Origin: Candidatus Polarisedimenticolia bacterium
GTDB taxonomy: Bacteria; Acidobacteriota; Polarisedimenticolia; Gp22-AA2; AA152
DNA length: 64,000 bases
Direction: 5' to 3'
NCBI GenBank assembly: GCA_036004685.1
Contig: DASYRE010000019.1
Location: 1 to 64,000 of the forward strand
Below are positions 1 through 64,000 of this stretch, in pieces. The notes beneath the pieces are model-generated. The model made no database searches. It was not told where the DNA came from and worked only from the letters and a program-made list of their open reading frames with translations. The translations under genes were made by a program, and so were the position numbers. Within the stretch, counting starts at the first letter, position 1. Each line of letters begins with the position of its first letter.

Positions 1-138
1 CGCTGAGGTCGCCGAGGCGCCCGGATCGCAAGGCGCGCCAGAGCGTCGCGTACCCAAGGCGGTACGCAAGCGAGGCGCAACGCGGCGAGCCGGGATGGAT
101 CGGGGGCCGAATGTAACATGATTTTTGAGACGCGACAC
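1..138 (+). repeat. MITE-like inverted-repeat element, copy A (left end outside window)
   Basis: This stretch aligns along its length with the elements at 15864-16029 (reverse orientation) and 53484-53647. Shared blocks are gaggcgcccggatcgcaagg, the hairpin GCGTACC-CAAGGC-GGTACGC, and the right end atgtaac...gacgcgacac. The left terminus lies before the window. The right terminus abuts a TA (139-140), and the TAG stop of the minus-strand gene next door is made of that TA plus the element's terminal base. Confidence 0.8.
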
Positions 139-3100
139 TAGTTGACCGAGCCAACGTCGCTTGTCCGTAAGAGGACGAAGGTGCAAGACGACTCGGTCGG
201 TTTTTGCACCTTTCGACACGCCAGGATCCCGCGGCGGATGATGCGCGCGTCGCCCGGCTCGGGAAACTCCATCTTGAAAGCGACTTTCTTCAGCGACTCT
301 CCCAGAGGCTTGAGTGTCTCGTCGCCGCGGATGAACCGGACTTCCGCGACCTTGGGTCCCGGCACCAGGGCCACGAAGAAGTCGGCGTCGCCTTCGCCTT
401 GCGCCCCGGGAACCGAATAGGAACGAAGATTGCTCAGTCGTTCCTGAATCCCGTTGAGATTCGTCTGCACCTTGCTCTCTCCTACCAGAGCGACCAGGTG
501 CTTCCTGCCCTCCGGATGGGGCGAGAAGGCTTCTGCCGCGAACGCGTAATACTGCAGCGCCAGCTCCCTCTTCCCCGTTCGCTGGTACGCCTGTCCCAGG
601 CGATCGGCCGTCAGGCCTTTCTGGGACAATTCCCATGCCGCGGTGAGGTAGCGCAACGCCGAGGTTGTGTCGCCGGCCTGGAAATGGACCCATCCCAGGG
701 TGTCCCAGCACACCGCGAGAAGCTCCACCATGGCCAGGTACTCCCGTCCCAGACCCTCGAGGCGCGCCTTGCGCAGCACGGACGTCACGGAAGCCACCGC
801 CGATTCCGCGTATTCCTTGGCTTGGTCGAGGTGGATCTTCTTCTCCGCCAGCTCGGCGGCGACATGGTTCAATACGATGGGGGACGGCTCGAGCTCGACC
901 GCGCGGCCGAAGGATTCCTGTGCCTTCTCCGGCTTGTTCAGCCTCATCTGCACGGAGCCGAGCTCCATCTGGAGCAGCGCGTCTTCGGGCGTGATGGAGG
1001 CGCCTTTTTCGAGTTCCGGCTCCGCCTCTGCGAACTTCTCCTGGTCCAGCAGCAGCATCCCCAGATTCCGATGCGCGTACTCGTCGAGCGGGACGATTTC
1101 GATCTGCTTCCGATATGCCCGCTCGGCCTCGTCATAGCGTCGCCGGCCGCTATAGACTTGACCCAGATTGTTATAGGCCTCGGGGCTGTAGGGATCGAGC
1201 TCCACCGCTTTCTTCAGTGCCGCTTCGGCCTTGTCGAGCTCCAGGAGCTTGAGGTAGGAGCGGCCGAGATCGTTGTACGCCGACTTGTGGGCCGGCTCCG
1301 CTTTGATCAGTCGCTCGAGCAGGTTGACGGAGGTTTGATACTCGCGGTTCTGATAGGCGGCGTCTGCCGCCTCCAGGAGCTCGTCGGACTTGCCTCCTTT
1401 CAGGTCGCCGGATCCGGCGCCCTCCTTGACTTTGACCGCGACCTTCTGCTCGGTGTCCGCGATCACCGCGCGGCGAAATGCCTGGAAATCGCTCCGTCGC
1501 GCCCCGGGCAATTCCTCCACTTGCACACCGAGGATGCGCTCGCCGGTCACCGTCGATCCGTCGATCTGGTACTTCGAGGCGTACTGCCCGTAATCGCGCT
1601 TCAGGTCGACCGCCAGGGGCAAGTGCATCTCGAACTGTCGAGGGACCTGCAGCTTCAGGTGGTATTCGAGATGAACGGACCCCAGAGTGATGGGCTCACC
1701 CTCAGCGATATCATCGGGATCGATGAGCTGCAACTGGCTGAATGGAAGCGGGAACGCCGCGTCCTTGCCGAAGGTATTGAAGTAGTTCAGCTTGGTGATA
1801 TGGAATCGGTACTCCAGAGGCTTGGACGTATCGGTGAGGGAGGAGAATTCCGGCTCGGAGATCTCCCCTTCGATCCCGGCGGAAGAGGCCATGTATTCGA
1901 GCATCTCCTTCCACTTGGATTGCGGGATCGCGCGCGCGCCCAGGCGGCCCAGGACTTCGAGGTCACCGCGGAACGTGAGCCGAACGTCGGCCTCCAGCGT
2001 CCCCAGATCGTTCAAAGTCCCTTCGATCGTCGTCGCCATGGTGTTCGGGATGGCGGGATCGGCGGGAGTTCGCCGCAGCTCCGACTTGCCCTCTCCGGCC
2101 ACCACCAGGGACTCCTTCTTTCGCACCGGAGGCAGCAGCATCCGGAAAGGAGCCAGCTCGGTGGTCGTATCCAGCCAGATCTCCTCATCCCCTAGCCGCA
2201 CGAAGCTGATGACGTGATCGAATTGCTGCGGGGAGGGAAAGTCGGCGTCCACCTTGTGGGTGGCGGACGTCAACGCGGCACGCAGGTGGAGTCCGGCGGC
2301 CTCCCCCATGGCCGCCAGCAGGGTGTGCTTGTCCTTGCAGTCGCCGTACTGGTTTCCGAAGACTTCGGCGGCGGCATGGGGCTGATATCGCCCGAGCCCG
2401 AAGGAAAGACTGACGTACCGGTAATTCTGCGCGACGTACTGGTAGATCGCGCGGAGCTTCTCCAAGTCTCCGGCGGCCCCTTGCGTGATCTCCCTGACCT
2501 TTGCCGCGATGGCCTCGCTGGGAAGACGGCGGTCGCGCTCGAGCTTCGCGTACCAGTCCCCGACCTCTCCCCAGTTCTTGAACGTGCTGACCTGCACCGC
2601 GGGGCTCTCCGGCTCCTTCTTCGGCTTTCGTTTCTTGCCGCTCGTCGGCGCGTCGTCCCCCGCCTCCAGGTGCGCGGTCTTCCATTGATAAACTCGCCGT
2701 CCGTCGGCCTCGCTCACCTGTGGCTTGAATTCGGGGCGGGTTTTGACGTTCACATACTTGGCGGTGGGCAAGTCGACTCGGAGCTCTTCGTTCCTGACGA
2801 TGACGGAGCGATTGAAGTCGTAGGCCCACCAGAAATGATTCGGCTCCAGGGGCGCAAGCTGATCGAACTGAAGCTCATATTCCAGAATGTCTCCCGGGCG
2901 GAGCGATGGGACGACGATGTGTTTTTGTCGGATATCGCTGTACATCGGCGCGAACTGAGAGATCGGCGAGGACATGTCCTGGACGGCGCCTGCCGGAATC
3001 TCGACCCGGGTCCCGTCCGGCTTGACGACGCGGCCTTTGATGGCGAGCCGCTCGAAATCGGAGTTATAAGAAAGGACCACCTGTCCGAATTGCCGAACCC

Positions 3101-3308
3101 CCCCTTCCGTCTGGACGAGGATGCGCATTTGGACGGTCTTCGAGCCGGTTCCGTCCGCTTCGAAGCGGACCGAAGTCTTCTGCGTCTCGATGATGATTGG
3201 CTCGCGGGAGAAGTCCGTGGGGGAGGGCTTGGCCGGCGCGGTTTGCGCCATGGCGAAAGGCGCCATCAGCCAAGCAAGAACGAGAACGATTCCTGCCTTG
3301 AGTCCCAT
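138..3308 (-). CDS. Secreted DUF3857 / transglutaminase-like / TPR protein
   Basis: The start at 3308 gives a clean Sec signal peptide (MGLKAGIVLVLAWLMAPFAMAQ); an in-frame ATG pair at 3362/3359 is an alternative. The mature protein begins with a DUF3857 beta-domain (about residues 35-240). A transglutaminase-like fold follows, with a visible triad: Cys324 in QYGDCKDKH, His365 in DHVISF and Asp380 in WLDTT. The C-terminal half carries at least five TPR repeats (from about residue 650). DUF3857 plus transglutaminase proteins are common in Bacteroidota and Acidobacteriota; the catalytic role is unproven and the substrate unknown. The TAG stop is formed at the edge of a repeat element. It is likely periplasmic or surface exposed and transcribed alone. 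Confidence 0.88.
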   Translation of the reverse strand: MGLKAGIVLVLAWLMAPFAMAQTAPAKPSPTDFSREPIIIETQKTSVRFEADGTGSKTVQMRILVQTEGGVRQFGQVVLSYNSDFERLAIKGRVVKPDGTRVEIPAGAVQDMSSPISQFAPMYSDIRQKHIVVPSLRPGDILEYELQFDQLAPLEPNHFWWAYDFNRSVIVRNEELRVDLPTAKYVNVKTRPEFKPQVSEADGRRVYQWKTAHLEAGDDAPTSGKKRKPKKEPESPAVQVSTFKNWGEVGDWYAKLERDRRLPSEAIAAKVREITQGAAGDLEKLRAIYQYVAQNYRYVSLSFGLGRYQPHAAAEVFGNQYGDCKDKHTLLAAMGEAAGLHLRAALTSATHKVDADFPSPQQFDHVISFVRLGDEEIWLDTTTELAPFRMLLPPVRKKESLVVAGEGKSELRRTPADPAIPNTMATTIEGTLNDLGTLEADVRLTFRGDLEVLGRLGARAIPQSKWKEMLEYMASSAGIEGEISEPEFSSLTDTSKPLEYRFHITKLNYFNTFGKDAAFPLPFSQLQLIDPDDIAEGEPITLGSVHLEYHLKLQVPRQFEMHLPLAVDLKRDYGQYASKYQIDGSTVTGERILGVQVEELPGARRSDFQAFRRAVIADTEQKVAVKVKEGAGSGDLKGGKSDELLEAADAAYQNREYQTSVNLLERLIKAEPAHKSAYNDLGRSYLKLLELDKAEAALKKAVELDPYSPEAYNNLGQVYSGRRRYDEAERAYRKQIEIVPLDEYAHRNLGMLLLDQEKFAEAEPELEKGASITPEDALLQMELGSVQMRLNKPEKAQESFGRAVELEPSPIVLNHVAAELAEKKIHLDQAKEYAESAVASVTSVLRKARLEGLGREYLAMVELLAVCWDTLGWVHFQAGDTTSALRYLTAAWELSQKGLTADRLGQAYQRTGKRELALQYYAFAAEAFSPHPEGRKHLVALVGESKVQTNLNGIQERLSNLRSYSVPGAQGEGDADFFVALVPGPKVAEVRFIRGDETLKPLGESLKKVAFKMEFPEPGDARIIRRGILACRKVQKPTESSCTFVLLRTSDVGSVN

Positions 3309-3517
3309 GGCGATACTGCAAGTCGGATCCGGAGCCGAATCTCGGTATCGATCGGACATCATGAAGACCCGCCTCGGCCGTCCGGAGCCGGACTCAAGAG
3401 AATCCCTGGCAGCATGCAGGGGTAGGGACGATACGCACGGACAGAAGCTGGAGCTTCTCGGAAATCCGTCAGGATCCCGGGCGTCGTGGCCTACGCTCTG
3501 ACTCTGAATGAGCGGCC

Positions 3518-3526
3518 ATTCTAGCA
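3518..3526 (-). promoter_or_regulatory. Candidate extended -10 promoter for the DUF3857 gene
   Basis: On the minus strand the sequence reads TGC-TAGAAT, an extended -10 with a good hexamer (TAGAAT at 3523-3518). No convincing -35 is present, as is usual for extended -10 promoters. It would leave a leader of 150-200 nt before the start codon. Confidence 0.4.
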
Positions 3527-3584
3527 CTGCGCCGCCCGGCCCGGCCCAAAAAGTTCAACACTGTCGGCTTCCCGATCCGCGAGG

Positions 3585-4424
3585 CTACTTTCCCGCCAGC
3601 AGCGCCTTGTGGTCTTCGGCGCGCCGCTGGAGCAGGCTCGCGAGGTCCCGCTCGAGGTGGATGAGCTTCTCGAAGGCCTGCATCACCTTGGGATCGGCCA
3701 TCGCCTCGGGATCGTGGTGCCCCATCGGCAGGTCCCAATAGCCGACCATGGCGTCGGCGACCGCCGTCAGCTGCAGCGCGATCTCCCGGTGCTCGCGGGC
3801 GAGCTTTTCGTAGGCGTCGTACTCGTGCTTCGATCGCTCGTCGTTCCTGTCGAGCGCATCCAAGTGAATCTCCAGGTTCTCGGCCACGGAGGCGATCACC
3901 TCTCCGAGCTTGGCCGGCAAGGCGGCGCTCTCGGCGAGGCCCTTCCCACAGGTCCTCTCCTTCTCCTCGGCGGGGGCTTCCGCGATCTCCTTGATCTTCG
4001 GCAGCACGCGGTCCCAGATCTCGGCGCTCAGATTGCGGTATTTCTCCCCCTCTTCTATGGCCGAGAAATCGCCCTGCAGGACGTGCAGGGTCGTCTTGCC
4101 CTTCGCCTTCTTCAGCTCGCAGGTGATGCCGTCGTCTTCGGTGAGCTGCGGCGCGTCCCCTTTGCGCACGTCGAAGACGGTGAAGCGCAGCAGCTTGTTC
4201 GGCTCGAGGGCCGTGACGCTTCCCTTGACGACGGTGTTGCCGTCCTCGCCCTTCCAGAGGACGGGAGCGCCCAGCTCCCAGGCCGATTCGATATGGAATT
4301 GCGGGCCGCCGCTGGAGAACTCGCGGGCCCATGCATCGGTGTTCTCGCGCTTGGTCAGCGCGTTCCACACCTTGGGAGCCGGAGCGTTGATCGTGATCTT
4401 CTTGTCGACGAATAGTTTCGGCAT
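3585..4424 (-). CDS. SRPBCC (START-like, AHSA1-type) protein with C-terminal helical domain
   Basis: The 279-residue protein starts with a typical SRPBCC opening (KKITINAPAPKVWNALT, residues 8-24). It follows the family pattern of a hydrophobic-ligand cavity fold for about 150 residues. The remaining part, from about residue 155, is a charged, helix-rich region with a conserved-looking Cys (Cys161) and a HHDPEAM segment. I do not recognise that part; it may be an independent helical bundle. Such proteins bind small hydrophobic ligands or act as cyclases or cochaperone-like modules, and the ligand cannot be read here. The start is backed by a strong Shine-Dalgarno (GGAAGGAA) just upstream. Its downstream neighbour is a small membrane protein. 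Confidence 0.75.
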   Translation of the reverse strand: MPKLFVDKKITINAPAPKVWNALTKRENTDAWAREFSSGGPQFHIESAWELGAPVLWKGEDGNTVVKGSVTALEPNKLLRFTVFDVRKGDAPQLTEDDGITCELKKAKGKTTLHVLQGDFSAIEEGEKYRNLSAEIWDRVLPKIKEIAEAPAEEKERTCGKGLAESAALPAKLGEVIASVAENLEIHLDALDRNDERSKHEYDAYEKLAREHREIALQLTAVADAMVGYWDLPMGHHDPEAMADPKVMQAFEKLIHLERDLASLLQRRAEDHKALLAGK

Positions 4425-4454
4425 GTTCCTTCCTTTCCGCGCCGGACGGGATCC

Positions 4455-4802
4455 TCAGACGGCCCGGCGCAAGTACAGAGCGGCGAGAGCGTACGCGAGG
4501 CCCGCGCCGGCGATCGGGCCCATCAACCGGATGCCGTGCCCCGACGACGCCAGCGGCATCCGTGACATCACCATACATGCCACGGCGCCCATCGACCACA
4601 GCGAAAACGCCAGAAAAGCGCGGCCGCGGAGGCTCCAGAGCGCCTCGGCCGCGATCAGGCCCAGGAAGCAAAGGGCGGCGGAGGCCAGCAGGAACTTGTC
4701 TTCCAGACGCAACCGGGGCCGCGAGGCGGCGCGGTAGAGCATCAGGGCGGAGAATCCGACGACGAGGAGGGCGATCGCGCTTACCCCGAGGGGCCTCTTC
4801 AC
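4455..4802 (-). CDS. Small four-helix membrane protein, unknown function
   Basis: A protein of about 115 residues with four predicted transmembrane segments: VSAIALLVVGFSALMLY, FLLASAALCFLGLIAAEAL, AFLAFSLWSMGAVACMVM and MGPIAGAGLAYALAALYL. I cannot assign a family. Two GTG starts are possible. The one at 4814 has its GGAG touching the start, so the one at 4802 (MKRPLGVSAIALL) is preferred. It lies 30 bp upstream of the SRPBCC gene on the same strand and could be cotranscribed with it. Confidence 0.55.
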   Translation of the reverse strand: MKRPLGVSAIALLVVGFSALMLYRAASRPRLRLEDKFLLASAALCFLGLIAAEALWSLRGRAFLAFSLWSMGAVACMVMSRMPLASSGHGIRLMGPIAGAGLAYALAALYLRRAV

Positions 4803-4899
4803 GCTCTCTTCCACCTCCGAATCGCGGCGCTTTCGGCCTTCGAGAATCCCGGTCCGACCATTTCGTCCTGCGCGCGCGCATTCTCCCGGCCGCCCGGGC

Positions 4900-5316
4900 T
4901 CAGGAGGCGGCCCGATTCATTCTTTTCACCGACTGCTGGACGAGCTTCTTCAAGGTCGGAAGATCGACGTCCTCGAGCCGCTTGATGTAGAGGCACGCCT
5001 GGCCCGTCTTGTGCTTGCCCAGCTTCTTCAGCAGATCGGCCGACTCGCCGAATCCGGGCATGATGTAGAGAGTGAGGTTCTGCTTACGCGGCGAGAACCC
5101 GACGAGGCAGGAGTCGCCTTCGTGCCCGCTGGCGTACTTATAAGGATAGCTGCCGAAGCCGACGATGCTGGCGCCCCACATCTTCGGCTCCTTGCGGGTG
5201 GCTTCCCGCAGGAGCTTGACGAGAGCGATCGAGTCCTCGCGCTGGCGCGCGTCGGGGATGCTCTTCAGGAAACCCGCCACGCTGCGATCGTTCTGCCTGG
5301 TCTTCAACTCCGCCAT
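4900..5316 (-). CDS. DUF1801 family protein (YdhG-like)
   Basis: The 138-residue protein has the recognisable DUF1801 features: an N-terminal helix with REDSIALVKLL, the EPKMWGASIVGFGSYPYKYASG core (about residues 40-60) and the FSPRKQNLTLYIMPG strand. It ends with a helix that includes the GQACLYIKRLEDVDLPTLKKLV motif. The family is small, cytosolic and of unknown biochemical role. The ATG at 5316 is preceded by GGGAGGGG at ideal spacing, so longer in-frame starts upstream are unlikely. The 207 bp between it and the lyase gene upstream hold nothing I recognise. Confidence 0.85.
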   Translation of the reverse strand: MAELKTRQNDRSVAGFLKSIPDARQREDSIALVKLLREATRKEPKMWGASIVGFGSYPYKYASGHEGDSCLVGFSPRKQNLTLYIMPGFGESADLLKKLGKHKTGQACLYIKRLEDVDLPTLKKLVQQSVKRMNRAAS

Positions 5317-5523
5317 CTTCCCCTCCCGTGGCGTTGAAACATGGTGCAATCTCACGATGCATAGGGACGCGAACCGCCCGCCATGCTCCAGCCGGCGTGT
5401 CAAAGCCGCGCTTCGGCGATCTTCCGAGACGCCGGATTCCGGCGCATCCGCAGGCTGGAACGCCATCGAGGTCGCGGCGAGCCTGGCGAGGCGGAGAGCC
5501 GATGCCTTCATCGGGTCCTGGAG

Positions 5524-6369
5524 TCAGTCGGAATCGAAGGAGGAGTTGATCTCGTCGAAGGGGACGGCCCCGGCGAGCGACTTGAAAGTCCCCTTCTCGG
5601 CGATCTCCCGCGCGGCGGCGAGGAAGGCCGCCCACGCCGCGCGCGCCAAGGCGCCCCCGACGCTGATCCGGCGGACGCCGAGCGCGGCCATCTCGGAGAC
5701 CGTCGTGAAGTCGCTGCCCACCAAGACGTTCACCGGCTTGGGAGCGACCGCCCGCACCAGCGCTACGATGTCCTCGGTGGAGCGGAGCCCGGGCGCGTAC
5801 AGGCAGTCGGCCCCCGCCTCGGCATAGGCCGCAAGCCGCCGGAGCGTCGCCGCGAGATCCGGGCGCCCGACGATGAATCCTTCGGAGCGCGCCGTGAGCA
5901 GGGCGCCCGTCCCGCCGGCGTCGATCTCCCGCCGCGCGGAGCGCACCCGCTCGACGGCGAGGGCGAACTCGAAGAGGGGCTCCGCGGGATCGCCCGTGGA
6001 GTCCTCGATGGAGAGTCCCGCGACGCCGGTCGCCGCCGCCGCGGCGGCATTGGCGCCGACCGTCTCGGGCGCGGTCGCGAAGCCTCCCTCGAAGTCGGCG
6101 TGGACCGGAACAGCGACGCCGCGGGCGATGCTCCGGAGATGGCGCAGCGTCTCCTGAAGCGTCATCCGAGTGTCGGGCCGGCCGCGCGACCAGGCGAAGC
6201 CGGAGCTGGTCGTGGCGATCGCCGGAAAGCCCAGCTTGGCGAGCAGCAGCGCGCTTCCCAGATCCCACGCGTTGGGGATCACGAAACAGCCCGACTCGTG
6301 GAGGCGCCGCAATTCCCGGCAGCGATCGACCGGTTTCTTCCGGGGCGTCTTCTTTCGAGGCTCCTTCAT
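5524..6369 (-). CDS. Isocitrate lyase / PEP phosphomutase superfamily protein
   Basis: The 281-residue protein is a member of the PEP mutase/ICL alpha/beta-barrel family. Visible landmarks are the NAWD opening (IPNAWDLGSALLLAKLGFPAIATTSSG), a Mg-binding D in PVHADFEGGFA, and the IEDSTG and TARSEGF segments. It ends with a barrel strand carrying ISVGGALARAA. The signature Cys loop of true isocitrate lyases (KKCGH) is absent, so it is more like the stand-alone oxaloacetate hydrolase/PEP mutase-like group; its substrate is unknown. Start and stop overlap the DUF5996 gene as ATGA, showing translational coupling. A basic tail (MKEPRKKTPRKK) precedes the barrel. Confidence 0.85.
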   Translation of the reverse strand: MKEPRKKTPRKKPVDRCRELRRLHESGCFVIPNAWDLGSALLLAKLGFPAIATTSSGFAWSRGRPDTRMTLQETLRHLRSIARGVAVPVHADFEGGFATAPETVGANAAAAAATGVAGLSIEDSTGDPAEPLFEFALAVERVRSARREIDAGGTGALLTARSEGFIVGRPDLAATLRRLAAYAEAGADCLYAPGLRSTEDIVALVRAVAPKPVNVLVGSDFTTVSEMAALGVRRISVGGALARAAWAAFLAAAREIAEKGTFKSLAGAVPFDEINSSFDSD

Positions 6370-7331
6370 TTGCGGCTCTCGTGGACGCTGCTTCGGGGGT
6401 CCTGGGGCCGCTCCAGCGAGCCGCGATTCCATTGGCCCAGGCCGGCGGCGGCCTCGTAGGTGGTCTCCAGGAAATCGAGGAGCGCCTGATCGGGAGACGG
6501 CGATTCCCGGACGACGTCATAAGGAAGAATGAACTCGCGCAGATCGTTGCTGTAGAAGGCCCCCGCCGGCCTTACCGGCGCCGCCGCGAATCCGGGAGGC
6601 TCCGGATAGGCATAAGAATAAAACGCGGCGTACGGGATCGGTCCTCCGCCCGCCCAGAACCCGCAGCTGCTGACCTCCTCCGAATAGGCGTCGCGCGCGA
6701 CCCAGTCGGGCAGGTTCGGGACGCCGCCGGGATGCTCCGGCGCCGGCCTGCCGGAGAAGCGGGTGACGGCCAGATCGGCCGAGCCCCAGAAGAAGTGGAT
6801 CGGGCTGCATTTTCCTCCGAAGCGCGCCCGGAAGATCTTCAAGATGCGGTCGGACTGCAGGAGGATCCGCCAGAACCGGTTGGCATACTCCGCGTCGTAG
6901 GCGCGATGAGTTTCGTCCTTGTCGAAAGGGATCGCCTCGGGAACCTCGTTCGGCTTCCGGTGGATGCCGACGTGCAGATCGAGCCGGTCCAGCTCCGCCA
7001 TGAGCCGCGCGTAGAAGACCGCGACCGTCTGCGGCTCGAGCGGGAAGCCCCCGGCGCGCCCGTCGCTGTTGGCCACGACCAGCCGGTGATCGACGAAGTC
7101 GAAATCGATCTGGAAGATGCGCTCGCCGTGCGGGATCGTCCTGGTCGTCAGGCCCCGGGCCGTGACGTAGAGCGCGACGTGCCAGGAATGGTTCGTCCAG
7201 GGCGTCTGGGTGAGCCGAACCTTCCCGACGACTTGCGTCCAGAGGTGCAGGGTCGCGCAGGTATCCTGCCACTCCTCGAGAGGCAAGGGCGGCCAGGCTT
7301 CCGAGGCCGAGGCTGAAGAGACCACCATCAT
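6366..7331 (-). CDS. DUF5996 family protein
   Basis: A 321-residue protein with the DUF5996 hallmarks: the WQDTCATLHLWTQVVGKVRL opening, SWHVALYVTARGLTT, FQIDFDFVDHRL, and a late block with FFWGSADLAVTRFSGRPAP followed by EEVSSCGFWAGGG. The family is widespread in actinobacteria and acidobacteria and has no known function. The beginning is ambiguous: ATG codons at 7331 and 7328 and a GTG at 7325 all follow GGGAGGG, and only the last has normal spacing. It is the first gene of a coupled pair with the lyase-family gene. Confidence 0.85.
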   Translation of the reverse strand: MMVVSSASASEAWPPLPLEEWQDTCATLHLWTQVVGKVRLTQTPWTNHSWHVALYVTARGLTTRTIPHGERIFQIDFDFVDHRLVVANSDGRAGGFPLEPQTVAVFYARLMAELDRLDLHVGIHRKPNEVPEAIPFDKDETHRAYDAEYANRFWRILLQSDRILKIFRARFGGKCSPIHFFWGSADLAVTRFSGRPAPEHPGGVPNLPDWVARDAYSEEVSSCGFWAGGGPIPYAAFYSYAYPEPPGFAAAPVRPAGAFYSNDLREFILPYDVVRESPSPDQALLDFLETTYEAAAGLGQWNRGSLERPQDPRSSVHESRK

Positions 7332-7337
7332 CCCTCC

Positions 7338-7955
7338 CTAATCCGTCCGCCAAGGGAACTGCACCCTGGATTCGAGGACCTGATCGACCACCATGAGGTA
7401 GGAGCTCGATCCCAGGTGGCCATAGCTTCCGGGGCCTTCGATCCGGCCCTTCCATCGAACCCGGTATTCCCGGTCGGCCTTGAAGCGACCGAACAGGGCG
7501 CCGTGGACCGGCTCGGCCCAAAGGTCGCGGATCTCCGGGACATTTCCTTGCGGCTGCGGAACGGTTCCCTCGTCCGGCTCGAAGCAGCAGCGCTCGTAGC
7601 CCCACGAGAAGCTGCCTAGGAACTCCCCTTCGATCGTCATGAAGAGCGGCTCGGCGAAAAACGACGCGTCCGAGTCGACGTCGACCGTCACGCTCCTGCC
7701 CCGCTCGACCAGGACCTCCTTGGCGGCGATCTCCCGGGTCTTGAGCAAGCTGCACGGGGCCCAGAACCTCACGACGATCTCGTTGGATTCCCAATCGTAG
7801 GGGAAGTAGGGAAGGTCGTAGCGGCCGCCTTGATCGGTCCGGACCCGGAAGGTCCTTCCTCGGACGGAGACCTCGACGCCGGGCCAGGGCCGCCCGCGAT
7901 CCGTGACCGTGCCCCGGATGCGCGCCAGGAGCTTTTCCGCCCTGCTCCGCTTCAT
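7338..7955 (-). CDS. Carboxypeptidase-regulatory-like (beta-sandwich) domain protein
   Basis: The 205-residue protein has an N-terminal CarboxypepD_reg-like repeat: IRGTVTDRGRPWPGVEVSVR with TDQGGRYDLPYF, residues about 14-52. The C-terminal half is not recognised but contains paired aromatic strands and two adjacent cysteines (YERCCFEP). There is no signal peptide, which is unusual for this domain type. The start at 7955 overlaps the stop of the upstream membrane-protein gene as ATGA, so the two are translationally coupled. A structural or binding role is likelier than an enzymatic one. Confidence 0.65.
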   Translation of the reverse strand: MKRSRAEKLLARIRGTVTDRGRPWPGVEVSVRGRTFRVRTDQGGRYDLPYFPYDWESNEIVVRFWAPCSLLKTREIAAKEVLVERGRSVTVDVDSDASFFAEPLFMTIEGEFLGSFSWGYERCCFEPDEGTVPQPQGNVPEIRDLWAEPVHGALFGRFKADREYRVRWKGRIEGPGSYGHLGSSSYLMVVDQVLESRVQFPWRTD

Positions 7956-8437
7956 TCCCACGGCCTTCGCAGAATGAGGAAGGTGAGATAGTGGGTCACC
8001 AGCAGCGCCGGAACCCAGAACGCCGGGATCCAGTAAGCGGCGCCCATGTAGTCGGGCGCATGATAGACCGTGGCGAGCGTGATGGCCACAAGGAGATCCA
8101 GCGTTCCAAAAACGTTGAAGGCCCACACCATCGCGCGCGCCGACTTCGAGCCCGAGATGACGGCCGGGATGCAGGCGAACGCGAGCAGCGAGGTCACCAG
8201 ATCCCCGATCGCGGCGGGATAGGAAAATTCATGCGGCATGCCCGAGTAGGTGGCTCCGGTCGTCAGGAACATCAACCCGAGGTGCCGGAGCGAATGCAGC
8301 AGGAGGATGGGAAGCAGGGCTCGGCGAGGGTTCAGCTCGGGCAGTTTCGGGACCAGGTAAATCCGGGCCGCGACATAGAAGACCACGGTCGTGCCGATGA
8401 GATTGATCGTCAGAATCCGGCCGAGGAATCCCTGCAT
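7952..8437 (-). CDS. Five-helix membrane protein, unknown
   Basis: 161 residues, nearly all hydrophobic, with about five transmembrane helices: the N-terminal ILTINLIGTTVVFYVAARI, a pair around residues 42-62 and 75-95, and two near the C terminus. Histidines sit at helix borders (LLHSLRHLG, VYHAPDY, VTHYL). I cannot place it in a named family. The ATG at 8437 has a good AAGGAG upstream. It is coupled to the following beta-sandwich protein by a 4-bp overlap. The 122 bp between it and the glyoxalase-like gene upstream show no feature. Confidence 0.6.
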   Translation of the reverse strand: MQGFLGRILTINLIGTTVVFYVAARIYLVPKLPELNPRRALLPILLLHSLRHLGLMFLTTGATYSGMPHEFSYPAAIGDLVTSLLAFACIPAVISGSKSARAMVWAFNVFGTLDLLVAITLATVYHAPDYMGAAYWIPAFWVPALLVTHYLTFLILRRPWE

Positions 8438-8559
8438 GACTGCTCCTTGGTTCCTTGCCCCAGAATCGCGCCGGTTCGCTTTCTATTCCCGGTGCTCGCG
8501 GCCTCCCGGGGGATTCGACCAGGCTCCTTCGTCCGATCGCCACTCGCCCCGGGGCGCTT

Positions 8560-9324
8560 TCAGTAATGGACGACCATCGGAAGATCGGGCCGCAGGTTCT
8601 TGGTGACGCCCTTCTTCCCTTCGTCGAGCGTCACCTCGAGGAGCCATTGGTTGCCGACGTCGAACTTCACCTGTCCCAATCCGGCGAGGTAGGAGGCGGC
8701 CGGCGGCAGGCCGGCGGCGCTCGGCGCGACGACGCGCAGGCCGGTGAGACGGCGCGTGCCGTTCGGATGGCGGAAGATCGCCCCCTTGACGGGATCCCGC
8801 AGAAGAGCCTCGTTGTCGCTCTCGGGCGTCTTCGGATGGGAAGCGATGGACAAGGAAACGGCCTTCGGCGTCTCCTTCGGCGTCAGAATCTCGATGAAGC
8901 CCCCTTTCTCCATCCAGTCCGCGGAGACTCTCCAGGTCTCGAAAGGGAACTTCGCGGGCGTCGCCGCGGTGCGATCGAAGACAATCCCGATGGGGGAGTA
9001 ACCGGTCTCGCGCCACGCCGACTTCGAGCGGAACTTTTCCGCGCCGGCGCGCGTCGCCGGCGACACCGGCACACCGGGATCGGGGTAGATCAGCTCGAGA
9101 AAGCCGTTCAGCAGCTCGACCGTGACCGACGCGGTCCCCTGGCCGTCGTGACGGTTGACCGTGGGCGCGACGCGGAAGCCCGCCTTCTCGAGAGCCGCGC
9201 GCTCAGGCGCTCCCGTCTTGACGACGATCCAGCAGTGGCTGAGGTTGAGAGGAGGCGCCCCGCTCTCCGCCGCGAAGGCCGGGCCGAGAGCGCCGAGGAT
9301 CAATGCCGCGAGCCAGAATCGCAT
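8560..9324 (-). CDS. Secreted glyoxalase-like (VOC) domain protein
   Basis: A 254-residue protein with a Sec signal peptide (MRFWLAALILGALGPAFAAE). The mature part matches the Glyoxalase-like (PF13468 type) pattern: LSHCWIVVKTGAPERAALEKAGFRV at the start, then GTASVTVELLNGFLELIYPD, and a second half-domain with a VSADWMEKGGFIEILTP stretch. VOC proteins bind a metal with His/Glu ligands, and candidates here are His30 and Glu78. Substrate and reaction are not inferable. The start at 9324 is chosen because it alone exposes the signal peptide. Confidence 0.75.
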   Translation of the reverse strand: MRFWLAALILGALGPAFAAESGAPPLNLSHCWIVVKTGAPERAALEKAGFRVAPTVNRHDGQGTASVTVELLNGFLELIYPDPGVPVSPATRAGAEKFRSKSAWRETGYSPIGIVFDRTAATPAKFPFETWRVSADWMEKGGFIEILTPKETPKAVSLSIASHPKTPESDNEALLRDPVKGAIFRHPNGTRRLTGLRVVAPSAAGLPPAASYLAGLGQVKFDVGNQWLLEVTLDEGKKGVTKNLRPDLPMVVHY

Positions 9325-9465
9325 CGCTCTGCTCCTACGAAGAAGGGCACTCCCCCATCGCCTCGGACGAGTGGAGGCAAATCGTCCCCGTCCCGTCGTT
9401 CTCTCTGGCTGCGCCCTGCAGGTGTCGTGGCAACGGCTGCAGGCAAGCACCATTCACGATGGGCT

Positions 9466-9474
9466 GTTATAGCA
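9466..9474 (-). promoter_or_regulatory. Candidate extended -10 upstream of the glyoxalase-like gene
   Basis: The minus strand reads TGC-TATAAC, an extended -10 element, about 140 nt before the start at 9324. No -35 is obvious. The intergenic stretch 9325-9515 has no other feature. Confidence 0.35.
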
Positions 9475-9515
9475 GATTTCCGCGTTTCCGGAGAATGCGG
9501 GCCGCCGAACGCGGA

Positions 9516-12500
9516 TCAGGGGCAGGTCTGGTTCGCGGAGCGGGGGTAGGTCACCGGGTCGGAGGCTTCGCCGAGCGAGCCGACGAGGGAGCCTCGCTGT
9601 CCGGCGACGAGATAGAAGAGGTCGCCGCCGGCGGGGGTCAGGCTCGTGCCGGCCGAGGCGATGCCGCACACGATCGGGGCGGTGTTGGAAGGGGTGACGC
9701 CCGCTCCGGCGAGCGCGGCGATGGAGCCCTGGTAGAGGCGGTACGAATCGGCCATGACGCCCAGGCTTTCCCAGGCGAAGGTGACGACGCCGGTGCCGGC
9801 GTCGCGCGTCAGGGTCAGGGGCGCGCCGGACCCGACGCCGCTGACCTCGGGCGGGGGGTTCGCGCCGATGCAAGTGTTGCAGGCGGGTGCGCTCTCGCGG
9901 GTGATGTGCAGCGCCCAGGAGTGCAGCGTCGCCTGGGAGCACGGGCCCTTCGGGCCGCCGCCGGTGCACTGGATATTGTTCTTGTCGGCGACCCGGAGCG
10001 TCCAGACCCCACCCGCGTCCTCTCCGGCGTACTGATTCATGCTGCCGATCTGGGCGAGCCGGTTGTTGGGATAGTTCGTGATCAGCGACTGGCAGGGCAG
10101 CGGGGCGTTGTGAACCGGAACGCCGGTGCCCTGCGGAGAGAGCAGGTTCAGCGTGTAGTCGTCGAACAGGAACGAGGAATCGGAGCTGGTGATATTCACG
10201 TCCATCGTGACGCTGCGGATCGTCCCGGCGGCCGCGGAGGGCGTGGTGAACTGGCTCGGATTCGCCACGTCGTCGTTCACCACCCCGGTCGTCCCGGTCA
10301 GGTTCTGCGTGGTGACCGTCTTCGATCCGACATCCAGACGGACGGGCACCGCGAAGCTTCCCTGTCCCGTCGTGACGTTCAGGGTCAGGTCCGCGGCGGT
10401 GCCGCAGGGGACGCTGTCGGAGACGGCGACCGTGAGGGTGTTGCCGGCGTTCGGATTGCCGACGCCCCCCGCGGATATGTCGGCGTAGGCGGTGCTGCCG
10501 TCGACGATGGTCACGCCCGCCGTTTGAGAAGCGAGGCTGGCCGTCACCCCCGTCGCCGCCGCGTTCCCGGAGTTCGCCAGCGGCACCGAGAAGACCGCGT
10601 TTTCCCCGGGATCGATGACGGTGTCGCCTCCCGAGCCGGTCCCCGAGCAGACATCGGCCAGGGTCAGAACGCCGGGGGAGAGGATGGGCCCGGTATAGAC
10701 GACCGCGTTCGTGACGACGAGGGCGAAGTCCTGATCGGTTGTGTCGCCGTTCCCCGGGATCCCGTCTCCGGCCAGCGTCACCGCCCTCACCGTCAGGGTG
10801 TAGAAGCCCGACGGATTGGGCTGGATCACCTGCTCGACGTTGTTGCGCGTGTCGGGCGGCCCGCCGGCCACACCGTTGCCGGCGGTGATGGCGTTGCCGC
10901 GCAGGAGGACGTTGCCGTTCTGCGCCACCTCGAGATCGAGATTGTTCACCAGCGACGGGCACGAGCCGACGGCCCCGGGCGCGTCGGTCCAGACGAGCGT
11001 CGCCCGGAGAGGCTGCGCCGGATTCGCCGGGGTGAACCGGAGCTGATACTGGTCGCCATTGTTGGCGAGGACGACGCCCTGATCGAGGTAGACGGCGCCC
11101 AGCCCGCTCGTCTTCCAGAAGAGCGGCGGGGCCGGCACGATGGCGGGCGTTCCGGGCTCGAGGACGTTGCCCAGGTTCCACCGCCCCCAGCCTTCGTGGC
11201 GGTTCGGGATGAGATCGGCGGTGTTGCCTCCCTGCATGTCGCGCGCGCTGTTCACCAGGATCGCCTTGACCATCGCCGGCGAGGGGGACGCCGGAGCGAA
11301 GCGCTTCCACCACTGGACCAGGAGCGCCGCGCCGCCGGCGGTCTGCGGGGTGGCGAACGAGGTCCCCGCCGAGAGGCTGTGGAGTCCGTCGCCGGTCGGG
11401 CTGCCGAATCCGGCCACCGAGGCGGAGGCGATCGCGGCGAAGTTGCCGGCCACGCCCCCCGGAGCCATGAAGTCGGGCTTGATCCGGCCGTCGAACGCCG
11501 GTCCCTGGCTGCTGAAGAAGCTGCGATCGTCGATGTTGGTGCCGCCCGCGTTGGGACGGTAGACCGAGCTGGATCCGGTGGTGAGGATGTTCTTCGCCGC
11601 GTGCGGCCGCGTAAGGCTCGAGGGACTGTCGGCGGTCGCGCCGGGTGAGACGTTCCCTTCGTTGCCGGCCGAGAAGCAGGTGATCAAAGGCTGGTTCCCG
11701 GCGGCCACCGAATCGGCGTCGCGGGTGAGGAGGTCGAACGTCCGCTCGAAGCTGGTATAGGAGACATCCTCCACCGTGTTACCGTCGAAAGTGAAACCTC
11801 CCGAGCCCCAGGAGTTGTTCTGGATCGTTCCGGGCACGCCGTTGGGCCCGCTGAACGCCACCGTGTCGCGCGCGCGCGTCGCGTCGTCGTCGGAGCAGGC
11901 GCCGCTGCTCTTCAGCGCCGGGATGTTGATGAAGTTGACCAGCGGGGCCACGCCGATCCCGAGCTTGAACCCGGTCGTCCCCTCGCCGGCGTGCGTGCAG
12001 GTGCCGCCCGCGGTGGCGGCGCCGAACTGGCCGTGGCCCTCGGATCCGATGGTCCCGCAGACGCTCTCGTTGACCCGGCCCGACGTGTGACCCGTCGGGT
12101 CGACGTTCAGGACGCCGTTGTCGACGTAGCCGATGGTGACGTTCGAGCCATCCAGGTTTCGCGCCGCGAGCCAGTCGGTGTAGGTCGGCTCGGCGAGAAT
12201 CGGCCGGAAGGGGATGCCGCCGGCGACCTGGCCGGCGAGAATCTGGGTCGACGACTCGTCTTCGAACCGGGGCTCCGGAGCGCTCTCGACGGCGTAGACC
12301 TCCGCCAGCCGGGCCAGGTCGGGGATCGCGCCGCCGGCGATCCGGATCGTCAGGACGTCGTAGAAGTCGGAGGGCATCCGGCTCAGGATCTCTCCCCGCA
12401 TCGCCTGGATCTTGTTCGCCGCCGCCTCGACGTCCGCGGAGCGGTAGACGAGGACGCTGAGCTTCACGGCCCCCTCGGGAAGGGCGCCTTCCCGTTGTTT

Positions 12501-13121
12501 CTGGGCGAGCTCGCGGCTCAGCTTGAACGCCGGCTGGTAGGGGCCGGCCCATTCGACGAACGGCTTCGCCGCCAGACGCGGCCGCTGCCGCGGAGAGAGC
12601 CGGACCAGGTAGGTGAATTCGGGAATCGGAGTCAGGATCTCACCGCCCAGGGCGCGAATCTCGGCGAGCCATTCGTCGCGCGCCGGGCCGGCGAGCTTGA
12701 CGAGATAGGTGCCGACGGCGAGGCGCGACTCGTCGGCCGTCAAATCCGCGGGAAGCCCGAGCGGGCCGGGAGGGACGCGAAAGCTGTAGTAGCCCAGACC
12801 GACCCGCTCCGGATCCTCGAAAGTCCTGACGGCGTAGCCCACGGCGCGCAGCGCTTCTTCCTGCTGCCGGCTCAGCCGGACCAGCAGCGAGCGGCCGTAA
12901 TCGTGCCGCACTTCGGCGACGGCCTGATCGAGCGGGATTCGCGCGCTGCCGGGAAGCGGCTCGCGATCGACTAGGGCGAGGCGGAGCCCGGAATCTTGAG
13001 GGCTCCCGGACGGCAAGGAATAGCCCGCCGGCGCCTGGATGACGAGAGCCAGCGCCGCCCCGGCCAAGCCGAGGCAGAGGATGGCCGCAAGCCGAGCCCA
13101 GCCCGGACGCGAATTTGGCAT
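9516..13121 (-). CDS. Large secreted subtilisin-like (S8) serine protease
   Basis: 1201 residues. A signal peptide (LAAILCLGLAGAALALVIQA) is followed by a long propeptide-like region with repeated LVRLS motifs. The S8 catalytic domain has Asp334 (GYVDNG), His363 (EGHGQFG), the oxyanion Asn487 (SAGNEG) and Ser588 (SAGTSFATP). The His motif departs from the usual HGTHVAG. Beta domains follow: a CARDB/DUF11-like segment around residues 830-930 and a proprotein-convertase P-like domain (about 960-1090) with DAGGVWTLRV and WALHITRE. The last 90 residues are a fibronectin-like module (SYRLYQGS...FYLVAGQRGS...NQTCP) also present at the end of the matrixin-like protein at 39017-41569. An extracellular digestive or processing protease is likely. 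Confidence 0.93.
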   Translation of the reverse strand: MPNSRPGWARLAAILCLGLAGAALALVIQAPAGYSLPSGSPQDSGLRLALVDREPLPGSARIPLDQAVAEVRHDYGRSLLVRLSRQQEEALRAVGYAVRTFEDPERVGLGYYSFRVPPGPLGLPADLTADESRLAVGTYLVKLAGPARDEWLAEIRALGGEILTPIPEFTYLVRLSPRQRPRLAAKPFVEWAGPYQPAFKLSRELAQKQREGALPEGAVKLSVLVYRSADVEAAANKIQAMRGEILSRMPSDFYDVLTIRIAGGAIPDLARLAEVYAVESAPEPRFEDESSTQILAGQVAGGIPFRPILAEPTYTDWLAARNLDGSNVTIGYVDNGVLNVDPTGHTSGRVNESVCGTIGSEGHGQFGAATAGGTCTHAGEGTTGFKLGIGVAPLVNFINIPALKSSGACSDDDATRARDTVAFSGPNGVPGTIQNNSWGSGGFTFDGNTVEDVSYTSFERTFDLLTRDADSVAAGNQPLITCFSAGNEGNVSPGATADSPSSLTRPHAAKNILTTGSSSVYRPNAGGTNIDDRSFFSSQGPAFDGRIKPDFMAPGGVAGNFAAIASASVAGFGSPTGDGLHSLSAGTSFATPQTAGGAALLVQWWKRFAPASPSPAMVKAILVNSARDMQGGNTADLIPNRHEGWGRWNLGNVLEPGTPAIVPAPPLFWKTSGLGAVYLDQGVVLANNGDQYQLRFTPANPAQPLRATLVWTDAPGAVGSCPSLVNNLDLEVAQNGNVLLRGNAITAGNGVAGGPPDTRNNVEQVIQPNPSGFYTLTVRAVTLAGDGIPGNGDTTDQDFALVVTNAVVYTGPILSPGVLTLADVCSGTGSGGDTVIDPGENAVFSVPLANSGNAAATGVTASLASQTAGVTIVDGSTAYADISAGGVGNPNAGNTLTVAVSDSVPCGTAADLTLNVTTGQGSFAVPVRLDVGSKTVTTQNLTGTTGVVNDDVANPSQFTTPSAAAGTIRSVTMDVNITSSDSSFLFDDYTLNLLSPQGTGVPVHNAPLPCQSLITNYPNNRLAQIGSMNQYAGEDAGGVWTLRVADKNNIQCTGGGPKGPCSQATLHSWALHITRESAPACNTCIGANPPPEVSGVGSGAPLTLTRDAGTGVVTFAWESLGVMADSYRLYQGSIAALAGAGVTPSNTAPIVCGIASAGTSLTPAGGDLFYLVAGQRGSLVGSLGEASDPVTYPRSANQTCP

Positions 13122-13129
13122 GGGCCCTC

Positions 13130-13157
13130 AATATACCTCTAAGCCGCGGTTTTTCAA
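13130..13157 (-). promoter_or_regulatory. Candidate sigma-70 promoter of the subtilase gene
   Basis: On the minus strand TTGAAA (13157-13152), a 16-bp spacer and TATATT (13135-13130) lie immediately ahead of the start codon at 13121. Transcription would begin only a few bases before the ATG, implying a nearly leaderless message. Confidence 0.5.
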
Positions 13158-13259
13158 GGGAAAAGCCGGTGCCGGCCGGGCGCGCGAAACAGCCTTCCGG
13201 GGCGGGAGCAATCTGCAAAAAATGTCAGCCGGACACTGCGAGCCCCGAGCCCCATCCCT

Positions 13260-13559
13260 TCAGAGATTCGGCGCGGGCCGCCGCTGGTGCAGCCGGGAGC
13301 GGCCGGAACGGGCCGTCAGCGTTTCCCGGACCCTTCCGAGACAGGCCTCCAGGGCAGCTTCCGGGTTGGGGCCGTACCCCACCGTCCGGGCGCTGGAAAG
13401 GGGGACGCGATGGTTCGACCGGAGGGCGGAAAGGGCCACCGCGCGGAATTGATTCGGGGGCTGGGCGGTCCGGGCCAGGCGCACGGAGACCAGGGTGCGG
13501 TCGTCCAGCTGCACCAGGCTGGGCGCCATGGGGGGATCGCCGGGGCTGTTCGGTTTCAT
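13260..13559 (-). CDS. Small hypothetical protein (99 aa)
   Basis: The reading frame from 13559 is preceded by GGAGG at good spacing and ends at 13260. It encodes a basic protein with a Pro-rich start (MKPNSPGDPPMAPSLVQLDD) and an internal segment TVGYGPNPEAALEACLGRVRETL. No domain is recognised and there is no signal peptide or membrane helix. It sits last in the same-strand series after the AsnC-type gene, 48 bp apart. The good ribosome site is the main support; overlapping frames on the other strand lack one. Confidence 0.45.
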   Translation of the reverse strand: MKPNSPGDPPMAPSLVQLDDRTLVSVRLARTAQPPNQFRAVALSALRSNHRVPLSSARTVGYGPNPEAALEACLGRVRETLTARSGRSRLHQRRPAPNL

Positions 13560-13607
13560 GTCGGAACCTCCGCCGTCGGGCTTGGGGGCAAGCCCGACTC
13601 CCATCAT

Positions 13608-13838
13608 TCAGATCACCAGCAGCGTCGTGGTATGCCTAACCCCTGGGATGGATTGGATTTTCTTCATGATCATGTCGCGCAGGCTGTTGATGTTCGGCCC
13701 TTCCACGAAGACGACGACGTCATAAGGGCCCATGACGGAATGCGACAGCTTCACGCCCGGCAGGTCGGCGAGAGCATCCTCCACCTGTTCCGAGCTGCCC
13801 GATTTGACCTTCACCAGGACGAAAGCCTGCTCCGCCAT
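13608..13838 (-). CDS. Stand-alone Lrp/AsnC ligand-binding (RAM) domain protein
   Basis: 76 residues that match the C-terminal sensor domain of Lrp/AsnC regulators: AFVLVKVKSGSSEQVEDAL, the turn GPYDVVVFVEGPN and a final IPGVRHTTTLLVI strand. The DNA-binding helix-turn-helix half is absent. Such stand-alone domains form ring-like oligomers and bind amino acids, often tuning full-length Lrp partners. The ATG at 13838 follows GGGAGG; longer upstream in-frame starts lack a ribosome site. It lies between the ChaN-like gene and a small hypothetical gene on the same strand. Confidence 0.85.
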   Translation of the reverse strand: MAEQAFVLVKVKSGSSEQVEDALADLPGVKLSHSVMGPYDVVVFVEGPNINSLRDMIMKKIQSIPGVRHTTTLLVI

Positions 13839-13959
13839 CTTCGCCTCCCGTGGGTGTCCGTCCTTGGGCGCCGGCGGCCGCCCTTTCCCGCGAGCCGGCC
13901 TGGAAAGGGCCTCGTGGCGCACAGTCTAGCCCCTCCGGCCGGGGAGGAGCAAGGGGGAA

Positions 13960-15615
13960 TCAGGAGCCGGTCACTCCGGCGAGCTTCTCCGCCAGATCGA
14001 GGTAGGTGCGCAGGGCGCTTCCCGTCTCCACGAATTTCTTCCGGAAGAGATCGGCGATCTCGCGCCGCGTGATGGCCCCCGCGTGATAGCCGTCGTAGAT
14101 CTGCTGTCCCAGGAAATACCCGAGCTCGTGAACGAGGATGTTCGCGCGCTTCGGCTCGCTGCGGATGCCGGCGAGGATCTCCTGGGGAACCTCGTCGTAC
14201 TCCTCGTAGCGCGTCTCGAATTTCTTGTGGCTCAGGATGAAGCTGATGATCTCCTGGAACTCCTCGTAGGAATAGGGGGTGCTCGCTTCGATGACCCGGC
14301 GATCCTTGCGGTAGTACTGGTAGAACTCCGTCTCGAAGAAATGGTTGCGGCTGGGAACGATGAGCTTGGAGCCGAAGAAGGCGAGCGCCTCTTCCATCAC
14401 CTGCCCGTAGAAGAGGTCGTGCAGCGGGAGGTCCACCGGGGCCTCCTCGTTCAGCTCCCTCTTGAGACAGAGGTTCACGAAGTGCGCCGCCTCCTCGCCG
14501 CCGTGGGCCAGATCGAACCGGCCCAGGAAGATGGCGTTCAGGCGAGGCACGAAGCAGGAGCCCTTCTTCTCCACGTGCGCCAGGATCCCCTCCGCCTCCT
14601 CGGGGGTGAAGCGGTTCGTCCGGAGGATCCTGCGGAACAGCTCCGCGTCGGCGGACCCGTAGACTTCCGGGAAGGCGTCGACGAGGAATTCGACGCAGTG
14701 GCCTTCCTTCTTGAGGCAATGGGTGTACTTGTTCACCTTGAGAAAATCGAGGATCGTGTCGATGATGTTGTAGACGGTGGGCGTCAGGTCGGCCGCTCCG
14801 TCGTCCTCGTTCTCCCCCTTCCAGCGGTCGAGGACCTGCCGGTAGGCCTCGTACTTGCCGATCGGGCTCGCGTTGAAGACGCAGAAGGCGTCGGGCGCGA
14901 GCCGCGCGACGTCCTCCTGCTGCAGCCCCCGCTCCACCATCTGCCAGTAGACCTGCTCGAGATTCTGCAGCACGATCGTGGAGCGGCGCTCGAGCCCTTT
15001 CCGCCTCAGGGCGTGCCGGACTTTCGCGGGCAGGTGCTCGCGGGCGAGATGGGACTCGCCGACGATCACGACGAGCTTCGCGCCGGGGTTCTTCAGGGCG
15101 ATGTCGGCGATCCGCGCCGCGGCGTAGGCGTCCCGCTTCCGAATGTACCGGAAGCCGTTCCGCGGCTCGCAATCGATGCCGAACACCGGAAGCCCGTACT
15201 CCTTCGCCGCCTCGAAGATGGGGCGGAACGCCTCCCAGTCGTATCCCCATTCCAGGTCGTAGCGGATGCGCCGGAGGAACTCCTCCTCGGAAATCTCCTC
15301 CTTCATGTAGCGATCCAGAATCCGCTGCTGGCGCCCGAAGACCATCTCCACGCACAGGGCCGCGCCGTCGCTCCGGGAGGCGATCTCCGCGAGCAGGCGG
15401 GCTTCGAAGGCCTGGGCGGAGGCGAGCGCGTGATAGTCGCCGATGTAGATGATGTCGGATTTGACGCAGGTGACGATCAGATCGTCCAGCGAGCTGACCG
15501 CCTCGAACCGGCTGAAATCGCGATGGAATTCCCGGATGTATTTGCGCGAGGAGTTGGGATCGACGCCGAAGATCTCCTTCTTCAGGCGCTCGACGGCCTC
15601 CCGCTGAAAGACCAT
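13960..15615 (-). CDS. ChaN-like (haem-binding/TIKI superfamily) domain protein with long helical C terminus
   Basis: 551 residues. The N-terminal 250 match the ChaN/EreA-like TIKI fold: IYIGDYHALASAQAFEARLL (about 55-74), CVEMVFGRQQ, YGLPVFGIDCEPRNG and KLVVIVGESHLAREHLP. The paired histidines and glutamates in GDYHA, EMVF and GESH are the expected metal or haem ligands. The C-terminal 300 residues are unassigned, acidic and helical with a HELGYFLGQQIYDGYHAGAI block. ChaN itself is a small lipoprotein of haem uptake, whereas this protein has no signal peptide and twice the length. It starts 29 bp after tatA and is probably in its operon. Confidence 0.75.
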   Translation of the reverse strand: MVFQREAVERLKKEIFGVDPNSSRKYIREFHRDFSRFEAVSSLDDLIVTCVKSDIIYIGDYHALASAQAFEARLLAEIASRSDGAALCVEMVFGRQQRILDRYMKEEISEEEFLRRIRYDLEWGYDWEAFRPIFEAAKEYGLPVFGIDCEPRNGFRYIRKRDAYAAARIADIALKNPGAKLVVIVGESHLAREHLPAKVRHALRRKGLERRSTIVLQNLEQVYWQMVERGLQQEDVARLAPDAFCVFNASPIGKYEAYRQVLDRWKGENEDDGAADLTPTVYNIIDTILDFLKVNKYTHCLKKEGHCVEFLVDAFPEVYGSADAELFRRILRTNRFTPEEAEGILAHVEKKGSCFVPRLNAIFLGRFDLAHGGEEAAHFVNLCLKRELNEEAPVDLPLHDLFYGQVMEEALAFFGSKLIVPSRNHFFETEFYQYYRKDRRVIEASTPYSYEEFQEIISFILSHKKFETRYEEYDEVPQEILAGIRSEPKRANILVHELGYFLGQQIYDGYHAGAITRREIADLFRKKFVETGSALRTYLDLAEKLAGVTGS

Positions 15616-15644
15616 CTCCTCCCGAAGAGGCGCCGATTCCGGAC

Positions 15645-15815
15645 TCAGCGGTCCTCCTCCGGCTCGCTCGGTTCTTTCCCTTCCCGGATCTCGCCCCGGA
15701 ATCTTCGAATGGCGACTCCGAGGCTGTTCGCCAGCGCCGGGAGGCGGCCGGCCCCGAACAGGAGCAGGAAGATCAAAAGGATCAGCAGGATTTCGCCGAT
15801 GCCGAACGAGCCCAT
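15645..15815 (-). CDS. tatA: Twin-arginine translocase subunit TatA/TatE (56 aa)
   Basis: The minus strand from 15815 encodes 56 residues: a short N-terminal GSFGIGEIL, one transmembrane helix (LLILLIFLLLF), the FGAGRLPALANSLG hinge with its conserved FG and P, an amphipathic helix (VAIRRFRGEIRE) and an acidic tail ending EPEEDR. This is the full TatA layout at its minimum length. TatA oligomers form the conduit for folded twin-arginine substrates in the inner membrane. GGGAGG stands before the ATG and a very good promoter lies 16 bp upstream. No tatB or tatC is adjacent; the ChaN-like gene follows. Confidence 0.9.
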   Translation of the reverse strand: MGSFGIGEILLILLIFLLLFGAGRLPALANSLGVAIRRFRGEIREGKEPSEPEEDR

Positions 15816-15830
15816 CGAACCTCCCGGGCC

Positions 15831-15859
15831 AGTCTAGGGAGGCTTCCCCACCTTGTCAA
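15831..15859 (-). promoter_or_regulatory. Sigma-70 promoter of the tatA operon
   Basis: Minus strand: TTGACA (15859-15854), exactly 17 bp, TAGACT (15836-15831). The start codon of tatA is 16 bp further on. The repeat element at 15864 begins only 4 bp beyond the -35 box. Confidence 0.75.
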
Positions 15860-15863
15860 ACCT

Positions 15864-16029
15864 GTGTTGCGTTCCCGAAATCTCGTTAACATCGAGGCCG
15901 TCGATCCATCCCGGCTAGCTGCGTTGCGCCTCGCTTGCGTACCGCGTTGGGTACGCGGCACTTCGGCGCGCCTTGCCATCCGGGCGTCTCGTCGGCCTCG
16001 ATGTTAACGAGATTTCTGAAACGCAACAC
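15864..16029 (-). repeat. MITE-like element, copy B (complete, 166 bp, 37-bp terminal inverted repeats)
   Basis: Termini at 15864-15900 and 15993-16029 are inverted repeats matching at 35 of 37 positions and begin GTGTTGCGTT. Within it, GCGTACC (15937-15943) and GGTACGC (15950-15956) form a 7-bp hairpin. The right end is flanked by TA. It encodes no protein. Read as reverse complement it aligns with copy A (1-138) and copy D (53484-53647). It fills the gap between the selB 3' end and the tatA promoter. Confidence 0.9.
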
Positions 16030-16084
16030 TATCGCTGCGTCTCCGCCGCGGGGCCTCATTTCCCGGGCGGCGCGCGGGAAAGCC

Positions 16085-18007
16085 TCAGGCGGGAGGAGGC
16101 AGGATGCGGCGGAGATTGCCGTCGCGGCGGGTGACGCGGATGGCGTCCAGATGCTCCAGAAGCGGGATGGCGTTCTTGCGGGTCGTGCCGGAAAGGTCCT
16201 TGAAGCGGGCGATGTCGATCGTCTCGGAAGTCGCCCGATACTCCCAGATCCGGCGCTTCAAGGAATCCAGCGCCTCCCGATGGAAGACGACGCCCTCCTT
16301 GATCCGGACCAGGGAGCCTTGCTTCAGGAGAAGGAAGAAGAGCTCCTCGATCTTCTTGCGGGGAAGATCGAGCTGGGAGGCGACCTCCTCGAGCTCCGGG
16401 GGGTTCAGCCCGGCGGATCGAAATCTCTCCTCCAGCCTCCGAGCGGCGCCCGCCTCCGCGCCCTGAAGAGAAACCTGATGCCCGTGAAGCGCGACGATCT
16501 CCCGTTCCACCTTGAGACGGCTCCGGCGCACGACCTCTTCGAGGAAGAACTTGAACACTTCGGGCGGCTCGCGGCGGAAGAACCGCGACCGGACCTCCTC
16601 TTTCGGCAGTCCGAGATGGAGCGGATTGGCGCGGTGGAAGGCCCCGACCGCCCGGATCACCTCGTCCTGGAGAACGGCGAAGCCCTCGCCGGCGAGGAAC
16701 CGGGGAGGATCCGCCGGAACTTTCAGGATTCGCCCGGCGCCGAGATCGGAGGCCAGGCTGTCGAGGAGGGCGGCAGGCGAAAGGCCGGTCCGGGCGCGCA
16801 GCGCGCCGAGGTCCAGTCCCGCCCGGCCGGCGCCGCGGATCAATTCGCGCAGGCGGACGGCAGGATCGGGGTCCTTCAGGCGCTCCCAGCGCTCCCGCGC
16901 CGCGGCGATTTCCGCCGCGCGCAGCTTCCTCGGGGCGTTGTCGAGGACCATCCCCCCGCCGACGGTGGCGGCCGGAGAAGGACGCCTCAGGATGAAGCGA
17001 TCGCCCGGCAGCGCGGCGACCGGCTTCGAGAGCCGCATCTGAGCCGGGGCCGATTCGCCCGGCTCCAGGCGCTCGATTCCGGCCAGGCGGATCCTGCCCA
17101 TGACTTCGGCCGAAAGCAGGTGGAACCGGACCGAGCTCTGATCCTCGATGCCCTCCCCCGGAAGAGCCTCCAGCCACACGTCCAGCAAGCGCGTCGGAGC
17201 GAAGGCGCCGGGAGAGGCCAGGAGGTTGCCGCGCACCACCGCCGAGGTTTCGACCCCCTGAAGGTTGACGGCGGTGCGCTGCCCCGCGGCCGCCTCTTTG
17301 CAGGAGGCGCCGAAAACTTCGAGGCCGCGCACGCGGGCCACCCCGCCGTCAGGCAGGATCTCCACCTCGTCTCCCACCGCGACCTTCCCGGAGATCATGG
17401 TGCCGGTGACGACCGTGCCGAAACCGCGTATGGAGAAGGAGCGGTCCACGGGCAGGCGGAAGACCATTCCGGCGGAGCGCGGCGGGACCCGCGAGGCGGC
17501 TTCGCCAATCGCCCGCTTCAGCTCCTCTATCCCCACTCCGGTCTTCGAGGAGACGGGAAGGATGGGAGCGCTCGCCAGGAACGACCCCTCCAGGAACTCG
17601 CGGACCTCCAGGCGCACGAGATCCAGGATCTCCGGCTCCACCAGGTCCGCCTTGGAAAGGACGACGATGCCGGCCGGAATGCGGAGAAGGCGGCAAATCT
17701 CGAAATGCTCGCGGGTCTGGGGCTTGATCGACTCGTCGGCCGCGATCACCAGAAGGACGAGGTCGATTCCCCCGACCCCCGCCAGCATGTTCCGGACAAA
17801 GCGCTCGTGCCCCGGAACGTCCACGAACCCCGCCAGGATTCCCTCGGGAAGCGACAGGTTCGCGAAGCCCAGGTCGATCGTGATGCCGCGCTCTTTCTCC
17901 TCTTTCAGGCGATCGGGGTCGGTGCCGGTGAGGGTCTTGACGAGCAGGGACTTGCCGTGGTCGATGTGGCCGGCGGTCCCGACGACGACACGGCGTGGGA
18001 TGGACAC
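16085..18007 (-). CDS. selB: Selenocysteine-specific elongation factor SelB
   Basis: 640 residues with the canonical SelB plan. The GTPase domain carries the P-loop [11 protein letters not shown] (10-20), switch motifs [12 protein letters not shown] and [10 protein letters not shown], and the guanine-specificity motif LSKAD. EF-Tu-like beta domains 2 and 3 follow, with the [12 protein letters not shown] signature. Four winged-helix repeats at the C terminus recognise the SECIS hairpin in mRNA. SelB delivers selenocysteyl-tRNA to UGA codons, so this organism should decode some UGA as selenocysteine. selA, selD and tRNA-Sec are not in the window. It lies 7 bp after the first DUF507 gene and is probably cotranscribed with the DUF507 pair. 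Confidence 0.95.
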
Positions 18008-18014
18008 GGCGCGC

Positions 18015-18299
18015 TCACTCCCGGAGCCGTTTCACCTTGGCGAGCTCCTCCTCGTAGTACTTCCGGTAGAGCAGCTCCCATTCGGGACTTCCCTCGGGAA
18101 CGTTGCGCTTCTGGGACCCGATCTTCCGGCGGATCGCCTCTTGCACGGCGTCATCCTTCTCGAGCTCCGCCTTCAGCAGGGCGACGATGCGCTGGCGGAC
18201 CTCGCTCTCCTCGCCGTGGTAGTCGACCCGATCGTCGTCGAGCAGCTCGTCGAGCAGCAGGTGGGAGAGGTGGACGATCTTTTCGTGGCTGAGACGCAT
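18015..18299 (-). CDS. DUF507 family protein (paralogue 1)
   Basis: 94 residues beginning [19 protein letters not shown], with the DUF507 features of a short N-terminal helix, a central [28 protein letters not shown] helix and the terminal [21 protein letters not shown] segment. DUF507 proteins are small, soluble, helical proteins of unknown role found in Acidobacteriota, Aquificota and delta-lineage bacteria. The start is set by alignment to the neighbouring paralogue, which begins MRLTRDQ. It is 8 bp downstream of that paralogue and 7 bp upstream of selB. Confidence 0.88.
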
Positions 18300-18307
18300 G
18301 GGGCCCT

Positions 18308-18586
18308 TCAGAGAATGATCTTGCGCTCCCGGGCGAGCTTCGTCTTGATCTTGCGGAACATCTCCTGATAGTCGATGTCGCCGCGGGAAATCTCCTCGTT
18401 GTGCTTCTCCAGGATCTCCCGGACCTCCTCGTTGAGGCGATCCTCGACCGCCAGGTCGTCGCGGAACACCGCCGCCAGCCGGTCGATGACGGCGCCCGGC
18501 TCGTCGGTGGAGATCGTGCCTTCGCGAATTAGGGCGTGCACCAGGTTTTGGGTGATCGCTTCCACCTGATCGCGCGTCAGCCTCAC
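18308..18586 (-). CDS. DUF507 family protein (paralogue 2)
   Basis: 92 residues with a GTG start, [20 protein letters not shown], then [27 protein letters not shown] and a basic end, [16 protein letters not shown]. It is a second DUF507 protein in tandem, alike in architecture to its neighbour and diverged in sequence. The two probably form a heterodimer or two related subunits (inference). It heads the DUF507-DUF507-selB series and follows a terminator that insulates it from the sigma-factor gene. Confidence 0.88.
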
Positions 18587-18655
18587 GGAAGATGCCCTGC
18601 GGGTACGCCCGGAAAACCGCTTCCCGGGCGAGGTCGAAAGGATAACACGTTCGGT

Positions 18656-18687
18656 GCAAAAAGGAAGAGGGCGCCGGGGCGCCCTCT
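18656..18687 (-). terminator. Rho-independent terminator after the sigma-factor gene
   Basis: AGAGGGCGCC (18666-18675) and GGCGCCCTCT (18678-18687) form a perfect 10-bp stem. On the minus strand it is followed by TTCCTTTTT. It lies 48 bp past the stop of the sigma-70 gene and separates it from the DUF507/selB operon. Confidence 0.85.
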
Positions 18688-18734
18688 GAGCTTGCGGTTT
18701 TCGGCGGCCGGGGGGTGCCCGGACCTTGGGAGCA

Positions 18735-19646
18735 TCAGTGGGAGAGCTTCGACCTCACGATGCTGAGCCTCATGACCGACACCCCTTCCCGGATCTTCTT
18801 CGAGGGAGAGGCGACCGCCCGGTTGCGGGAGATCAGCTTGCGGAGGCGGTTCTTGGCCTGGAACTCAATCTGCCGGACGCGCTCGCGGCTGATCCCCAGC
18901 CGCTCCCCGATTTCCTTGAGGGTGAAGGTCTTCCCCCCCTCCAGGCCGAATCGGTTGATGATCACCGTCTGCTCCTGGTCATTGAGGTCTTTCAGGGCGA
19001 GGCGAATCAGACTCTCGCTTTCCTCGCGCAGGAGCTCCTCCTCGGGATTCACGGAACCCTGGTCCACCAGGTAATCCGAGATGGGGGTGTCCTTCTCCCT
19101 GCCGATCTTGTCGTCCAAAGACAGCTCTCTCAGCTTGATCTGCAGAATCTCGTCGATCTTGGCGATGGTGCTCTGCAGCTCCTTGGAAATCTCCTCCCGA
19201 TCGGGCTTCCTGCCCAGCTCCTTCGCCAGCGCCCGCTCCGTCGCCCGGACGTTCCGGACCTTCTTCATCTGATAGTTGGGGATGCGGACGAGGTTGGAAT
19301 GCTGCGACAGGGCGCGCAGGATCGACTTGCGTATCCACCAGATGGCGTAGGTGATGAACTTGGTGCCGCGGTTGTGGTCGAAGTGGTGGGCCGCCTCGAT
19401 CAGGCCGATGTTCCCCTCGTTGAGCAGATCCTCGAAAGGGAGCCCCAGGTGCCGGTATTCGGAGGCGATCTTCACCACGAACGACAAGTTGGACTCGACC
19501 AACTCATTGAGTGCATGGGCCTTGCTCTTACTCTTGATGGAAGCCGCCAGCTTCTGCTCTTCCTCTTTGGAGAGGATAGGAAACTCGCCGATCTCCGAGA
19601 GGTACTTGGAAACGGCACTGCTGCGCTCGTGGGGCCGATATTCCAT
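18735..19646 (-). CDS. RNA polymerase sigma-70 family factor (group 1/2, RpoD/RpoS-like)
   Basis: 303 residues with a short region 1.2 (SAVSKYLSEIGEFPILSKEEEQKLA), then complete region 2 (LVESNLSFVVKIA, FEDLLNEGNIGLIEAAHHFDHNRGTKFITYAIWWIRKSI), region 3 and region 4 (TLKEIGERLGISRERVRQIEFQAKNRLRKL). Region 1.1 and the non-conserved insert of housekeeping sigma factors are missing. This size and layout fit RpoS-like or alternative primary-type factors. Region 2.4 and 4.2 residues are of the -10/-35 recognising class, consistent with the TTGACA/TATAAT-like promoters seen here. The ATG at 19646 follows GAGGT; a GTG at 19673 is the alternative. It is monocistronic with its own terminator. Confidence 0.92.
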   Translation of the reverse strand: MEYRPHERSSAVSKYLSEIGEFPILSKEEEQKLAASIKSKSKAHALNELVESNLSFVVKIASEYRHLGLPFEDLLNEGNIGLIEAAHHFDHNRGTKFITYAIWWIRKSILRALSQHSNLVRIPNYQMKKVRNVRATERALAKELGRKPDREEISKELQSTIAKIDEILQIKLRELSLDDKIGREKDTPISDYLVDQGSVNPEEELLREESESLIRLALKDLNDQEQTVIINRFGLEGGKTFTLKEIGERLGISRERVRQIEFQAKNRLRKLISRNRAVASPSKKIREGVSVMRLSIVRSKLSH

Positions 19647-19740
19647 CCGATGACCTCGACCTGGATGATTCACCCGGCGCTCGCGCGCGCCGGATGTGGA
19701 ACCGGCTGACTCAGGCTGACGGCCTTGAGATATTTCTTTC

Positions 19741-19769
19741 TTGACAAGGACCCAATGTGGTCCTAAACT
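19741..19769 (+). promoter_or_regulatory. Strong promoter with operator-like dyad in the spacer
   Basis: TTGACA (19741-19746), a 17-bp spacer and TAAACT (19764-19769) point toward the XRE gene. The spacer consists almost wholly of an inverted repeat, AGGACC-CAATGT-GGTCCT (19747-19764). A second dyad, ACGTCA (19771-19776) and TGACGT (19802-19807), lies just downstream. The position suits a repressor operator; the obvious candidate is the XRE protein encoded 340 bp away (inference). Confidence 0.6.
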
Positions 19770-19847
19770 TACGTCAAATTTCTGGTGTTTTGTCCAGCGC
19801 CTGACGTTTCGCCGACACCCGACGTTAAGAACGCGTAGGAAATTGAC

Positions 19848-19982
19848 ATGAAGCTCCTGGGGTGCTGCAAGGAGAGCGGCGCAAATCCCTTGGCGTTCAG
19901 GTCAACGACTCCCTGTCTACGCGTCAATACGTTTGGCGGCTCGTGCATCAAGAATTTGGCATTTGGACGAGCTGTTGTGTGA
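19848..19982 (+). CDS. Possible 44-residue Cys-containing peptide upstream of the XRE gene
   Basis: The frame from ATG 19848 encodes 44 residues starting MKLLGCCKESGANPLAF and ending LAFGRAVV, with four cysteines. TAGGA stands 8 bp before the start. It lies within the roughly 460-bp gap between the sigma-factor and XRE genes and downstream of the promoter at 19741. No family is known to me and the frame could be chance. It is recorded because XRE/TPR pairs are sometimes accompanied by short peptides. Confidence 0.2.
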   Translation: MKLLGCCKESGANPLAFRSTTPCLRVNTFGGSCIKNLAFGRAVV

Positions 19983-20003
19983 GCTGACGCAGTTGATTAT
20001 ATG
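19975..20003 (+). promoter_or_regulatory. Second candidate promoter for the XRE-TPR cassette
   Basis: TTGTGT (19975-19980), a 17-bp spacer and TATATG (19998-20003), about 100 bp upstream of the XRE start. The surrounding DNA 19770-20100 is visibly richer in A+T than the genes, as expected for a regulatory region. Confidence 0.4.
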
Positions 20004-20108
20004 TTTCGCTCCCAAGGGTGTCAAGGGTTTTTTGCGATACCAGCATTCCTGGAAAGCCACGCTGGAAAAGGATCTTAAGGGGACGGCCTCGAAAAGGAGG
20101 CATCTGGC

Positions 20109-20516
20109 TTGAACCTGGGAAGGTCGAAGATCAAACAGCCTCTTCTCGTGGGCGACCGCATCCGGACTTTGCGCAAGGACCGCAACCTGACGCAGGCGGA
20201 GCTTGCGACCAGTATCGGGATACAGCAGTCGGACCTTTGTCGCATGGAGAACGGGGAGTACAAGGTCAGCCTCGAGACGCTCTTCAAGATACTGTCCATT
20301 TTCCAGATCAACATCGCCGAGTTCTTCCATGAGGAGGCCCCTCCGAGCATCTCCGAAAAGGACGTCGACTTCCTCCGCGAGTTCCAAAAGCTCGATCTCA
20401 AAGCCCAGCGGGAGGTCTGGGACTTCGTCCGTTTCAAGCGCCTCGACGGAGACGCCGACGAGAGCGAGAGTCAGTCCGCCGGCCCGGGTCACCGCGATCG
20501 CGAACAGAAAGAGTAG
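20109..20516 (+). CDS. XRE-family helix-turn-helix regulator
   Basis: 135 residues with a TTG start that is fixed by AGGAGG eight bases upstream. Residues 14-70 are a Cro/C1-type HTH: GDRIRTLRKDRNLTQAELATSIGIQQSDLCRMENGEYKVSLETLFKIL, split here by clear helix boundaries at LTQAELA and QQSDLCRME. The C-terminal part, ISEKDVDFLREFQKLDLKAQREVWDFV, is a helical extension that may mediate dimer or partner contacts. It overlaps no neighbour and is 7 bp upstream of a TPR gene, so the two are almost certainly one transcript. The operator-like dyad at 19747 is a plausible autoregulatory target. Confidence 0.9.
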   Translation: MNLGRSKIKQPLLVGDRIRTLRKDRNLTQAELATSIGIQQSDLCRMENGEYKVSLETLFKILSIFQINIAEFFHEEAPPSISEKDVDFLREFQKLDLKAQREVWDFVRFKRLDGDADESESQSAGPGHRDREQKE

Positions 20517-20523
20517 GTCCGCC

Positions 20524-21432
20524 ATGGAAAAAGCCTGGAAGGAAAGCTACGAACAGCTGACCAAGGAGGCCTACGAGGAAATCCGGAGAGGCAACTTCAA
20601 GACCGCCCAGGATCTCTTCGTCTCGGCGGGGAAATTGGCGGGTGCGGCGGCCGATCAGCTCGAGATCGACCGCGCGGTTTGTAACATCAGCAACGTCCAG
20701 CTCTCGCTGGGCAACTTCCACGCCGCCGAGCAGGGCCTGCGGGAAATCCTCCTGCGCTGCTCCGACCACCAAATCCTCTTCATCGCCTCCGCCAATCTGG
20801 CAAGCAGCCTGGCCAAGCAAGGGAGGACCCATCGCGCGCTCTTCTACTCCAAGAAGGCTCTCGCGGAGAGCGCCTTCCTCGATCCCCATTGGAAAGCCAT
20901 CTCCCGCAACCGGCTCGCCAACATCTACCTGATGCAAAGCTATTTCCAGGAGGCCATCGCCGAATATCGCACGGCGCTGGAGATCGTCCGCCAGGCGGGC
21001 ATCGCCGACCGCTGGCCGACGGAGCACTACCTGGACAATCTCGGCTACTGCCTCGTGCTGGTGCAGGAGTACCGCGAAGGGATCCTGCATATCCACGAGG
21101 CGCTCGGCCTGGCGCGGCACCATCGCAATCAGCGGTGCGTCACCGAGTGCTTCCAGGATTTGAGCTTCGCCTACATGCAGCTCCGATCTCTCCGGAAAGC
21201 GGAGCTGTACGGCCGGCGGGCCCTCGCCCTGGCGCTGAGGAAGCAGTACGTGGACATCGTGAAGACCTGCTACTACCTCCTCGGCGAGATTCATTACCTC
21301 CAGGGCAACGAGAAGGAATCCGACTTCTTCTTCGGCAAGCTCCAGGAGTTCTATCCCGATCTCGATTTCCTGAAGGACTTCCTGAAGACGTTCGACGTCA
21401 GCAAGATCCTGAACTTCAAGAATCCCAGTTAG
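20524..21432 (+). CDS. TPR-repeat protein paired with the XRE regulator
   Basis: 302 residues composed almost entirely of helical TPR units, beginning WKESYEQLTKEAYEEIRRGNFKTAQDLFVSAG and including SNVQLSLGNFHAAEQGLREIL, AKQGRTHRALFYSKKAL, IYLMQSYFQEAIAEYRTAL, GYCLVLVQEYREGILHIHEAL and the final YYLLGEIHYLQGNEKESDFFF. There are about eight repeats and no signal peptide or DNA-binding motif. TPR partners of XRE regulators often sense peptides or proteins and control the regulator; whether that holds here is inference. The real start is ATG 20524. The next gene begins 9 bp later with AGGAG before it. Confidence 0.85.
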   Translation: MEKAWKESYEQLTKEAYEEIRRGNFKTAQDLFVSAGKLAGAAADQLEIDRAVCNISNVQLSLGNFHAAEQGLREILLRCSDHQILFIASANLASSLAKQGRTHRALFYSKKALAESAFLDPHWKAISRNRLANIYLMQSYFQEAIAEYRTALEIVRQAGIADRWPTEHYLDNLGYCLVLVQEYREGILHIHEALGLARHHRNQRCVTECFQDLSFAYMQLRSLRKAELYGRRALALALRKQYVDIVKTCYYLLGEIHYLQGNEKESDFFFGKLQEFYPDLDFLKDFLKTFDVSKILNFKNPS

Positions 21433-21441
21433 GAGCGGACG

Positions 21442-22323
21442 ATGATGAGAATGGCCCGATGGATCCTGCCCGTTGCGGCGGCCTTTTTCCTCGTCCCCTG
21501 CATCTGGGCAGACGCTCAAGTAGTCGGCATCGACGGAACCGTGTACTCGATCCAAGTCTCCGGCTCTTCCGGCCCGGCGGCTCTCGCGTATTCCGTGCTC
21601 CACCCCGACGGAACCCTGCAAACCGGGACGATTGCCCCGTCCGGAACCGGCGGCGGCGATCGCGACCCCGTCCTCGTCCTCGCGCCCGGCGCGTCCGGGC
21701 CGTTCCTGGTCTGGACCCGCCACGACGGGGCCTTCGATCAGATCGCCTATTCCCGGTTCGTGAACCAGGCGTGGGCGCAGCCGGAGTACCTGACCTCCGG
21801 CCCCCGAGACCATGTCCGGCCCCAAACGGGGACCGACGCGCACGGCACCGCTTACCTGGTGTGGGTGGAATCCGCGGAGACGGGAACGATCATGTTCGCC
21901 ACGTTCGATCCGCTGACCGGAAGCCTGGCTTTGAGCCCGCGGGATCTGGTCCGCGAGCTGGCGAGGTTCTCGCCTCCGGAATGGCTGAGTCCGGCACTCG
22001 CTCCGTCCCCCGGGCCGGTTCGACATTCGGCGCCGGCGCCGCAGATCCTGCCGGACGGAGGCAACGACACGCCCGCGATCCCTCCCTGCTCGTCCACGCA
22101 GACCGCCAACTGCAAGAAGGATGCGCTCGGCGGGGCGACCAGGATCGGTCCTGCCTGCACGAAGGCGGTCGTGGCGGCCGTCGTCAACCGCTCGCTGGCG
22201 ATCGGGATCCTGGACAATGGGGCGATCGAGAAGCACTACCGTTCGGTGATTCCGGTCGGGGCGCCGGACGACTACGTGACGCAACTGCTGCAGAGCCTGC
22301 TGGACTACCACTGCCAGCAGTAG
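21442..22323 (+). CDS. Secreted protein of unknown function, third gene of the XRE-TPR cassette
   Basis: 293 residues with a signal peptide (MARWILPVAAAFFLVPCIWADA). The first half has repeating beta-strand units typical of propeller or sialidase-like folds (VVGIDGTVYSIQVSG, DPVLVLAPGASGPFLVWTRHDG, GTDAHGTAYLVWVESAETGTIMFATF). A Pro-rich linker follows, then a C-terminal region with four cysteines (IPPCSS, ANCKK, GPACTK, YHCQQ) that could form two disulfides. I recognise no family. It follows the TPR gene by 9 bp with a good AGGAG and ends at a strong bidirectional hairpin terminator. Confidence 0.75.
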   Translation: MMRMARWILPVAAAFFLVPCIWADAQVVGIDGTVYSIQVSGSSGPAALAYSVLHPDGTLQTGTIAPSGTGGGDRDPVLVLAPGASGPFLVWTRHDGAFDQIAYSRFVNQAWAQPEYLTSGPRDHVRPQTGTDAHGTAYLVWVESAETGTIMFATFDPLTGSLALSPRDLVRELARFSPPEWLSPALAPSPGPVRHSAPAPQILPDGGNDTPAIPPCSSTQTANCKKDALGGATRIGPACTKAVVAAVVNRSLAIGILDNGAIEKHYRSVIPVGAPDDYVTQLLQSLLDYHCQQ

Positions 22324-22351
22324 CCGCGGACGGGAAAACCGCCGAGTCGAG

Positions 22352-22387
22352 GACCGCTACGCCCTAGTGATAGGGGTAGCGGTCTTT
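22352..22387. terminator. Bidirectional terminator between convergent genes
   Basis: GACCGCTA (22352-22359) pairs perfectly with TAGCGGTC (22377-22384), with a further CCCT/AGGG inside the loop. TTT follows on the plus strand. It serves the secreted-protein gene on the plus strand and the rhomboid gene on the minus strand, whose TAG stop lies in the loop region. Confidence 0.7.
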
Positions 22388-23092
22388 GTCTTCCCGGCTC
22401 TCGAAGACCTTGAACCTCCGCCGCCGCGCTTTCCAGCGCAGCTCCGAGATCCAATCCTTCAGCCTCCAGGCGCGCTTCAGGTAGAGGTAGCCGAAGAGCA
22501 TCCCTCCGAGATGCGCGAAGTGCCCGATGCCGTCCGAGACGAAGCTCGAGGAGACCCAGAGCTCGATCCCGGCGAGCAGCAGCACGAAGTGCTTGGCCTT
22601 CATCGGAAAGAAAAACCAGAAGAGAATCTGACGATCCGGGAAGGTCATGCCATAGGCGAGCATCACGCCGAAGATCGCCCCGGAGGCGCCGATCGTCCGG
22701 CTCTCCGGCGAGAAGAAGCAGGTGACGACCCCCGCTCCGACTCCGGTGAGGAAGTAATACCTCAGGAACCGGGGGGCTCCCCACATCCTCTCCATCTCCA
22801 CGCCGAACATCCAGAGCATGAACATGTTGATCAGGATGTGGGAGAGATCGCCGTGGAGAAAGAGGTAGGTGACGAGCTGCCAGAGATAACCGCGCCCGTA
22901 GACGAGGCTCGGCTGGAGCGCAAAGAACGATCGAAAGATCTCGTCCAGCCCGCCGAAGTTGGCGAGACGCATCAGGCCTTCGAACACGAAGATGGCGGTG
23001 TTCACGATGATCAGCGCGCGCACCGCCGGCGTCATCGTCCCGCCGATTCCCATGGAATTCCCGGCGCGCTCGTACCGATAGGGGCGGTTCAT
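22364..23092 (-). CDS. Rhomboid family intramembrane serine protease
   Basis: 242 residues with six transmembrane helices and the rhomboid catalytic dyad: Ser in GASGAIFG (about residue 137) and His in HFAHLGGMLFG (about residue 192). The loop-1 WQLVTYLFLHGDLSHILINM block and the GXXXG-rich helices are intact, so it should be active. A cytosolic basic C-terminal tail (KARRRRFKVFESREDKDRYPYH) follows. Rhomboids cleave membrane proteins within the bilayer; the substrate is unknown. It lies 74 bp after the HNH gene on the same strand. Confidence 0.93.
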   Translation of the reverse strand: MNRPYRYERAGNSMGIGGTMTPAVRALIIVNTAIFVFEGLMRLANFGGLDEIFRSFFALQPSLVYGRGYLWQLVTYLFLHGDLSHILINMFMLWMFGVEMERMWGAPRFLRYYFLTGVGAGVVTCFFSPESRTIGASGAIFGVMLAYGMTFPDRQILFWFFFPMKAKHFVLLLAGIELWVSSSFVSDGIGHFAHLGGMLFGYLYLKRAWRLKDWISELRWKARRRRFKVFESREDKDRYPYH

Positions 23093-23165
23093 GTGGAACC
23101 GAAAATATCACAGTCCCCGCCCACCCGCCAGCCGGGGGGGGCGGAGCGTGACGAGCTACCAAAAG

Positions 23166-23753
23166 TCAGTCGATCAGCTCGGTGTTCCAGTAGGCGACGT
23201 CCAGAAAGTTCTTCCAGGACTCGTAGCGGGAGTGGCTGAGGGAGAGCTTGACGAAAGGGTGCCAGCGGGGACGGAGGGGAGCCTTGATCAGCTGCATGCC
23301 CGCCTCGAAGGGAAGCATGCCGCCTTTTCGGGAATTGCAGCGCACGCAGCAGCAGACGACGTTCTCCCAGGTCGACTTCCCGCCCCGGGAGAGAGGCACC
23401 ACGTGATCGAGGTTGAGGTCGCTGGTGGTGAACCGGCCGCCGCAATACTGGCAGCGGTTCTTGTCCCGAAAGAAGATGTTCTTGCGGGTGAACCGGATCT
23501 CATGCCGCGGCAAGCGATCGAAATGCAGCAGGAGCACGACCCGGGGGATGCGGATCCGGAAGGAGGGAGTGGCCAGGAATTCGTCGTTCGGCTGCGCCGG
23601 AACGTCTTTCCAATCTTCCCAATCGTAGGTGGTGTAGTCGGGCGCTACGGCGCGAACCTCTCCCTTGTAGAGCAGGCAGAAGGCTCTTCGGACGGAAGTG
23701 ATCTGGATGGCCTGGAAGAGCCGGTTGAGGACGAGGACACCGCTGTCGACCAT
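23166..23753 (-). CDS. HNH endonuclease family protein
   Basis: 195 residues. The C-terminal half has a zinc-finger-type HNH core: CQYCGGRF (CxxC), the catalytic LDHVVPLSRGG, the WENVVCCCVRCN second CxxC with four clustered cysteines, and the final N in NSRKGG. The N-terminal part (VLVLNRLFQAIQITSVRRAFCLLYKGEVRAV) is the standard lead-in of the chromosomal 5-methylcytosine-type HNH proteins found next to housekeeping genes in many bacteria. It does not look phage-borne. Its role is unproven; DNA repair has been suggested for the group. Confidence 0.9.
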   Translation of the reverse strand: MVDSGVLVLNRLFQAIQITSVRRAFCLLYKGEVRAVAPDYTTYDWEDWKDVPAQPNDEFLATPSFRIRIPRVVLLLHFDRLPRHEIRFTRKNIFFRDKNRCQYCGGRFTTSDLNLDHVVPLSRGGKSTWENVVCCCVRCNSRKGGMLPFEAGMQLIKAPLRPRWHPFVKLSLSHSRYESWKNFLDVAYWNTELID

Positions 23754-23791
23754 GACCTTACGCTGAGAGCTCCCCTTGGATACTCCCGGTT

Positions 23792-23820
23792 ACGATAATA
23801 TCGGCACCGGGCATTGTCAA
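23792..23820 (-). promoter_or_regulatory. Candidate promoter of the HNH gene
   Basis: Minus strand TTGACA (23820-23815), 17 bp, TATCGT (23797-23792). The -35 box overlaps the stop codon of the upstream ddl gene. The start codon of the HNH gene is 39 bp downstream. Confidence 0.5.
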
Positions 23821-24944
23821 GGATTCCGGCCGCCCGGAGAAGGCTGAAAGTCGGTGACGCTGCTGCGCTTCTCCCGATGGCGCTCCAGCGCCAGCAGGAT
23901 GAGCCGATCCAGGAGCTCGGAGTAGGGGATGCCGGCAGCCTCCCAGAGCTTGGGGTACATGCTGATGGGAGTGAACCCGGGGATGGTGTTGAGCTCGTTC
24001 AGGACCAGGCGGCCGCTCTTCCGATCGAGGAAGAAGTCGACCCGCGCCATGCCGGCGCCGTCCACCGCCCGAAACGCCTCGACGGCGACGCGACGCACCT
24101 CCTCCGCGCGGTCCGCCGGCAGCTCGGCCGGGATGATCAACCGGGATCCCTCGTCCAGGTATTTCGCCTCGTAGTCATAGAACTCGTTGCACGGGACGAT
24201 CTCCCCCGGCACCGAAGCGATCGGATCGTCGTTCCCCAGCACGCTGCACTCGATCTCCCTGGCGTCCACCGCCGCTTCCACAACCGCCTTGCGGTCGTAG
24301 CGGAACGCCAGGACGATGCCGTCCGCGAGCTGCCGCGCGTCGCGGGCTTTCGAAATCCCGACACTCGAGCCGGTGTTGGCCGGTTTCACGAAGCACGGAA
24401 AGCCCAGCTCGGCGGGGAGCTCCTTCATAAGGCCCTCCCGCGCCTCCGGCCACCGGCTCCGCAGCAGCGTGCGGCTCGCCACGACCGGCAGCCCCGCCTC
24501 CCGGAAGACCCGCTTCATCATGTCCTTGTCCATCCCCACGGAGGAGGCCATCACTCCCGCGCCGACGTAGGGAAGATCCGCGAGCTCCAAAAGCCCCTGG
24601 AGCGTTCCGTCCTCCCCCTGCCCGCCGTGCAGGACGGGGAAGACGACGTCGAGCGGCTCGGCCAGAGGGGCGGCGCCGGCGCGCGGATGGCGGATGAAGC
24701 CGCCGGCGGCGGGGTCGGCCGGCAGGACGCATTCCTCGGCCCCCTCCCAATCCAGCCCCCGGTCGATCAGCTGCCCGGGGTCCGCGGCGGTGACCCACTT
24801 CCCGGCGCGCGTGATGCCGATCGCGATCACCTCGTAGCGGCCGGGGTCGAGATGGCGCAGGACCGACCGGGCCGAAACGAGCGACACGTCGTGCTCCACC
24901 GAGCGGCCGCCGAAGATCACGCCCACGCGTATGCGCTTCGCCAT
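23817..24944 (-). CDS. ddl: D-alanine--D-alanine ligase
   Basis: 375 residues of the ATP-grasp Ddl family: the N-terminal VGVIFGGRSVEHDVSLVSA motif, VFPVLHGGQGEDGTLQGLLE, the VKPANTGSSVGISKA phosphate/omega loop region, IPAELPADRAEEVRRVAVEAF, and the metal-binding LNELNTIPGFTPISMYPKLWEAAG end. It joins two D-Ala molecules for peptidoglycan precursor synthesis in the cytosol. The region around GSRLIIPAEL fits the Ddl A-type subfamily. The start codon shares one base with the stop of hflX (TGATG), so translation is coupled. It is the last gene of trxA-ccdA-tlpA-hflX-ddl. Confidence 0.95.
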   Translation of the reverse strand: MAKRIRVGVIFGGRSVEHDVSLVSARSVLRHLDPGRYEVIAIGITRAGKWVTAADPGQLIDRGLDWEGAEECVLPADPAAGGFIRHPRAGAAPLAEPLDVVFPVLHGGQGEDGTLQGLLELADLPYVGAGVMASSVGMDKDMMKRVFREAGLPVVASRTLLRSRWPEAREGLMKELPAELGFPCFVKPANTGSSVGISKARDARQLADGIVLAFRYDRKAVVEAAVDAREIECSVLGNDDPIASVPGEIVPCNEFYDYEAKYLDEGSRLIIPAELPADRAEEVRRVAVEAFRAVDGAGMARVDFFLDRKSGRLVLNELNTIPGFTPISMYPKLWEAAGIPYSELLDRLILLALERHREKRSSVTDFQPSPGGRNP

Positions 24945-26353
24945 CAGGGTCTGCCTCCCGCTTCGCGAATCATCCTGGCCAGCATGCCCGCGTCTTCGCG
25001 CCGCGCGCGATAGCGGATTTCCAGGCGGCCATCCACCATCCGGCTCTCGAGGACCCGGGCGAGAGCATGGATCCGGGCGATCGCCGCCCCCGCCGTCGGC
25101 GGCAGCGCGGCCTCCCCGAGGACCATCGCGCCGTCGGCCTCCTCCTGAAGGGCGCGAAGCAGGTCGCCCGCGCCCTCGCCGGTGGAGGCCGAGACGAAGA
25201 GGGCGCCGGAATTCGCGGCTTCGGCCCGCCGGCGGGTCTGGAGATCGACTTGATCGACCTTGTTGAACGCCACCAGGATGGGGCGATCGTCGAGCTGCAG
25301 GTCTTCCAGCACCCGCCGCGTCGTGGCCATCTGCTCCTCGAACCGCGGATGGGAGAGGTCGACCACGTGGAGCAGAAGGTCCGCCGCTCGGGCCTCCTCC
25401 AGCGTGCTGCGGAACGAGGCGACGAGCTGGGGGGGAAGCTTGCGGATGAAGCCGACGGTGTCGATGAAGAGGAAGCGCTCCCACTCGCCGCGACCCTGGC
25501 GGACCAGGGGATCGAGCGTGGCGAACAGCCGATCCTCGGCCGCCGCCCCAGCACCGGTGAGCCGGTTCAGCAACGTCGACTTCCCGGCGTTGGTATAGCC
25601 GACCAGGGCGACCTTCATCGCTTCCCGGCGGCGCTTGCGCCGCTCGCCGCGGTCCTTCTCGATCTGCTTCAGATCGCCGGCCAGGCGGGCGATGCGCTGC
25701 TGGATCAAGCGGCGATCGGTCTCGAGCTGCGTCTCTCCGACTCCCCTCACGCCGATGCCGCCCGCCTGGCGCTCCAGGTGGCTCCAGCGCCTCGCCAGCC
25801 GCGGCAAGAGGTAGCGCAGCTGGGCCAGCTCCACCTGCACCTTGGCCTCACGCGACCGGGCGCCGCGCGCGAAAATGTCCAGGATGAGCCCCGGGCGGTC
25901 CACCACCGTGACTTCGAGCGCTCCTTCGAGATTGCGGACCTGCGCGGGAGTCAGCTCGTCGTCGAAGATCACCAGCCCGGCTTTCAGCGCGAGCTTCCCC
26001 TCGAGGATCTCCGCAACCTTGCCGCGTCCGACCGCGGTCGCCGGGTCGCGGCGGGGCTTCTCCTGGAGGAACGTCCCGACCACCGACGCGCCGGCCGTCT
26101 CGGCCAGCCTGGCCAGCTCCTCCAGATGCTCTTCCACCTCGGAGAGGCGTTGCCGGGGCCCCCGGATGCCGACGAGGATGGCGCGCTCGGAACGGCCGGG
26201 CCGCGCTCCCGGGGAAAGCGATCCGGCCGAGCGCCGGCCGTCCCTTGGGGCACCCTCGCCGGGGGCGTGTCGAGCGGCCCGCGGGGCGTCGGAGACCGTC
26301 CGGCGCGCCGGGCGCGGTCCGCGCGCCGAAGCGAGCAGTCTAGGACGTTCCAT
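24944..26353 (-). CDS. hflX: Ribosome-associated GTPase HflX
   Basis: About 469 residues. After a basic, Arg/Pro-rich extension of roughly 55 residues, the HflX domain (ERAILVGI...VGTFLQEKPRRDPATAVGRGKVAEI) precedes the helical linker with GGIGVRGVGETQLETDRR. The GTPase domain follows with VGYTNAGKSTLLNRL (G1), DTVGFIRKLP (G3) and FNKVD (G4). HflX binds 50S/70S ribosomes and rescues stalled or hibernating ones under stress. It overlaps the end of tlpA by 14 bp, so the exact start (ATG 26353) is well constrained. It belongs to the five-gene trxA-to-ddl series. Confidence 0.95.
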   Translation of the reverse strand: MERPRLLASARGPRPARRTVSDAPRAARHAPGEGAPRDGRRSAGSLSPGARPGRSERAILVGIRGPRQRLSEVEEHLEELARLAETAGASVVGTFLQEKPRRDPATAVGRGKVAEILEGKLALKAGLVIFDDELTPAQVRNLEGALEVTVVDRPGLILDIFARGARSREAKVQVELAQLRYLLPRLARRWSHLERQAGGIGVRGVGETQLETDRRLIQQRIARLAGDLKQIEKDRGERRKRRREAMKVALVGYTNAGKSTLLNRLTGAGAAAEDRLFATLDPLVRQGRGEWERFLFIDTVGFIRKLPPQLVASFRSTLEEARAADLLLHVVDLSHPRFEEQMATTRRVLEDLQLDDRPILVAFNKVDQVDLQTRRRAEAANSGALFVSASTGEGAGDLLRALQEEADGAMVLGEAALPPTAGAAIARIHALARVLESRMVDGRLEIRYRARREDAGMLARMIREAGGRP

Positions 26354-26864
26354 TCCGGGCCAGGAGCTGCTCAATGCGCTTCTCGTAGTCCTCCGGAAGA
26401 TCGCCGCCTTCGTAGACGACTCTGCCGCTCCGGTCCAAAAGACAATTGTAGGGGACGTAGAACATCCCGTAGCGCTGGAGGACCGATCGGCTCTCGTCGT
26501 ACAGGATGGGATAAGGGATCGACTTCTCCCGGGCGAAGGCTTTCACGTCTTCGAGGTCCTGGCCCACCGGACCGGTGATGGCCAGGATCTCGAAGCCCTT
26601 CCGGTGGAGCTTTTCGTAGGCGCTCAGCAGCCGCGGAAGCTCCTCCCGGCATCCGTGGCACCAGGTGGCCCACCCGACGATCTGGACCACTTCCCTGCCC
26701 CGGTACCCTTCGAGGGACACGCTCCGGCCCTCAAGGTCGGGAAGGGTGAAGGGAGGCGCCATCTCCCCGATCCGCGGCGGCTTCTCCCGGCGCTCCGCCG
26801 CCGGGACGGCGAGCGCTCCGAGCAGGAGCAAGGCGAGCGGGAGCCGGAGCCTGCGGGTCTTCAC
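26340..26864 (-). CDS. tlpA: TlpA/ResA-like thiol-disulfide oxidoreductase
   Basis: 174 residues with a GTG start that overlaps the ccdA stop as GTGA. A signal peptide or anchor (LPLALLLLGALAVPAA) is followed by an AhpC-TSA/Redoxin domain with GEMAPPFTLPDLEGRSVSLEGYRG, the active site GWATWCHGCREELP (Cys-His-Gly-Cys), and the cis-Pro context FYVPYNCLLDRSGRVVY. WCHGC is a less common variant of the TlpA WCxxC site. It should receive electrons from the adjacent CcdA and reduce extracytoplasmic disulfides, for example in cytochrome c maturation. Confidence 0.92.
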   Translation of the reverse strand: MKTRRLRLPLALLLLGALAVPAAERREKPPRIGEMAPPFTLPDLEGRSVSLEGYRGREVVQIVGWATWCHGCREELPRLLSAYEKLHRKGFEILAITGPVGQDLEDVKAFAREKSIPYPILYDESRSVLQRYGMFYVPYNCLLDRSGRVVYEGGDLPEDYEKRIEQLLARNGTS

Positions 26865-27595
26865 AGCAGCCGCTTTCCGGTCTCGATGAGGAAATACTCT
26901 GCCACGAGGATCATGCCGAAGCCGAACACTTTCTTGATCGTCACCATCCAGGCGCCCGCCCTGGGCAGGGAGGTCAGCGCCCCGGTGAACGTCCCGAGGA
27001 GCATGAGCAGGAAGCCGAGCCCCAGCGCGAACACGAAGAGGAGCGAGGCGCCGTAGGCGATGTTGCCCCGGGAGCCGACGTAAATCAAGAGCGTTCCCAG
27101 GACCGGCGCCGTGCAGGGAGCCGCCACCAATCCCGAGGCCATCCCCATGACCATCGCGCCGAGGTAGTTCTCCCCCCCTCGGGAGCCGCGCATGAGGATT
27201 CCCGGAATGGGAATCACGACGGCGTCGAGCATCGAAAGGCCGAACAGGAGGATCACGTTCCCGACGGCGAACAGGGCCCACGGGCTGGAGGCGATCTGAC
27301 CGAAGAAGCGCCGGGTCAGCGCGGCGAAAGCCCCCAGCGCCGAGTAGACGATGGCGATCCCGAGGACGTAGACGAGCGTTCGGAGGGCGGCGCGGCGCTT
27401 GGATCCCGCCGAGGCGCCGCCGATGTACGTGACGGTGACGGGGATCATCGGATAGACGCAGGGAGTGAACGACGTCAGGACGCCCGCGGCGAACACGATG
27501 AGATAGGCGCTGATCGAAAAGGACTGAAGGCGCGGCTCGAGAAGCAGCCGGAGCTCATTGCTCCAGCGGGTCAGGATTTGGTCGAGCGAATCCAT
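26861..27595 (-). CDS. ccdA: CcdA/DsbD-type membrane electron carrier
   Basis: 244 residues with six transmembrane helices matching the DsbD beta domain: FAAGVLTSFTPCVYPMIPVT with the first redox Cys and the PCVYPM motif, and MASGLVAAPCTAPVLGTLL with the second. These two cysteines shuttle electrons from cytosolic thioredoxin to the periplasm. The neighbours fit exactly: trxA is 12 bp upstream and tlpA overlaps downstream, so the three form a complete reductant relay. No DsbD alpha or gamma domain is attached. Confidence 0.93.
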   Translation of the reverse strand: MDSLDQILTRWSNELRLLLEPRLQSFSISAYLIVFAAGVLTSFTPCVYPMIPVTVTYIGGASAGSKRRAALRTLVYVLGIAIVYSALGAFAALTRRFFGQIASSPWALFAVGNVILLFGLSMLDAVVIPIPGILMRGSRGGENYLGAMVMGMASGLVAAPCTAPVLGTLLIYVGSRGNIAYGASLLFVFALGLGFLLMLLGTFTGALTSLPRAGAWMVTIKKVFGFGMILVAEYFLIETGKRLL

Positions 27596-27607
27596 GCCGG
27601 ACGGACC

Positions 27608-27934
27608 TCAGAGGAGGCGCTGCAGGCGGGCGACGAGGGCGGTCTTCTGGGCGAGCCCGACCACTTGGTCCCGCACCTTGCCGTCCTTGATGAACAGGAC
27701 GGTGGGAACCGAGAGGATCGAGAATCGCAGCGCCGTCTCCTGGGAGAGTCCCATGTCCACGGTGCCCACCTTCGCCTTCCCTTCGAACTCCGACGCGATC
27801 TCCTCCATGATGGGAGCCAGTTTGCGGCAGGGTCCGCACCATTCCGCGGAGAAATCGAGGACGACCGGCACCGACGAACGCAGGACTTCCTCGTCGAGAT
27901 TGCCGTCCTTCACGCTCATCACCTTGCTGCCCAT
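27608..27934 (-). CDS. trxA: Thioredoxin
   Basis: 108 residues, full thioredoxin fold: VVLDFSAEWCGPCRKLAPIMEEIA with active site Cys33-Gly-Pro-Cys36, the DMGLSQETALRFSILSVPTVLFIKDG stretch with the cis-Pro, and the terminal helix. It has no signal peptide, so it is cytosolic and probably donates electrons to CcdA. It heads the trxA-ccdA-tlpA-hflX-ddl series. The 317 bp upstream to the asparaginase gene contain no gene; they are mostly the palindromic repeat at 28029-28210. Confidence 0.95.
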   Translation of the reverse strand: MGSKVMSVKDGNLDEEVLRSSVPVVLDFSAEWCGPCRKLAPIMEEIASEFEGKAKVGTVDMGLSQETALRFSILSVPTVLFIKDGKVRDQVVGLAQKTALVARLQRLL

Positions 27935-28028
27935 GTGTCACCTCGCGGAGGAAGGCGGGACGCCCGTTTCGTTTCATCTCACGGGAGGCTCTCGGACCAC
28001 GCGGCGTTGGAAATGCCATGAGGGTCTC

Positions 28029-28210
28029 TAACCCGAATTATCCACCAAGCTCCTGCTGCGAACGCGGATCTGGCCGCCCTGACGGGCGTCCTCGGGCCGC
28101 GGACCTGGCGACGTACCGTCAGTACGCCTCGGGTCCTCGCCCCTGCGGGCTCCCGTGATGGCAGCCATCTCCACGTTCTCGCTACGGACCTTCATGAATA
28201 ACTCGGGTTA
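28029..28210. repeat. 182-bp palindromic MITE-like element (second family)
   Basis: The ends TAACCCGAATTATCCA (28029) and its counterpart at 28210 are inverted repeats with 14 of 16 matches. The similarity continues inward for tens of bases with small gaps. The exact centre is the hairpin CGTAC-CGTCA-GTACG (28112-28126). The whole element can therefore fold into one long stem. It encodes no protein and does not resemble the 166-bp family elsewhere in the window. Confidence 0.85.
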
Positions 28211-28251
28211 AGTCGGCGCAATTATAGCACGCTTGCGGGCGGGAGCCGGAG

Positions 28252-29283
28252 TCAGGCGAGGGTGAACAAAGGGGCGACGCGTCCCACGATCCTGCCGCGG
28301 ACGTTCCTCACCTCGGGGAGGCCCTGGCTCGCGAGGATCCGGTCGGCTTTCTCGCGGGAGAGAAGATCCAATCCGATCAGAATCTCCACGGCGGCCGTGG
28401 TCCGCGCCCGATCGCCGTTGCCGTCGGAGATCTTCAGCGCGATCCCGACGCAGCGGGACCCGTCCCGGTAGGCCATCCCGTAGAATCCCTCGGCCCCGAT
28501 CTTCGCGATGAAGGACTGCCCGACCTCCCGCATGAGCAGGGTGCAGAGGCGACCGGTACCGGCCACCATCTCGGGGTGGGCGCGCATCGCCGCGATCGTC
28601 CTCTGCGCCGCCTCCCGCTCCTCCGGCGCCATGTGGCGCGGGTCGAGGAGGCGGGCGAAGCCGCCGGCCGCCTGGCGCAGGGAGAGCGCGAAGGTCGGCG
28701 CGGAGCACCCGTCGATTCCCTGGAGGATCGCCGTTTCGGGCACCGCCGCGTAGCGGGCGACCGACCTCAGGATCGCCTGCTGGACCGGGTGCTCGGGAGA
28801 GAGATAGCTCTTGATCGGCTTCCGGAGGAAGCGCGACAGCGCCAGCATCCCGGCGTGCTTTCCGGAGCAGTTGTTGTGAAGCGGCGTCGGGCGCTTTCCC
28901 GATCGCGCCAGCGCGGCGGCGGCCGAGCGCAGGAACGGGGCATGGGCGCCGCACTGCAGATCCGACGGCTTGCAGCCGCTCTTCCGGAGGATCGACCGGA
29001 CCTGATCGAGGTGCATCCTCTCGCCGCTGTGCGAGGAGACGATGACCGCCAGCTCCTTGCGGTTGATGCCGAAGTGGTCGGCCGCGCCGGAGGCGAGCAG
29101 CGGGAGCGCCTGAAACGGCTTGGCTGCCGATCGCAGGAAGGTGCAGGCTTCCGGGCTGCCGGCCGACGCCAGGACCTCGCCGCGGGAATCGACGACCACG
29201 GCGGCGCCGTGGTGCACCGACTCCACCACGTCCCCCCGCGTCACCTTGACCATCGGAACGTGGCCGAACTCGATGGCAGTCAT
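28252..29283 (-). CDS. Asparaginase (type II-like, PF06089 family)
   Basis: 343 residues with the landmarks of this asparaginase family, which is unrelated to E. coli AnsA/AnsB: RSAAKPFQALPLLASGAADHFG (residues about 52-73), VSSHSGERMHLDQV, LHNNCSGKHAGML and the GIDGCSAPTFAL segment. It should be a cytosolic amidohydrolase releasing ammonia from L-asparagine; the family is inferred from sequence. A convincing promoter lies upstream of the start at 29283, back to back with that of the MFS gene. Confidence 0.88.
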   Translation of the reverse strand: MTAIEFGHVPMVKVTRGDVVESVHHGAAVVVDSRGEVLASAGSPEACTFLRSAAKPFQALPLLASGAADHFGINRKELAVIVSSHSGERMHLDQVRSILRKSGCKPSDLQCGAHAPFLRSAAAALARSGKRPTPLHNNCSGKHAGMLALSRFLRKPIKSYLSPEHPVQQAILRSVARYAAVPETAILQGIDGCSAPTFALSLRQAAGGFARLLDPRHMAPEEREAAQRTIAAMRAHPEMVAGTGRLCTLLMREVGQSFIAKIGAEGFYGMAYRDGSRCVGIALKISDGNGDRARTTAAVEILIGLDLLSREKADRILASQGLPEVRNVRGRIVGRVAPLFTLA

Positions 29284-29307
29284 CGTCGTGCTCCCATTCG
29301 GGCGGGC

Positions 29308-29336
29308 ATTCTAAGCCCCGCGCCGTCGCGACACAA
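29308..29336 (-). promoter_or_regulatory. Promoter of the asparaginase gene
   Basis: Minus strand TTGTGT (29336-29331), 17 bp, TAGAAT (29313-29308), 24 bp before the start codon. It is divergent from the MFS promoter. Confidence 0.65.
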
Positions 29337-29357
29337 GCGCGCCCGGCGTCCCCCTTT

Positions 29358-29363
29358 TATAAT
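29358..29363 (+). promoter_or_regulatory. -10 box (TATAAT) of the MFS transporter gene
   Basis: A perfect TATAAT on the plus strand. No good -35 is present at the right distance. It overlaps the in-frame ATG at 29362, which argues that translation instead begins at the TTG at 29398 preceded by GAAGGAG. Confidence 0.6.
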
Positions 29364-29397
29364 GTCGCCACCCACTCTCGACGGGCGAAGGAGCCTC

Positions 29398-30708
29398 TTG
29401 AGCTCGAAAATCGGATTGGCCCGCCTCGCCGCGTCCAGTCTTCCGCGCGAAACCTGGCGGCGCAACCAGCTCGCGGTCAACATCGCCGCGGGGTTGGTGT
29501 TCTTCGGCTTCACGCTGGTCATGCCGTTCCTCCCGCTCTACGTCGCGGAGCTCGGGGTCCGCGGCGTGGGGCGGATCGCGTTCTGGTCGGGGATTCTCCT
29601 CAGCGCGCCTCCCCTGCTCGCGGCCCTGCTCGGCCCCTTCTGGGGGCGGATCGGCGATCGCTACGGAATGCGACTGATGGTGGGGCGGGTGCTCGTCACG
29701 ATGACGGTCATCTGGGCGTTGATGTACTTCGCGGCCAACGTCTACCAGGTGCTCGCGCTGCGCATCATCCTGGGGATCTTCTCGGGGTTCTCCGCCATGT
29801 CCGCGGCGCTGGTGACGCATTCCTGCCCGAAGGATCGGATCGGCCGGGCCATCGGAACGCTCCAGGCGACCCAGATTCTCAGCACGGCGATCGGCCCCTT
29901 CGCCGGCGGCTTGCTCTACGCGCTCGTGGGAATCCGCAACGCTTTCCTGGTGACCTCGGGATGCTGCGTCGTCGCGCTGGCCCTCATTCTCATCCTCTAC
30001 CGCGACGCGGAGGAGCCGCCCGGCCGCCGCGAAGCCCGGACGGGCCGCGGAGGGATCGGCTGGCGCTTCGACTGGCCGGCAATGCGAAGCCTGCCCGGGT
30101 TCCTGCCGATCATTCCGTTCCTCTTCTTGATGAACCTGGTGGATCGATCCTTCCCCACCTTCATCCCGCTGCTGGTCCAGAACATGATCGGCGACTTCCC
30201 CCAGGAGGTGGCGACGACGTCGGGAGTCATCGTCACCTCGCATGCGCTGGCGGCGGCGCTGTCCGCCTACCTCCTCGGACGGCTGGTGGCGCGGGCCCGG
30301 CCGGGGCCGCTGATCGCCGGGATCCTCTCGGGAGCCGCGCTCGTCACGATCCTGATGACCTTCTGCCGAACGCCCCGGGAATTCCTGGCGCTGCGGATCC
30401 TCGCCGGGTTCCTCACCGGGGGCGGCATCACGCTGGGCTATTCCGTGGGCGGGGCCTTCATCCCGGCCGCTCGCCGGGCCTCCTACTACGGGATCCTGAG
30501 CAGCGCCACCCTCCTGGGAGGCGCGGTCGGGCCGATCGTCAGCGGCGTGCTGGTGGGATGGAGCATGAAAGCCCCCTTCTACGCCGCCGCGTTGACCTAC
30601 CTCGCCCTGATTCCCTGGGTCGCCGCCCGGCTCTTCCCCCTCCCTCCCGTCGCGGCGGCGATCGAGCCCCCTCCGGAAGTGCGCACGCGGCCCGTCAACC
30701 AGGCCTGA
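29398..30708 (+). CDS. Major facilitator superfamily transporter
   Basis: 436 residues, 12 transmembrane helices. The first helix pair carries the MFS loop 2-3 motif (LLGPFWGRIGDRYGMRLMVGRV). A second pseudo-symmetric half begins near FLPIIPFLFLMNLVDRSFPTF. The central cytoplasmic loop is basic (DAEEPPGRREARTGRGG). It resembles the multidrug/TetA-like DHA1 group, so drug or metabolite export is likely; the substrate cannot be told. A TTG start is chosen because the TATAAT box covers the only upstream ATG. The APC permease gene follows on the same strand. Confidence 0.9.
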   Translation: MSSKIGLARLAASSLPRETWRRNQLAVNIAAGLVFFGFTLVMPFLPLYVAELGVRGVGRIAFWSGILLSAPPLLAALLGPFWGRIGDRYGMRLMVGRVLVTMTVIWALMYFAANVYQVLALRIILGIFSGFSAMSAALVTHSCPKDRIGRAIGTLQATQILSTAIGPFAGGLLYALVGIRNAFLVTSGCCVVALALILILYRDAEEPPGRREARTGRGGIGWRFDWPAMRSLPGFLPIIPFLFLMNLVDRSFPTFIPLLVQNMIGDFPQEVATTSGVIVTSHALAAALSAYLLGRLVARARPGPLIAGILSGAALVTILMTFCRTPREFLALRILAGFLTGGGITLGYSVGGAFIPAARRASYYGILSSATLLGGAVGPIVSGVLVGWSMKAPFYAAALTYLALIPWVAARLFPLPPVAAAIEPPPEVRTRPVNQA

Positions 30709-30802
30709 GCGGGCTCCCAGTTTTCGCTTGTCCTTTTTCCGCGTTTCATGCCAAACTCCGCCCCGGTCCGCGCCCTTTCGACGCGCCGGCGGAGGCCACC
30801 CG

Positions 30803-32548
<1,746 letters not shown>

Positions 32549-32920
32549 TCCGTTGAGTCTTCCATCAACCTCTCCGAGCTTGTCGCGGTCTTCCTTCAAC
32601 CGGGGACCGATGCGCTCCGGAACGGCTCGGTCCTCCTCAGTCTCGTCGTTCTCCTCGGAGGGCTCGCCGTCCTGGCGTGGCGGGCGGCGGCGGCCTGGCG
32701 CGGGCGCGATCCCATGCCCTCGCTCGTCCCGTTCCGGATGATCGCGGTCCTCGGCGCGTTGGGAGGCTTCGTCGCCTACTTGCGGGATCTGCCCGCGCCC
32801 GAGGCGCCGCTCGGATTGGCGCTCGGAGGGGCCTCGGCGGTTCCCTGGGTGGCGGTGATTCTTCTTGAAGGGATCCGCCGGATGGCATCCAGGCGCCGGC
32901 GGCCGGCGGGACGGGAATAA
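32549..32920 (+). CDS. Membrane-protein reading frame directly after the permease TGA, start unresolved
   Basis: The frame continues from the permease stop codon to TAA at 32920. It encodes SVESSINLSELVAVFLQPG, a transmembrane helix (VLLSLVVLLGGLAVLAW), a basic loop, and two further hydrophobic segments before a basic end (MASRRRRPAGRE). Third codon positions are strongly G/C, as in real genes here. There is no ATG, GTG or TTG before 32714, and that ATG has no ribosome site and would delete the first helix. Possibilities are a non-canonical start (for example ATC 32564), readthrough of the permease TGA, or a mutated start. Confidence 0.45.
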   Translation, partial: SVESSINLSELVAVFLQPGTDALRNGSVLLSLVVLLGGLAVLAWRAAAAWRGRDPMPSLVPFRMIAVLGALGGFVAYLRDLPAPEAPLGLALGGASAVPWVAVILLEGIRRMASRRRRPAGRE

Positions 32921-32948
32921 AAGGGCGACCGGCGGGATTGGAAGGAAC

Positions 32949-33458
32949 ATGAAACAGGCGGGGGAGAACATGGACCCGGCGACCACGCGAGTCGATCGCG
33001 CGCTGCACTTCCTGCGAATCGCCTACGAGAAGCAGATGGAGGGGGACCTCCAGACGGCGATCCAGCTCTACAAGGCGTCGATCGCCGAGCACCCGACGGC
33101 GGAGGCGCACACCTTTCTCGCCTGGACCTATTCCTTCCTGGGACGCTTCGATGAGGCGATCGAGGAGTGCAAGAGGGCGATCGAGGTCGATCCCGACTTC
33201 GGAAACCCCTACAACGACATCGGCTCCTACCTGGTCCACCTCGACAAGCCGGAGGAGGCGATCCCCTGGCTGGAGAAGGCCAAGAAGGCGCCGCGCTACG
33301 AGCCGCGCCATTTCCCCTACCTCAACCTGGGCCGCATCTATCTGAAGATGGGCCGGGTCGCCGAGGCGGCCCGGGAGTTCGAGCAGGCCGAGTTCTTCAA
33401 GAGCGTGGCCGAGGACTCCGAGGCGGCCGAGGGCGATTCCGACGCCACGCTCCACTGA
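32949..33458 (+). CDS. TPR-repeat protein
   Basis: 169 residues with three or four TPR units: LHFLRIAYEKQMEGDLQTAIQLYKASIAEHP, HTFLAWTYSFLGRFDEAIEECKRAIEVDP, YNDIGSYLVHLDKPEEAIPWLEKAKKA and YLNLGRIYLKMGRVAEAAREFEQAEFF, then an acidic tail. It has no signal peptide, so it is presumably a cytosolic scaffold. GGAAGGAA precedes ATG 32949; a second ATG at 32970 is possible. It lies 15 bp before the monooxygenase-like gene on the same strand. Confidence 0.85.
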   Translation: MKQAGENMDPATTRVDRALHFLRIAYEKQMEGDLQTAIQLYKASIAEHPTAEAHTFLAWTYSFLGRFDEAIEECKRAIEVDPDFGNPYNDIGSYLVHLDKPEEAIPWLEKAKKAPRYEPRHFPYLNLGRIYLKMGRVAEAAREFEQAEFFKSVAEDSEAAEGDSDATLH

Positions 33459-33473
33459 ACCCGACTCGTCGCT

Positions 33474-33800
33474 GTGGAGCGGCCCGTGTATCTGATCGTC
33501 TGGGAATTCCGCGTGAAGAAGGGACGGGAGCGGGAGTTCGAGAAGATCTACGGCGCCGGCGGCGGCTGGACGGAGCTTTTCGAGTCGGCGGGGGGATATC
33601 TGGGCACCGAGCTGGGCTCCGACGCCGCCGAGCCAGGGCGCTACCTCACGCTCGATCGATGGTCTTCGCGACGGGCCTACGAGGAGTTCCGCCGCGCCGC
33701 GCTGCCCCGGTACGAGGCCCTCGACCGGATCTGCGAGGAGCTGACCGAGCAGGAGAGCCGCCTCGGCTCCTTCGAGGTGGCCGACCCCGTCAAGACCTGA
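33474..33800 (+). CDS. Antibiotic biosynthesis monooxygenase-like (dimeric alpha/beta barrel) protein
   Basis: 108 residues, GTG start. The pattern VYLIVWEFRVKKGREREFEKIY, followed by GGYLGTELGSDAAEPGRYLTLDRW and a final helix (AYEEFRRAALPRYEALDRICEEL), fits the ABM-like ferredoxin fold. Family members are monooxygenases without cofactor or stress-response proteins, and the function of this one is open. It lies 15 bp after the TPR gene and 10 bp before the PAP2 gene, so it is probably cotranscribed. Confidence 0.75.
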   Translation: MERPVYLIVWEFRVKKGREREFEKIYGAGGGWTELFESAGGYLGTELGSDAAEPGRYLTLDRWSSRRAYEEFRRAALPRYEALDRICEELTEQESRLGSFEVADPVKT

Positions 33801-33810
33801 CGCGGAAGCC

Positions 33811-34767
33811 ATGAAAGCCGCCACCCCGCCTTCCAGGGTGCTGTCCGTCGCGCTGATCGCGACCGTCCTCCTCGCGCCGGGGCTCTCGACGCCACGTGCC
33901 GCGGAGGATTCCTCCGGAGCATCGTCGGCAGGCGCGAGTCCCGGACCCAGCCCCAGCCCATCCCCCGGCTCGCTCCATCCTCACGGCTTCGCGCAGATCG
34001 GGCTCGACGCCCGATATCTCGCGACCCGGCCCTTCCACCTCGATCGCAGCGGCTGGACCAAGGTCGCGGCCACCCTCGCGACCCTCGGCGCGCTCTACGC
34101 CGGCCGCGGCGAGATCCGGGACTGGTCGCAAGACCATCGCCGCGAGTCCTGGGACCGGTTCCTTCAGAAGCCCCGCGTCATGGGGAAAGGGGCGTTCGCC
34201 CCCTCGGCCGCGCTGATCGCCTACACCTCCTCCTTCGTGACCCAGGACGATCGCGAGAAAGAGACTGCCGTGCTCCTGCTGGAGTCGATGGCCTTCACGG
34301 GCCTCGTGGCCGGGATCGGGCGCTTCGTGCTGGCCACCGACAGGCCCGAGGTGGGAAACGACGTCCATTTCTTCCGCGGCAACGGGCACGGCGTCTCGGG
34401 GGACGCGGCGCTCGCCGCGTCGGTCGTCCCCATCCTGCGAAACCAATACCTCCGGATCGACCCGGACGACGGCGGCGGCATGCGCTTCTGGAAGCGGGCG
34501 GCGGCCGGGATTCTCTATGCCGGCGCCTTCCTGACCGGATATCAGCGCATCAACAACGACAAGCATTACGCACCGGACGTCTTCCTCGGTCTCGTCTCCG
34601 GATTCACCGTGGGGCAGCTTCTCTGCGACTCGCACGACCGCAGCCGCGACGCAGGGCCGCGGTCGCGCCTGACGCTCGGCCCCGTTCCCGGCGGGATCGG
34701 GCTGAGCCTCTCCTTCTCCGGAGGACAGGGCGCGCCGGCTCTTGACACTGCCGGGACGCCCCGGTAG
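33811..34767 (+). CDS. Secreted/anchored PAP2-like phosphatase
   Basis: 318 residues with a signal peptide (VLSVALIATVLLAPGLSTPRA) and a Ser/Pro linker. The PAP2-type catalytic parts are visible: a degenerate motif 2 (GHGVSGDAALAASV) and motif 3 (RINNDKHYAPDVFLGLVSGFTVG) with the general His and Asp. The KxxxxxxRP motif 1 is weak (DRPEVGNDVHFF), so activity is less certain. Such enzymes dephosphorylate lipid intermediates in the periplasm. The last 25 bp of the gene contain the promoter of the larC operon. Confidence 0.75.
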   Translation: MKAATPPSRVLSVALIATVLLAPGLSTPRAAEDSSGASSAGASPGPSPSPSPGSLHPHGFAQIGLDARYLATRPFHLDRSGWTKVAATLATLGALYAGRGEIRDWSQDHRRESWDRFLQKPRVMGKGAFAPSAALIAYTSSFVTQDDREKETAVLLLESMAFTGLVAGIGRFVLATDRPEVGNDVHFFRGNGHGVSGDAALAASVVPILRNQYLRIDPDDGGGMRFWKRAAAGILYAGAFLTGYQRINNDKHYAPDVFLGLVSGFTVGQLLCDSHDRSRDAGPRSRLTLGPVPGGIGLSLSFSGGQGAPALDTAGTPR

Positions 34768-34770
34768 CAT
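34742..34770 (+). promoter_or_regulatory. Promoter of the larC-metG-tatD operon
   Basis: TTGACA (34742-34747), 17 bp, TAGCAT (34765-34770), inside the 3' end of the PAP2 gene. A leader of about 100 nt follows, with a small hairpin (GGAAAT-CGAAGA-ATTTCC, 34787-34804). No known riboswitch is recognised. Confidence 0.65.
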
Positions 34771-34873
34771 TCCGCACCTAACGTCTGGAAATCGAAGAAT
34801 TTCCGGTACGATCCGCGATGCGCCTCCGACGCGGCGCCGGCCGGCCGCGTCCTTCAGGAAACCCGGAGATCCG

Positions 34874-36190
34874 ATGGCGGGGAAAAAGACCAGGCAGCGG
34901 CGAGCCGAGCCCGACCCCTTGGGCGGGGCCGCGAAGCGGGTTCTCTATCTCGACTGCTTTTCGGGAATCAGCGGCGACATGTTCCTGGGAATGTCGGTCG
35001 ATCTCGGCGTTCCTCTCGCCCATTTGAAGAGAGAGCTCTCCCGCCTGCCGCTGAAGGGGTACGCCCTCTCCTCCCGGCCGGTGAAGCGGGGTGAATTGTG
35101 GGGAACCCGCGTCCTCGTCCGGATTGACGGCGACCCGCACGACGGATCCCACGGACACGACCACGGCGGAGGGTTCCACGTCCATGCGGCGGGAAAGCCC
35201 GCGGGGCACCGGCATGCCGGACGGCATCCTCGCGGCATTCGCGAGATCCGCGGCCTGCTCCGGCGAAGCAGTCTCGGCGAGCGGGTCAAGTCACGGGCCC
35301 TGCGCGTCTTCGACACCCTGGTCGAGGCGGAAGCGCGCGTCCATCGCGTTCCTTCGTCCAGAGTGCACCTTCACGAAGTGGGAGCCGTGGACGCGATCGT
35401 CGACATCGTCGGGGCCTGCATCTGCCTGGAGGCCTTGAAGGTCGATCGGGTCATCGCCTCGCCGCTGCCGACCGGCTCCGGCACGATCCGCTGCGAGCAT
35501 GGAGTGTTTCCGGTCCCCGCCCCCGCCACCGTCGAGATCCTGAAAGGAAAGCCGGTCTACGGGAACGGCGCCTTAGGCGAGCTGGTCACTCCGACCGGAG
35601 CGGCGCTGGCGGCGACGCTCGCCGACGAGTTCGGCCCGATGCCCCCCCTGCGTCTTTCCCGCGTGGGCCACGGCGCCGGCAGCCGGGATCCCGAGGATCA
35701 TCCCAACCTGCTGCGCGGGTTTCTCGGGGAGTTGGACGAGCCGGCGGCGCTGCTGGAGAAGGTCACGGTGATCGAGACGACGATCGACGACCTGAACCCT
35801 CAGATCTACGGCTATCTGATGGAGCGGCTGTTCGCCGCCGGGGCGCTGGAGGTCTTCTTCACGCCGATCCAGATGAAGAAGAACCGGCCCGGGACGCTCG
35901 TGACGGTGATCGTCCCGAACGATCGGTTCGAGCCGGTCGGCGAGGTGGTCTTCCGCGAGACCACCACGATCGGGTTCCGGTACCAGAGGATGGACCGGAT
36001 CGAGCTGGGCCGCGAGATCCGCCGCGTGAAGACTCCTTACGGGACGATCGGCGTGAAGGTGTCGCTCTTCCGCGGCAAGGTCGTGCAAGCCACTCCGGAG
36101 TACGAGGACTGCCGGACGGCCGCGCTGAAGTCGCGGGTCCCGATCCGCGAGGTGCAGCGGCTGGCCTCGGAGGCCTACCACCGATCATGA
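34874..36190 (+). CDS. larC: Nickel-pincer cofactor biosynthesis protein LarC
   Basis: 438 residues. The LarC signature opens the domain (VLYLDCFSGISGDMFLGMSVDLG, residues 23-45), followed by a His-rich nickel-binding stretch (HDGSHGHDHGGGFHVHAAG...HRHAGRH). SSRVHLHEVGAVDAIVDIVGA and GELVTPTGAALAATLADEFGPMP are also present. The C-terminal half holds ETTIDDLNPQIYGYLMERLF and the NRPGTLVTVI block. LarC inserts nickel into the pyridinium pincer cofactor of LarA-type racemases. Neither larA, larB nor larE is in the window. GGAG precedes ATG 34874. Its stop overlaps the metG start (ATGA). Confidence 0.95.
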   Translation: MAGKKTRQRRAEPDPLGGAAKRVLYLDCFSGISGDMFLGMSVDLGVPLAHLKRELSRLPLKGYALSSRPVKRGELWGTRVLVRIDGDPHDGSHGHDHGGGFHVHAAGKPAGHRHAGRHPRGIREIRGLLRRSSLGERVKSRALRVFDTLVEAEARVHRVPSSRVHLHEVGAVDAIVDIVGACICLEALKVDRVIASPLPTGSGTIRCEHGVFPVPAPATVEILKGKPVYGNGALGELVTPTGAALAATLADEFGPMPPLRLSRVGHGAGSRDPEDHPNLLRGFLGELDEPAALLEKVTVIETTIDDLNPQIYGYLMERLFAAGALEVFFTPIQMKKNRPGTLVTVIVPNDRFEPVGEVVFRETTTIGFRYQRMDRIELGREIRRVKTPYGTIGVKVSLFRGKVVQATPEYEDCRTAALKSRVPIREVQRLASEAYHRS

Positions 36191-38148
36191 GCAAGTTCTA
36201 CGTCACCACCCCGATCTACTACGTCAACGATTCGCCGCACATCGGCCACGCCTACACCACCGTCGTGGCCGACGTCCTGGCCCGCTTTCACCGCATGGGC
36301 GGCGAGGAGGTCTACTTCCTCACGGGGACCGACGAGCACGGCCAGAAGATCGAGGACTCCGCCTCGGCGCGGGGGCTGACCGCCCTGGCGCTGGCCGATC
36401 AGGTGGTCGAGCGCTACCACGCGCTCTGGAAGCGCCTGATGATCACCCACGACGATTTCATCCGCACGACCGAGGAGCGGCACCAGCGCGGCGTCCTGAA
36501 GATCTACGAGAAGATCGCCGCCGCGGGAAGCGACATCTACAAGGGGCGGTACGAAGGATGGTACTGCAAGGGATGCGAGGCCTTCTACCCCGATTCGCAA
36601 ATCGTCGAGGGGCGCTGCCCCGATCAGGGCCACCCGGTCGAGCGCCTCACCGAGGAGAGCTACTTCTTCCGGCTCTCGAAGTATCAGAAGCCGCTCCTGG
36701 AGCATTACGAGAAGAACCCGGGATTCATCCTGCCCGAGACGCGGCGCAACGAGATCGTCTCGTTCGTCTCAGCGGGGCTGAGGGACCTGAGCATCAGCCG
36801 CACCTCCTTCCGGTGGGGCATCCCCTTCCCCTCCGATCCGAAGCACATCTTCTACGTCTGGTTCGACGCGCTGTCGAATTACGTGACGGCCCTCGAGTAT
36901 GCCGGCTCCGAGGGGCTGTACCGGCGATTCTGGCCCGCCGACGTGCACCTGGTGGGCAAGGACATCCTCCGCTTCCACGCCGTCTACTGGCCCGCCTTCC
37001 TCATGGCCGCGGGCATCCCGCTTCCCAGGAGCATCGTGGCCCACGGCTGGTGGCTCCGGGACGCGGCCAAGATGTCGAAGTCGCGCGGCAACGTCATCGA
37101 GCCCAACGCGCTGCTGGACGAGTTCGGGGTGGACGCCGTCCGTTACTTCCTGATGCGGGAGATGGCGTTCGGCCAGGACGCCAGCTACTCCGACGAGGCG
37201 CTGATCGACCGGAACAATTCCGATCTGGCGAACGATCTGGGGAACCTGGTGAGCCGGACGCTCAAGCTCATCGAGAACTCATGCGAGGGAAAGATCCCCG
37301 ATCCCGGCGAACGGACGCGGCGGGAGTCGCCCCTCACGTCCCCGGCGCGCGCCGCGCACCAAGGGTTCGTGGCGCGCTTTCGCGACTTCGATTTCAGCGG
37401 GGCCCTGGCGCGCGTGTGGGATCTGGTCTCCGCAGTCAACCGTTACCTGGTGGAGAACGAGCCCTGGAAGCTGCACGGTCCGGCGGCGCGGGACACTCTC
37501 GCCGAAGTCCTCTACTCCTCCGCCGAGTCGTTGCGCATCGTCGGACTGCTGATCGCTCCCGTGATGCCGAAAGCGGCGGGTGATTTGTGGAAGCAGCTGG
37601 GAATCGCGGAGGACCCGGCCCGAGGAGCCATCGATCCCTTCCGCTGGGGAGCCTTGAGCCCCGGACAGCCGACGGCGCGCGGAGCCGCCCTTTTTCCCCG
37701 CATCGACAAGAAGGCCTACATGGCCCGGGCGGCCGAGGAACCTCCGGCTCCCGGGCGCCCGGAGCGTATCTCACCTTGGAAGGAGAAGAAGATGGAGACG
37801 CAGCAGCCGCCGTCCCCCGAGGACGGGCTGACCATTGAAGAATTCCGCAAGATCCACCTGAAGGTCGGCCGGGTGATCGCCGCGGAGAAGGTGGAGGGGG
37901 CGAAGAAGCTCCTCCGCCTGCAGGTCGACCTCGGAAGCGAAGTCCGCCAGATCATCTCCGGCATCGCCGACAAATACGCCCCGGAGAGCCTCGTCGGGAA
38001 GCAGATCGTCCTGGTGGCCAATCTCAAGCCCGCCACCATCCGGGGCGTGGAGTCGCGAGGGATGCTCCTCGCCGCGGAGGACGCCTCCGGACAGGCCACG
38101 ATCGTCACCTTCGACGAGCCGGTCACGACGGGGGCGACGGTCCGCTGA
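36187..38148 (+). CDS. metG: Methionyl-tRNA synthetase
   Basis: 653 residues. The class I core has the HIGH box (PHIGHAYTT, residues 16-24) and the KMSKS loop (AAKMSKSRGNVI). A CxxC...CxxxxH zinc knuckle (YCKGCEAFYPDSQIVEGRCPDQGH) lies between them; a His replaces the usual last Cys. After the anticodon-binding helices the last 110 residues are a fused Arc1p/EMAP-like tRNA-binding OB domain (IHLKVGRVIAAEKVEGAKKLL...), which helps dimerisation and tRNA capture. It charges tRNA-Met in the cytosol. It is coupled to larC by a 4-bp overlap, an unexpected partner. Confidence 0.97.
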   Translation: MSKFYVTTPIYYVNDSPHIGHAYTTVVADVLARFHRMGGEEVYFLTGTDEHGQKIEDSASARGLTALALADQVVERYHALWKRLMITHDDFIRTTEERHQRGVLKIYEKIAAAGSDIYKGRYEGWYCKGCEAFYPDSQIVEGRCPDQGHPVERLTEESYFFRLSKYQKPLLEHYEKNPGFILPETRRNEIVSFVSAGLRDLSISRTSFRWGIPFPSDPKHIFYVWFDALSNYVTALEYAGSEGLYRRFWPADVHLVGKDILRFHAVYWPAFLMAAGIPLPRSIVAHGWWLRDAAKMSKSRGNVIEPNALLDEFGVDAVRYFLMREMAFGQDASYSDEALIDRNNSDLANDLGNLVSRTLKLIENSCEGKIPDPGERTRRESPLTSPARAAHQGFVARFRDFDFSGALARVWDLVSAVNRYLVENEPWKLHGPAARDTLAEVLYSSAESLRIVGLLIAPVMPKAAGDLWKQLGIAEDPARGAIDPFRWGALSPGQPTARGAALFPRIDKKAYMARAAEEPPAPGRPERISPWKEKKMETQQPPSPEDGLTIEEFRKIHLKVGRVIAAEKVEGAKKLLRLQVDLGSEVRQIISGIADKYAPESLVGKQIVLVANLKPATIRGVESRGMLLAAEDASGQATIVTFDEPVTTGATVR

Positions 38149-38155
38149 AGCCGGA

Positions 38156-38932
38156 ATGGCCTTCACCGATTCCCACACCCACCTGACTCTCGATGCGTTC
38201 GACGCCGATCGCGACGCCGTGATCGCCCGCGCCCGCGAGGCGCTGCGCTACGTCTGCACCATCGGCTCGCTGGCCCGCGACGCCGAGGCGGCGCGCGATC
38301 TCTCCGAGCGCCACGACTTCCTCTACTGGACTGCGGGACTGCACCCGCACGACGCCAAGCTCTGGGAGCCCGACTCCGCGGCCCGTCTGGAGTCGCTCGC
38401 CCGCCACCCGCGCCTGCTCGCCATCGGCGAGATCGGCCTCGACTACCATTACGATCATTCCCCGCGCGACCGGCAGCGCGAGGTGTTCGCCGAGCAGATC
38501 CGCCTCGCGCGTCGCCTGCGCCTGCCGATCGTGATCCACACGCGCGAGGCACACGACGACACGCTGCGCATCCTTGACGTCGAAAAGGCGGAAGAAGTCG
38601 GAGGGGTCTTCCACTGTTTCTCAGGCAACGCCGAGATGGCCCGCTTCGCCGTCGATCACGGTTTCCGCATCTCGTTCTCCGGAAGCCTCACCTTCAAGAA
38701 CGCCGAGGAGCTGCGCGAAGTCGCCCGCAGCGTCCCGCCCGAGCGGCTCCTCACCGAGACCGATGCACCCTTCCTCTCCCCCCACCCCCACCGCGGCAAG
38801 AGAAACGAGCCCGCCCGCGTCCTCGAAGTGGTGACGAAGCTCGCCGAGCTCCACGCCATGAGCCCGCAAACGATGGGCGACCTCACCACCCGGAACTTCG
38901 AACAGGCCTTCCCGCGACTCCAAGCATCCTGA
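38156..38932 (+). CDS. tatD: TatD family metal-dependent deoxyribonuclease
   Basis: 258 residues of the TatD amidohydrolase family: FTDSHTHLTLDAFD at the start, AIGEIGLDYHYDHSPRDRQREVF, the VIHTREAHDDTL strand, GVFHCFSGN, and LLTETDAPFLSPHPHRGKRNEP. All metal ligands (HxH, E, H, H, D) are in place. TatD proteins are 3'-5' exonucleases or aminoacyl-tRNA proofreaders. It begins 8 bp after metG, a conserved metG-tatD pairing in many bacteria. The downstream gap holds a remnant repeat terminus. Confidence 0.95.
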   Translation: MAFTDSHTHLTLDAFDADRDAVIARAREALRYVCTIGSLARDAEAARDLSERHDFLYWTAGLHPHDAKLWEPDSAARLESLARHPRLLAIGEIGLDYHYDHSPRDRQREVFAEQIRLARRLRLPIVIHTREAHDDTLRILDVEKAEEVGGVFHCFSGNAEMARFAVDHGFRISFSGSLTFKNAEELREVARSVPPERLLTETDAPFLSPHPHRGKRNEPARVLEVVTKLAELHAMSPQTMGDLTTRNFEQAFPRLQAS

Positions 38933-38984
38933 GCAAGGCTCTTCTCGGACTCCCAGGAGATTCCTCGGGGATGCATCGGCGTCC

Positions 38985-39014
38985 GGATGTAACGGGATTT
39001 CTGGGACGCGACAC
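38985..39014 (+). repeat. Solo terminus of the MITE-like family, copy C
   Basis: The 30 bp here match the right ends of copies A and B (gatgtaac-g-gattt-c-tg-gacgcgacac), followed by TA. No other part of the element is found in the adjacent DNA, so it is a truncated remnant. It ends two bases before the stop codon of the minus-strand matrixin-like gene. Confidence 0.7.
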
Positions 39015-39016
39015 TA

Positions 39017-41569
39017 CTAAGGGCAGGTGGCGGTGAGGGAGGACTTGGGGCGCTCCGTCGAGCCGCCGGCGGCGGTGCGGGCGAACCCGAGGCTCCCTTC
39101 GCCGACCGCATTACGTCCCGTGACGAGGTAGTAGAACCCCGAACCTAGGGCTGGAACGGCCGGATCCGCCGCCAGGGGCGCGGTCAGGCCGCAGGCGAGC
39201 GGTGAGCCGTAGCTGTCCGCCAGCCCGTCGAGGTTGGAATCGGTGAGGGGCAGACCGCCACGATACAGGTTGTAGGTGGAGGAGGCCGGATCGGCGGACC
39301 ATATCAATTGGGGGCCGGCCCAAGCCAGCGACGAGCCGGGCGCTTGCTCGGGGGGCGCCGCCGTGGGGACGATGACGAAGGCCCCGCTGAGCGCGGCCTT
39401 CCGGGTGGAGGTCTGGATGAAGATGCTCCGGGGGCCGGGCGCCGCCGACGCGTTGATCGCGGTGGACATGGCGAAGAGATCGATCCCGTCCACGGTCGTC
39501 GCGAAATCGGAGCCGGGGGAATTCACGAGCGTCACGCCCGCGCCCGACACGTTCATCGAAAGCGTCGGATCGTTCGGAATGCCGGGCCCTCCCACGAGGA
39601 GATCGAAAGTGGTGCCCTGAGTGAAGAACTTCGGAAAGATGTCGGCCGTCCAGAGGGGATCGTCGAAGCCCTGCCCGAGGGCGGCTGTGCCGCTGTAGAT
39701 CGCGTTCATCGAATCGGTGCCGATGTGCAGGTCGTAGAAAGCGCTGGCGCCGGCTCCCGAGGCTGCCGAGACTCTAAGATAAAAGGTCGCCGGAAGCGGC
39801 CCCACTGCCATGCCGGCGAAGGTGAAATCGATCAGGCTGTCAAGATTGGTCGGAGAGCCGCCGATGTCGGTGTTCACCGCCAGCTGCACGCCGTCGGAGC
39901 GGAACAGGGTCAGCGTCGGGTTCAAGGTCGATCCGGCGCGGTTGGCCGAGACCTCCGCGATGATCCGATCCCCGAAGCCGGCGCTGAAGCTATAAAAATC
40001 GACGTCCCCCGAGGTGATGATGATGCCGCCCCGATGCTGGCCGATCGCGGCCGCATCGGCCGCGGCGATGCTGTTGTTGTCGTTGGTGCCGACGATGTCG
40101 ACCTCCGGGATCGCCTTGTTGACGTGCAGGGTGTAGAAGAAGCCGGGACCGCCGATCGGCGGGTCCCCACCTGCGAGATTGCTGAAATCCTCGACCCGGA
40201 CGAAGAAAGTGCCGGTCGCCGCCAGGCGCCGGACGATGCGCGAATCGGGCTGTTTCCCGAGGAAGTCGTCGTTCTGCACGATGGTCGTCGTCCCGTCGGT
40301 GGAAATCAGCGTGATGACCGGATCGAGCGGGAAGCCGTCGCCACTGCCGTCGCAGTCGATGCTGATGATGTCGCCCGTCACGCCCGGGAAGCTGAAGAAG
40401 TCGAGATCGCCCGCCGGATTGCTGATCCCCGAGGTGAGCGCCTCCAGGGCCACCGGGTTCGCCGCGCCCGAAGTGTTGTTCGCCTCGGTCTCGGCCCCGT
40501 AGAGATTCCCCAAGTTGACGTCGTTGCCCGGCGAGTTCGCTCCCGCCACTACGGGAATGAGTGACGGCGACGCATTGCCGCCGACGAACGTCGTCACGAA
40601 CGCCGTGAAGGCGTTCATCGAGTCGCTCTGGCTCAGGTCCTGCTCGACCGTAACGCCGTCCAGGGGCTCGGCATAGACGTTGTAGCTTCCCGGCGCCAGG
40701 ACGGGAAGCGTGTAGGAGCCGTCCAGCCCGGAGACGTCGCTGACGACGGCGGCGCCGGTCGGATCGAGGGCCACCACGTGCGCGCCGGGCACGGCGAGGC
40801 CCCCGGAAGTCCGGACCGCCCCGGTGATGCTTCCGGTGACCAGGCTCAGATCTCCGTCTCCCGCCTGCAGTCCGGCGATTCCCGCTCCGGCGGCCGTCTC
40901 CGGATAGACGAACGAATCGCCCAGCCGATCGTCCGGCGCGAGACTGCGCTGGAACTGCTCGCCGTCGGCGCCGACGGGGAACATGACCGCCGAGACGATC
41001 CCGGCATGATCCAAGCCGGTGACGTGCCCCAGCTCATGGGTCGCGATCCCCTGGATGTCGAAGGATCCCGCGGGAGTCGGGGTGGCGGTGGAGAACGGCA
41101 AGGTGCCATTGAAGATCAGATCGGCGTCGCTGATGATCCCCGTCGGACCGTCGATGTTCAGGAACGTGGCGGCGATGGCAGAGCTTCCCGCCCCGAAGAC
41201 GGCCCCCGTCTCGTCGAAAAAGATCGAATTCTTGCCGTCGCTCTGGTTGAAGGCGGTTCCCGTGCCAATCGTCGGGGTGGCGAAGACGAAGTAGTCGGTG
41301 CTGATCTGATTCCAGGCCTTTTGCCCGGCGATGATGGCGTCGTTGTCGCTGGTGTTGGGATTGGGGACGTTGTCCGAGCCGGCGGAGCTGATGAGCATCG
41401 GCAGCGGCAGGGAGCCCACGGGCCAATGCGCGGGGGGAGCGACCAGATTCAGAACGCGGATTAGAGTGAATCCCCGTCCGAGCGTGGCGGTGGCGAGAAC
41501 CAGAGCGGCGCCGAAGAAGATTATCCGTGCGGGGCGCCGGCGCCCCACCGCGGCTCCGGACGGTCTCAT
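39017..41569 (-). CDS. Large secreted matrixin-like metalloprotease
   Basis: 850 residues with a signal peptide (IIFFGAALVLATATL). The catalytic domain shows the metzincin zinc motif HELGHVTGLDH (ligands His178, His182, His188; Glu179 catalytic) and the Met-turn VMFP (Met196). A carboxypeptidase-regulatory-like domain (ITGAVRTSGGLAVPGAHVVALD...) comes next. Two pre-peptidase C-terminal (PPC-type) beta modules (GDLDFFSFPGVTGDIISI and GDVDFYSFSAGFGDRI) follow, then an IPT-like stretch. The last 90 residues are the same fibronectin-like end found in the subtilase at 9516-13121 (STYNLYRGG...GFYYLVTGRNAVGEGSLG...). It is coupled by ATGA to an upstream small secreted protein. Confidence 0.88.
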   Translation of the reverse strand: MRPSGAAVGRRRPARIIFFGAALVLATATLGRGFTLIRVLNLVAPPAHWPVGSLPLPMLISSAGSDNVPNPNTSDNDAIIAGQKAWNQISTDYFVFATPTIGTGTAFNQSDGKNSIFFDETGAVFGAGSSAIAATFLNIDGPTGIISDADLIFNGTLPFSTATPTPAGSFDIQGIATHELGHVTGLDHAGIVSAVMFPVGADGEQFQRSLAPDDRLGDSFVYPETAAGAGIAGLQAGDGDLSLVTGSITGAVRTSGGLAVPGAHVVALDPTGAAVVSDVSGLDGSYTLPVLAPGSYNVYAEPLDGVTVEQDLSQSDSMNAFTAFVTTFVGGNASPSLIPVVAGANSPGNDVNLGNLYGAETEANNTSGAANPVALEALTSGISNPAGDLDFFSFPGVTGDIISIDCDGSGDGFPLDPVITLISTDGTTTIVQNDDFLGKQPDSRIVRRLAATGTFFVRVEDFSNLAGGDPPIGGPGFFYTLHVNKAIPEVDIVGTNDNNSIAAADAAAIGQHRGGIIITSGDVDFYSFSAGFGDRIIAEVSANRAGSTLNPTLTLFRSDGVQLAVNTDIGGSPTNLDSLIDFTFAGMAVGPLPATFYLRVSAASGAGASAFYDLHIGTDSMNAIYSGTAALGQGFDDPLWTADIFPKFFTQGTTFDLLVGGPGIPNDPTLSMNVSGAGVTLVNSPGSDFATTVDGIDLFAMSTAINASAAPGPRSIFIQTSTRKAALSGAFVIVPTAAPPEQAPGSSLAWAGPQLIWSADPASSTYNLYRGGLPLTDSNLDGLADSYGSPLACGLTAPLAADPAVPALGSGFYYLVTGRNAVGEGSLGFARTAAGGSTERPKSSLTATCP

Positions 41570-42165
41570 CGAGGCGCCCCGTGACCCTGCTGCTGCTCGA
41601 CGAGACTCCGGACCCTCTCCATGAAATCGGTGAACGATCCCCCCAGCGCGGGCCCGGCCCGGCCGGCGGCTCCCGGCTTGTCGGGAACGAGAGAGCCCGC
41701 GGTCGCCGGGCTGAGGCCTTCCACGCGCCGGATCCCCCCCGGCCCGAGGGTCGGGCGGAAGGCTCCCTGGAAGATGCCCATCACTTGCGGGTAGCCGCCC
41801 GAGTCCTCCCCGGTCAGGAAGACCAGGATCTCCTGCTTGGCGGAGAATCGCGGAGTGCCCGGAACGTAGATGACTTGATCGCCGTCACGCCCGCCAAGCT
41901 GCCGGAAGGTGATGGCGCCGCCGGTCGCCGCGCGGCCCTTTAGGACCTCCCGCGGCATCACCGTGACGTAAGTGTAAAGCCGCGCTCGGCCGCCCTCCCA
42001 GGCGACGTGGGTCTCCTGGACGGTTCCATGGACGATGGTGGTGGATCGCTGGACGAGCTCGGGAAGGGTCTGGGCCTGGACGGTCGTGGCCTGCACGGCA
42101 GGACTCGAACCGACGAGGAGCAGGAGCGGCACGATCCAAAGCACGGTGCGGTACGGACTTCTCAA
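41566..42165 (-). CDS. Small secreted protein, cotranscribed with the matrixin-like protease
   Basis: 199 residues from the TTG at 42165, which has GGGAGGGGG right before it; a GTG at 42192 is less well placed. A signal peptide (VLWIVPLLLLVGSSPAVQA) is followed by TLPELVQRSTTIVHGTVQETHVAW, a beta-barrel-like stretch (YTYVTVMPREVLKGRAATGGAITFRQLGG) and GTPRFSAKQEILVFLTGE. This pattern recurs in secreted proteins encoded beside matrixin-like proteases in this kind of bacterium, but I have no family name. A chaperone or inhibitor of the protease is possible (inference from the 4-bp overlap). Confidence 0.7.
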   Translation of the reverse strand: MRSPYRTVLWIVPLLLLVGSSPAVQATTVQAQTLPELVQRSTTIVHGTVQETHVAWEGGRARLYTYVTVMPREVLKGRAATGGAITFRQLGGRDGDQVIYVPGTPRFSAKQEILVFLTGEDSGGYPQVMGIFQGAFRPTLGPGGIRRVEGLSPATAGSLVPDKPGAAGRAGPALGGSFTDFMERVRSLVEQQQGHGAPR

Positions 42166-42270
42166 GACCCCCTCCCGATCGTCCCGGTTCACGTCCTCAA
42201 TTGTCTCGGATCCCTGTAAATTTACTGGAGAGGGGGGGGACTTTCAAGGGGAATCGCCCGGGAACGCAGG

Positions 42271-42299
42271 TTGACCCTCCCCGGGGCGCCGCCTATACT
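42271..42299 (+). promoter_or_regulatory. Sigma-70 promoter of the FHA-GAF-PP2C gene
   Basis: TTGACC (42271-42276), 17 bp, TATACT (42294-42299). The message would start near 42306, which rules out in-frame start codons upstream and supports ATG 42337. Confidence 0.7.
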
Positions 42300-42336
42300 G
42301 CCCAACAAGTTCCGGCGCTCTCCGGAGATGCATCGC

Positions 42337-43989
42337 ATGGATTTCGTCGTCGTCAAGACGGCCGATGGAAAGACCTTCCGCCGTGAGCTGAACCTTCCCA
42401 AGATCGTGATCGGGCGGTCATCCCGGAGCGATCTGGTCGTCCCCGACCTGTCCCTGTCGCGGGTCCACGCCGAGCTGTACCGTGACGGCGAGAACTACCT
42501 GATCAAGGACGCCGGCAGCAAGAACGGCACGTTCCTCAACGACCGGCCCGTCATCTCCCCGACGCTGCTCCGGAAGGGGGACAAGATCGGCCTCGGGACC
42601 GCGGCGGTCTGGTTCAACTCGGAGCCCCAGAGCCGGGTGGAGATCACCGACAATCCGACTCCGGTCGCGGGGACCACCGTCGTCCCCGTCGAGCAGCTCC
42701 TCTCCGATCCCTCCACGCTCGGAAGCACGACCTCACCGGGCGATCGCTCGGCGTCCCGGCCCCTCGAGATCCTCCAGAAGGCGGGCGACCAGCTGATTGC
42801 GCTGGCGCCGCTCGACGAGCTTCTGGGGTCGATCATGGATCTGATGTTCGAAGCGGTCCGACCGGAGCGCGGCTTCCTGATGCTGCTGAATCCCACTACC
42901 GGGGCCCTGGAGCCGAAGGTGATCCGGGACGAGAAGCGCAGCGCCGGCGGCGAAATCGCCCTGAGCCGCCACATCGCCGACATGGTGGTGCACGGGAAAC
43001 AGTCGGTCCTGACCTCGGACGCCATGCACGATCCGCGCTTCGAGCAGGGCGAGAGCATCATGGCGCAGGGGATCCGCTCCGCGATGTGCGTGCCGCTCTG
43101 GAACAGCCGGGAAGTGATGGGCCTCGTCTATGTCGACAGCCGGATCCGCAGCAACTCCTTCACGGCGGCCGACCTGCGCATCTTGTCGAACCTCGCCAAC
43201 GTGGCGGCTGTGAAGATCGAGAACAACCGGCTCTTCGAGAGGACCTTGCAGGTCCGGGCGCTGGAGCGCGACCTGGAGCTGGCCGCGGCGATCCAGCGCA
43301 ACCTGATGCCGCGCGCCTGCCCGCCCGTGAAGGGGTTCGATATCGCGGGGACCAACCTCCCCTGCCGCACGGTGGGGGGCGACACTTTCGACTTCCTGCC
43401 GCGCGCCGGCAGCCTGCTGTGGGTGGCGATCGGCGACGTGGCCGGGAAGGGCCTTCCCGCGGCGATGATCATGTCCCACTTCCAGGCGATGCTGCGCGGG
43501 CTCGCCGAGGCGGATCGCCCGCTGTCCCAGCTGGTGGGCCGCCTCAACGACAATCTCTCACGGACGCTCTCGGTCAACCAGTTCATCTCCTTCTGCGTCG
43601 TCGAGCTCGAGCCGGAGGAGGGGATCCTGAGGTACGTGAACGCGGGGCACAACCCTCCCTTCATGGTGCGGGCCTCAGGGGAGGTGGATCGCTTTCACGG
43701 CAGCGGCCCCGTCCTGGGCGTCGTGCCCGGAGTCCCCTACCCGGCCCACGAGACGCGGATGGACGTGGGGGACACCTTGCTTCTCTACAGCGATGGAGCC
43801 ACCGAGAGCCAGAATCCCGCCGAGGAGGAATTCGGCGAGGACCGGCTCATCTCCTGCCTGAAACAGGTGACTCTCACCGGCAGCGAGGCCGGGTTGGCGA
43901 AGCTCGAGGGAAGCATCCTGGGATTCTGCGGATTGGCCCCGCGTTACGACGACATCACGCTCCTGTTGATGCGCCGGATCGGGCCATGA
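42337..43989 (+). CDS. FHA-GAF-PP2C (RsbU/SpoIIE-type) serine phosphatase
   Basis: 550 residues in three modules. An FHA domain (IGRSSRSDLVVPDLSLSRVHAEL...KDAGSKNGTFLND, residues about 25-80) binds phosphothreonine. A GAF sensor domain (LDELLGSIMDLMFEAVRPERGFLML...IRSAMCVPLWNSREVMGLVYVDS) sits at about 155-315. A SpoIIE/PP2C phosphatase domain (ELAAAIQRNLMP, GGDTFDFLPR, AIGDVAGKGLPAAMIMSHFQAML, GHNPPFMV, LLYSDGATES) is C-terminal. The acidic metal ligands are present. Such proteins dephosphorylate anti-anti-sigma factors in partner-switching pathways; no partner gene is adjacent. Its stop overlaps the next start (ATGA). Confidence 0.93.
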   Translation: MDFVVVKTADGKTFRRELNLPKIVIGRSSRSDLVVPDLSLSRVHAELYRDGENYLIKDAGSKNGTFLNDRPVISPTLLRKGDKIGLGTAAVWFNSEPQSRVEITDNPTPVAGTTVVPVEQLLSDPSTLGSTTSPGDRSASRPLEILQKAGDQLIALAPLDELLGSIMDLMFEAVRPERGFLMLLNPTTGALEPKVIRDEKRSAGGEIALSRHIADMVVHGKQSVLTSDAMHDPRFEQGESIMAQGIRSAMCVPLWNSREVMGLVYVDSRIRSNSFTAADLRILSNLANVAAVKIENNRLFERTLQVRALERDLELAAAIQRNLMPRACPPVKGFDIAGTNLPCRTVGGDTFDFLPRAGSLLWVAIGDVAGKGLPAAMIMSHFQAMLRGLAEADRPLSQLVGRLNDNLSRTLSVNQFISFCVVELEPEEGILRYVNAGHNPPFMVRASGEVDRFHGSGPVLGVVPGVPYPAHETRMDVGDTLLLYSDGATESQNPAEEEFGEDRLISCLKQVTLTGSEAGLAKLEGSILGFCGLAPRYDDITLLLMRRIGP

Positions 43990-45263
43990 GCGCCGCCGCG
44001 CCGGCCAAGGTCTCGTTTCGGCTCATCTCGTCCTCCACGCTTCTCGGCGGCATGCTTTCGCTGGCGCTCCTGGTCGGCCTGCTTCTCGCGGAGGGTCTCT
44101 CCCCGGCGGGCGCCGCAGCCCATTGGGGCCGGCTGGCCGGGCTGCTTCCGCTGGCGCTCCTCGCGACGCTCGTGGCCCTCGACGGGATCCAGCTGGTCGA
44201 GATCGGCGCGGAGGGGATCGGCGCAAACTCCCTCGCCGCGCTTCTCCTCGGGAAGTTCTTCCGATCGCGCGCCCTCCGGGCCGGGCGAACTTTCCGCCTT
44301 ACCTGGTCCTCGGTCGACGCGGTGGAGCTGAGGATCTGCCGGTTCCAGTCCCCCTTCCGCCGCTCGGTCCCACGCGGCTGGCTCATCGCCGGTTCTCCCG
44401 GGAGAGTGGTCCGGATCCCCTTCGGGCACCCCTCCCTCGCGCCGGTCCTCACCATCCTGAGGCGTTGCGTCCATCCCTATTTCATCCATCTTCCGTCCCG
44501 CGACTGGGAAGGGCGGATCCCTCCCCGGCAGGCACTGGGACGGATGCTCCGGACCGTTGTCTTCGATCCGTCGTGTCCCTCTGAATTCATCGCCGAAACG
44601 GCCCGCACCTGCCTGCTGTGGGGCAACTTCTCCCGGGCGGAACGCCTGATGGATCTGGCGCTGGCGAAGCAGGAGGAGGACCTCCAGGTCCTCGATCAGT
44701 ATTTCGTCATCATGAAGCGCCTGGGGAACCTCGAGAAGGCGAAACCGGCGTTGGAGCGTCTCCTGAAGAGCCGGCAGGCTCCCCTCGACCTCGTCGAGAT
44801 GGCGGAAGTGCACCACGCGGAAGGAGAGGAGAAGAAGGCGGCGGAGAGGCTGTTGCAGGCCGCGGAGCAGGATCAGACCTCCGGGCTCGCTCACTTCCTG
44901 CTGGGCTGTCTCTACGTGCAGCGCGAAGGACTCGAGATGACGGCGCTCGATCAGTGGCGCAAGGGCCTCGATCGCGCCCGCCACCCCCATCTTCTCGGCA
45001 AGCTGGGCGAGACCTATCGATACCACCGCGAGCTTCTGATGACTCCCGGCTTCCTGGAAGGGGAGCACCGCCGCCACATGCGGCGCGTCTGGTCCCAGCG
45101 TCTCGGCAGCATCGGGATCGTGACGGTCCTGATGGGAACCGGCCTATGGTTCCTCCGCCCCGCGAACGCCGCCGCCTCCCCGGAGATCAGCAGCGCGCTC
45201 CTGATCGTGGGCGGAGGCTTCCTGCTCGCCGCGATGCTCCTCCGCCGCCGCCGCAAGCCCTGA
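43986..45263 (+). CDS. Membrane-anchored TPR protein coupled to the phosphatase
   Basis: 425 residues. Two N-terminal transmembrane helices (LLGGMLSLALLVGLLLAEG and LLPLALLATLVALDGIQLV) are followed by a PH-like or beta segment (FRLTWSSVDAVELRICRFQSPF). TPR-type helical repeats come next (CLLWGNFSRAERLMDLALAKQEED, MKRLGNLEKAKPALERLLKSRQ, HHAEGEEKKAAERLLQAAEQD, HFLLGCLYVQREGLEMTALDQWRKGL), then two C-terminal helices. I know no named family. The 4-bp overlap with the FHA-GAF-PP2C gene suggests it works with the phosphatase, perhaps as a membrane receptor or scaffold. Confidence 0.75.
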   Translation: MSAAAPAKVSFRLISSSTLLGGMLSLALLVGLLLAEGLSPAGAAAHWGRLAGLLPLALLATLVALDGIQLVEIGAEGIGANSLAALLLGKFFRSRALRAGRTFRLTWSSVDAVELRICRFQSPFRRSVPRGWLIAGSPGRVVRIPFGHPSLAPVLTILRRCVHPYFIHLPSRDWEGRIPPRQALGRMLRTVVFDPSCPSEFIAETARTCLLWGNFSRAERLMDLALAKQEEDLQVLDQYFVIMKRLGNLEKAKPALERLLKSRQAPLDLVEMAEVHHAEGEEKKAAERLLQAAEQDQTSGLAHFLLGCLYVQREGLEMTALDQWRKGLDRARHPHLLGKLGETYRYHRELLMTPGFLEGEHRRHMRRVWSQRLGSIGIVTVLMGTGLWFLRPANAAASPEISSALLIVGGGFLLAAMLLRRRRKP

Positions 45264-45350
45264 GCGAGCCCCCCCCCTCGAGACGCCCCGAGGTCGAACG
45301 AACATGCAGGGGGGAGGACTCCGGGGGATCCATCGCTGTCCTCCTGGGTC

Positions 45351-45527
45351 CTACTCCTCCAAGACTCGGGCGACCTTGTGAGCTTGCCAGTCTTCGGACG
45401 AGCCCGACAGGAGAAGCAGACGCTGCCAGGGCTGCGCTCCGAAGATTCTCGCCATCTCTTCCTCGCGGCCCGTCAAGTAGGCTGCGAGGAACAGCTCGAG
45501 AGCCTCTTCGCGATTCCGAAAAGTTCA
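45351..45527 (-). other. In-frame continuation of the metalloprotease past its TGA codon
   Basis: After the TGA at 45525-45527 the same frame runs on for 57 codons to TAG (45351-45353). It encodes TFRNREEALELFLAAYLTG, then REEEMARIFGAQPWQRLLLL and SGSSEDWQAHKVARVLEE. This reads as the natural C-terminal helices of a gluzincin-like protease. There is no start codon at its beginning. It is either the rest of a gene broken by a nonsense change or the far side of a recoded UGA. Confidence 0.6.
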
Positions 45528-46265
45528 CTCCATGATTCTTTCGATTACGAACTCCACGGCTTTTCTCTCGGTCGGATAGGCCTTCGACCGGCCGACCGCG
45601 CTGCTCGTGAGGAGATCGTACTTCCGAACCAGATACCGGGCAGCGGTTTCGGTGATCCCTTCCGCCATCGCGTGCCCGAAGGAATCGGCCGCGTTGAAGT
45701 GGAGACTTTCATGCACCAGGAGCAGCTCCATCGGGATCGGCCAATCGATCGTGGCGAAGAAGGCGTCCGGGTAGTAGGGAATGAACATGCCGTACGTGAT
45801 CATCTGACGGTTCCGCTCGTCGATGAACAATCGGGGCGGAAGGAACTCGACGCGCATGGGCCGGTACGACCAATGCTTTTCCTCGAAATAGCTCCTGAGG
45901 GTGGCATCAACCTTTTCCGCGGTGAGCTTCGCGTTGTTCAGACGGCTTTCGGGGATGGGGACGCCCGAGCTTCTGGCGTATTGAATCCACTCATCGGTCC
46001 ATCGCTTCACGTCCTGACTAATCCTCGTGTAGAGCTCAGGATTGGCTCGTTCGATCTGCCGAAAGCTCCGGGTTTGATAGAGCCTCAAGTCGTCGCCCTG
46101 GAGAATCTTCTTGAACGTGTGATCGAATGAATAAACCAACTCGTAAATGTTCCGTGGCTGCCGAACCTCTCCACTTTCGGTGATCGGGCTTCCCGACGAG
46201 ACTCGGGAAAGGGAGAGGGCACCGGCAACGAGGAGCAAGGATGCGACGATCTTCCCCTGTTCCAT
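45525..46265 (-). CDS. Secreted HExxH metalloprotease-like protein, interrupted by TGA
   Basis: 246 residues up to the TGA. A signal peptide (IVASLLLVAGALSLSRVSS) is followed by a helical domain and the zinc-binding motif VHESLH (His185, Glu186, His189), with AEGITETAARYLV as the likely third-ligand helix (Glu202 or Glu206). It resembles minimal gluzincin-type peptidases but I cannot name a family. The protein appears cut short just after KAVEFVIERIME, and the frame continues for 57 more sensible codons. AAGGGA precedes ATG 46265. It follows the DinB gene in the same direction, 33 bp apart. Confidence 0.7.
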   Translation of the reverse strand: MEQGKIVASLLLVAGALSLSRVSSGSPITESGEVRQPRNIYELVYSFDHTFKKILQGDDLRLYQTRSFRQIERANPELYTRISQDVKRWTDEWIQYARSSGVPIPESRLNNAKLTAEKVDATLRSYFEEKHWSYRPMRVEFLPPRLFIDERNRQMITYGMFIPYYPDAFFATIDWPIPMELLLVHESLHFNAADSFGHAMAEGITETAARYLVRKYDLLTSSAVGRSKAYPTERKAVEFVIERIME

Positions 46266-46298
46266 GTCTTATCCCTTGAAATGCCTAAGAAGCGGAGG

Positions 46299-46793
46299 TC
46301 ATTGCCCCGCCGATTTCATCCACGCTTCGATCTCGGCTTTGTGGGATCCGTCGTGCTGGGACATGAACCCGGGGATGTCGCAGAGCGACACCTTCCCGAC
46401 ACCATCCTGCGTGCCGCTCAGGAACCAGGCCTGCCCGTCGATCGACCGCAGCGCCGCGAGGTTTCGCCGGCGCGCCTCCGCGAAAGCCGCCAGGCCGTCC
46501 TCGAGCGTCAACCGGCGGTAGTCGCGCTCGGCCGCCAGCTTGGCGCCGTCGAAATCAGGCAGGTAGGGCTCCTTTTCGGTCAACAGGCGCCGAATCCGCT
46601 CTCCGAATCCTTCGCGCTCGAGGTCCGCAAGATGCCAGACCTGCTCGACGGGCGACAGAGTGCCGTCGGCGGCGACGGTCCGCGTCTGCTCCGGGCTCAG
46701 ACGCGAGAAGACCTCGTCGAGATAGGCCGGCATGCTCGCCAGTGAGATCAGGAACTCCTCGCGTTGATCCGGATCGAGTTTCATGTACTGCAT
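46299..46793 (-). CDS. DinB-like four-helix-bundle protein
   Basis: 164 residues matching the DinB/DUF664-type fold: MPAYLDEVFSRLSPEQ, SPVEQVWHLADLEREGFGERIRRLL with the first metal His, a linker with YRRLTLEDGLAAFAEARRRNLAAL, and the C-terminal MSQHDGSHKAEIEAWMKSAG with the second and third metal His. Family members are metal-dependent thiol transferases or DNA-damage-induced proteins. GGAGGG precedes the start at 46793. It lies 78 bp after the nitrilase-type gene and 33 bp before the metalloprotease. Confidence 0.85.
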   Translation of the reverse strand: MQYMKLDPDQREEFLISLASMPAYLDEVFSRLSPEQTRTVAADGTLSPVEQVWHLADLEREGFGERIRRLLTEKEPYLPDFDGAKLAAERDYRRLTLEDGLAAFAEARRRNLAALRSIDGQAWFLSGTQDGVGKVSLCDIPGFMSQHDGSHKAEIEAWMKSAGQ

Positions 46794-46871
46794 GGTCCCT
46801 CCAATAGAAAGAGTCCACCTCGCTACGCGGCGTTGTAGGTGGGGCGGCCCTGGTTTTCGCCTCCTCCGGCG

Positions 46872-47678
46872 TCATCGTCCCTCCCCTTCCTCCTGATAGC
46901 GCTCCGGCGCGTACCGGCGGGCCAGCAGGCCGGTCGCTTCCTCGGGCTTGATGGCCTGAACGAGGACCCCCTCCTGCCCGTAAGGCAGGTAAGCCTGGCA
47001 CCGGCCCGACGGGGCGATGAGACTCGTGGCCGATTCCGGGAAGCGCAGCGCGTAGTTGACGCTGGCGAAATAGACGGTGTTCTCAAGGCTGCGCAGGCTC
47101 ATCGCCTTCTCGTAATAGGGGGCCTGGGCCGAGCCCCACTCGGTGAGGCGGATGCCGGCGCGCTCGCTCCCGGTGTGCTGAGGATGAAAGACGATCGCGG
47201 CGCCGCGGACGGCGGCCCATCGCACCGTCTCGGGGTAGCGCCAGCCTTCATGGCAGATGGCCACGCCGAGCTTGACGCCGTTGACCTCGAAGAGGCGGCG
47301 CGTACGGCCGGGGACGTAGAACGCCTCTTCGGAAGGGTCGAGCTGGTTCTTCGTCTGGAATCCCTGAACCTCCCCGCGGGCGTCGATGACGAAGGCGGCG
47401 ATCTGCCGTCCCCCGTCCGTGAGCCTCTCCATCCCGAGGATGGCGGCCACCGAAAACTCTCGCGCCCACTGCGCCACGCTCCGGAGAGCCCGCTCCTGCT
47501 GCGCCCGATCGAAGGGGAACACTTCGAAGTCCTGCCCGCGCAAGCCGGGAAGATAGGCTTCGGGAAAACAGGCGATTTCCGCGCCTTGCACCGAGGCCTC
47601 CGACAAGAGGCGTTTGATCTTCTCGAGCCCCTCGTCGAGGCTCCGGGCGACGCGCGGCGAAGCCAGGGCGACGATCAA
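46872..47678 (-). CDS. Carbon-nitrogen hydrolase (nitrilase superfamily)
   Basis: 268 residues from a TTG start that overlaps the methyltransferase stop as TTGA and has GGGAGG five bases ahead. The catalytic triad is visible: Glu in CFPEAYLPG, Lys in QTKNQLDPSE and Cys in VAICHEGWRYPE. The surrounding GVKLGVAICHE and FHPQHTGSERAGIR blocks are family-typical. Members hydrolyse amides, nitriles or carbamoyl groups; the substrate is not evident. It is coupled to the methyltransferase upstream and followed by DinB. Confidence 0.92.
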   Translation of the reverse strand: MIVALASPRVARSLDEGLEKIKRLLSEASVQGAEIACFPEAYLPGLRGQDFEVFPFDRAQQERALRSVAQWAREFSVAAILGMERLTDGGRQIAAFVIDARGEVQGFQTKNQLDPSEEAFYVPGRTRRLFEVNGVKLGVAICHEGWRYPETVRWAAVRGAAIVFHPQHTGSERAGIRLTEWGSAQAPYYEKAMSLRSLENTVYFASVNYALRFPESATSLIAPSGRCQAYLPYGQEGVLVQAIKPEEATGLLARRYAPERYQEEGEGR

Positions 47679-48412
47679 GACGCCCTCCCCGGATTGCTTC
47701 CCGCTCCCCGCAGACTTTGGAGGGCGCGAAGGGTCGCGTCGAGGAACGCCTTCCCGTAGGCCGGAGGCAACCACGGAGCGGTCGCGCCGGAGCGCCGGCC
47801 CCATGTGATGCTCCCCAGCTCGCCCACGGCGTCGAAGATCGGTCCGGGTCGCAGTGTCGTTTTCGCCACCTCGATCGGTCCCGGAAAACCGCTGAGGCTC
47901 GTCGAGTCATGCAGCAGCAGAAAGCCTCCGGGCTGGAGGTGCGGCAGCCAGGTCTTCACGTCGGCTTCCACGCTCTCCTTCCCATGGTTGCCATCGACGA
48001 ACAGGAGCCGCACCGGCTCGCTCCACTGCCGGGCGACTTCGACGGAGGGCAGGACCACGGCATCCACGAAGGCCTCCAGGCCGAAGTGGCGGAGGTTCTC
48101 GCCCAGCTCCTGGGCCGTCTGGTAGACGTGCGGATCCACCGCGAACACGCGGGTCTTGCGGCCGGCGCTGGCGCCGGCCGCCATGCACAAGGTCGATCGT
48201 CCGCGGAAGGAGCCGATTTCGACGACACACCCCGAACCGGGTCCCGAGCGCGCCAGCCAGTAGAGGAAGACTCCCTCGTGAGGGAAGAGGTAGCCGTCCA
48301 CCAGCGCCAGAATCGGGGCGATGGGTAGCCCTCCGGGCAGCAGGCAGGCGATGGCGGCATCGCGCCCGCGGCGAAGAGAATCCTTCCACGTGCCGATGCG
48401 GCGAACGCTCAT
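47675..48412 (-). CDS. Class I SAM-dependent methyltransferase (Methyltransf_24 type)
   Basis: 245 residues with the SAM-binding motif VVEIGSFRGRSTLCMA (about residues 64-79), TRVFAVDPHVYQTAQELGENL, VRLLFVDGNHGKESVEADVKTWLPHLQPGGFLLLHDS and a downstream acidic loop. This is the layout of the Methyltransf_24 group often seen in surface-sugar or natural-product clusters. The acceptor is unknown. The ATG at 48412 has no neighbour upstream for 228 bp (48413-48640), a stretch in which I see no gene. Confidence 0.85.
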   Translation of the reverse strand: MSVRRIGTWKDSLRRGRDAAIACLLPGGLPIAPILALVDGYLFPHEGVFLYWLARSGPGSGCVVEIGSFRGRSTLCMAAGASAGRKTRVFAVDPHVYQTAQELGENLRHFGLEAFVDAVVLPSVEVARQWSEPVRLLFVDGNHGKESVEADVKTWLPHLQPGGFLLLHDSTSLSGFPGPIEVAKTTLRPGPIFDAVGELGSITWGRRSGATAPWLPPAYGKAFLDATLRALQSLRGAGSNPGRAS

Positions 48413-48640
48413 GGCTCTCGCCTGCCGCCCAGAGTGCCGAGCTCAAGCCCCGGCGCCGAGATCCGCCGCCTCGGTCGCGACGCGGGCCCCCGCACGGACA
48501 TGAAAACCTCACCAAGGCGATTGCTTTGCGAGTCTGGCGCGGCAGCCGGCCTGGGACGGGGCGGCACCGGCCGCGGACGCTCGGACGGGCCGACGACTTT
48601 GCCGGCCGCGATGCGGACGGTCGGCGGACGGCGGCTGCCT

Positions 48641-49882
48641 CTAAGGCAAGGATGCTTCGACGAACCGGCCCGGGAGGTTGACGTAGACGCTGACGGGGGC
48701 CTTGCCCATGACGGCGGGGGCGAAGACCATCCTCCGGGCCGCGTCCAGGGCCGCCTGGTCGGCGAGAGGACTTCCGGTCGAGACTTCGAGGCTCACGTCG
48801 GTCACCAGGCCGTTCTCGTCGATCGACAGGCGCAGGAGCGGCTCGATCTCGGGCGGCTTCGTGCCGGGCGGCAGCGGGATCGGGATGGCCGCCGCGGGAG
48901 GCGTGATCTCCTCGGTGATCTGCCTGGGCGTTCCCGGGGCCGAGGTGGGCTCCGGAGGTCCGCCGCGGCTGCCGATTGCGAAGCGCGCTTTGATGGCCTT
49001 GCCGTCGCGCTGGGCCGGGGTGAACCTCCACTTCTTCACGGCCGCGGCAATCTCTGGGGCGTGTTTCACTTGCAGGTCCGCGAACCGGACGTCCAGGACG
49101 GAGCCGTCCTCGCCTAACGAGATGTCAAGAGGAGTCCGGGGCCACGCTTCGGTGCCCAGCGGCTTTCTCGCGCCTCGGACGAGCGCCGGCGCCGTCCAGC
49201 GCGTGCTCCCCGGATCCCATGCCTTCGGCTTGTCCGGCCCGGAGAGGACTTCCCCGCTCGGCTCCTGCATGAACGCGTAGGAGTAGATCGGCTTCGTGAT
49301 GCGCATCTGTTTCAGCAGGACGCGGATCGGGACCTTGTGGAGGGGGTTGTCCTTCAAGTCCCGCGGCAGGTCGGCGATTCTCCGGGCGACGTCGAGGCCT
49401 TCGGTGACCTCGCCGAAAATCGTGTACCTCCCGTCGAGGCGGGGCAGGTTCTCGATCGCGATGAAGAACTGGCACGACCCGGAATTTGGATCGTCGTCCC
49501 GGGCCATCCCGACCGTCCCGGGCTTGTAATGGAGGTGGGTGCTGAATTCCGCCTGGAGCCGGTGGTCGCCCTCGCCGTCCCCGTCGTTGCTCCGGTCCGC
49601 GTCCTTGGAGTTCGGATCCCCCCCCTGGATCACGAAGTGAGGAATCACCCGGTGGAACGTCGTCCCGTCGTAGAAGTGCTTTCGGATCAGCTCCTTGACG
49701 TAGGAGACGTGGGAGGGGGCCTCCTCGGGAAAGAAGCGGAGGGCGATCGTGCCCAGGGGGGTCGTGATCACCGCGATCTCCTCCCGCCCCCGCATGGGCT
49801 TGCGCGTCGCGGGAGCTGCGGAGACTGAAGCGAGAAGCAGGATTCCCGCAGCGAACAGGAGGCGTGCGAAAAATCGGGACAT
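48641..49882 (-). CDS. Secreted cyclophilin fused to two TonB C-terminal domains
   Basis: 413 residues. A signal peptide (FFARLLFAAGILLLASVSA) precedes a complete cyclophilin-type peptidyl-prolyl isomerase (FYDGTTFHRVIPHFVIQGGDP, GTVGMARDDDPNSGSCQFFIAI, LDGRYTIFGEVTEGLDVA; about residues 36-180). Two TonB_C-like energy-transducer folds follow: one near 245-310 (LDISLGEDGSVLDVRFADLQVKHAPEIAAAVKKWRFTPAQRDG) and one near 340-413 (LLRLSIDENGLVTDVSLEVSTGSPLADQAALDAARRMVFAPA). They are joined by a Pro-rich linker. No membrane helix of a true TonB is present, so these domains probably act as periplasmic binding modules. It has its own divergent promoter. Confidence 0.88.
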   Translation of the reverse strand: MSRFFARLLFAAGILLLASVSAAPATRKPMRGREEIAVITTPLGTIALRFFPEEAPSHVSYVKELIRKHFYDGTTFHRVIPHFVIQGGDPNSKDADRSNDGDGEGDHRLQAEFSTHLHYKPGTVGMARDDDPNSGSCQFFIAIENLPRLDGRYTIFGEVTEGLDVARRIADLPRDLKDNPLHKVPIRVLLKQMRITKPIYSYAFMQEPSGEVLSGPDKPKAWDPGSTRWTAPALVRGARKPLGTEAWPRTPLDISLGEDGSVLDVRFADLQVKHAPEIAAAVKKWRFTPAQRDGKAIKARFAIGSRGGPPEPTSAPGTPRQITEEITPPAAAIPIPLPPGTKPPEIEPLLRLSIDENGLVTDVSLEVSTGSPLADQAALDAARRMVFAPAVMGKAPVSVYVNLPGRFVEASLP

Positions 49883-49927
49883 GATGTTGTAGCTCGCCTC
49901 AGCGGTTCCGTGAATGATGTCGAAGGC

Positions 49928-49957
49928 ATTCTAGAAACCTGGTCGTTCCCTTGTCAA
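49928..49957 (-). promoter_or_regulatory. Promoter of the cyclophilin-TonB gene, overlapping a divergent promoter
   Basis: Minus strand TTGACA (49957-49952), 18 bp, TAGAAT (49933-49928). Its -35 hexamer is the complement of bases also used as the -35 of the plus-strand promoter at 49951-49979. Confidence 0.7.
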
Positions 49958-49979
49958 GAAACCTGCCCACCGCGATAAT
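49951..49979 (+). promoter_or_regulatory. Promoter of the LAB_N gene, overlapping a divergent promoter
   Basis: TTGTCA (49951-49956), 17 bp, GATAAT (49974-49979), 52 bp before the start codon at 50032. It shares its -35 bases with the divergent promoter at 49928-49957. Confidence 0.65.
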
Positions 49980-50031
49980 CGGGCGGCGTTCGGGATGACG
50001 ATCCCCGGTGGAGGGCGTTGAAGGAGGAGCG

Positions 50032-50319
50032 ATGAGCGAGCCGCTGATGCTGGTCCTCGGTTACACCGCGCAGGCGTTGTTCGGCGGGCGGTTCGCCCTG
50101 CAGTGGGTGGTGTCGGAGCGCTCGGGGCGAAGCGTCGTCCCGGCGGCTTTCTGGCTCTTCAGCGTCGCCGGCGGGATCCTGATGCTCCTCTATGCCGTGC
50201 TGCGGAAGGATCAGGTCTTCATCCTCGGCCAGGCCCTGGGACTGGCGATCTACGTGCGCAATCTCACCCTCCTGCGCCGGGAGAAGACGCTCCGGGATCC
50301 CGGCCGGCTCGGCCCCTGA
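50032..50319 (+). CDS. Lipid-A-disaccharide synthase N-terminal domain (LAB_N) membrane protein
   Basis: 95 residues, three transmembrane helices: LMLVLGYTAQALFGGRFALQWVVSE, VVPAAFWLFSVAGGILMLLYAVL and FILGQALGLAIYVRNLTLL. The segment FGGRFALQWVVSER is diagnostic of the PF07578-type domain found at the N terminus of some LpxB proteins or as a free-standing inner-membrane protein. It implies a lipid-A-bearing outer membrane. AAGGAGGAG precedes the ATG. Confidence 0.88.
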   Translation: MSEPLMLVLGYTAQALFGGRFALQWVVSERSGRSVVPAAFWLFSVAGGILMLLYAVLRKDQVFILGQALGLAIYVRNLTLLRREKTLRDPGRLGP

Positions 50320-50327
50320 GCCGGCGT

Positions 50328-50373
50328 TTGACAGACTTCCCGCCGCCCGCCCATAATTTGAGAATGATTCGCA
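50328..50373 (+). promoter_or_regulatory. Promoter and Fur-like box of the iron operon
   Basis: TTGACA (50328-50333), 18 bp, CATAAT (50352-50357). Overlapping the likely start of transcription is TGAGAAT-G-ATTCGCA (50359-50373), matching the 7-1-7 Fur inverted repeat (TGATAAT-N-ATTATCA) at 11 of 14 positions. AAGGAGG follows before the start at 50392. The operon's own Fur-type regulator is the natural candidate for binding. Confidence 0.65.
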
Positions 50374-50391
50374 ATTCATAAGGAGGTCCTC

Positions 50392-50850
50392 ATGGACGCC
50401 GCGGGCCGCTTCGCGCGCTACCTCGCCCTGCACGATCTGAAGATGACCCGCGCCCGCCGCGCGATCCTCGAGGAAGTCCTCTCCATGCCGGGCCACTTCA
50501 CGGCCGACGACATGCTGGCGCATTTCCGGAGCAAGGGAAGGCTCGTCGCCCCGGCGACGCTCTACCGCACGCTGGCCCGCCTCGTCGAGGCGGGGCTCGT
50601 CCACCGGATCCCCATGAACCGCGGGCAGGCGCGGTACGAGCCGATGCTGGGCCGCTCGCATCACGACCACATGTTCTGTGTCGCCTGCGGCAAGATCATC
50701 GAGTTTCAGAGCCGCAAGATCGAGCGCATCCAGGACGAGGTCTGCCGGCGCAAGAAATTCAGGCTCCTGGAGCGCACGCACCAGCTCCGGGGCCATTGCC
50801 GCGATTGCGCGCGCGGCGACCGGTCGCGCCCGCCCGAGACGCAGGGCTGA
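50392..50850 (+). CDS. Fur-family metal-dependent regulator
   Basis: 152 residues. The winged helix (LKMTRARRAILEEVLSM...FTADDMLAHFRSKGRLVAPATLYRTLARLVEAGLV) is followed by the metal-binding half with HHDH (90-93), the zinc cysteines Cys96/Cys99 and Cys136/Cys139. It is closer to Fur than to Zur or PerR by the HHDHMFC pattern, but metal choice is not certain. It is the first gene of an operon with FTR1, two permeases and an ATPase, and its promoter has a Fur-like box, so negative autoregulation by iron is likely. The FTR1 gene starts 12 bp later. Confidence 0.9.
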   Translation: MDAAGRFARYLALHDLKMTRARRAILEEVLSMPGHFTADDMLAHFRSKGRLVAPATLYRTLARLVEAGLVHRIPMNRGQARYEPMLGRSHHDHMFCVACGKIIEFQSRKIERIQDEVCRRKKFRLLERTHQLRGHCRDCARGDRSRPPETQG

Positions 50851-50862
50851 GGCGGGAGCGCC

Positions 50863-52161
50863 ATGTTCGAGTCGCTGGTCATCACGCTGCGCGAGGGGAT
50901 CGAGGCCGCTCTGGTGGTGGGCATCATCCTCGGCTCCTTGCGCAAGTCGGGGCGGGAATCGCTCGGCCGATCGGTCTTTCTCGGCCTGACGACGGGGCTG
51001 ATCGCGAGCGTCGTCTGCGCCGCCCTCTTTTCCGCCCTGAAAGTCTCCGAGGAGGCCTACGAAGGCTACCTGATGATCGCCGGATCGTTCTTCGTGATCA
51101 CGATGGTCATCTGGATGTGGAAGACCGCCAAGGGGCTCAAGAAGGAGATCGAGACGAGGGTGGATAGGATCTCCCACCGCAGCGGCGGCGCGGTCGCCGC
51201 GGGGCTGTTCCTCCTCACGTTCCTGTTGGTCCTGAGGGAGGGAGTGGAGACGATCCTCTTTCTCGGAGCCGCCAATCTCACGAGCGACGCGCTGCTTTCC
51301 TTCTTCGGCGCCGCGGTCGGGCTCTCTCTGGCGACGCTCTTCGGAATCGCCTTCGTCCGGGGAACGGTGCGCGTCGATCTCGGGCGTTTCTTCAAGGTGA
51401 CCGAGATCGTCCTGGCCCTCCTGGCCGCGCAGCTCCTCATCGGCGGCCTGCACGAGCTGGGGGAGAAGGGGACGATTCCGGTCGGCGAACGGGAGATGCG
51501 CCTGATCGGGCCGATCGTGAAGAACGAGGTCCTGGTCACGGTGTCCTTGCTGGCCCTTCCCTTGATCATTCTTCTGGTTCCGGGGCGCGGCGACCGGGCG
51601 CGGGCCCAGAGCGCCGGCTCCCTTGAGGGGCCCGAGCGCCGGCTCGCCCTGGCCCGGATCCGCCGGGAGACCCTCTGGCGGCGCCTGCTGGCGACCGCCG
51701 GGACGCTGGTGATCGCCTCGCTCGCCGTCTCGTACGCCTTCTCGCGGCTGCCGCGCGGCATCGATCCTCCGGCGCTGCTGACGGCCGGCTCGGGCGGCGA
51801 AGTGCGCGTGCCGAAGGCGGGGCTCGACGACGGCCATCTCCACCGCTTCGGCGTCCGCCTCGAGGGGACGGTCGTCCGGTTCTTCGTGATGAAGTCGGGA
51901 GCCAAGCTGGTGGCCTCGTTCGACGCCTGCGAGGTCTGCGGGGCGTACGGCTACGTGGAGATCCGCGGACGGCTCGTCTGCCTGGCGTGTGCCGCCGACA
52001 TCAACGTGGGCACCCTCGGCGCGGGCGGAGGGTGCAACCCGCTGCCGCTCGCGTACCGCGAGGAAGACGACGCGATCGTGATCCCGATCGACGCGCTGGC
52101 CAAAGAAATCCCATCGTTCCGGGCGGCGGAGAAAACCGAGGCCGCCCCCCCCACCTACTGA
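50863..52161 (+). CDS. FTR1-family iron permease fused to a DUF2318 (Fe-S-type) domain
   Basis: 432 residues. The N-terminal 250 form an FTR1/EfeU-like permease with seven helices and two REGxE motifs (REGIE 10-14, REGVE 125-129) that bind iron. After a basic loop and one more helix (TLVIASLAVSYAF), the C-terminal 115 residues match DUF2318: FVMKSGAKLVASFDACEVCGAYGYVE with Cys356/Cys359, a second CLAC at 373-376, and GGGCNP at 391. In Campylobacter the P19 locus has these as separate genes (Cj1658 and Cj1660), so this is a fusion. The domain faces the periplasm. It precedes the permease pair. Confidence 0.92.
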   Translation: MFESLVITLREGIEAALVVGIILGSLRKSGRESLGRSVFLGLTTGLIASVVCAALFSALKVSEEAYEGYLMIAGSFFVITMVIWMWKTAKGLKKEIETRVDRISHRSGGAVAAGLFLLTFLLVLREGVETILFLGAANLTSDALLSFFGAAVGLSLATLFGIAFVRGTVRVDLGRFFKVTEIVLALLAAQLLIGGLHELGEKGTIPVGEREMRLIGPIVKNEVLVTVSLLALPLIILLVPGRGDRARAQSAGSLEGPERRLALARIRRETLWRRLLATAGTLVIASLAVSYAFSRLPRGIDPPALLTAGSGGEVRVPKAGLDDGHLHRFGVRLEGTVVRFFVMKSGAKLVASFDACEVCGAYGYVEIRGRLVCLACAADINVGTLGAGGGCNPLPLAYREEDDAIVIPIDALAKEIPSFRAAEKTEAAPPTY

Positions 52162-52175
52162 AGGCGGACATCTCC

Positions 52176-53480
52176 TTGTTCCTTCAGATCCTTCGCGATT
52201 CCCTCTTCCGGCAGAAGCGCCGCAAGGCCGTGATCCTCTTCTCGGTGGCCCTCGGCACCGCGGCCGCCGCGGCGCTGGGGAACATGGCGCTGGACGTGGG
52301 AGACAAGATGAGCCGGGAGCTGAAAGCGTTCGGGGCCAATCTCTCCGTGGTGCCGAAAGAAACGGTCCGCCCGGTCCGCATCGGCGGCGAGGACGTCTCC
52401 GCGCTGCGCGTCCCGTCCTATTTCGCGGCGGATCAGGTGCTCAAGGCGAAGGACAATTTCTGGAAGAACAACATCCTGGCCATCACCCCGGTTCTCGACG
52501 TCCGCGCCCGGGCGGCGGGCAGAGCGATCACCATCCGGGGAACCTGGTTCGAGAGGCGGATCGCGCTGGACCGGAAGGGCAGCGGGGAGTTCCTCACCGG
52601 GATCCGGACCCTGAATCCCTACTGGAGAGTGCAGGGGGATTGGCCGGACGACGGGACGGACGAGGGCCGGAATGCCGCGCCTGCCCAGGCTCTGGCCGGA
52701 TCGCGGCTCGCCGAGACGCTCTCGCTGCGGCCGGGGGATCGGCTGGACGTGGAGACGGAAAGCGGCCGGACGACATTCCGCATCGCAGGAATCCTCACCG
52801 GCAGCGACCAGGAGGACGAAGCCCTGCTCGCCCCCCTGGAAGCAGTGTGGCGCATGACGGGGGACGCCGGCCGCGTCTCCCGCATCCTGGTCAGCGCCCT
52901 GACCACCCCCGAGAACGCCGTTTACGAGAGAATGGGGAAGAACCCGAAAGACCTGCCTCCCGCCGAGTTCGAGAAGTGGTCCTGCACCCCGTTCGTGTCG
53001 TCGATCGCCTATGAGATCGAGCGCGCGCTTCCAGGCTCCGACGCGCGGGTGATTCGCCGGGTGGCCGAGTCGGAAGGGAGGATCCTGGAGCGGATCTCGG
53101 GGCTGATGATCCTGGTCACGCTGCTCGCGGCGCTGGGGGCCGCGCTCACGGTCACGAGCGCGCTGACGACGAGCGTGTTGGAGCGGCGATCGGAGCTCGG
53201 GCTCCTGAAGGCGATGGGCGCCGGGAACGCCAGGGTGGTCGGCCTTCTCCTGGCGGAAGCGGGCCTACTGGGATTGGTCGGCGGGTTGATCGGCGCGGGC
53301 GGCGGGGCGCTCCTGGCGCGTTGGCTGTCGCTTTCGGTCTTCGGGATTCCGGTCGGCATCCGGCCCCTTTCCATCCCGCTCGCCATCGCGGCCGCCCTGG
53401 TCATCACCTTCTCCGGCTGCGTCCTGCCGGCCCGCCGGATCATGCGACTTCGCCCCTTCGAGCTGCTCCGTGGCCTTTAA
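52176..53480 (+). CDS. FtsX-like ABC transporter permease of the iron operon (1)
   Basis: 434 residues from a TTG start 14 bp after the FTR1 gene. One N-terminal helix (AVILFSVALGTAAAAALGNMAL), a MacB-type periplasmic domain (MSRELKAFGANLSVVPKETV...) and three C-terminal helices in the FtsX pattern (LMILVTLLAALGAALTVTSALTTSVLERRSELGLLKAMGA, LLLAEAGLLGLVGGLIGAGGGALL, ITFSGCVLPARRIMRLRPFELLRG). The coupling-helix motif ERRSELGLLKAMGA contacts the ATPase. It corresponds to Cj1661/Cj1662 of the P19 system. The stop is followed 3 bp later by repeat copy D. Confidence 0.9.
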   Translation: MFLQILRDSLFRQKRRKAVILFSVALGTAAAAALGNMALDVGDKMSRELKAFGANLSVVPKETVRPVRIGGEDVSALRVPSYFAADQVLKAKDNFWKNNILAITPVLDVRARAAGRAITIRGTWFERRIALDRKGSGEFLTGIRTLNPYWRVQGDWPDDGTDEGRNAAPAQALAGSRLAETLSLRPGDRLDVETESGRTTFRIAGILTGSDQEDEALLAPLEAVWRMTGDAGRVSRILVSALTTPENAVYERMGKNPKDLPPAEFEKWSCTPFVSSIAYEIERALPGSDARVIRRVAESEGRILERISGLMILVTLLAALGAALTVTSALTTSVLERRSELGLLKAMGAGNARVVGLLLAEAGLLGLVGGLIGAGGGALLARWLSLSVFGIPVGIRPLSIPLAIAAALVITFSGCVLPARRIMRLRPFELLRGL

Positions 53481-53483
53481 CAC

Positions 53484-53647
53484 CTGTTGCGTCCTTGAAG
53501 TGACGTCGACGTCGAGGCCTTCGAGGCGCCCGGATCGCAAGGCGCGACGAGGGGCCGCCCAGCCGTGGCGGTACGCAAGCGGGGCGCGACACAGCGAGGC
53601 GGGATGGATCGAGGGGCGCAGGTGACGGGATTCCCGAGACGCGGCAC
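53484..53647 (+). repeat. MITE-like element, copy D, inside the iron operon
   Basis: 164 bp aligned with copies A and B: gaggcgcccggatcgcaagg, gcggtacgcaagcg-ggcgc, gcgggatggatcga-ggg and the right terminus. The central stem is kept with changed bases (CCGCC/GGCGG instead of GTACC/GGTAC), and the terminal repeats are worn. It lies between the two permease genes, 3 bp after the first and 37 bp before the second. Confidence 0.85.
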
Positions 53648-53684
53648 TCGCCGGTGGCGCTTCGGAAGGCCCGGCCACGTGGCG

Positions 53685-54821
53685 ATGTCGTCGCGGCTGC
53701 TCCTGCGCTCGCTGCGTCTGAGAAGCTCCTCGTTCCTCCTGGCGCTGCTCGCCGTGACCGTGGGGGCGACGGTGAGCGCCACGATGCTCGACCTCAAGGC
53801 CGATCTCCGTGAGAAGATGTCGCGCGAGCTGCGGCGCTACGGCCCGAATCTCCTGGTGACGGCTTCGCCCGGCTCCGACTCCCGCACTCTGGACGAGGGG
53901 AAGGCCCGGCGCATACCGGCCCTTCTTGCCTCGCAAGTGCCGGACGTGATCGTCTCCCCTATCCTGCTCTCGGGCGGCATGGCAGCCGGATCGGCGCGGG
54001 CTGCCGCGGCCGAGACGGGGGTGGCGGGCGTCGACTTCGAGACCCTCGCCCGCTTGAATCCGTCGTGGCGGCTCGAGGGATCCTGGCCTCGATCCTCCGA
54101 GGACGCCTGCCTGGTCGGCTCGTCGCTCGCGCAGGTCCTCGCGCTCCACGCGGGCGACGACGCGATCGTCACGATCGGCGCGGCGCGTGAGCACCTGCGG
54201 GTCGCGGGAATCCTCTCCACGGGCGAATCGGAAGACGACGAGATCCTCGTCCCCCTGCCGCTGCTCCAGGAGCGGCTCGGGCTCCCGGGACGCGTCTCGG
54301 TCGCGGTCCTTTCGGTGGATGGCGGGGCGGCTTCGGTCGCCCGCGCGGCGACCCGGATCCAGGACGCGATTCCCGGCGTCTCCGCCCGGCCGCTCTGGCA
54401 GGTCGCCGCGCCGCAGGGGGCCTTGCTCGGGACGCTCGACACGCTGATGCTCTTCCTCACCGTCGTCGTCCTGGTTCTTTGCGGCCTGTCGGTGATGACG
54501 ACGCTCCTGTCCATCGTCCTGGAGCGCCAGGAGGAAATCGGGCTGATGCGCTCGCTCGGCGCGGGAGATGGAGAGATCCTGACGATGTTCCTGGCGGAGG
54601 TCAGCCTTCTGGCGATTCTCGGGTCCGCCGCGGGCCTGGCGCTCGGAGCGGGCGCCGCCCGGCTGGTGGGATACCGTCTCTTCGGGGCGGCCATCGAGCC
54701 GCGGGCCGTCGTCATCCCCCTCGTCCTGGCCGTCTCTCTGCTCCTGTGCTGGAGCGCGGTCATCGTGCCGCTGCGCCGCGCCCTCGCCATCCAGCCGGCC
54801 GCGGCGTTGCGGGGGGAGTGA
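53685..54821 (+). CDS. FtsX-like ABC transporter permease of the iron operon (2)
   Basis: 378 residues, paralogous to the permease before it and shorter. It starts MSSRLLLRSLRLRSSSFLLALLAVTVGATVSATM, carries the same LKADLREKMSRELRRYGPNLLV entry to its periplasmic domain, and ends with the three-helix FtsX block (LTVVVLVLCGLSVMTTLLSIVLERQEEIGLMRSLGA, AEVSLLAILGSAAGLALGAGAARL, PLRRALAIQPAAALRGE). With its partner it forms the membrane heterodimer for the downstream ATPase. Longer in-frame starts upstream lie in the repeat element and are rejected. Confidence 0.9.
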   Translation: MSSRLLLRSLRLRSSSFLLALLAVTVGATVSATMLDLKADLREKMSRELRRYGPNLLVTASPGSDSRTLDEGKARRIPALLASQVPDVIVSPILLSGGMAAGSARAAAAETGVAGVDFETLARLNPSWRLEGSWPRSSEDACLVGSSLAQVLALHAGDDAIVTIGAAREHLRVAGILSTGESEDDEILVPLPLLQERLGLPGRVSVAVLSVDGGAASVARAATRIQDAIPGVSARPLWQVAAPQGALLGTLDTLMLFLTVVVLVLCGLSVMTTLLSIVLERQEEIGLMRSLGAGDGEILTMFLAEVSLLAILGSAAGLALGAGAARLVGYRLFGAAIEPRAVVIPLVLAVSLLLCWSAVIVPLRRALAIQPAAALRGE

Positions 54822-54822
54822 G

Positions 54823-55926
54823 ATGTCCTTCGTCCGGATCGAAGACGTCACCCGCCACTACAACCACGAGGTCATCGCCCTGGATCGGGTGAGTCTGGAG
54901 ATCCGCGCCGGGGAATGGATCGCCGTGATGGGACCGTCGGGATCCGGCAAGACCACCTTGCTCAACATGCTCGGCGGCCTGGACGTGCCGAATGAGGGCC
55001 GGGTGATCGTCGACGGGCTGGATCTCACCCGGCTCACGGGTCCCGAGCTGATCCGCTACCGGAGGGAATGCGTCGGCCTGATCTTCCAGCAGTACCACCT
55101 CATTCCCTACCTCACCGCGGTGGAGAACGTGATGCTCGCCCAATACCTGCACAGCCTGGCGGACGAGAGCGAGGCGGCCAAGGCGCTGGAGGCGGTCGGC
55201 CTGGGCGGCCGGCTGCACCACCTCCCCTCGGCGCTCTCGGGAGGCGAGAAGCAGCGGGTGTGCATCGCGCGCGCCCTGACGAACCGCCCGAAGCTCGTCC
55301 TGGCCGACGAGCCGACCGGGTCGCTGGACGAAGAGAACCAGCGGGGCGTGATGGATCTCTTCCGGAAGATGCACGGCGACGGGCAGACGATCGTGATGGT
55401 GACCCACGACATCCTCGTCGGACAGCTCGCGGACCGGCAGATCCAGCTGGCGCACGGCCGCCTGGCGGGAGAGTCGCTGACCCACCATCCGGGTGAGGAG
55501 ACGATCGAGCACGTCCTGGAATACCTGTGGATGAAACACGAGGGGCACGAGTCGGCGCACGTGGTGTGCGGAAAGGGATTCCACCTCGCCCAGCCGGAGC
55601 TGCTCGACCGGATGCGCGCCATGGGGATCCTGGAGCCGGGACCGGGAGACGTCTTCTCCCCGGCCGGCTATCGCCGCGCCGAGAACCTCATCCGGCGGCA
55701 GCGCCTGGCCGAGATCCTGTTCTCCCAGACGTTCCAGATGCGCGAGGAGGTGGTCGAGAAGGAGGCCTGCTACTTCGAGCACGTCCTGTCGCCCGTGATG
55801 ACCGATTCGATCTGCTCCTTCCTCGGTCATCCCGCAACCTGCCCGCACGGCAGGCCGATTCCCCGGGGGGCCTGCTGCGCCGCCGCCCGGCGCGAGCAGG
55901 CCGCCCGCCATCCCGCCTCGGAGTAG
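54823..55926 (+). CDS. ABC transporter ATPase fused to a DtxR-like metalloregulator domain
   Basis: 367 residues. Residues 1-220 are a LolD/MacB-type ATPase with Walker A GPSGSGKT (37-44), signature LSGGEKQR (138-145), Walker B LVLADEP (158-164) and H-loop His195. From about 224 to 355 the chain turns into a DtxR-like metalloregulator: a winged-helix part (VLEYLWMKHEG...LLDRMRAMGILEPGPGDVFSPAGYRRAENLIRRQRLAEIL) and the dimerisation/metal domain (VEKEACYFEHVLS, with Cys316, Glu319 and His320 in the positions of DtxR Cys102, Glu105 and His106; then CPHGRPIPRGACC). This fusion is exceptional. The gene starts just after the second permease with GGGGGGAG upstream. Confidence 0.92.
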   Translation: MSFVRIEDVTRHYNHEVIALDRVSLEIRAGEWIAVMGPSGSGKTTLLNMLGGLDVPNEGRVIVDGLDLTRLTGPELIRYRRECVGLIFQQYHLIPYLTAVENVMLAQYLHSLADESEAAKALEAVGLGGRLHHLPSALSGGEKQRVCIARALTNRPKLVLADEPTGSLDEENQRGVMDLFRKMHGDGQTIVMVTHDILVGQLADRQIQLAHGRLAGESLTHHPGEETIEHVLEYLWMKHEGHESAHVVCGKGFHLAQPELLDRMRAMGILEPGPGDVFSPAGYRRAENLIRRQRLAEILFSQTFQMREEVVEKEACYFEHVLSPVMTDSICSFLGHPATCPHGRPIPRGACCAAARREQAARHPASE

Positions 55927-55933
55927 GAAGCGC

Positions 55934-55952
55934 GGCGGCTCGCGGAGCCGCC
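55934..55952 (+). terminator. Strong hairpin after the iron operon
   Basis: GGCGGCTC-GCG-GAGCCGCC, a perfect 8-bp stem with a three-base loop, 8 bp after the ATPase stop. No T-tract follows, so termination may be Rho-assisted or partial. Confidence 0.5.
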
Positions 55953-55996
55953 TTCGAGAGGTTCGGCTCACGGAATTGCGACAAATCGTCCTGGGA

Positions 55997-56025
55997 TTGA
56001 CCAGAGGGCGTCCTCCGCCTAATAT
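55997..56025 (+). promoter_or_regulatory. Promoter of the heavy-metal efflux operon
   Basis: TTGACC (55997-56002), 17 bp, TAATAT (56020-56025). The spacer contains a short dyad, GAGG-GCGT-CCTC. GGAGA lies before the ATG at 56044. Confidence 0.7.
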
Positions 56026-56043
56026 TGCTGTCTGGAGACTTCG

Positions 56044-56394
56044 ATGCGTTCAGCCTCTCGCACGCTGCCAAGCGACATCTGGCGAATGCTCATCAAGAGC
56101 GCCGCAACCCTATTGCTGGTCATGATCGTCGCGGACCTGGCGCATGCCTCGTGCGACCCCTCCGAATTCTCGACTGGGAGCCTCATTACCTCCTCGTCAC
56201 AGGCCGGCGCAGCGGATCCCTGTGGAACCGTCTGTGTTCCTGACTGCTTCTGCTGTTCTACCCTCGGACCAGCCCTTCTGGTTTTCTCCTTTGTGACGAC
56301 CGAGAGCATCGCCGAGGCACCTGTTCCTCCCGTGTATTACCTAGCGACCGGCATCTCCCCCACCCTCGATCACATACCGATCGCCGCGCTCTAG
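56044..56394 (+). CDS. Cys-rich small exported protein at the head of the metal-efflux operon
   Basis: 116 residues. An N-terminal hydrophobic stretch (MLIKSAATLLLVMIVADLAHA) acts as signal peptide. The mature part has a cysteine cluster, CDPSEF then DPCGTVCVPDCFCCS, giving six cysteines in about 40 residues, and a hydrophobic LLVFSFVTTESIAEAPVPPVYYL tail. I do not know a family, although small Cys-rich proteins are common at the start of CzcCBA-type operons and may bind metal in the periplasm (inference). Promoter and ribosome site are well defined. The next gene starts about 150 bp later, and that gap shows no feature. Confidence 0.7.
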   Translation: MRSASRTLPSDIWRMLIKSAATLLLVMIVADLAHASCDPSEFSTGSLITSSSQAGAADPCGTVCVPDCFCCSTLGPALLVFSFVTTESIAEAPVPPVYYLATGISPTLDHIPIAAL

Positions 56395-56542
56395 CGATTC
56401 TCTTCCTTACCTAGCGACTGCCGCTCCCGAATGGAATGGAGTCCGATTCGATTCACACTCCATCCCCGGTGTGGTCAATGCCTAGAGTGCAATTCGCCCA
56501 GCCGCATTTTTGCCGGGCAACTCCGACAACCAGAGGACGATC

Positions 56543-57751
56543 TTGAAGAAAACAACACTGATGGTCCTGTTGCTTGGTTTCCCAGCTACCTTTCATGCAT
56601 CGGAGCCTCGGCCGATCACGTTGGAAGAGGCGCTTCGGCTCTCGGACAAGTCCCCCGTGGCGGCCTCGCTCGGTCTGGAGGTCGACCGTGCCCAGGCCGA
56701 GGTTCGCGCCAGCGGGTTATGGCCGAACCCCGAGGTTTTCGTTTCGCGCGAGGAAGCTCTTGGGACCGTAGATCGATTTGCAACACTGGCGCTGCCGCTC
56801 CCGTTGACTGGAAGACTCTCCCTGGAAAGGTCCGCGGCCAGAAGCGCCCTCAAGGCGACGGAGGCTCGAACTCGGCTGGCCCGGGTGAGGCTGGTCCGGG
56901 CCCGTGTGCGGGAAGCGTTCCTGGAGCTTCTCGTATCGCAGGCGCGGAGTTCCAGTCTCGCAACCGGATTCTCCCGGTTGAGCGAGCTGGTCGAGGTACT
57001 GAGAGCTCGCGAGAAGGAGGGGGAAGCCTCCGGCTTCGACCGGATGCGCGCCGAGAGAGAACGAGCCGAGTTTCAGGCTGACCTTCTGGAATCCCAAGGG
57101 CAAGTAGTCCGGCCGAGAGCTGAGCTTGCCGCTCTGGTGGGCCTCCCTTCGGAGAGCCTGGTGGCCGAAGGGAACGTCGAGACGGCCCCATCCCTTCCCA
57201 GCCTGGAGGAAGCCCGAGTCGCGGTCGCAACTCGCGGAGACCTGCTCGCACTCGACGCGGAAACGGAGCGGACGGATTACCTGGCCCGAGCCGCTCGCCG
57301 CCGCGCCATTCCGGAACCTTCTCTCACCCTGGGAGCCAAGACGACCGAAGTCGCGAACGAAGCGGACACCGGAAGTGTTGCGGCGATTTCGATTCCCATT
57401 CCACTCTTCGATCACGGCCAGGGGTCCCGCGCCATCGCCCGAGCCGAAGGAGCGCTGCTTCGCTCCCAGCGTGAAGCGCTGTCAAGGCAGGCGCTGGCTG
57501 AGGCCGAAGCGGCGCTTGCCCAGGCCGCCGCTCGTCGTGAGGCTGCAGAATCCTACGCGGCCGCCGACGCTGACGAGCTGATCCGAATCGCCAGAGCCGC
57601 ATACGACGTGGGAGAAATGCGGATCCTGGAGCTGCTGGATGCCTACCGGACAGCCATCCATGTCAGCCTGAGGACCATCGACCTGTACGGAGAGGCCCGA
57701 CGAGCAGAGATAGAGCTGGATCGGGCCTTGGGAGCGGAGGTGGTCCGATGA
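56543..57751 (+). CDS. czcC: Outer-membrane efflux channel (TolC/CzcC family)
   Basis: 402 residues from a TTG start with AGAGGA six bases ahead, giving the signal peptide MKKTTLMVLLLGFPATFHAS. The two TolC-type repeat halves are visible: RPITLEEALRLSDKSPVAASLGLEVDRAQAEVRASGLWPNPEV and, in the second, PIPLFDHGQGSRAIARAEGALLRSQREALSRQAL. Long coiled-coil helices form the periplasmic tunnel. It is the outer-membrane exit of the RND complex with the two genes that follow. Its stop overlaps the start of the adaptor gene (ATGA). Confidence 0.9.
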   Translation: MKKTTLMVLLLGFPATFHASEPRPITLEEALRLSDKSPVAASLGLEVDRAQAEVRASGLWPNPEVFVSREEALGTVDRFATLALPLPLTGRLSLERSAARSALKATEARTRLARVRLVRARVREAFLELLVSQARSSSLATGFSRLSELVEVLRAREKEGEASGFDRMRAERERAEFQADLLESQGQVVRPRAELAALVGLPSESLVAEGNVETAPSLPSLEEARVAVATRGDLLALDAETERTDYLARAARRRAIPEPSLTLGAKTTEVANEADTGSVAAISIPIPLFDHGQGSRAIARAEGALLRSQREALSRQALAEAEAALAQAAARREAAESYAAADADELIRIARAAYDVGEMRILELLDAYRTAIHVSLRTIDLYGEARRAEIELDRALGAEVVR

Positions 57752-58929
57752 CGCAAGAACCGATGATGAGTTGGGCTAGAGCCTCGACGTGGGCCCTGGT
57801 CTTGACGATTGCCTCCGCCACTGGCTGCCGACAGGCCTCGGAAGCTCCCCCGAACAGAGAACTCCCAAAAGCCGACTCGCGGATCGTGGTCTTGTCCGAG
57901 GAGGTGCTGAGGGCCGCCGGTGTCAAGGTCGTTCCAGTCTCCCGGGAAGCGTTCCATCCTCACGTGGTGGCCAGCGGTGTCATCAAGCCGGACGCCCAGA
58001 AGAGCGTAGCGATCAGGGCCCGAGTCGCCGGCCGCATTGTCCAGGTGCTCGCGGATGTCGGGCAGCGTGTCAAAGCTGGACAGTCCCTGGCTCTCATTGA
58101 GGGGCCAGAGGTCACTGCGGCCCTCTCCCGGCATCGGACTGCCGCGGCTCGGGCTGCGGCTTCCCGGAAGGCTTCCGAACGGGCGGAGAGACTTCTGGAA
58201 TTGAAGGCGATGAGCCGAGCGGAGGTGGAGGCCCGGAAGGCCGAAGCCGAGGCGACGGAAGCGGAGGCCGGCGCGGCCAGGCAGGACTTGGCCCGCCTGG
58301 GCCTCAATCCTGACTCCGTAACCGATTCCGACTCGCCTTCCCAGTTTTCCGTGCCCTCGCCCCTCGCGGGGGTCGTTTTGGAAAGAGCCATTTCCCCCGG
58401 GCTCTTGGTGGAGAAGGACGCTGCGCTCTTCACGATCGCCGACCTTTCGCGGGTCTGGGCGGTGGCCGACGTCTACGAAAAGGACCTGGGCCAAATTCAA
58501 GAAGAAGGCGACGTCGAGGTGGCGACCGATGCGTATCCGGGCGAAGTGTTCACCGGGCGGATCGCTCTTATCGAACCTGCCTTGGATGAATCCAGCCGGA
58601 CCGCCCATGTCCGGATCGTTCTGGACAACCGGAGCGGTAAGCTCCGCCCCGGCCTCTTCGTGACGGTGGCCGTTCCCCTTCGGGGCGCTTCGGAGATCGA
58701 AGCAACCGCCGTTCCCGCCGGAGCGGTCCAGAAAATCTCCAGCCTGCCGGTCGTCTTCGTCCAGGTACAGCCGGGCCGGTTCGAGCTGCGACCGGTCGAG
58801 ACGGGTCGCGAGGCTCACGGCATGATCGAGATCCGGCACGGTCTTCATGAGGGGGAGCAGGTCGTCGCCGAAGGGGCTTTCGTCCTGAAATCGGAGCTCC
58901 TCAAGGGAACCATAGAAGGGGAAGACTGA
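57748..58929 (+). CDS. czcB: RND efflux periplasmic adaptor (CzcB family), lipoprotein
   Basis: 393 residues. The signal peptide ends in a lipobox (SATGC, Cys27), so it is lipid-anchored. The MFP layout is complete: VVASGVIKPDAQKSVAIRARVAGRIVQVLADVGQRVKAGQSLALIEGPEV (lipoyl half-motif), an alpha-hairpin with RAAASRKASERAERLLELKAMSRAEVEARKAEAEATEAEA, and the beta-barrel with FSVPSPLAGVVLERAISPGLLVEKDAALFTIADLSRVWAVADVYEKDL. No N-terminal metal-binding His-rich segment is seen. Its stop shares one base with the pump gene (TGATG). Confidence 0.93.
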   Translation: MTQEPMMSWARASTWALVLTIASATGCRQASEAPPNRELPKADSRIVVLSEEVLRAAGVKVVPVSREAFHPHVVASGVIKPDAQKSVAIRARVAGRIVQVLADVGQRVKAGQSLALIEGPEVTAALSRHRTAAARAAASRKASERAERLLELKAMSRAEVEARKAEAEATEAEAGAARQDLARLGLNPDSVTDSDSPSQFSVPSPLAGVVLERAISPGLLVEKDAALFTIADLSRVWAVADVYEKDLGQIQEEGDVEVATDAYPGEVFTGRIALIEPALDESSRTAHVRIVLDNRSGKLRPGLFVTVAVPLRGASEIEATAVPAGAVQKISSLPVVFVQVQPGRFELRPVETGREAHGMIEIRHGLHEGEQVVAEGAFVLKSELLKGTIEGED

Positions 58930-61900
58930 TGATCGAGCGCCTCATCGGCCTCTCCCTTCGGAACCGCCTCGGCGTGACGATGGCGGCGATCGTTCTCGTC
59001 GCCCTGGGCTGGGTAGCCCTCACTCAGCTCCCCATCGACGCGATGCCCGACGTGACGACCGTTCAAGTCCAGATCCTGACCAAAGCTCCCGCTCTAGGGC
59101 CCGTCGAGGTCGAGCAGTTCATCACCCGGCCCGTGGAGAACGCGATGAGCGGGCTTCCGAGCCTCGAGCAGATTCGATCCACGTCGCGCTACGGGCTCTC
59201 GGCCGTGACGGTCGTTTTCCGGGAGGGCACCGACATCTATTTCGCCCGGAATCTCGTCGAGCAGCGCTTGTCGGCGGCGCAGGAGGCTATTCCTCCAGGG
59301 ATTGATCGCCCCGAGATGGGGCCGATCACGACGGGTCTCGGCGAGGTGTTCCATTTCGTTTTGGAGGGAGAGGGGTTCTCGGCCATGGAGCTCCGAACGA
59401 TTCTGGACTGGGACATCGCGTACCGCCTGCGGAGCGTTCCGGGCGTCGTGGAGGTGAACACGTGGGGTGGACAGGCCAAACAGTACCAGGTCCTGGTCGA
59501 CCCGACGCGGCTTCTCGCCTACCGGCTCACGCTGCCGCAGGTCTTTGAGGCGGTGGAGCGGAACAACCTGAATCGCGGCGGTGGAATCATCGAGAAGGGG
59601 GGCGAGGGGTACATCGTCCGGGGCGAGGGAATGGTCTCGGGGATCGAAGACTTGGAGAAGGTCGTCATCGGAGTCACCTCGGAAGGGACGCCCATTCTCG
59701 TGAAGCACGTCGGCGAAGTCCGGGAGGGCCCTATGCTTCGCATTGGCGGAGCCACTCGGGACGGAGCGGGCGAAACGGTGGTGGGGATGGTCTTGATGCT
59801 CGAGGGTGAGAATGCTCGGCTGGTGGTGGACCAGGTCAAGAAGGCCTTGACCGAGATTCAGCCCTCCCTTCCCAAGGGAGTCCGCATCGTTCCTTACTAT
59901 GACCGGCAGAGCCTCGTCTCCCGTGTCATCGCCACCGTCTCGCGGAACCTGATCGAGGGCGGGCTCCTCGTCATTGCCGTCCTGCTCCTTCTCCTGGGCA
60001 ACCTGCGCGGCGGGCTGATCGTGGCGTCGGCGATTCCCCTCTCGATGCTGGTGGCCTTCATCGGCATGGGGCGCGCGAGGATCTCCGGAAACCTGATGAG
60101 CCTGGGAGCCATCGATTTCGGTCTGATCGTGGATGGATCCGTCGTGATGGTCGAGAACATTCTCCGGGTACTGTCCGGTAAGAGGCTGACCGACGAAGAA
60201 CGCGAGGAGACCATCGCCCATGCGGCCAAAGAAGTGGGACGCCCTATCGTCTTCGCGGTCGGCATCATCCTCATCGTGTACCTGCCGATCCTGACCTTGA
60301 GCGGGATCGAAGGGAAGATGTTCAGGCCGATGGCCTGGACCGTGGTCTTCGCCGTGGCGGGATCGCTGCTCCTCTCCCTGACGCTGGTCCCGGTCCTCTG
60401 CTCATTCCTTTTGCGCGGCAAGATCGAGGAAAAGGAGACGTGGCTCCTGGGTTTGGCGCACCGAGCCTACCGGCCCGTTCTGGACCAGGCGATGACTCAC
60501 CCACTGCTCACGATGGCCTTTGCCGCCTCTCTCTTCGTCTTGTCGCTTGCCGCCGGGACATTCCTGGGGGCCGAGTTCGTCCCTCGGCTTGACGAAGGCG
60601 ATATCGTCATCCAGGCCTCACGGCTTCCCAGTGTCTCGCTCAGCCAGTCCCTGGCCTCCACGACCGAGATTGAGAAGATCCTGCGGCCCTTCCCCGAGGT
60701 CCAGACGGTCGTTTCCCGGACCGGAAGTCCTGAAATCGCCACCGACGTGATGGGAATCGACCTTTCCGACGTATTCGTCATACTGAGGCCCCGGCGCGAG
60801 TGGCGGCCCGGAATGAACCGTGAACGCCTGATCGCCACGATGCACGATGCGCTCGAAAAGGGAGTGCCTGGGAACGTCTTCAGCTTCACGCAACCCATCG
60901 AGATGCGCTTCAACGAATTGATCGCCGGCACCAAGAGCGACCTGGCCGTGAAAGTCTTCGGCGATAACCTTGACGTCCTGGCGCTGAAGGGACGCGAGCT
61001 GGCTGCCATTCTGGCGAAGATTCCGGGGGCCGCCGACGTGAAGGTGGAGCAGACGGCGGGGCTTCCGATGGTGCGAGTCCGGGTCAACCGGGATCGGATC
61101 GCCCGTTTCGGCGTGAGGGTCGAGGACGTCCTTGCGGCCGTGGAAGCGGCCCGCAGCGGACGTGTTGTGGGGAGCGTCCTGGAGGGAAGGCGGCGGTTCG
61201 ACATCGCGGTTCGCCTGGCCGAGGGGATCGCCGCCGACCCCCACGCGCTCGGAGGCGTTCCCGTCGGAGCTCCCGACGGACGACTCATCCCTCTGGCGCA
61301 GCTGGCCGACATCAGCATCGAGGAGGGTCCGGCCCAGATCAGCCGGGAGCAGATCGAGCGGCGCATCGTGGTGGAGGGTAACGTACGCGGCCGCGATATG
61401 GCCGGTTTCGTCGCCGAGGCTCGCGCCGCCGTGGCCGCGAAGCTCCATCTGCCGTCCGGCTACTACGCAACCTGGGGCGGACAGTTCGAACATTTTGAAG
61501 CGGCGACCCGGCGTCTGATGGTCGCCGTGCCGCTTGCTCTCTTCTTGATCTTTGCGCTCCTCTATGGAGCCTTCGGCTCGCACCGACCCGCGCTTCTCAT
61601 CTTCCTGAACGTTCCTTTCGCGACCACAGGCGGGATCCTGGCCCTGCTCGTCCGGGGTATGCCTTTCAGCATCTCCGCCGGCGTCGGATTCATCGCCCTT
61701 TTTGGAGTGGCGGTCCTGAACGGCGTGGTCCTGGTCTCCTTCGCGCGCAAACTGCAAGAGGAGAGCGGTCTGGGGCCCGGCGATGCCGCGCGGGAGGCCG
61801 CCATGGTGCGTCTCCGCCCCGTGTTGACGACCGCTCTCGTTGCAAGCCTCGGTTTCGTGCCGATGGCCCTGGCGACCGGTTCCGGCGCGGAGGTCCAGCG

Positions 61901-62015
61901 GCCCCTGGCCACCGTGGTGATAGGAGGGCTGGTCAGCTCGACCCTTCTCACGCTTGTCGTGGTCCCGGCGCTCTACCGCTGGTTCGCGCCTCGAATGCCG
62001 GCCAGCGGAATCTGA
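58929..62015 (+). CDS. czcA: Heavy-metal RND pump (CzcA family)
   Basis: 1028 residues with the 12-helix RND plan and two large periplasmic loops. The proton-relay helix has Asp396, Asp402 and Glu409 (AIDFGLIVDGSVVMVEN) at the same spacing as CzcA Asp402/Asp408/Glu415, which marks the divalent-metal (Zn, Co, Cd) group rather than CusA. The end of the N-terminal half carries the characteristic GNLRGGLIVASAIPLSMLVAF. The protein pumps metal from periplasm or cytosol through the CzcC channel. It is followed 16 bp later by a PII-like gene. Confidence 0.95.
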   Translation: MIERLIGLSLRNRLGVTMAAIVLVALGWVALTQLPIDAMPDVTTVQVQILTKAPALGPVEVEQFITRPVENAMSGLPSLEQIRSTSRYGLSAVTVVFREGTDIYFARNLVEQRLSAAQEAIPPGIDRPEMGPITTGLGEVFHFVLEGEGFSAMELRTILDWDIAYRLRSVPGVVEVNTWGGQAKQYQVLVDPTRLLAYRLTLPQVFEAVERNNLNRGGGIIEKGGEGYIVRGEGMVSGIEDLEKVVIGVTSEGTPILVKHVGEVREGPMLRIGGATRDGAGETVVGMVLMLEGENARLVVDQVKKALTEIQPSLPKGVRIVPYYDRQSLVSRVIATVSRNLIEGGLLVIAVLLLLLGNLRGGLIVASAIPLSMLVAFIGMGRARISGNLMSLGAIDFGLIVDGSVVMVENILRVLSGKRLTDEEREETIAHAAKEVGRPIVFAVGIILIVYLPILTLSGIEGKMFRPMAWTVVFAVAGSLLLSLTLVPVLCSFLLRGKIEEKETWLLGLAHRAYRPVLDQAMTHPLLTMAFAASLFVLSLAAGTFLGAEFVPRLDEGDIVIQASRLPSVSLSQSLASTTEIEKILRPFPEVQTVVSRTGSPEIATDVMGIDLSDVFVILRPRREWRPGMNRERLIATMHDALEKGVPGNVFSFTQPIEMRFNELIAGTKSDLAVKVFGDNLDVLALKGRELAAILAKIPGAADVKVEQTAGLPMVRVRVNRDRIARFGVRVEDVLAAVEAARSGRVVGSVLEGRRRFDIAVRLAEGIAADPHALGGVPVGAPDGRLIPLAQLADISIEEGPAQISREQIERRIVVEGNVRGRDMAGFVAEARAAVAAKLHLPSGYYATWGGQFEHFEAATRRLMVAVPLALFLIFALLYGAFGSHRPALLIFLNVPFATTGGILALLVRGMPFSISAGVGFIALFGVAVLNGVVLVSFARKLQEESGLGPGDAAREAAMVRLRPVLTTALVASLGFVPMALATGSGAEVQRPLATVVIGGLVSSTLLTLVVVPALYRWFAPRMPASGI

Positions 62016-62031
62016 AGGAGGAGTGACTCAC

Positions 62032-62373
62032 GTGAAGGAGATCAAGGCCCTGATCCAACCGTCCAAGCTCTATGATGTCGTGATGGCACTTCACAGAATC
62101 CCGTCGATGCCTGGTTTCATCACCTCGGACATACGCGGATTCCCGCGTGGCCATGCAGATCCTGAATCCCAGAGCCACGGGATCGATGCGATCGACAGCT
62201 TCGAGATGATGAAGGTGGAGTGCGTCGTCCCCGATAGCCTTGCTCCACTTGTGGTGGAGACGATTGCCCGCGTAGCTCGTACGGGGTACTCTCGCGACGG
62301 GAGAATTATCATCAGTGCCGTCGAGGACGCCGTCAAAATCCGTACTGGCCAGCACGGCGAGGAGGCGGTCTGA
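62032..62373 (+). CDS. PII-like signalling protein in the metal-efflux operon
   Basis: 113 residues with a GTG start and AAGGAGGAG about 10 bp ahead. The fold elements KEIKALIQPSKLYDVVMALHRIPSMPGFITSDIRG, DSFEMMKVECVVPDSLAPLVVETIARVARTG and RDGRIIISAVEDAVKIRTGQHGEEA match the PII/GlnB superfamily. The T-loop Tyr used for uridylylation in GlnB is missing and the loop has RGHADPESQSHG, with two histidines. Metal-operon PII-like proteins are known next to CzcA; metal or nucleotide sensing is inferred. Its TGA overlaps the start of the ATPase gene (CTGA). Confidence 0.85.
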   Translation: MKEIKALIQPSKLYDVVMALHRIPSMPGFITSDIRGFPRGHADPESQSHGIDAIDSFEMMKVECVVPDSLAPLVVETIARVARTGYSRDGRIIISAVEDAVKIRTGQHGEEAV

Positions 62374-64000
62374 AAGCCGAGTCCGGGATTCAGTTCAAGA
62401 TTCACGGGATGGACTGCGCCGATGAAGTTGCGACCCTCAGGCGCGAAGTCGCGCCTCTCGTGGGCGGCGAGGAACGTCTTTCTTTTGACATTCTGAATGG
62501 AAAGATGACTATCGCCCCAGATACGGGAAACGTATCGTCCGACACCATTCTCCGGGCCGTGGCTCGTGCGGGAATGCGGGCAGAGGCCTGGCGGGACCAG
62601 CCCGAGTCCCCTCGCGGTGGGCGATTCTGGCGGCACCAGGGACGGACCGTACTGTCCGCGGTGAGCGGCATGTTCTCACTGGCAGGTTTCCTCTCGCATA
62701 CATGGATCGCCGGGGGTCTCGCGGCGGCGCTGGGTTCCGAGGGAACCGGACTTTCCCATCACGTCCCTCTCGTGTCAAAGTTCCTCTATAGCATGGGGAT
62801 TCTATCGGGCACCTGGTATGTCCTGCCGAAGGCATGGTCAGCCGCAAGACGCCTCCGCCCCGATATGAACTTTCTCATGACGGTTGCTGTTCTGGGGGCC
62901 CTGGCAATCGGGGAATGGTTCGAAGCGGCCACCGTCAGTTTCCTATTTGCCGCTTCACTGGCGCTGGAGTCATGGAGCGTCGGCCGCGCCCGCCGTGCGG
63001 TGTCCGCGCTTATGGAATTGGCGCCACCCGCCGTCCGGCTGAAACGCGATGATGGAAGTGAGGAGGAAGTGCTTCCGGACAGGGTCCCCGTCGGATCTCT
63101 CCTTATCGTGAAACCGGGGGAAAGAATCCCCCTGGATGGGCGGGTGGTTCACGGTGTCAGCGAAGCAAACCAAGCGCCCATCACGGGCGAGAGCATCCCT
63201 GTTGCTAAGAATCCCGGGGACCCTGTGTTCGCGGGCACCATCAATGGGGAGGGGGCCCTCGAAATCGAAAGTACCAAACCCGCCCAGGCGACAACTCTCG
63301 CGCACATCATTCGGATGGTGGGAGAAGCGCAGAGCAAGCGCGGCCCATCGGAGCAATGGGTCGAGAAATTTGCCCGGTTTTATACCCCTGCCGTCATGGG
63401 GCTCGCCGTTGCGACGCTCTTCCTCCCACCGCTGCTCTTGGGCGGGGTCATAGGGGACTGGTTCTACAGATCGCTCGTCCTGCTCGTCATCAGTTGTCCC
63501 TGTGCCCTGGTGATCTCTACTCCGGTAAGCATTGTGGCCGCGGTCGCGGCCTCTGCCCGCAACGGCGTGTTAGTGAAGGGTGGCAAGTATATGGAGGCGC
63601 CGGCGCACTTGAAAGCCATCGCATTCGACAAGACAGGAACAGTCACAGAAGGAAGGCCCGCTGTGGTGGAGGTCGCTCCCTTGAGGGATCACGACGTGGC
63701 GGGCCTTCTCGAGCGAGCGGCCGCCATGGAGGCGCGGAGCGAACACCCCATCGCTGCGGCCATACTGGCCTTCGCACGGGGTCGGGGTGTCACGTTTCTT
63801 CCTGCAGAAGACTTTCAGATCATCGGCGGCAAGGGTGCCACAGCCCGCTTCAAGGGAAAAATGTACTGGCTCGGCTCTCACCGCTACCTGGAGGAACGAG
63901 GGCAGGAGACGGAAGACGTTCATTCAAAACTAGAGCAAATGTCCAAGGCCGGCCGCACCGTCGTGGTCATCGGGAACGAGGCCCACGTATGCGGTTTGAT
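62370..64000 (+). CDS. Heavy-metal P1B-type ATPase (partial, continues beyond window)
   Basis: The frame from CTG 62370 runs to the window edge (543 codons). The CTG overlaps the PII-like stop as CTGA and has GAGGAGG four bases ahead; no ATG, GTG or TTG precedes it. A reduced HMA domain (KIHGMDCADEVATLRREV, one Cys instead of CxxC) is followed by transmembrane helices, TGES (273-276), the CPC metal site (SCPCAL, 377-379), DKTGTVTEG with the phosphorylated Asp421, and the HP motif (SEHPIA, 460-461). The CPC plus single-Cys HMA pattern fits the ZntA/CadA (Zn, Cd, Pb) group. It likely removes metal from the cytosol so that the RND pump can export it. Confidence 0.95.
   Translation, partial: MKAESGIQFKIHGMDCADEVATLRREVAPLVGGEERLSFDILNGKMTIAPDTGNVSSDTILRAVARAGMRAEAWRDQPESPRGGRFWRHQGRTVLSAVSGMFSLAGFLSHTWIAGGLAAALGSEGTGLSHHVPLVSKFLYSMGILSGTWYVLPKAWSAARRLRPDMNFLMTVAVLGALAIGEWFEAATVSFLFAASLALESWSVGRARRAVSALMELAPPAVRLKRDDGSEEEVLPDRVPVGSLLIVKPGERIPLDGRVVHGVSEANQAPITGESIPVAKNPGDPVFAGTINGEGALEIESTKPAQATTLAHIIRMVGEAQSKRGPSEQWVEKFARFYTPAVMGLAVATLFLPPLLLGGVIGDWFYRSLVLLVISCPCALVISTPVSIVAAVAASARNGVLVKGGKYMEAPAHLKAIAFDKTGTVTEGRPAVVEVAPLRDHDVAGLLERAAAMEARSEHPIAAAILAFARGRGVTFLPAEDFQIIGGKGATARFKGKMYWLGSHRYLEERGQETEDVHSKLEQMSKAGRTVVVIGNEAHVCGL

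Follow-up and report, generated by a model that had tools for sequence, protein, structure and literature searches.

The DNA stretch analysed here (the window, 64,000 nucleotides of contig C19) raises the question of what kind of element the 166-bp non-coding sequence at positions 15864-16029 is, and why this sequence and its relatives lie at the 3' ends of genes. The initial annotation had read it as an IS630/mariner-type MITE with 37-bp terminal inverted repeats and a TA flank. The sequence is present at these positions on the plus strand with 35 matches between its 37-bp arms, and represents a full-length MITE of an older subfamily, here called copy B. The left terminal inverted repeat is located at 15864-15900 (plus strand) and the right one at 15993-16029 (minus strand). 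The TA flank is found on the right side (16030-16031), as the target duplication within the family-wide flanks CTA-GTG...CAC-TAG, but not on the left side, where the sequence CCT is an eroded target duplication.

The left arm of copy B carries the sequence of the right arm, AACATCGAGGCC, at a place where the other aligned copies have TACATTC--GGCC or close variants, and the alignment shows that copy B is 2 bp longer than these copies owing to this arm. Elsewhere in the family the two arms agree at about 16-17 of 20 bases. Since the left arms of the other copies differ, the nearly perfect arms are a trait of copy B rather than of the family. They were probably made almost identical by hairpin-templated correction of a quasi-palindrome, in which the left arm was symmetrised to match the right one. 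The orthologous gap between selB and tatA contains no such copy in the sister genomes G001 and G002. A promoter-like site of tatA (TTGACA-17-TAGACT) begins 5 bp downstream of copy B, and this site is also present in the sisters. The gene that adjoins copy B at 16085-18007 on the minus strand encodes a SelB-type elongation factor, which implies that selenoproteins are synthesised in Candidatus Polarisedimenticolia bacterium. Nothing similar to copy B was identified in the phage and plasmid collections, and no RNA family in Rfam matched the window.

Both relatives previously placed at 1-138 and 53484-53647 were recovered, with slightly shifted borders. The former, at 5-138 (minus strand), belongs to a young subfamily, is 99% identical to the other young copies and is cut by the contig start, so that positions 1-134 of 164 remain. 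Its outer G and the target TA at 139-140 form the TAG stop codon (138-140, minus strand) of a gene for a TPR/transglutaminase-like protein of 1129 amino acids (138-3527, minus strand). The latter, at 53485-53647 (minus strand), is an old, degenerate, near-full copy located 4 bp downstream of a MacB/FtsX-like gene (51987-53480, plus strand). The solo end assigned to 38985-39014 is a one-ended old copy as proposed, but it reaches further, to 38968 (38968-39014, minus strand). It is followed by TA at 39015-39016 and is placed between a tatD-like gene (38156-38932, plus strand) and a convergent gene (39017-41569, minus strand). Three of the four copies in the window have TA beside an outer end, as had been observed, while the end at 53647 reads GA. 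No IS630 transposase gene is contained in the window, in line with the initial annotation.

A high copy number across the genome had been suggested from these four copies, and the searches of the genome (3.84 Mb in 62 contigs) bear this out. With copy B as the query, 50 matches were obtained, with 40 of 103 candidates scored and E-values down to 3e-82, and the end pattern TAGTGTYGCGTYYCNNAAATC with at most two mismatches gave 82 matches, compared with none for a reversed control pattern; the recurrence of the sequence is thus well beyond chance. Merged, the matches represent at least 65 sites, and all copy numbers given for the family are lower bounds; twelve background stretches of 20 kb were picked away from known matches and were consequently not used for copy density. 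The young subfamily is 164 bp long, and its 20-odd youngest copies are 98-100% identical. Identical young copies are found at 24 of the 124 contig ends, for example at C19:1 and at the ends of C45, C40 and C17, which explains the fragmentation of the assembly; these broken copies comprise twelve left and twelve right halves, as would be expected if about twelve identical repeats had blocked the assembler. The consensus ends, read inward, are GTGTCGCGTCTCCGAAATC (left) and GTGTTGCGTCTCAGAAATC (right), while the interior is variable, with versions of 61, 77, 148 and 223 bp as well as truncated copies. With a length of 164-166 bp, inverted ends, no coding capacity and too little space for a transposase gene, the element has the characters of a MITE. 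Several elements contain or adjoin a GC-rich module, GGCGGGTTGACCCGCGGCGGGTTTCTGCCGCCGGGTCCAAACC and variants of it (L060:760-840, L061:1570-1610, L064:1555-1605), as in mosaic repeats. The genome also contains a second MITE of roughly 210 bp (L006:1293-1502, on G000:C23), the ends of which match an IS630 element at G000:C34:340-1347. A copy of the 164-bp family (64187-64351) is located beside it, inserted at its flanking TA.

The flanks of the copies define the target site. In the first set of loci, searched with a loose pattern, 59 ends were flanked by TA and 44 of these by CTA; among the young ends that were fetched later, all ten were flanked by CTA, and young full copies are flanked by CTA on one side and TAG on the other. 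At G000:C54:91112-91275, a copy separates a cyclophilin-type gene from a convergent one, and both genes end in a TAG at the element. The orthologous site is empty in the sister genomes G003, G002 and G001. The shared stop of the two convergent genes is a single CTAG in G003 and G002, each strand of it providing one of the stops, and TTAG in G001; the occupied site reads AACTA-164 bp-TAGGC. The comparison at this one locus shows that TA was duplicated, that CTAG was the target and that both stop codons were restored, and it thereby supports the TA duplication of IS630/mariner type that had been proposed.

To place the ends relative to genes, coding sequence next to each end was scored with a codon-usage model derived from the window, and the frame in which a gene meets the element was determined; the gene calls depend on this home-made model, which was also applied to the other genomes. 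Coding sequence extends to the junction at 24 ends, and at all 24 in the frame where the flanking TA and the G of the element form TAG, although one of these, the decayed end L062:2752, now reads TAA. The junction at 138 in the window, with a nearby coding score of 6.7 relative to a cut-off of 10, was left out of these 24. Three of the ten ends in the later set from the same genome abut genes, again all in the TAG frame (27 in all), as do all 16 gene-abutted ends in other genomes of the phylum, and no gene was found to meet a junction in either of the other two frames. The bias toward gene 3' ends noted in the initial annotation is thus confirmed, and is largely due to insertion inside CTAG stop codons. 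Genes at the junctions often reach the end of a Pfam domain (Methyltransf_33 303/304, aconitase 463/463, Cys_Met 380/381, PdxA 286/286, ACR_tran 1020/1021, Response_reg 110/111) and are therefore not truncated; most of those that could be tested are full length. Together with the consistent TAG frame, this indicates that the element landed in C-TAG stop codons that existed before. At times, a single CTAG was the stop of two convergent genes, each of which regained its stop codon; the direct comparison with orthologues covers one stop-codon site.

Because the TAG makes use of the first base of the element, an insertion within a gene could also create this codon, and the elements might then have truncated longer genes and given them new stops. 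This is extremely improbable, since in the sister genomes the orthologues of the cyclophilin-type gene and of the gene facing it already terminate at CTAG, the domains of Cys_Met, PdxA and ACR_tran are complete at their junctions, and the other two frames are not represented. A different question is whether the transposase prefers CTAG at the ends of transcribed genes beyond what the CTAG rule and selection would give, with terminated transcription, hairpins or supercoiling as possible causes. The 24 stop-codon ends among the 59 TA-flanked ends exceed the share of about 17% predicted from CTAG in non-coding DNA (15 of 45 sites) by about 2.4 times (two- to threefold, p about 1e-5), so that the loss of insertions in coding sequence by selection may account for only part of the bias. 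However, a 304-kb sample of the genome contains 78 CTAG compared with 240 expected from a Markov model, a threefold under-representation, and 16 of the 78 are stop codons anyway (one of them made by an element), with 32 inside genes and 30 intergenic. Furthermore, selection against insertions in promoters would yield an equal excess, and a preference of IS630 for the TA in CTAG is already known, to judge from the title of Tenzen and Ohtsubo 1991, which is listed among the references of PMC2170065. An active preference of this kind is accordingly unlikely, and the wider proposal of a phylum-wide IS630-type group that actively homes to stop codons and heals itself even at a CTAG shared by convergent genes is doubtful. 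The excess that remains may stem either from selection against insertions in promoters or from a genuine preference.

The elements could alternatively have been domesticated, so that the hairpin in the transcript acts as a terminator or as an mRNA-stability element after stop codons, similar to REP or terminator-like repeats. The RNA fold is one long hairpin that is very stable (z = -4.9 for the young type and -10.8 for copy B), compensatory changes are seen in 9 of 53 pairs, and the elements are located after genes. Yet inverted repeats alone give a hairpin, and both the recognition of the ends and correction between the arms would be expected to produce symmetrical changes. The covariation, with a term of only -0.15 kcal/mol, is uninformative, as inverted ends also covary for unrelated reasons. 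The element does not end in a T-run (CAACAC-TA), and a scan for a GC hairpin followed by a T-run identified no terminator at copy B. The sister orthologues without copies and the truncated or decayed state of some copies are also as for selfish DNA, and we consider a domesticated function quite unlikely. The elements are instead very probably IS630-type MITEs that were moved in trans and inserted at CTAG, with the insertions in stop codons rebuilt and kept.

The transposase with matching ends that this reading calls for was found elsewhere in the phylum, but not in the assembly of the studied genome. In G233, from another class, a matching end is located 131 bp from an IS630 transposase gene. 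The autonomous element is 1165 bp long, has the ends GTGTTGCGTCTCGGAAAT and is flanked by CTA on both sides, and its protein of 371 amino acids matches NF033545 (IS630 transposase) with 266 bits relative to a cut-off of 100, and PF13358 with 67.5 bits. The left end agrees with the MITE ends at 17 of 20 positions, compared with 13 for the best of 1,340 TA-adjacent 20-mers in the window, while the right end matches less well (GTGTGACGTATCATAAAA). A similar IS630 element of 1.1 kb with related ends is present in G252, a single matching end in G146, and a related IS630 element with CTA-GTGTCC...GGACAC-TAG in G009, which belongs to the same order as the studied genome. The two IS630 genes of the studied genome were rejected as mobilisers, as one has the ends AATAGCGGTCA... 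and the other has no recognisable matching ends, and the IS630 loci of the close relatives gave no match apart from the GTGTCC type in G009. Judged from these sequences, the putative mobiliser is identified by its type (IS630), not as an individual gene. The copy number, the TA duplication and the ends shared with the G233 element support the classification as an IS630/mariner-type MITE.

The ends are present in 26 of 396 genomes of the phylum. Close relatives of the element occur in sister genera of the same family, and elements that share its ends but differ in the interior are found across the Acidobacteriota. A scan of GTDB with a strict end pattern identified a single related acidobacterial MAG, PMV_2.74 (G003), a relative from the same family that is identical to the studied genome at three copies. 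Other classes of the phylum contain MITEs of about 275 bp (L110 in G213, and L113-L115 in G249, G235 and G319), which share ends of the form GTGTCYCGTCCC(A/G)GGAAT and have unrelated interiors. L110 and L104 each lie between two genes that converge on the element and have their stops there.

This is a known kind of element, and the landing in stop codons is the interesting part. Among known systems, RUP with IS630-Spn1 and the Correia elements come closest, both likened here by description. RUP of Streptococcus pneumoniae, which is 107 bp long, has over 100 copies and is proposed to be mobilised by IS630-Spn1, is like the 164-bp family short, non-coding and present in many copies, with IS630-like ends and a TA target (PMC2229807). 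It differs in its unrelated host and in having no known shared sequence, and landing in stop codons was not found for RUP in the papers searched. The Correia/NEMIS elements of Neisseria (about 107-155 bp) have inverted repeats, terminal TA and hairpin transcripts in common with the family (PMC2229807, PMC10969869), but are mainly located upstream of genes and carry promoters (PMC10969869), whereas the 164-bp family is mainly found at gene 3' ends. Within the IS630 family, ISY100 duplicates TA upon insertion (PMC2170065); this duplication, seen in IS630 and ISY100, and the CTAG preference of IS630 are shared by the 164-bp element, which differs in lacking a transposase gene. The REP/BIME palindromes are also extragenic and close to gene ends, but REPs are 20-40 bp long (PMC3733652) and linked to tyrosine transposases (PMC2817692), while members of the 164-bp family have defined ends and duplicate TA. 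The open-access literature yielded nothing on insertion into and restoration of stop codons by such elements, which does not prove that no such report exists.

We suggest that an IS630-type transposase would act in trans on the ends GTGT(C/T)GCGT(C/T)TCnGAAATC, with the enzymology inferred, and that the element would insert between the halves of the duplicated TA at CTAG to give CTA-GTGT...ACAC-TAG, as seen in the flanks and at the empty site. As the outermost base of the element is G at each end, a TAG is rebuilt on either side when the CTAG target is part of a stop. CTAG is rare within genes and common at stops of the form NNC-TAG, so that insertions in stop codons, which would spare the protein, are kept, while those within genes would be lost; gene interiors are avoided by the insertions. 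Most of the pattern is accounted for by the CTAG target, the outer G and the selective loss of insertions that break genes. The young subfamily probably represents a recent burst, with its transposase now probably lost or encoded in the unassembled part of the genome, and an element transcribed as part of an mRNA would fold into a long hairpin behind the stop codon, with a possible effect on mRNA stability. These results offer a simple reason for how a bacterial MITE can reach a high copy number without harm to its host: the harmlessness rests on a target tetranucleotide that is rare in genes and enriched in stops, and on a first base that completes the split stop codon. This would also explain why small repeats gather at the 3' ends of genes.
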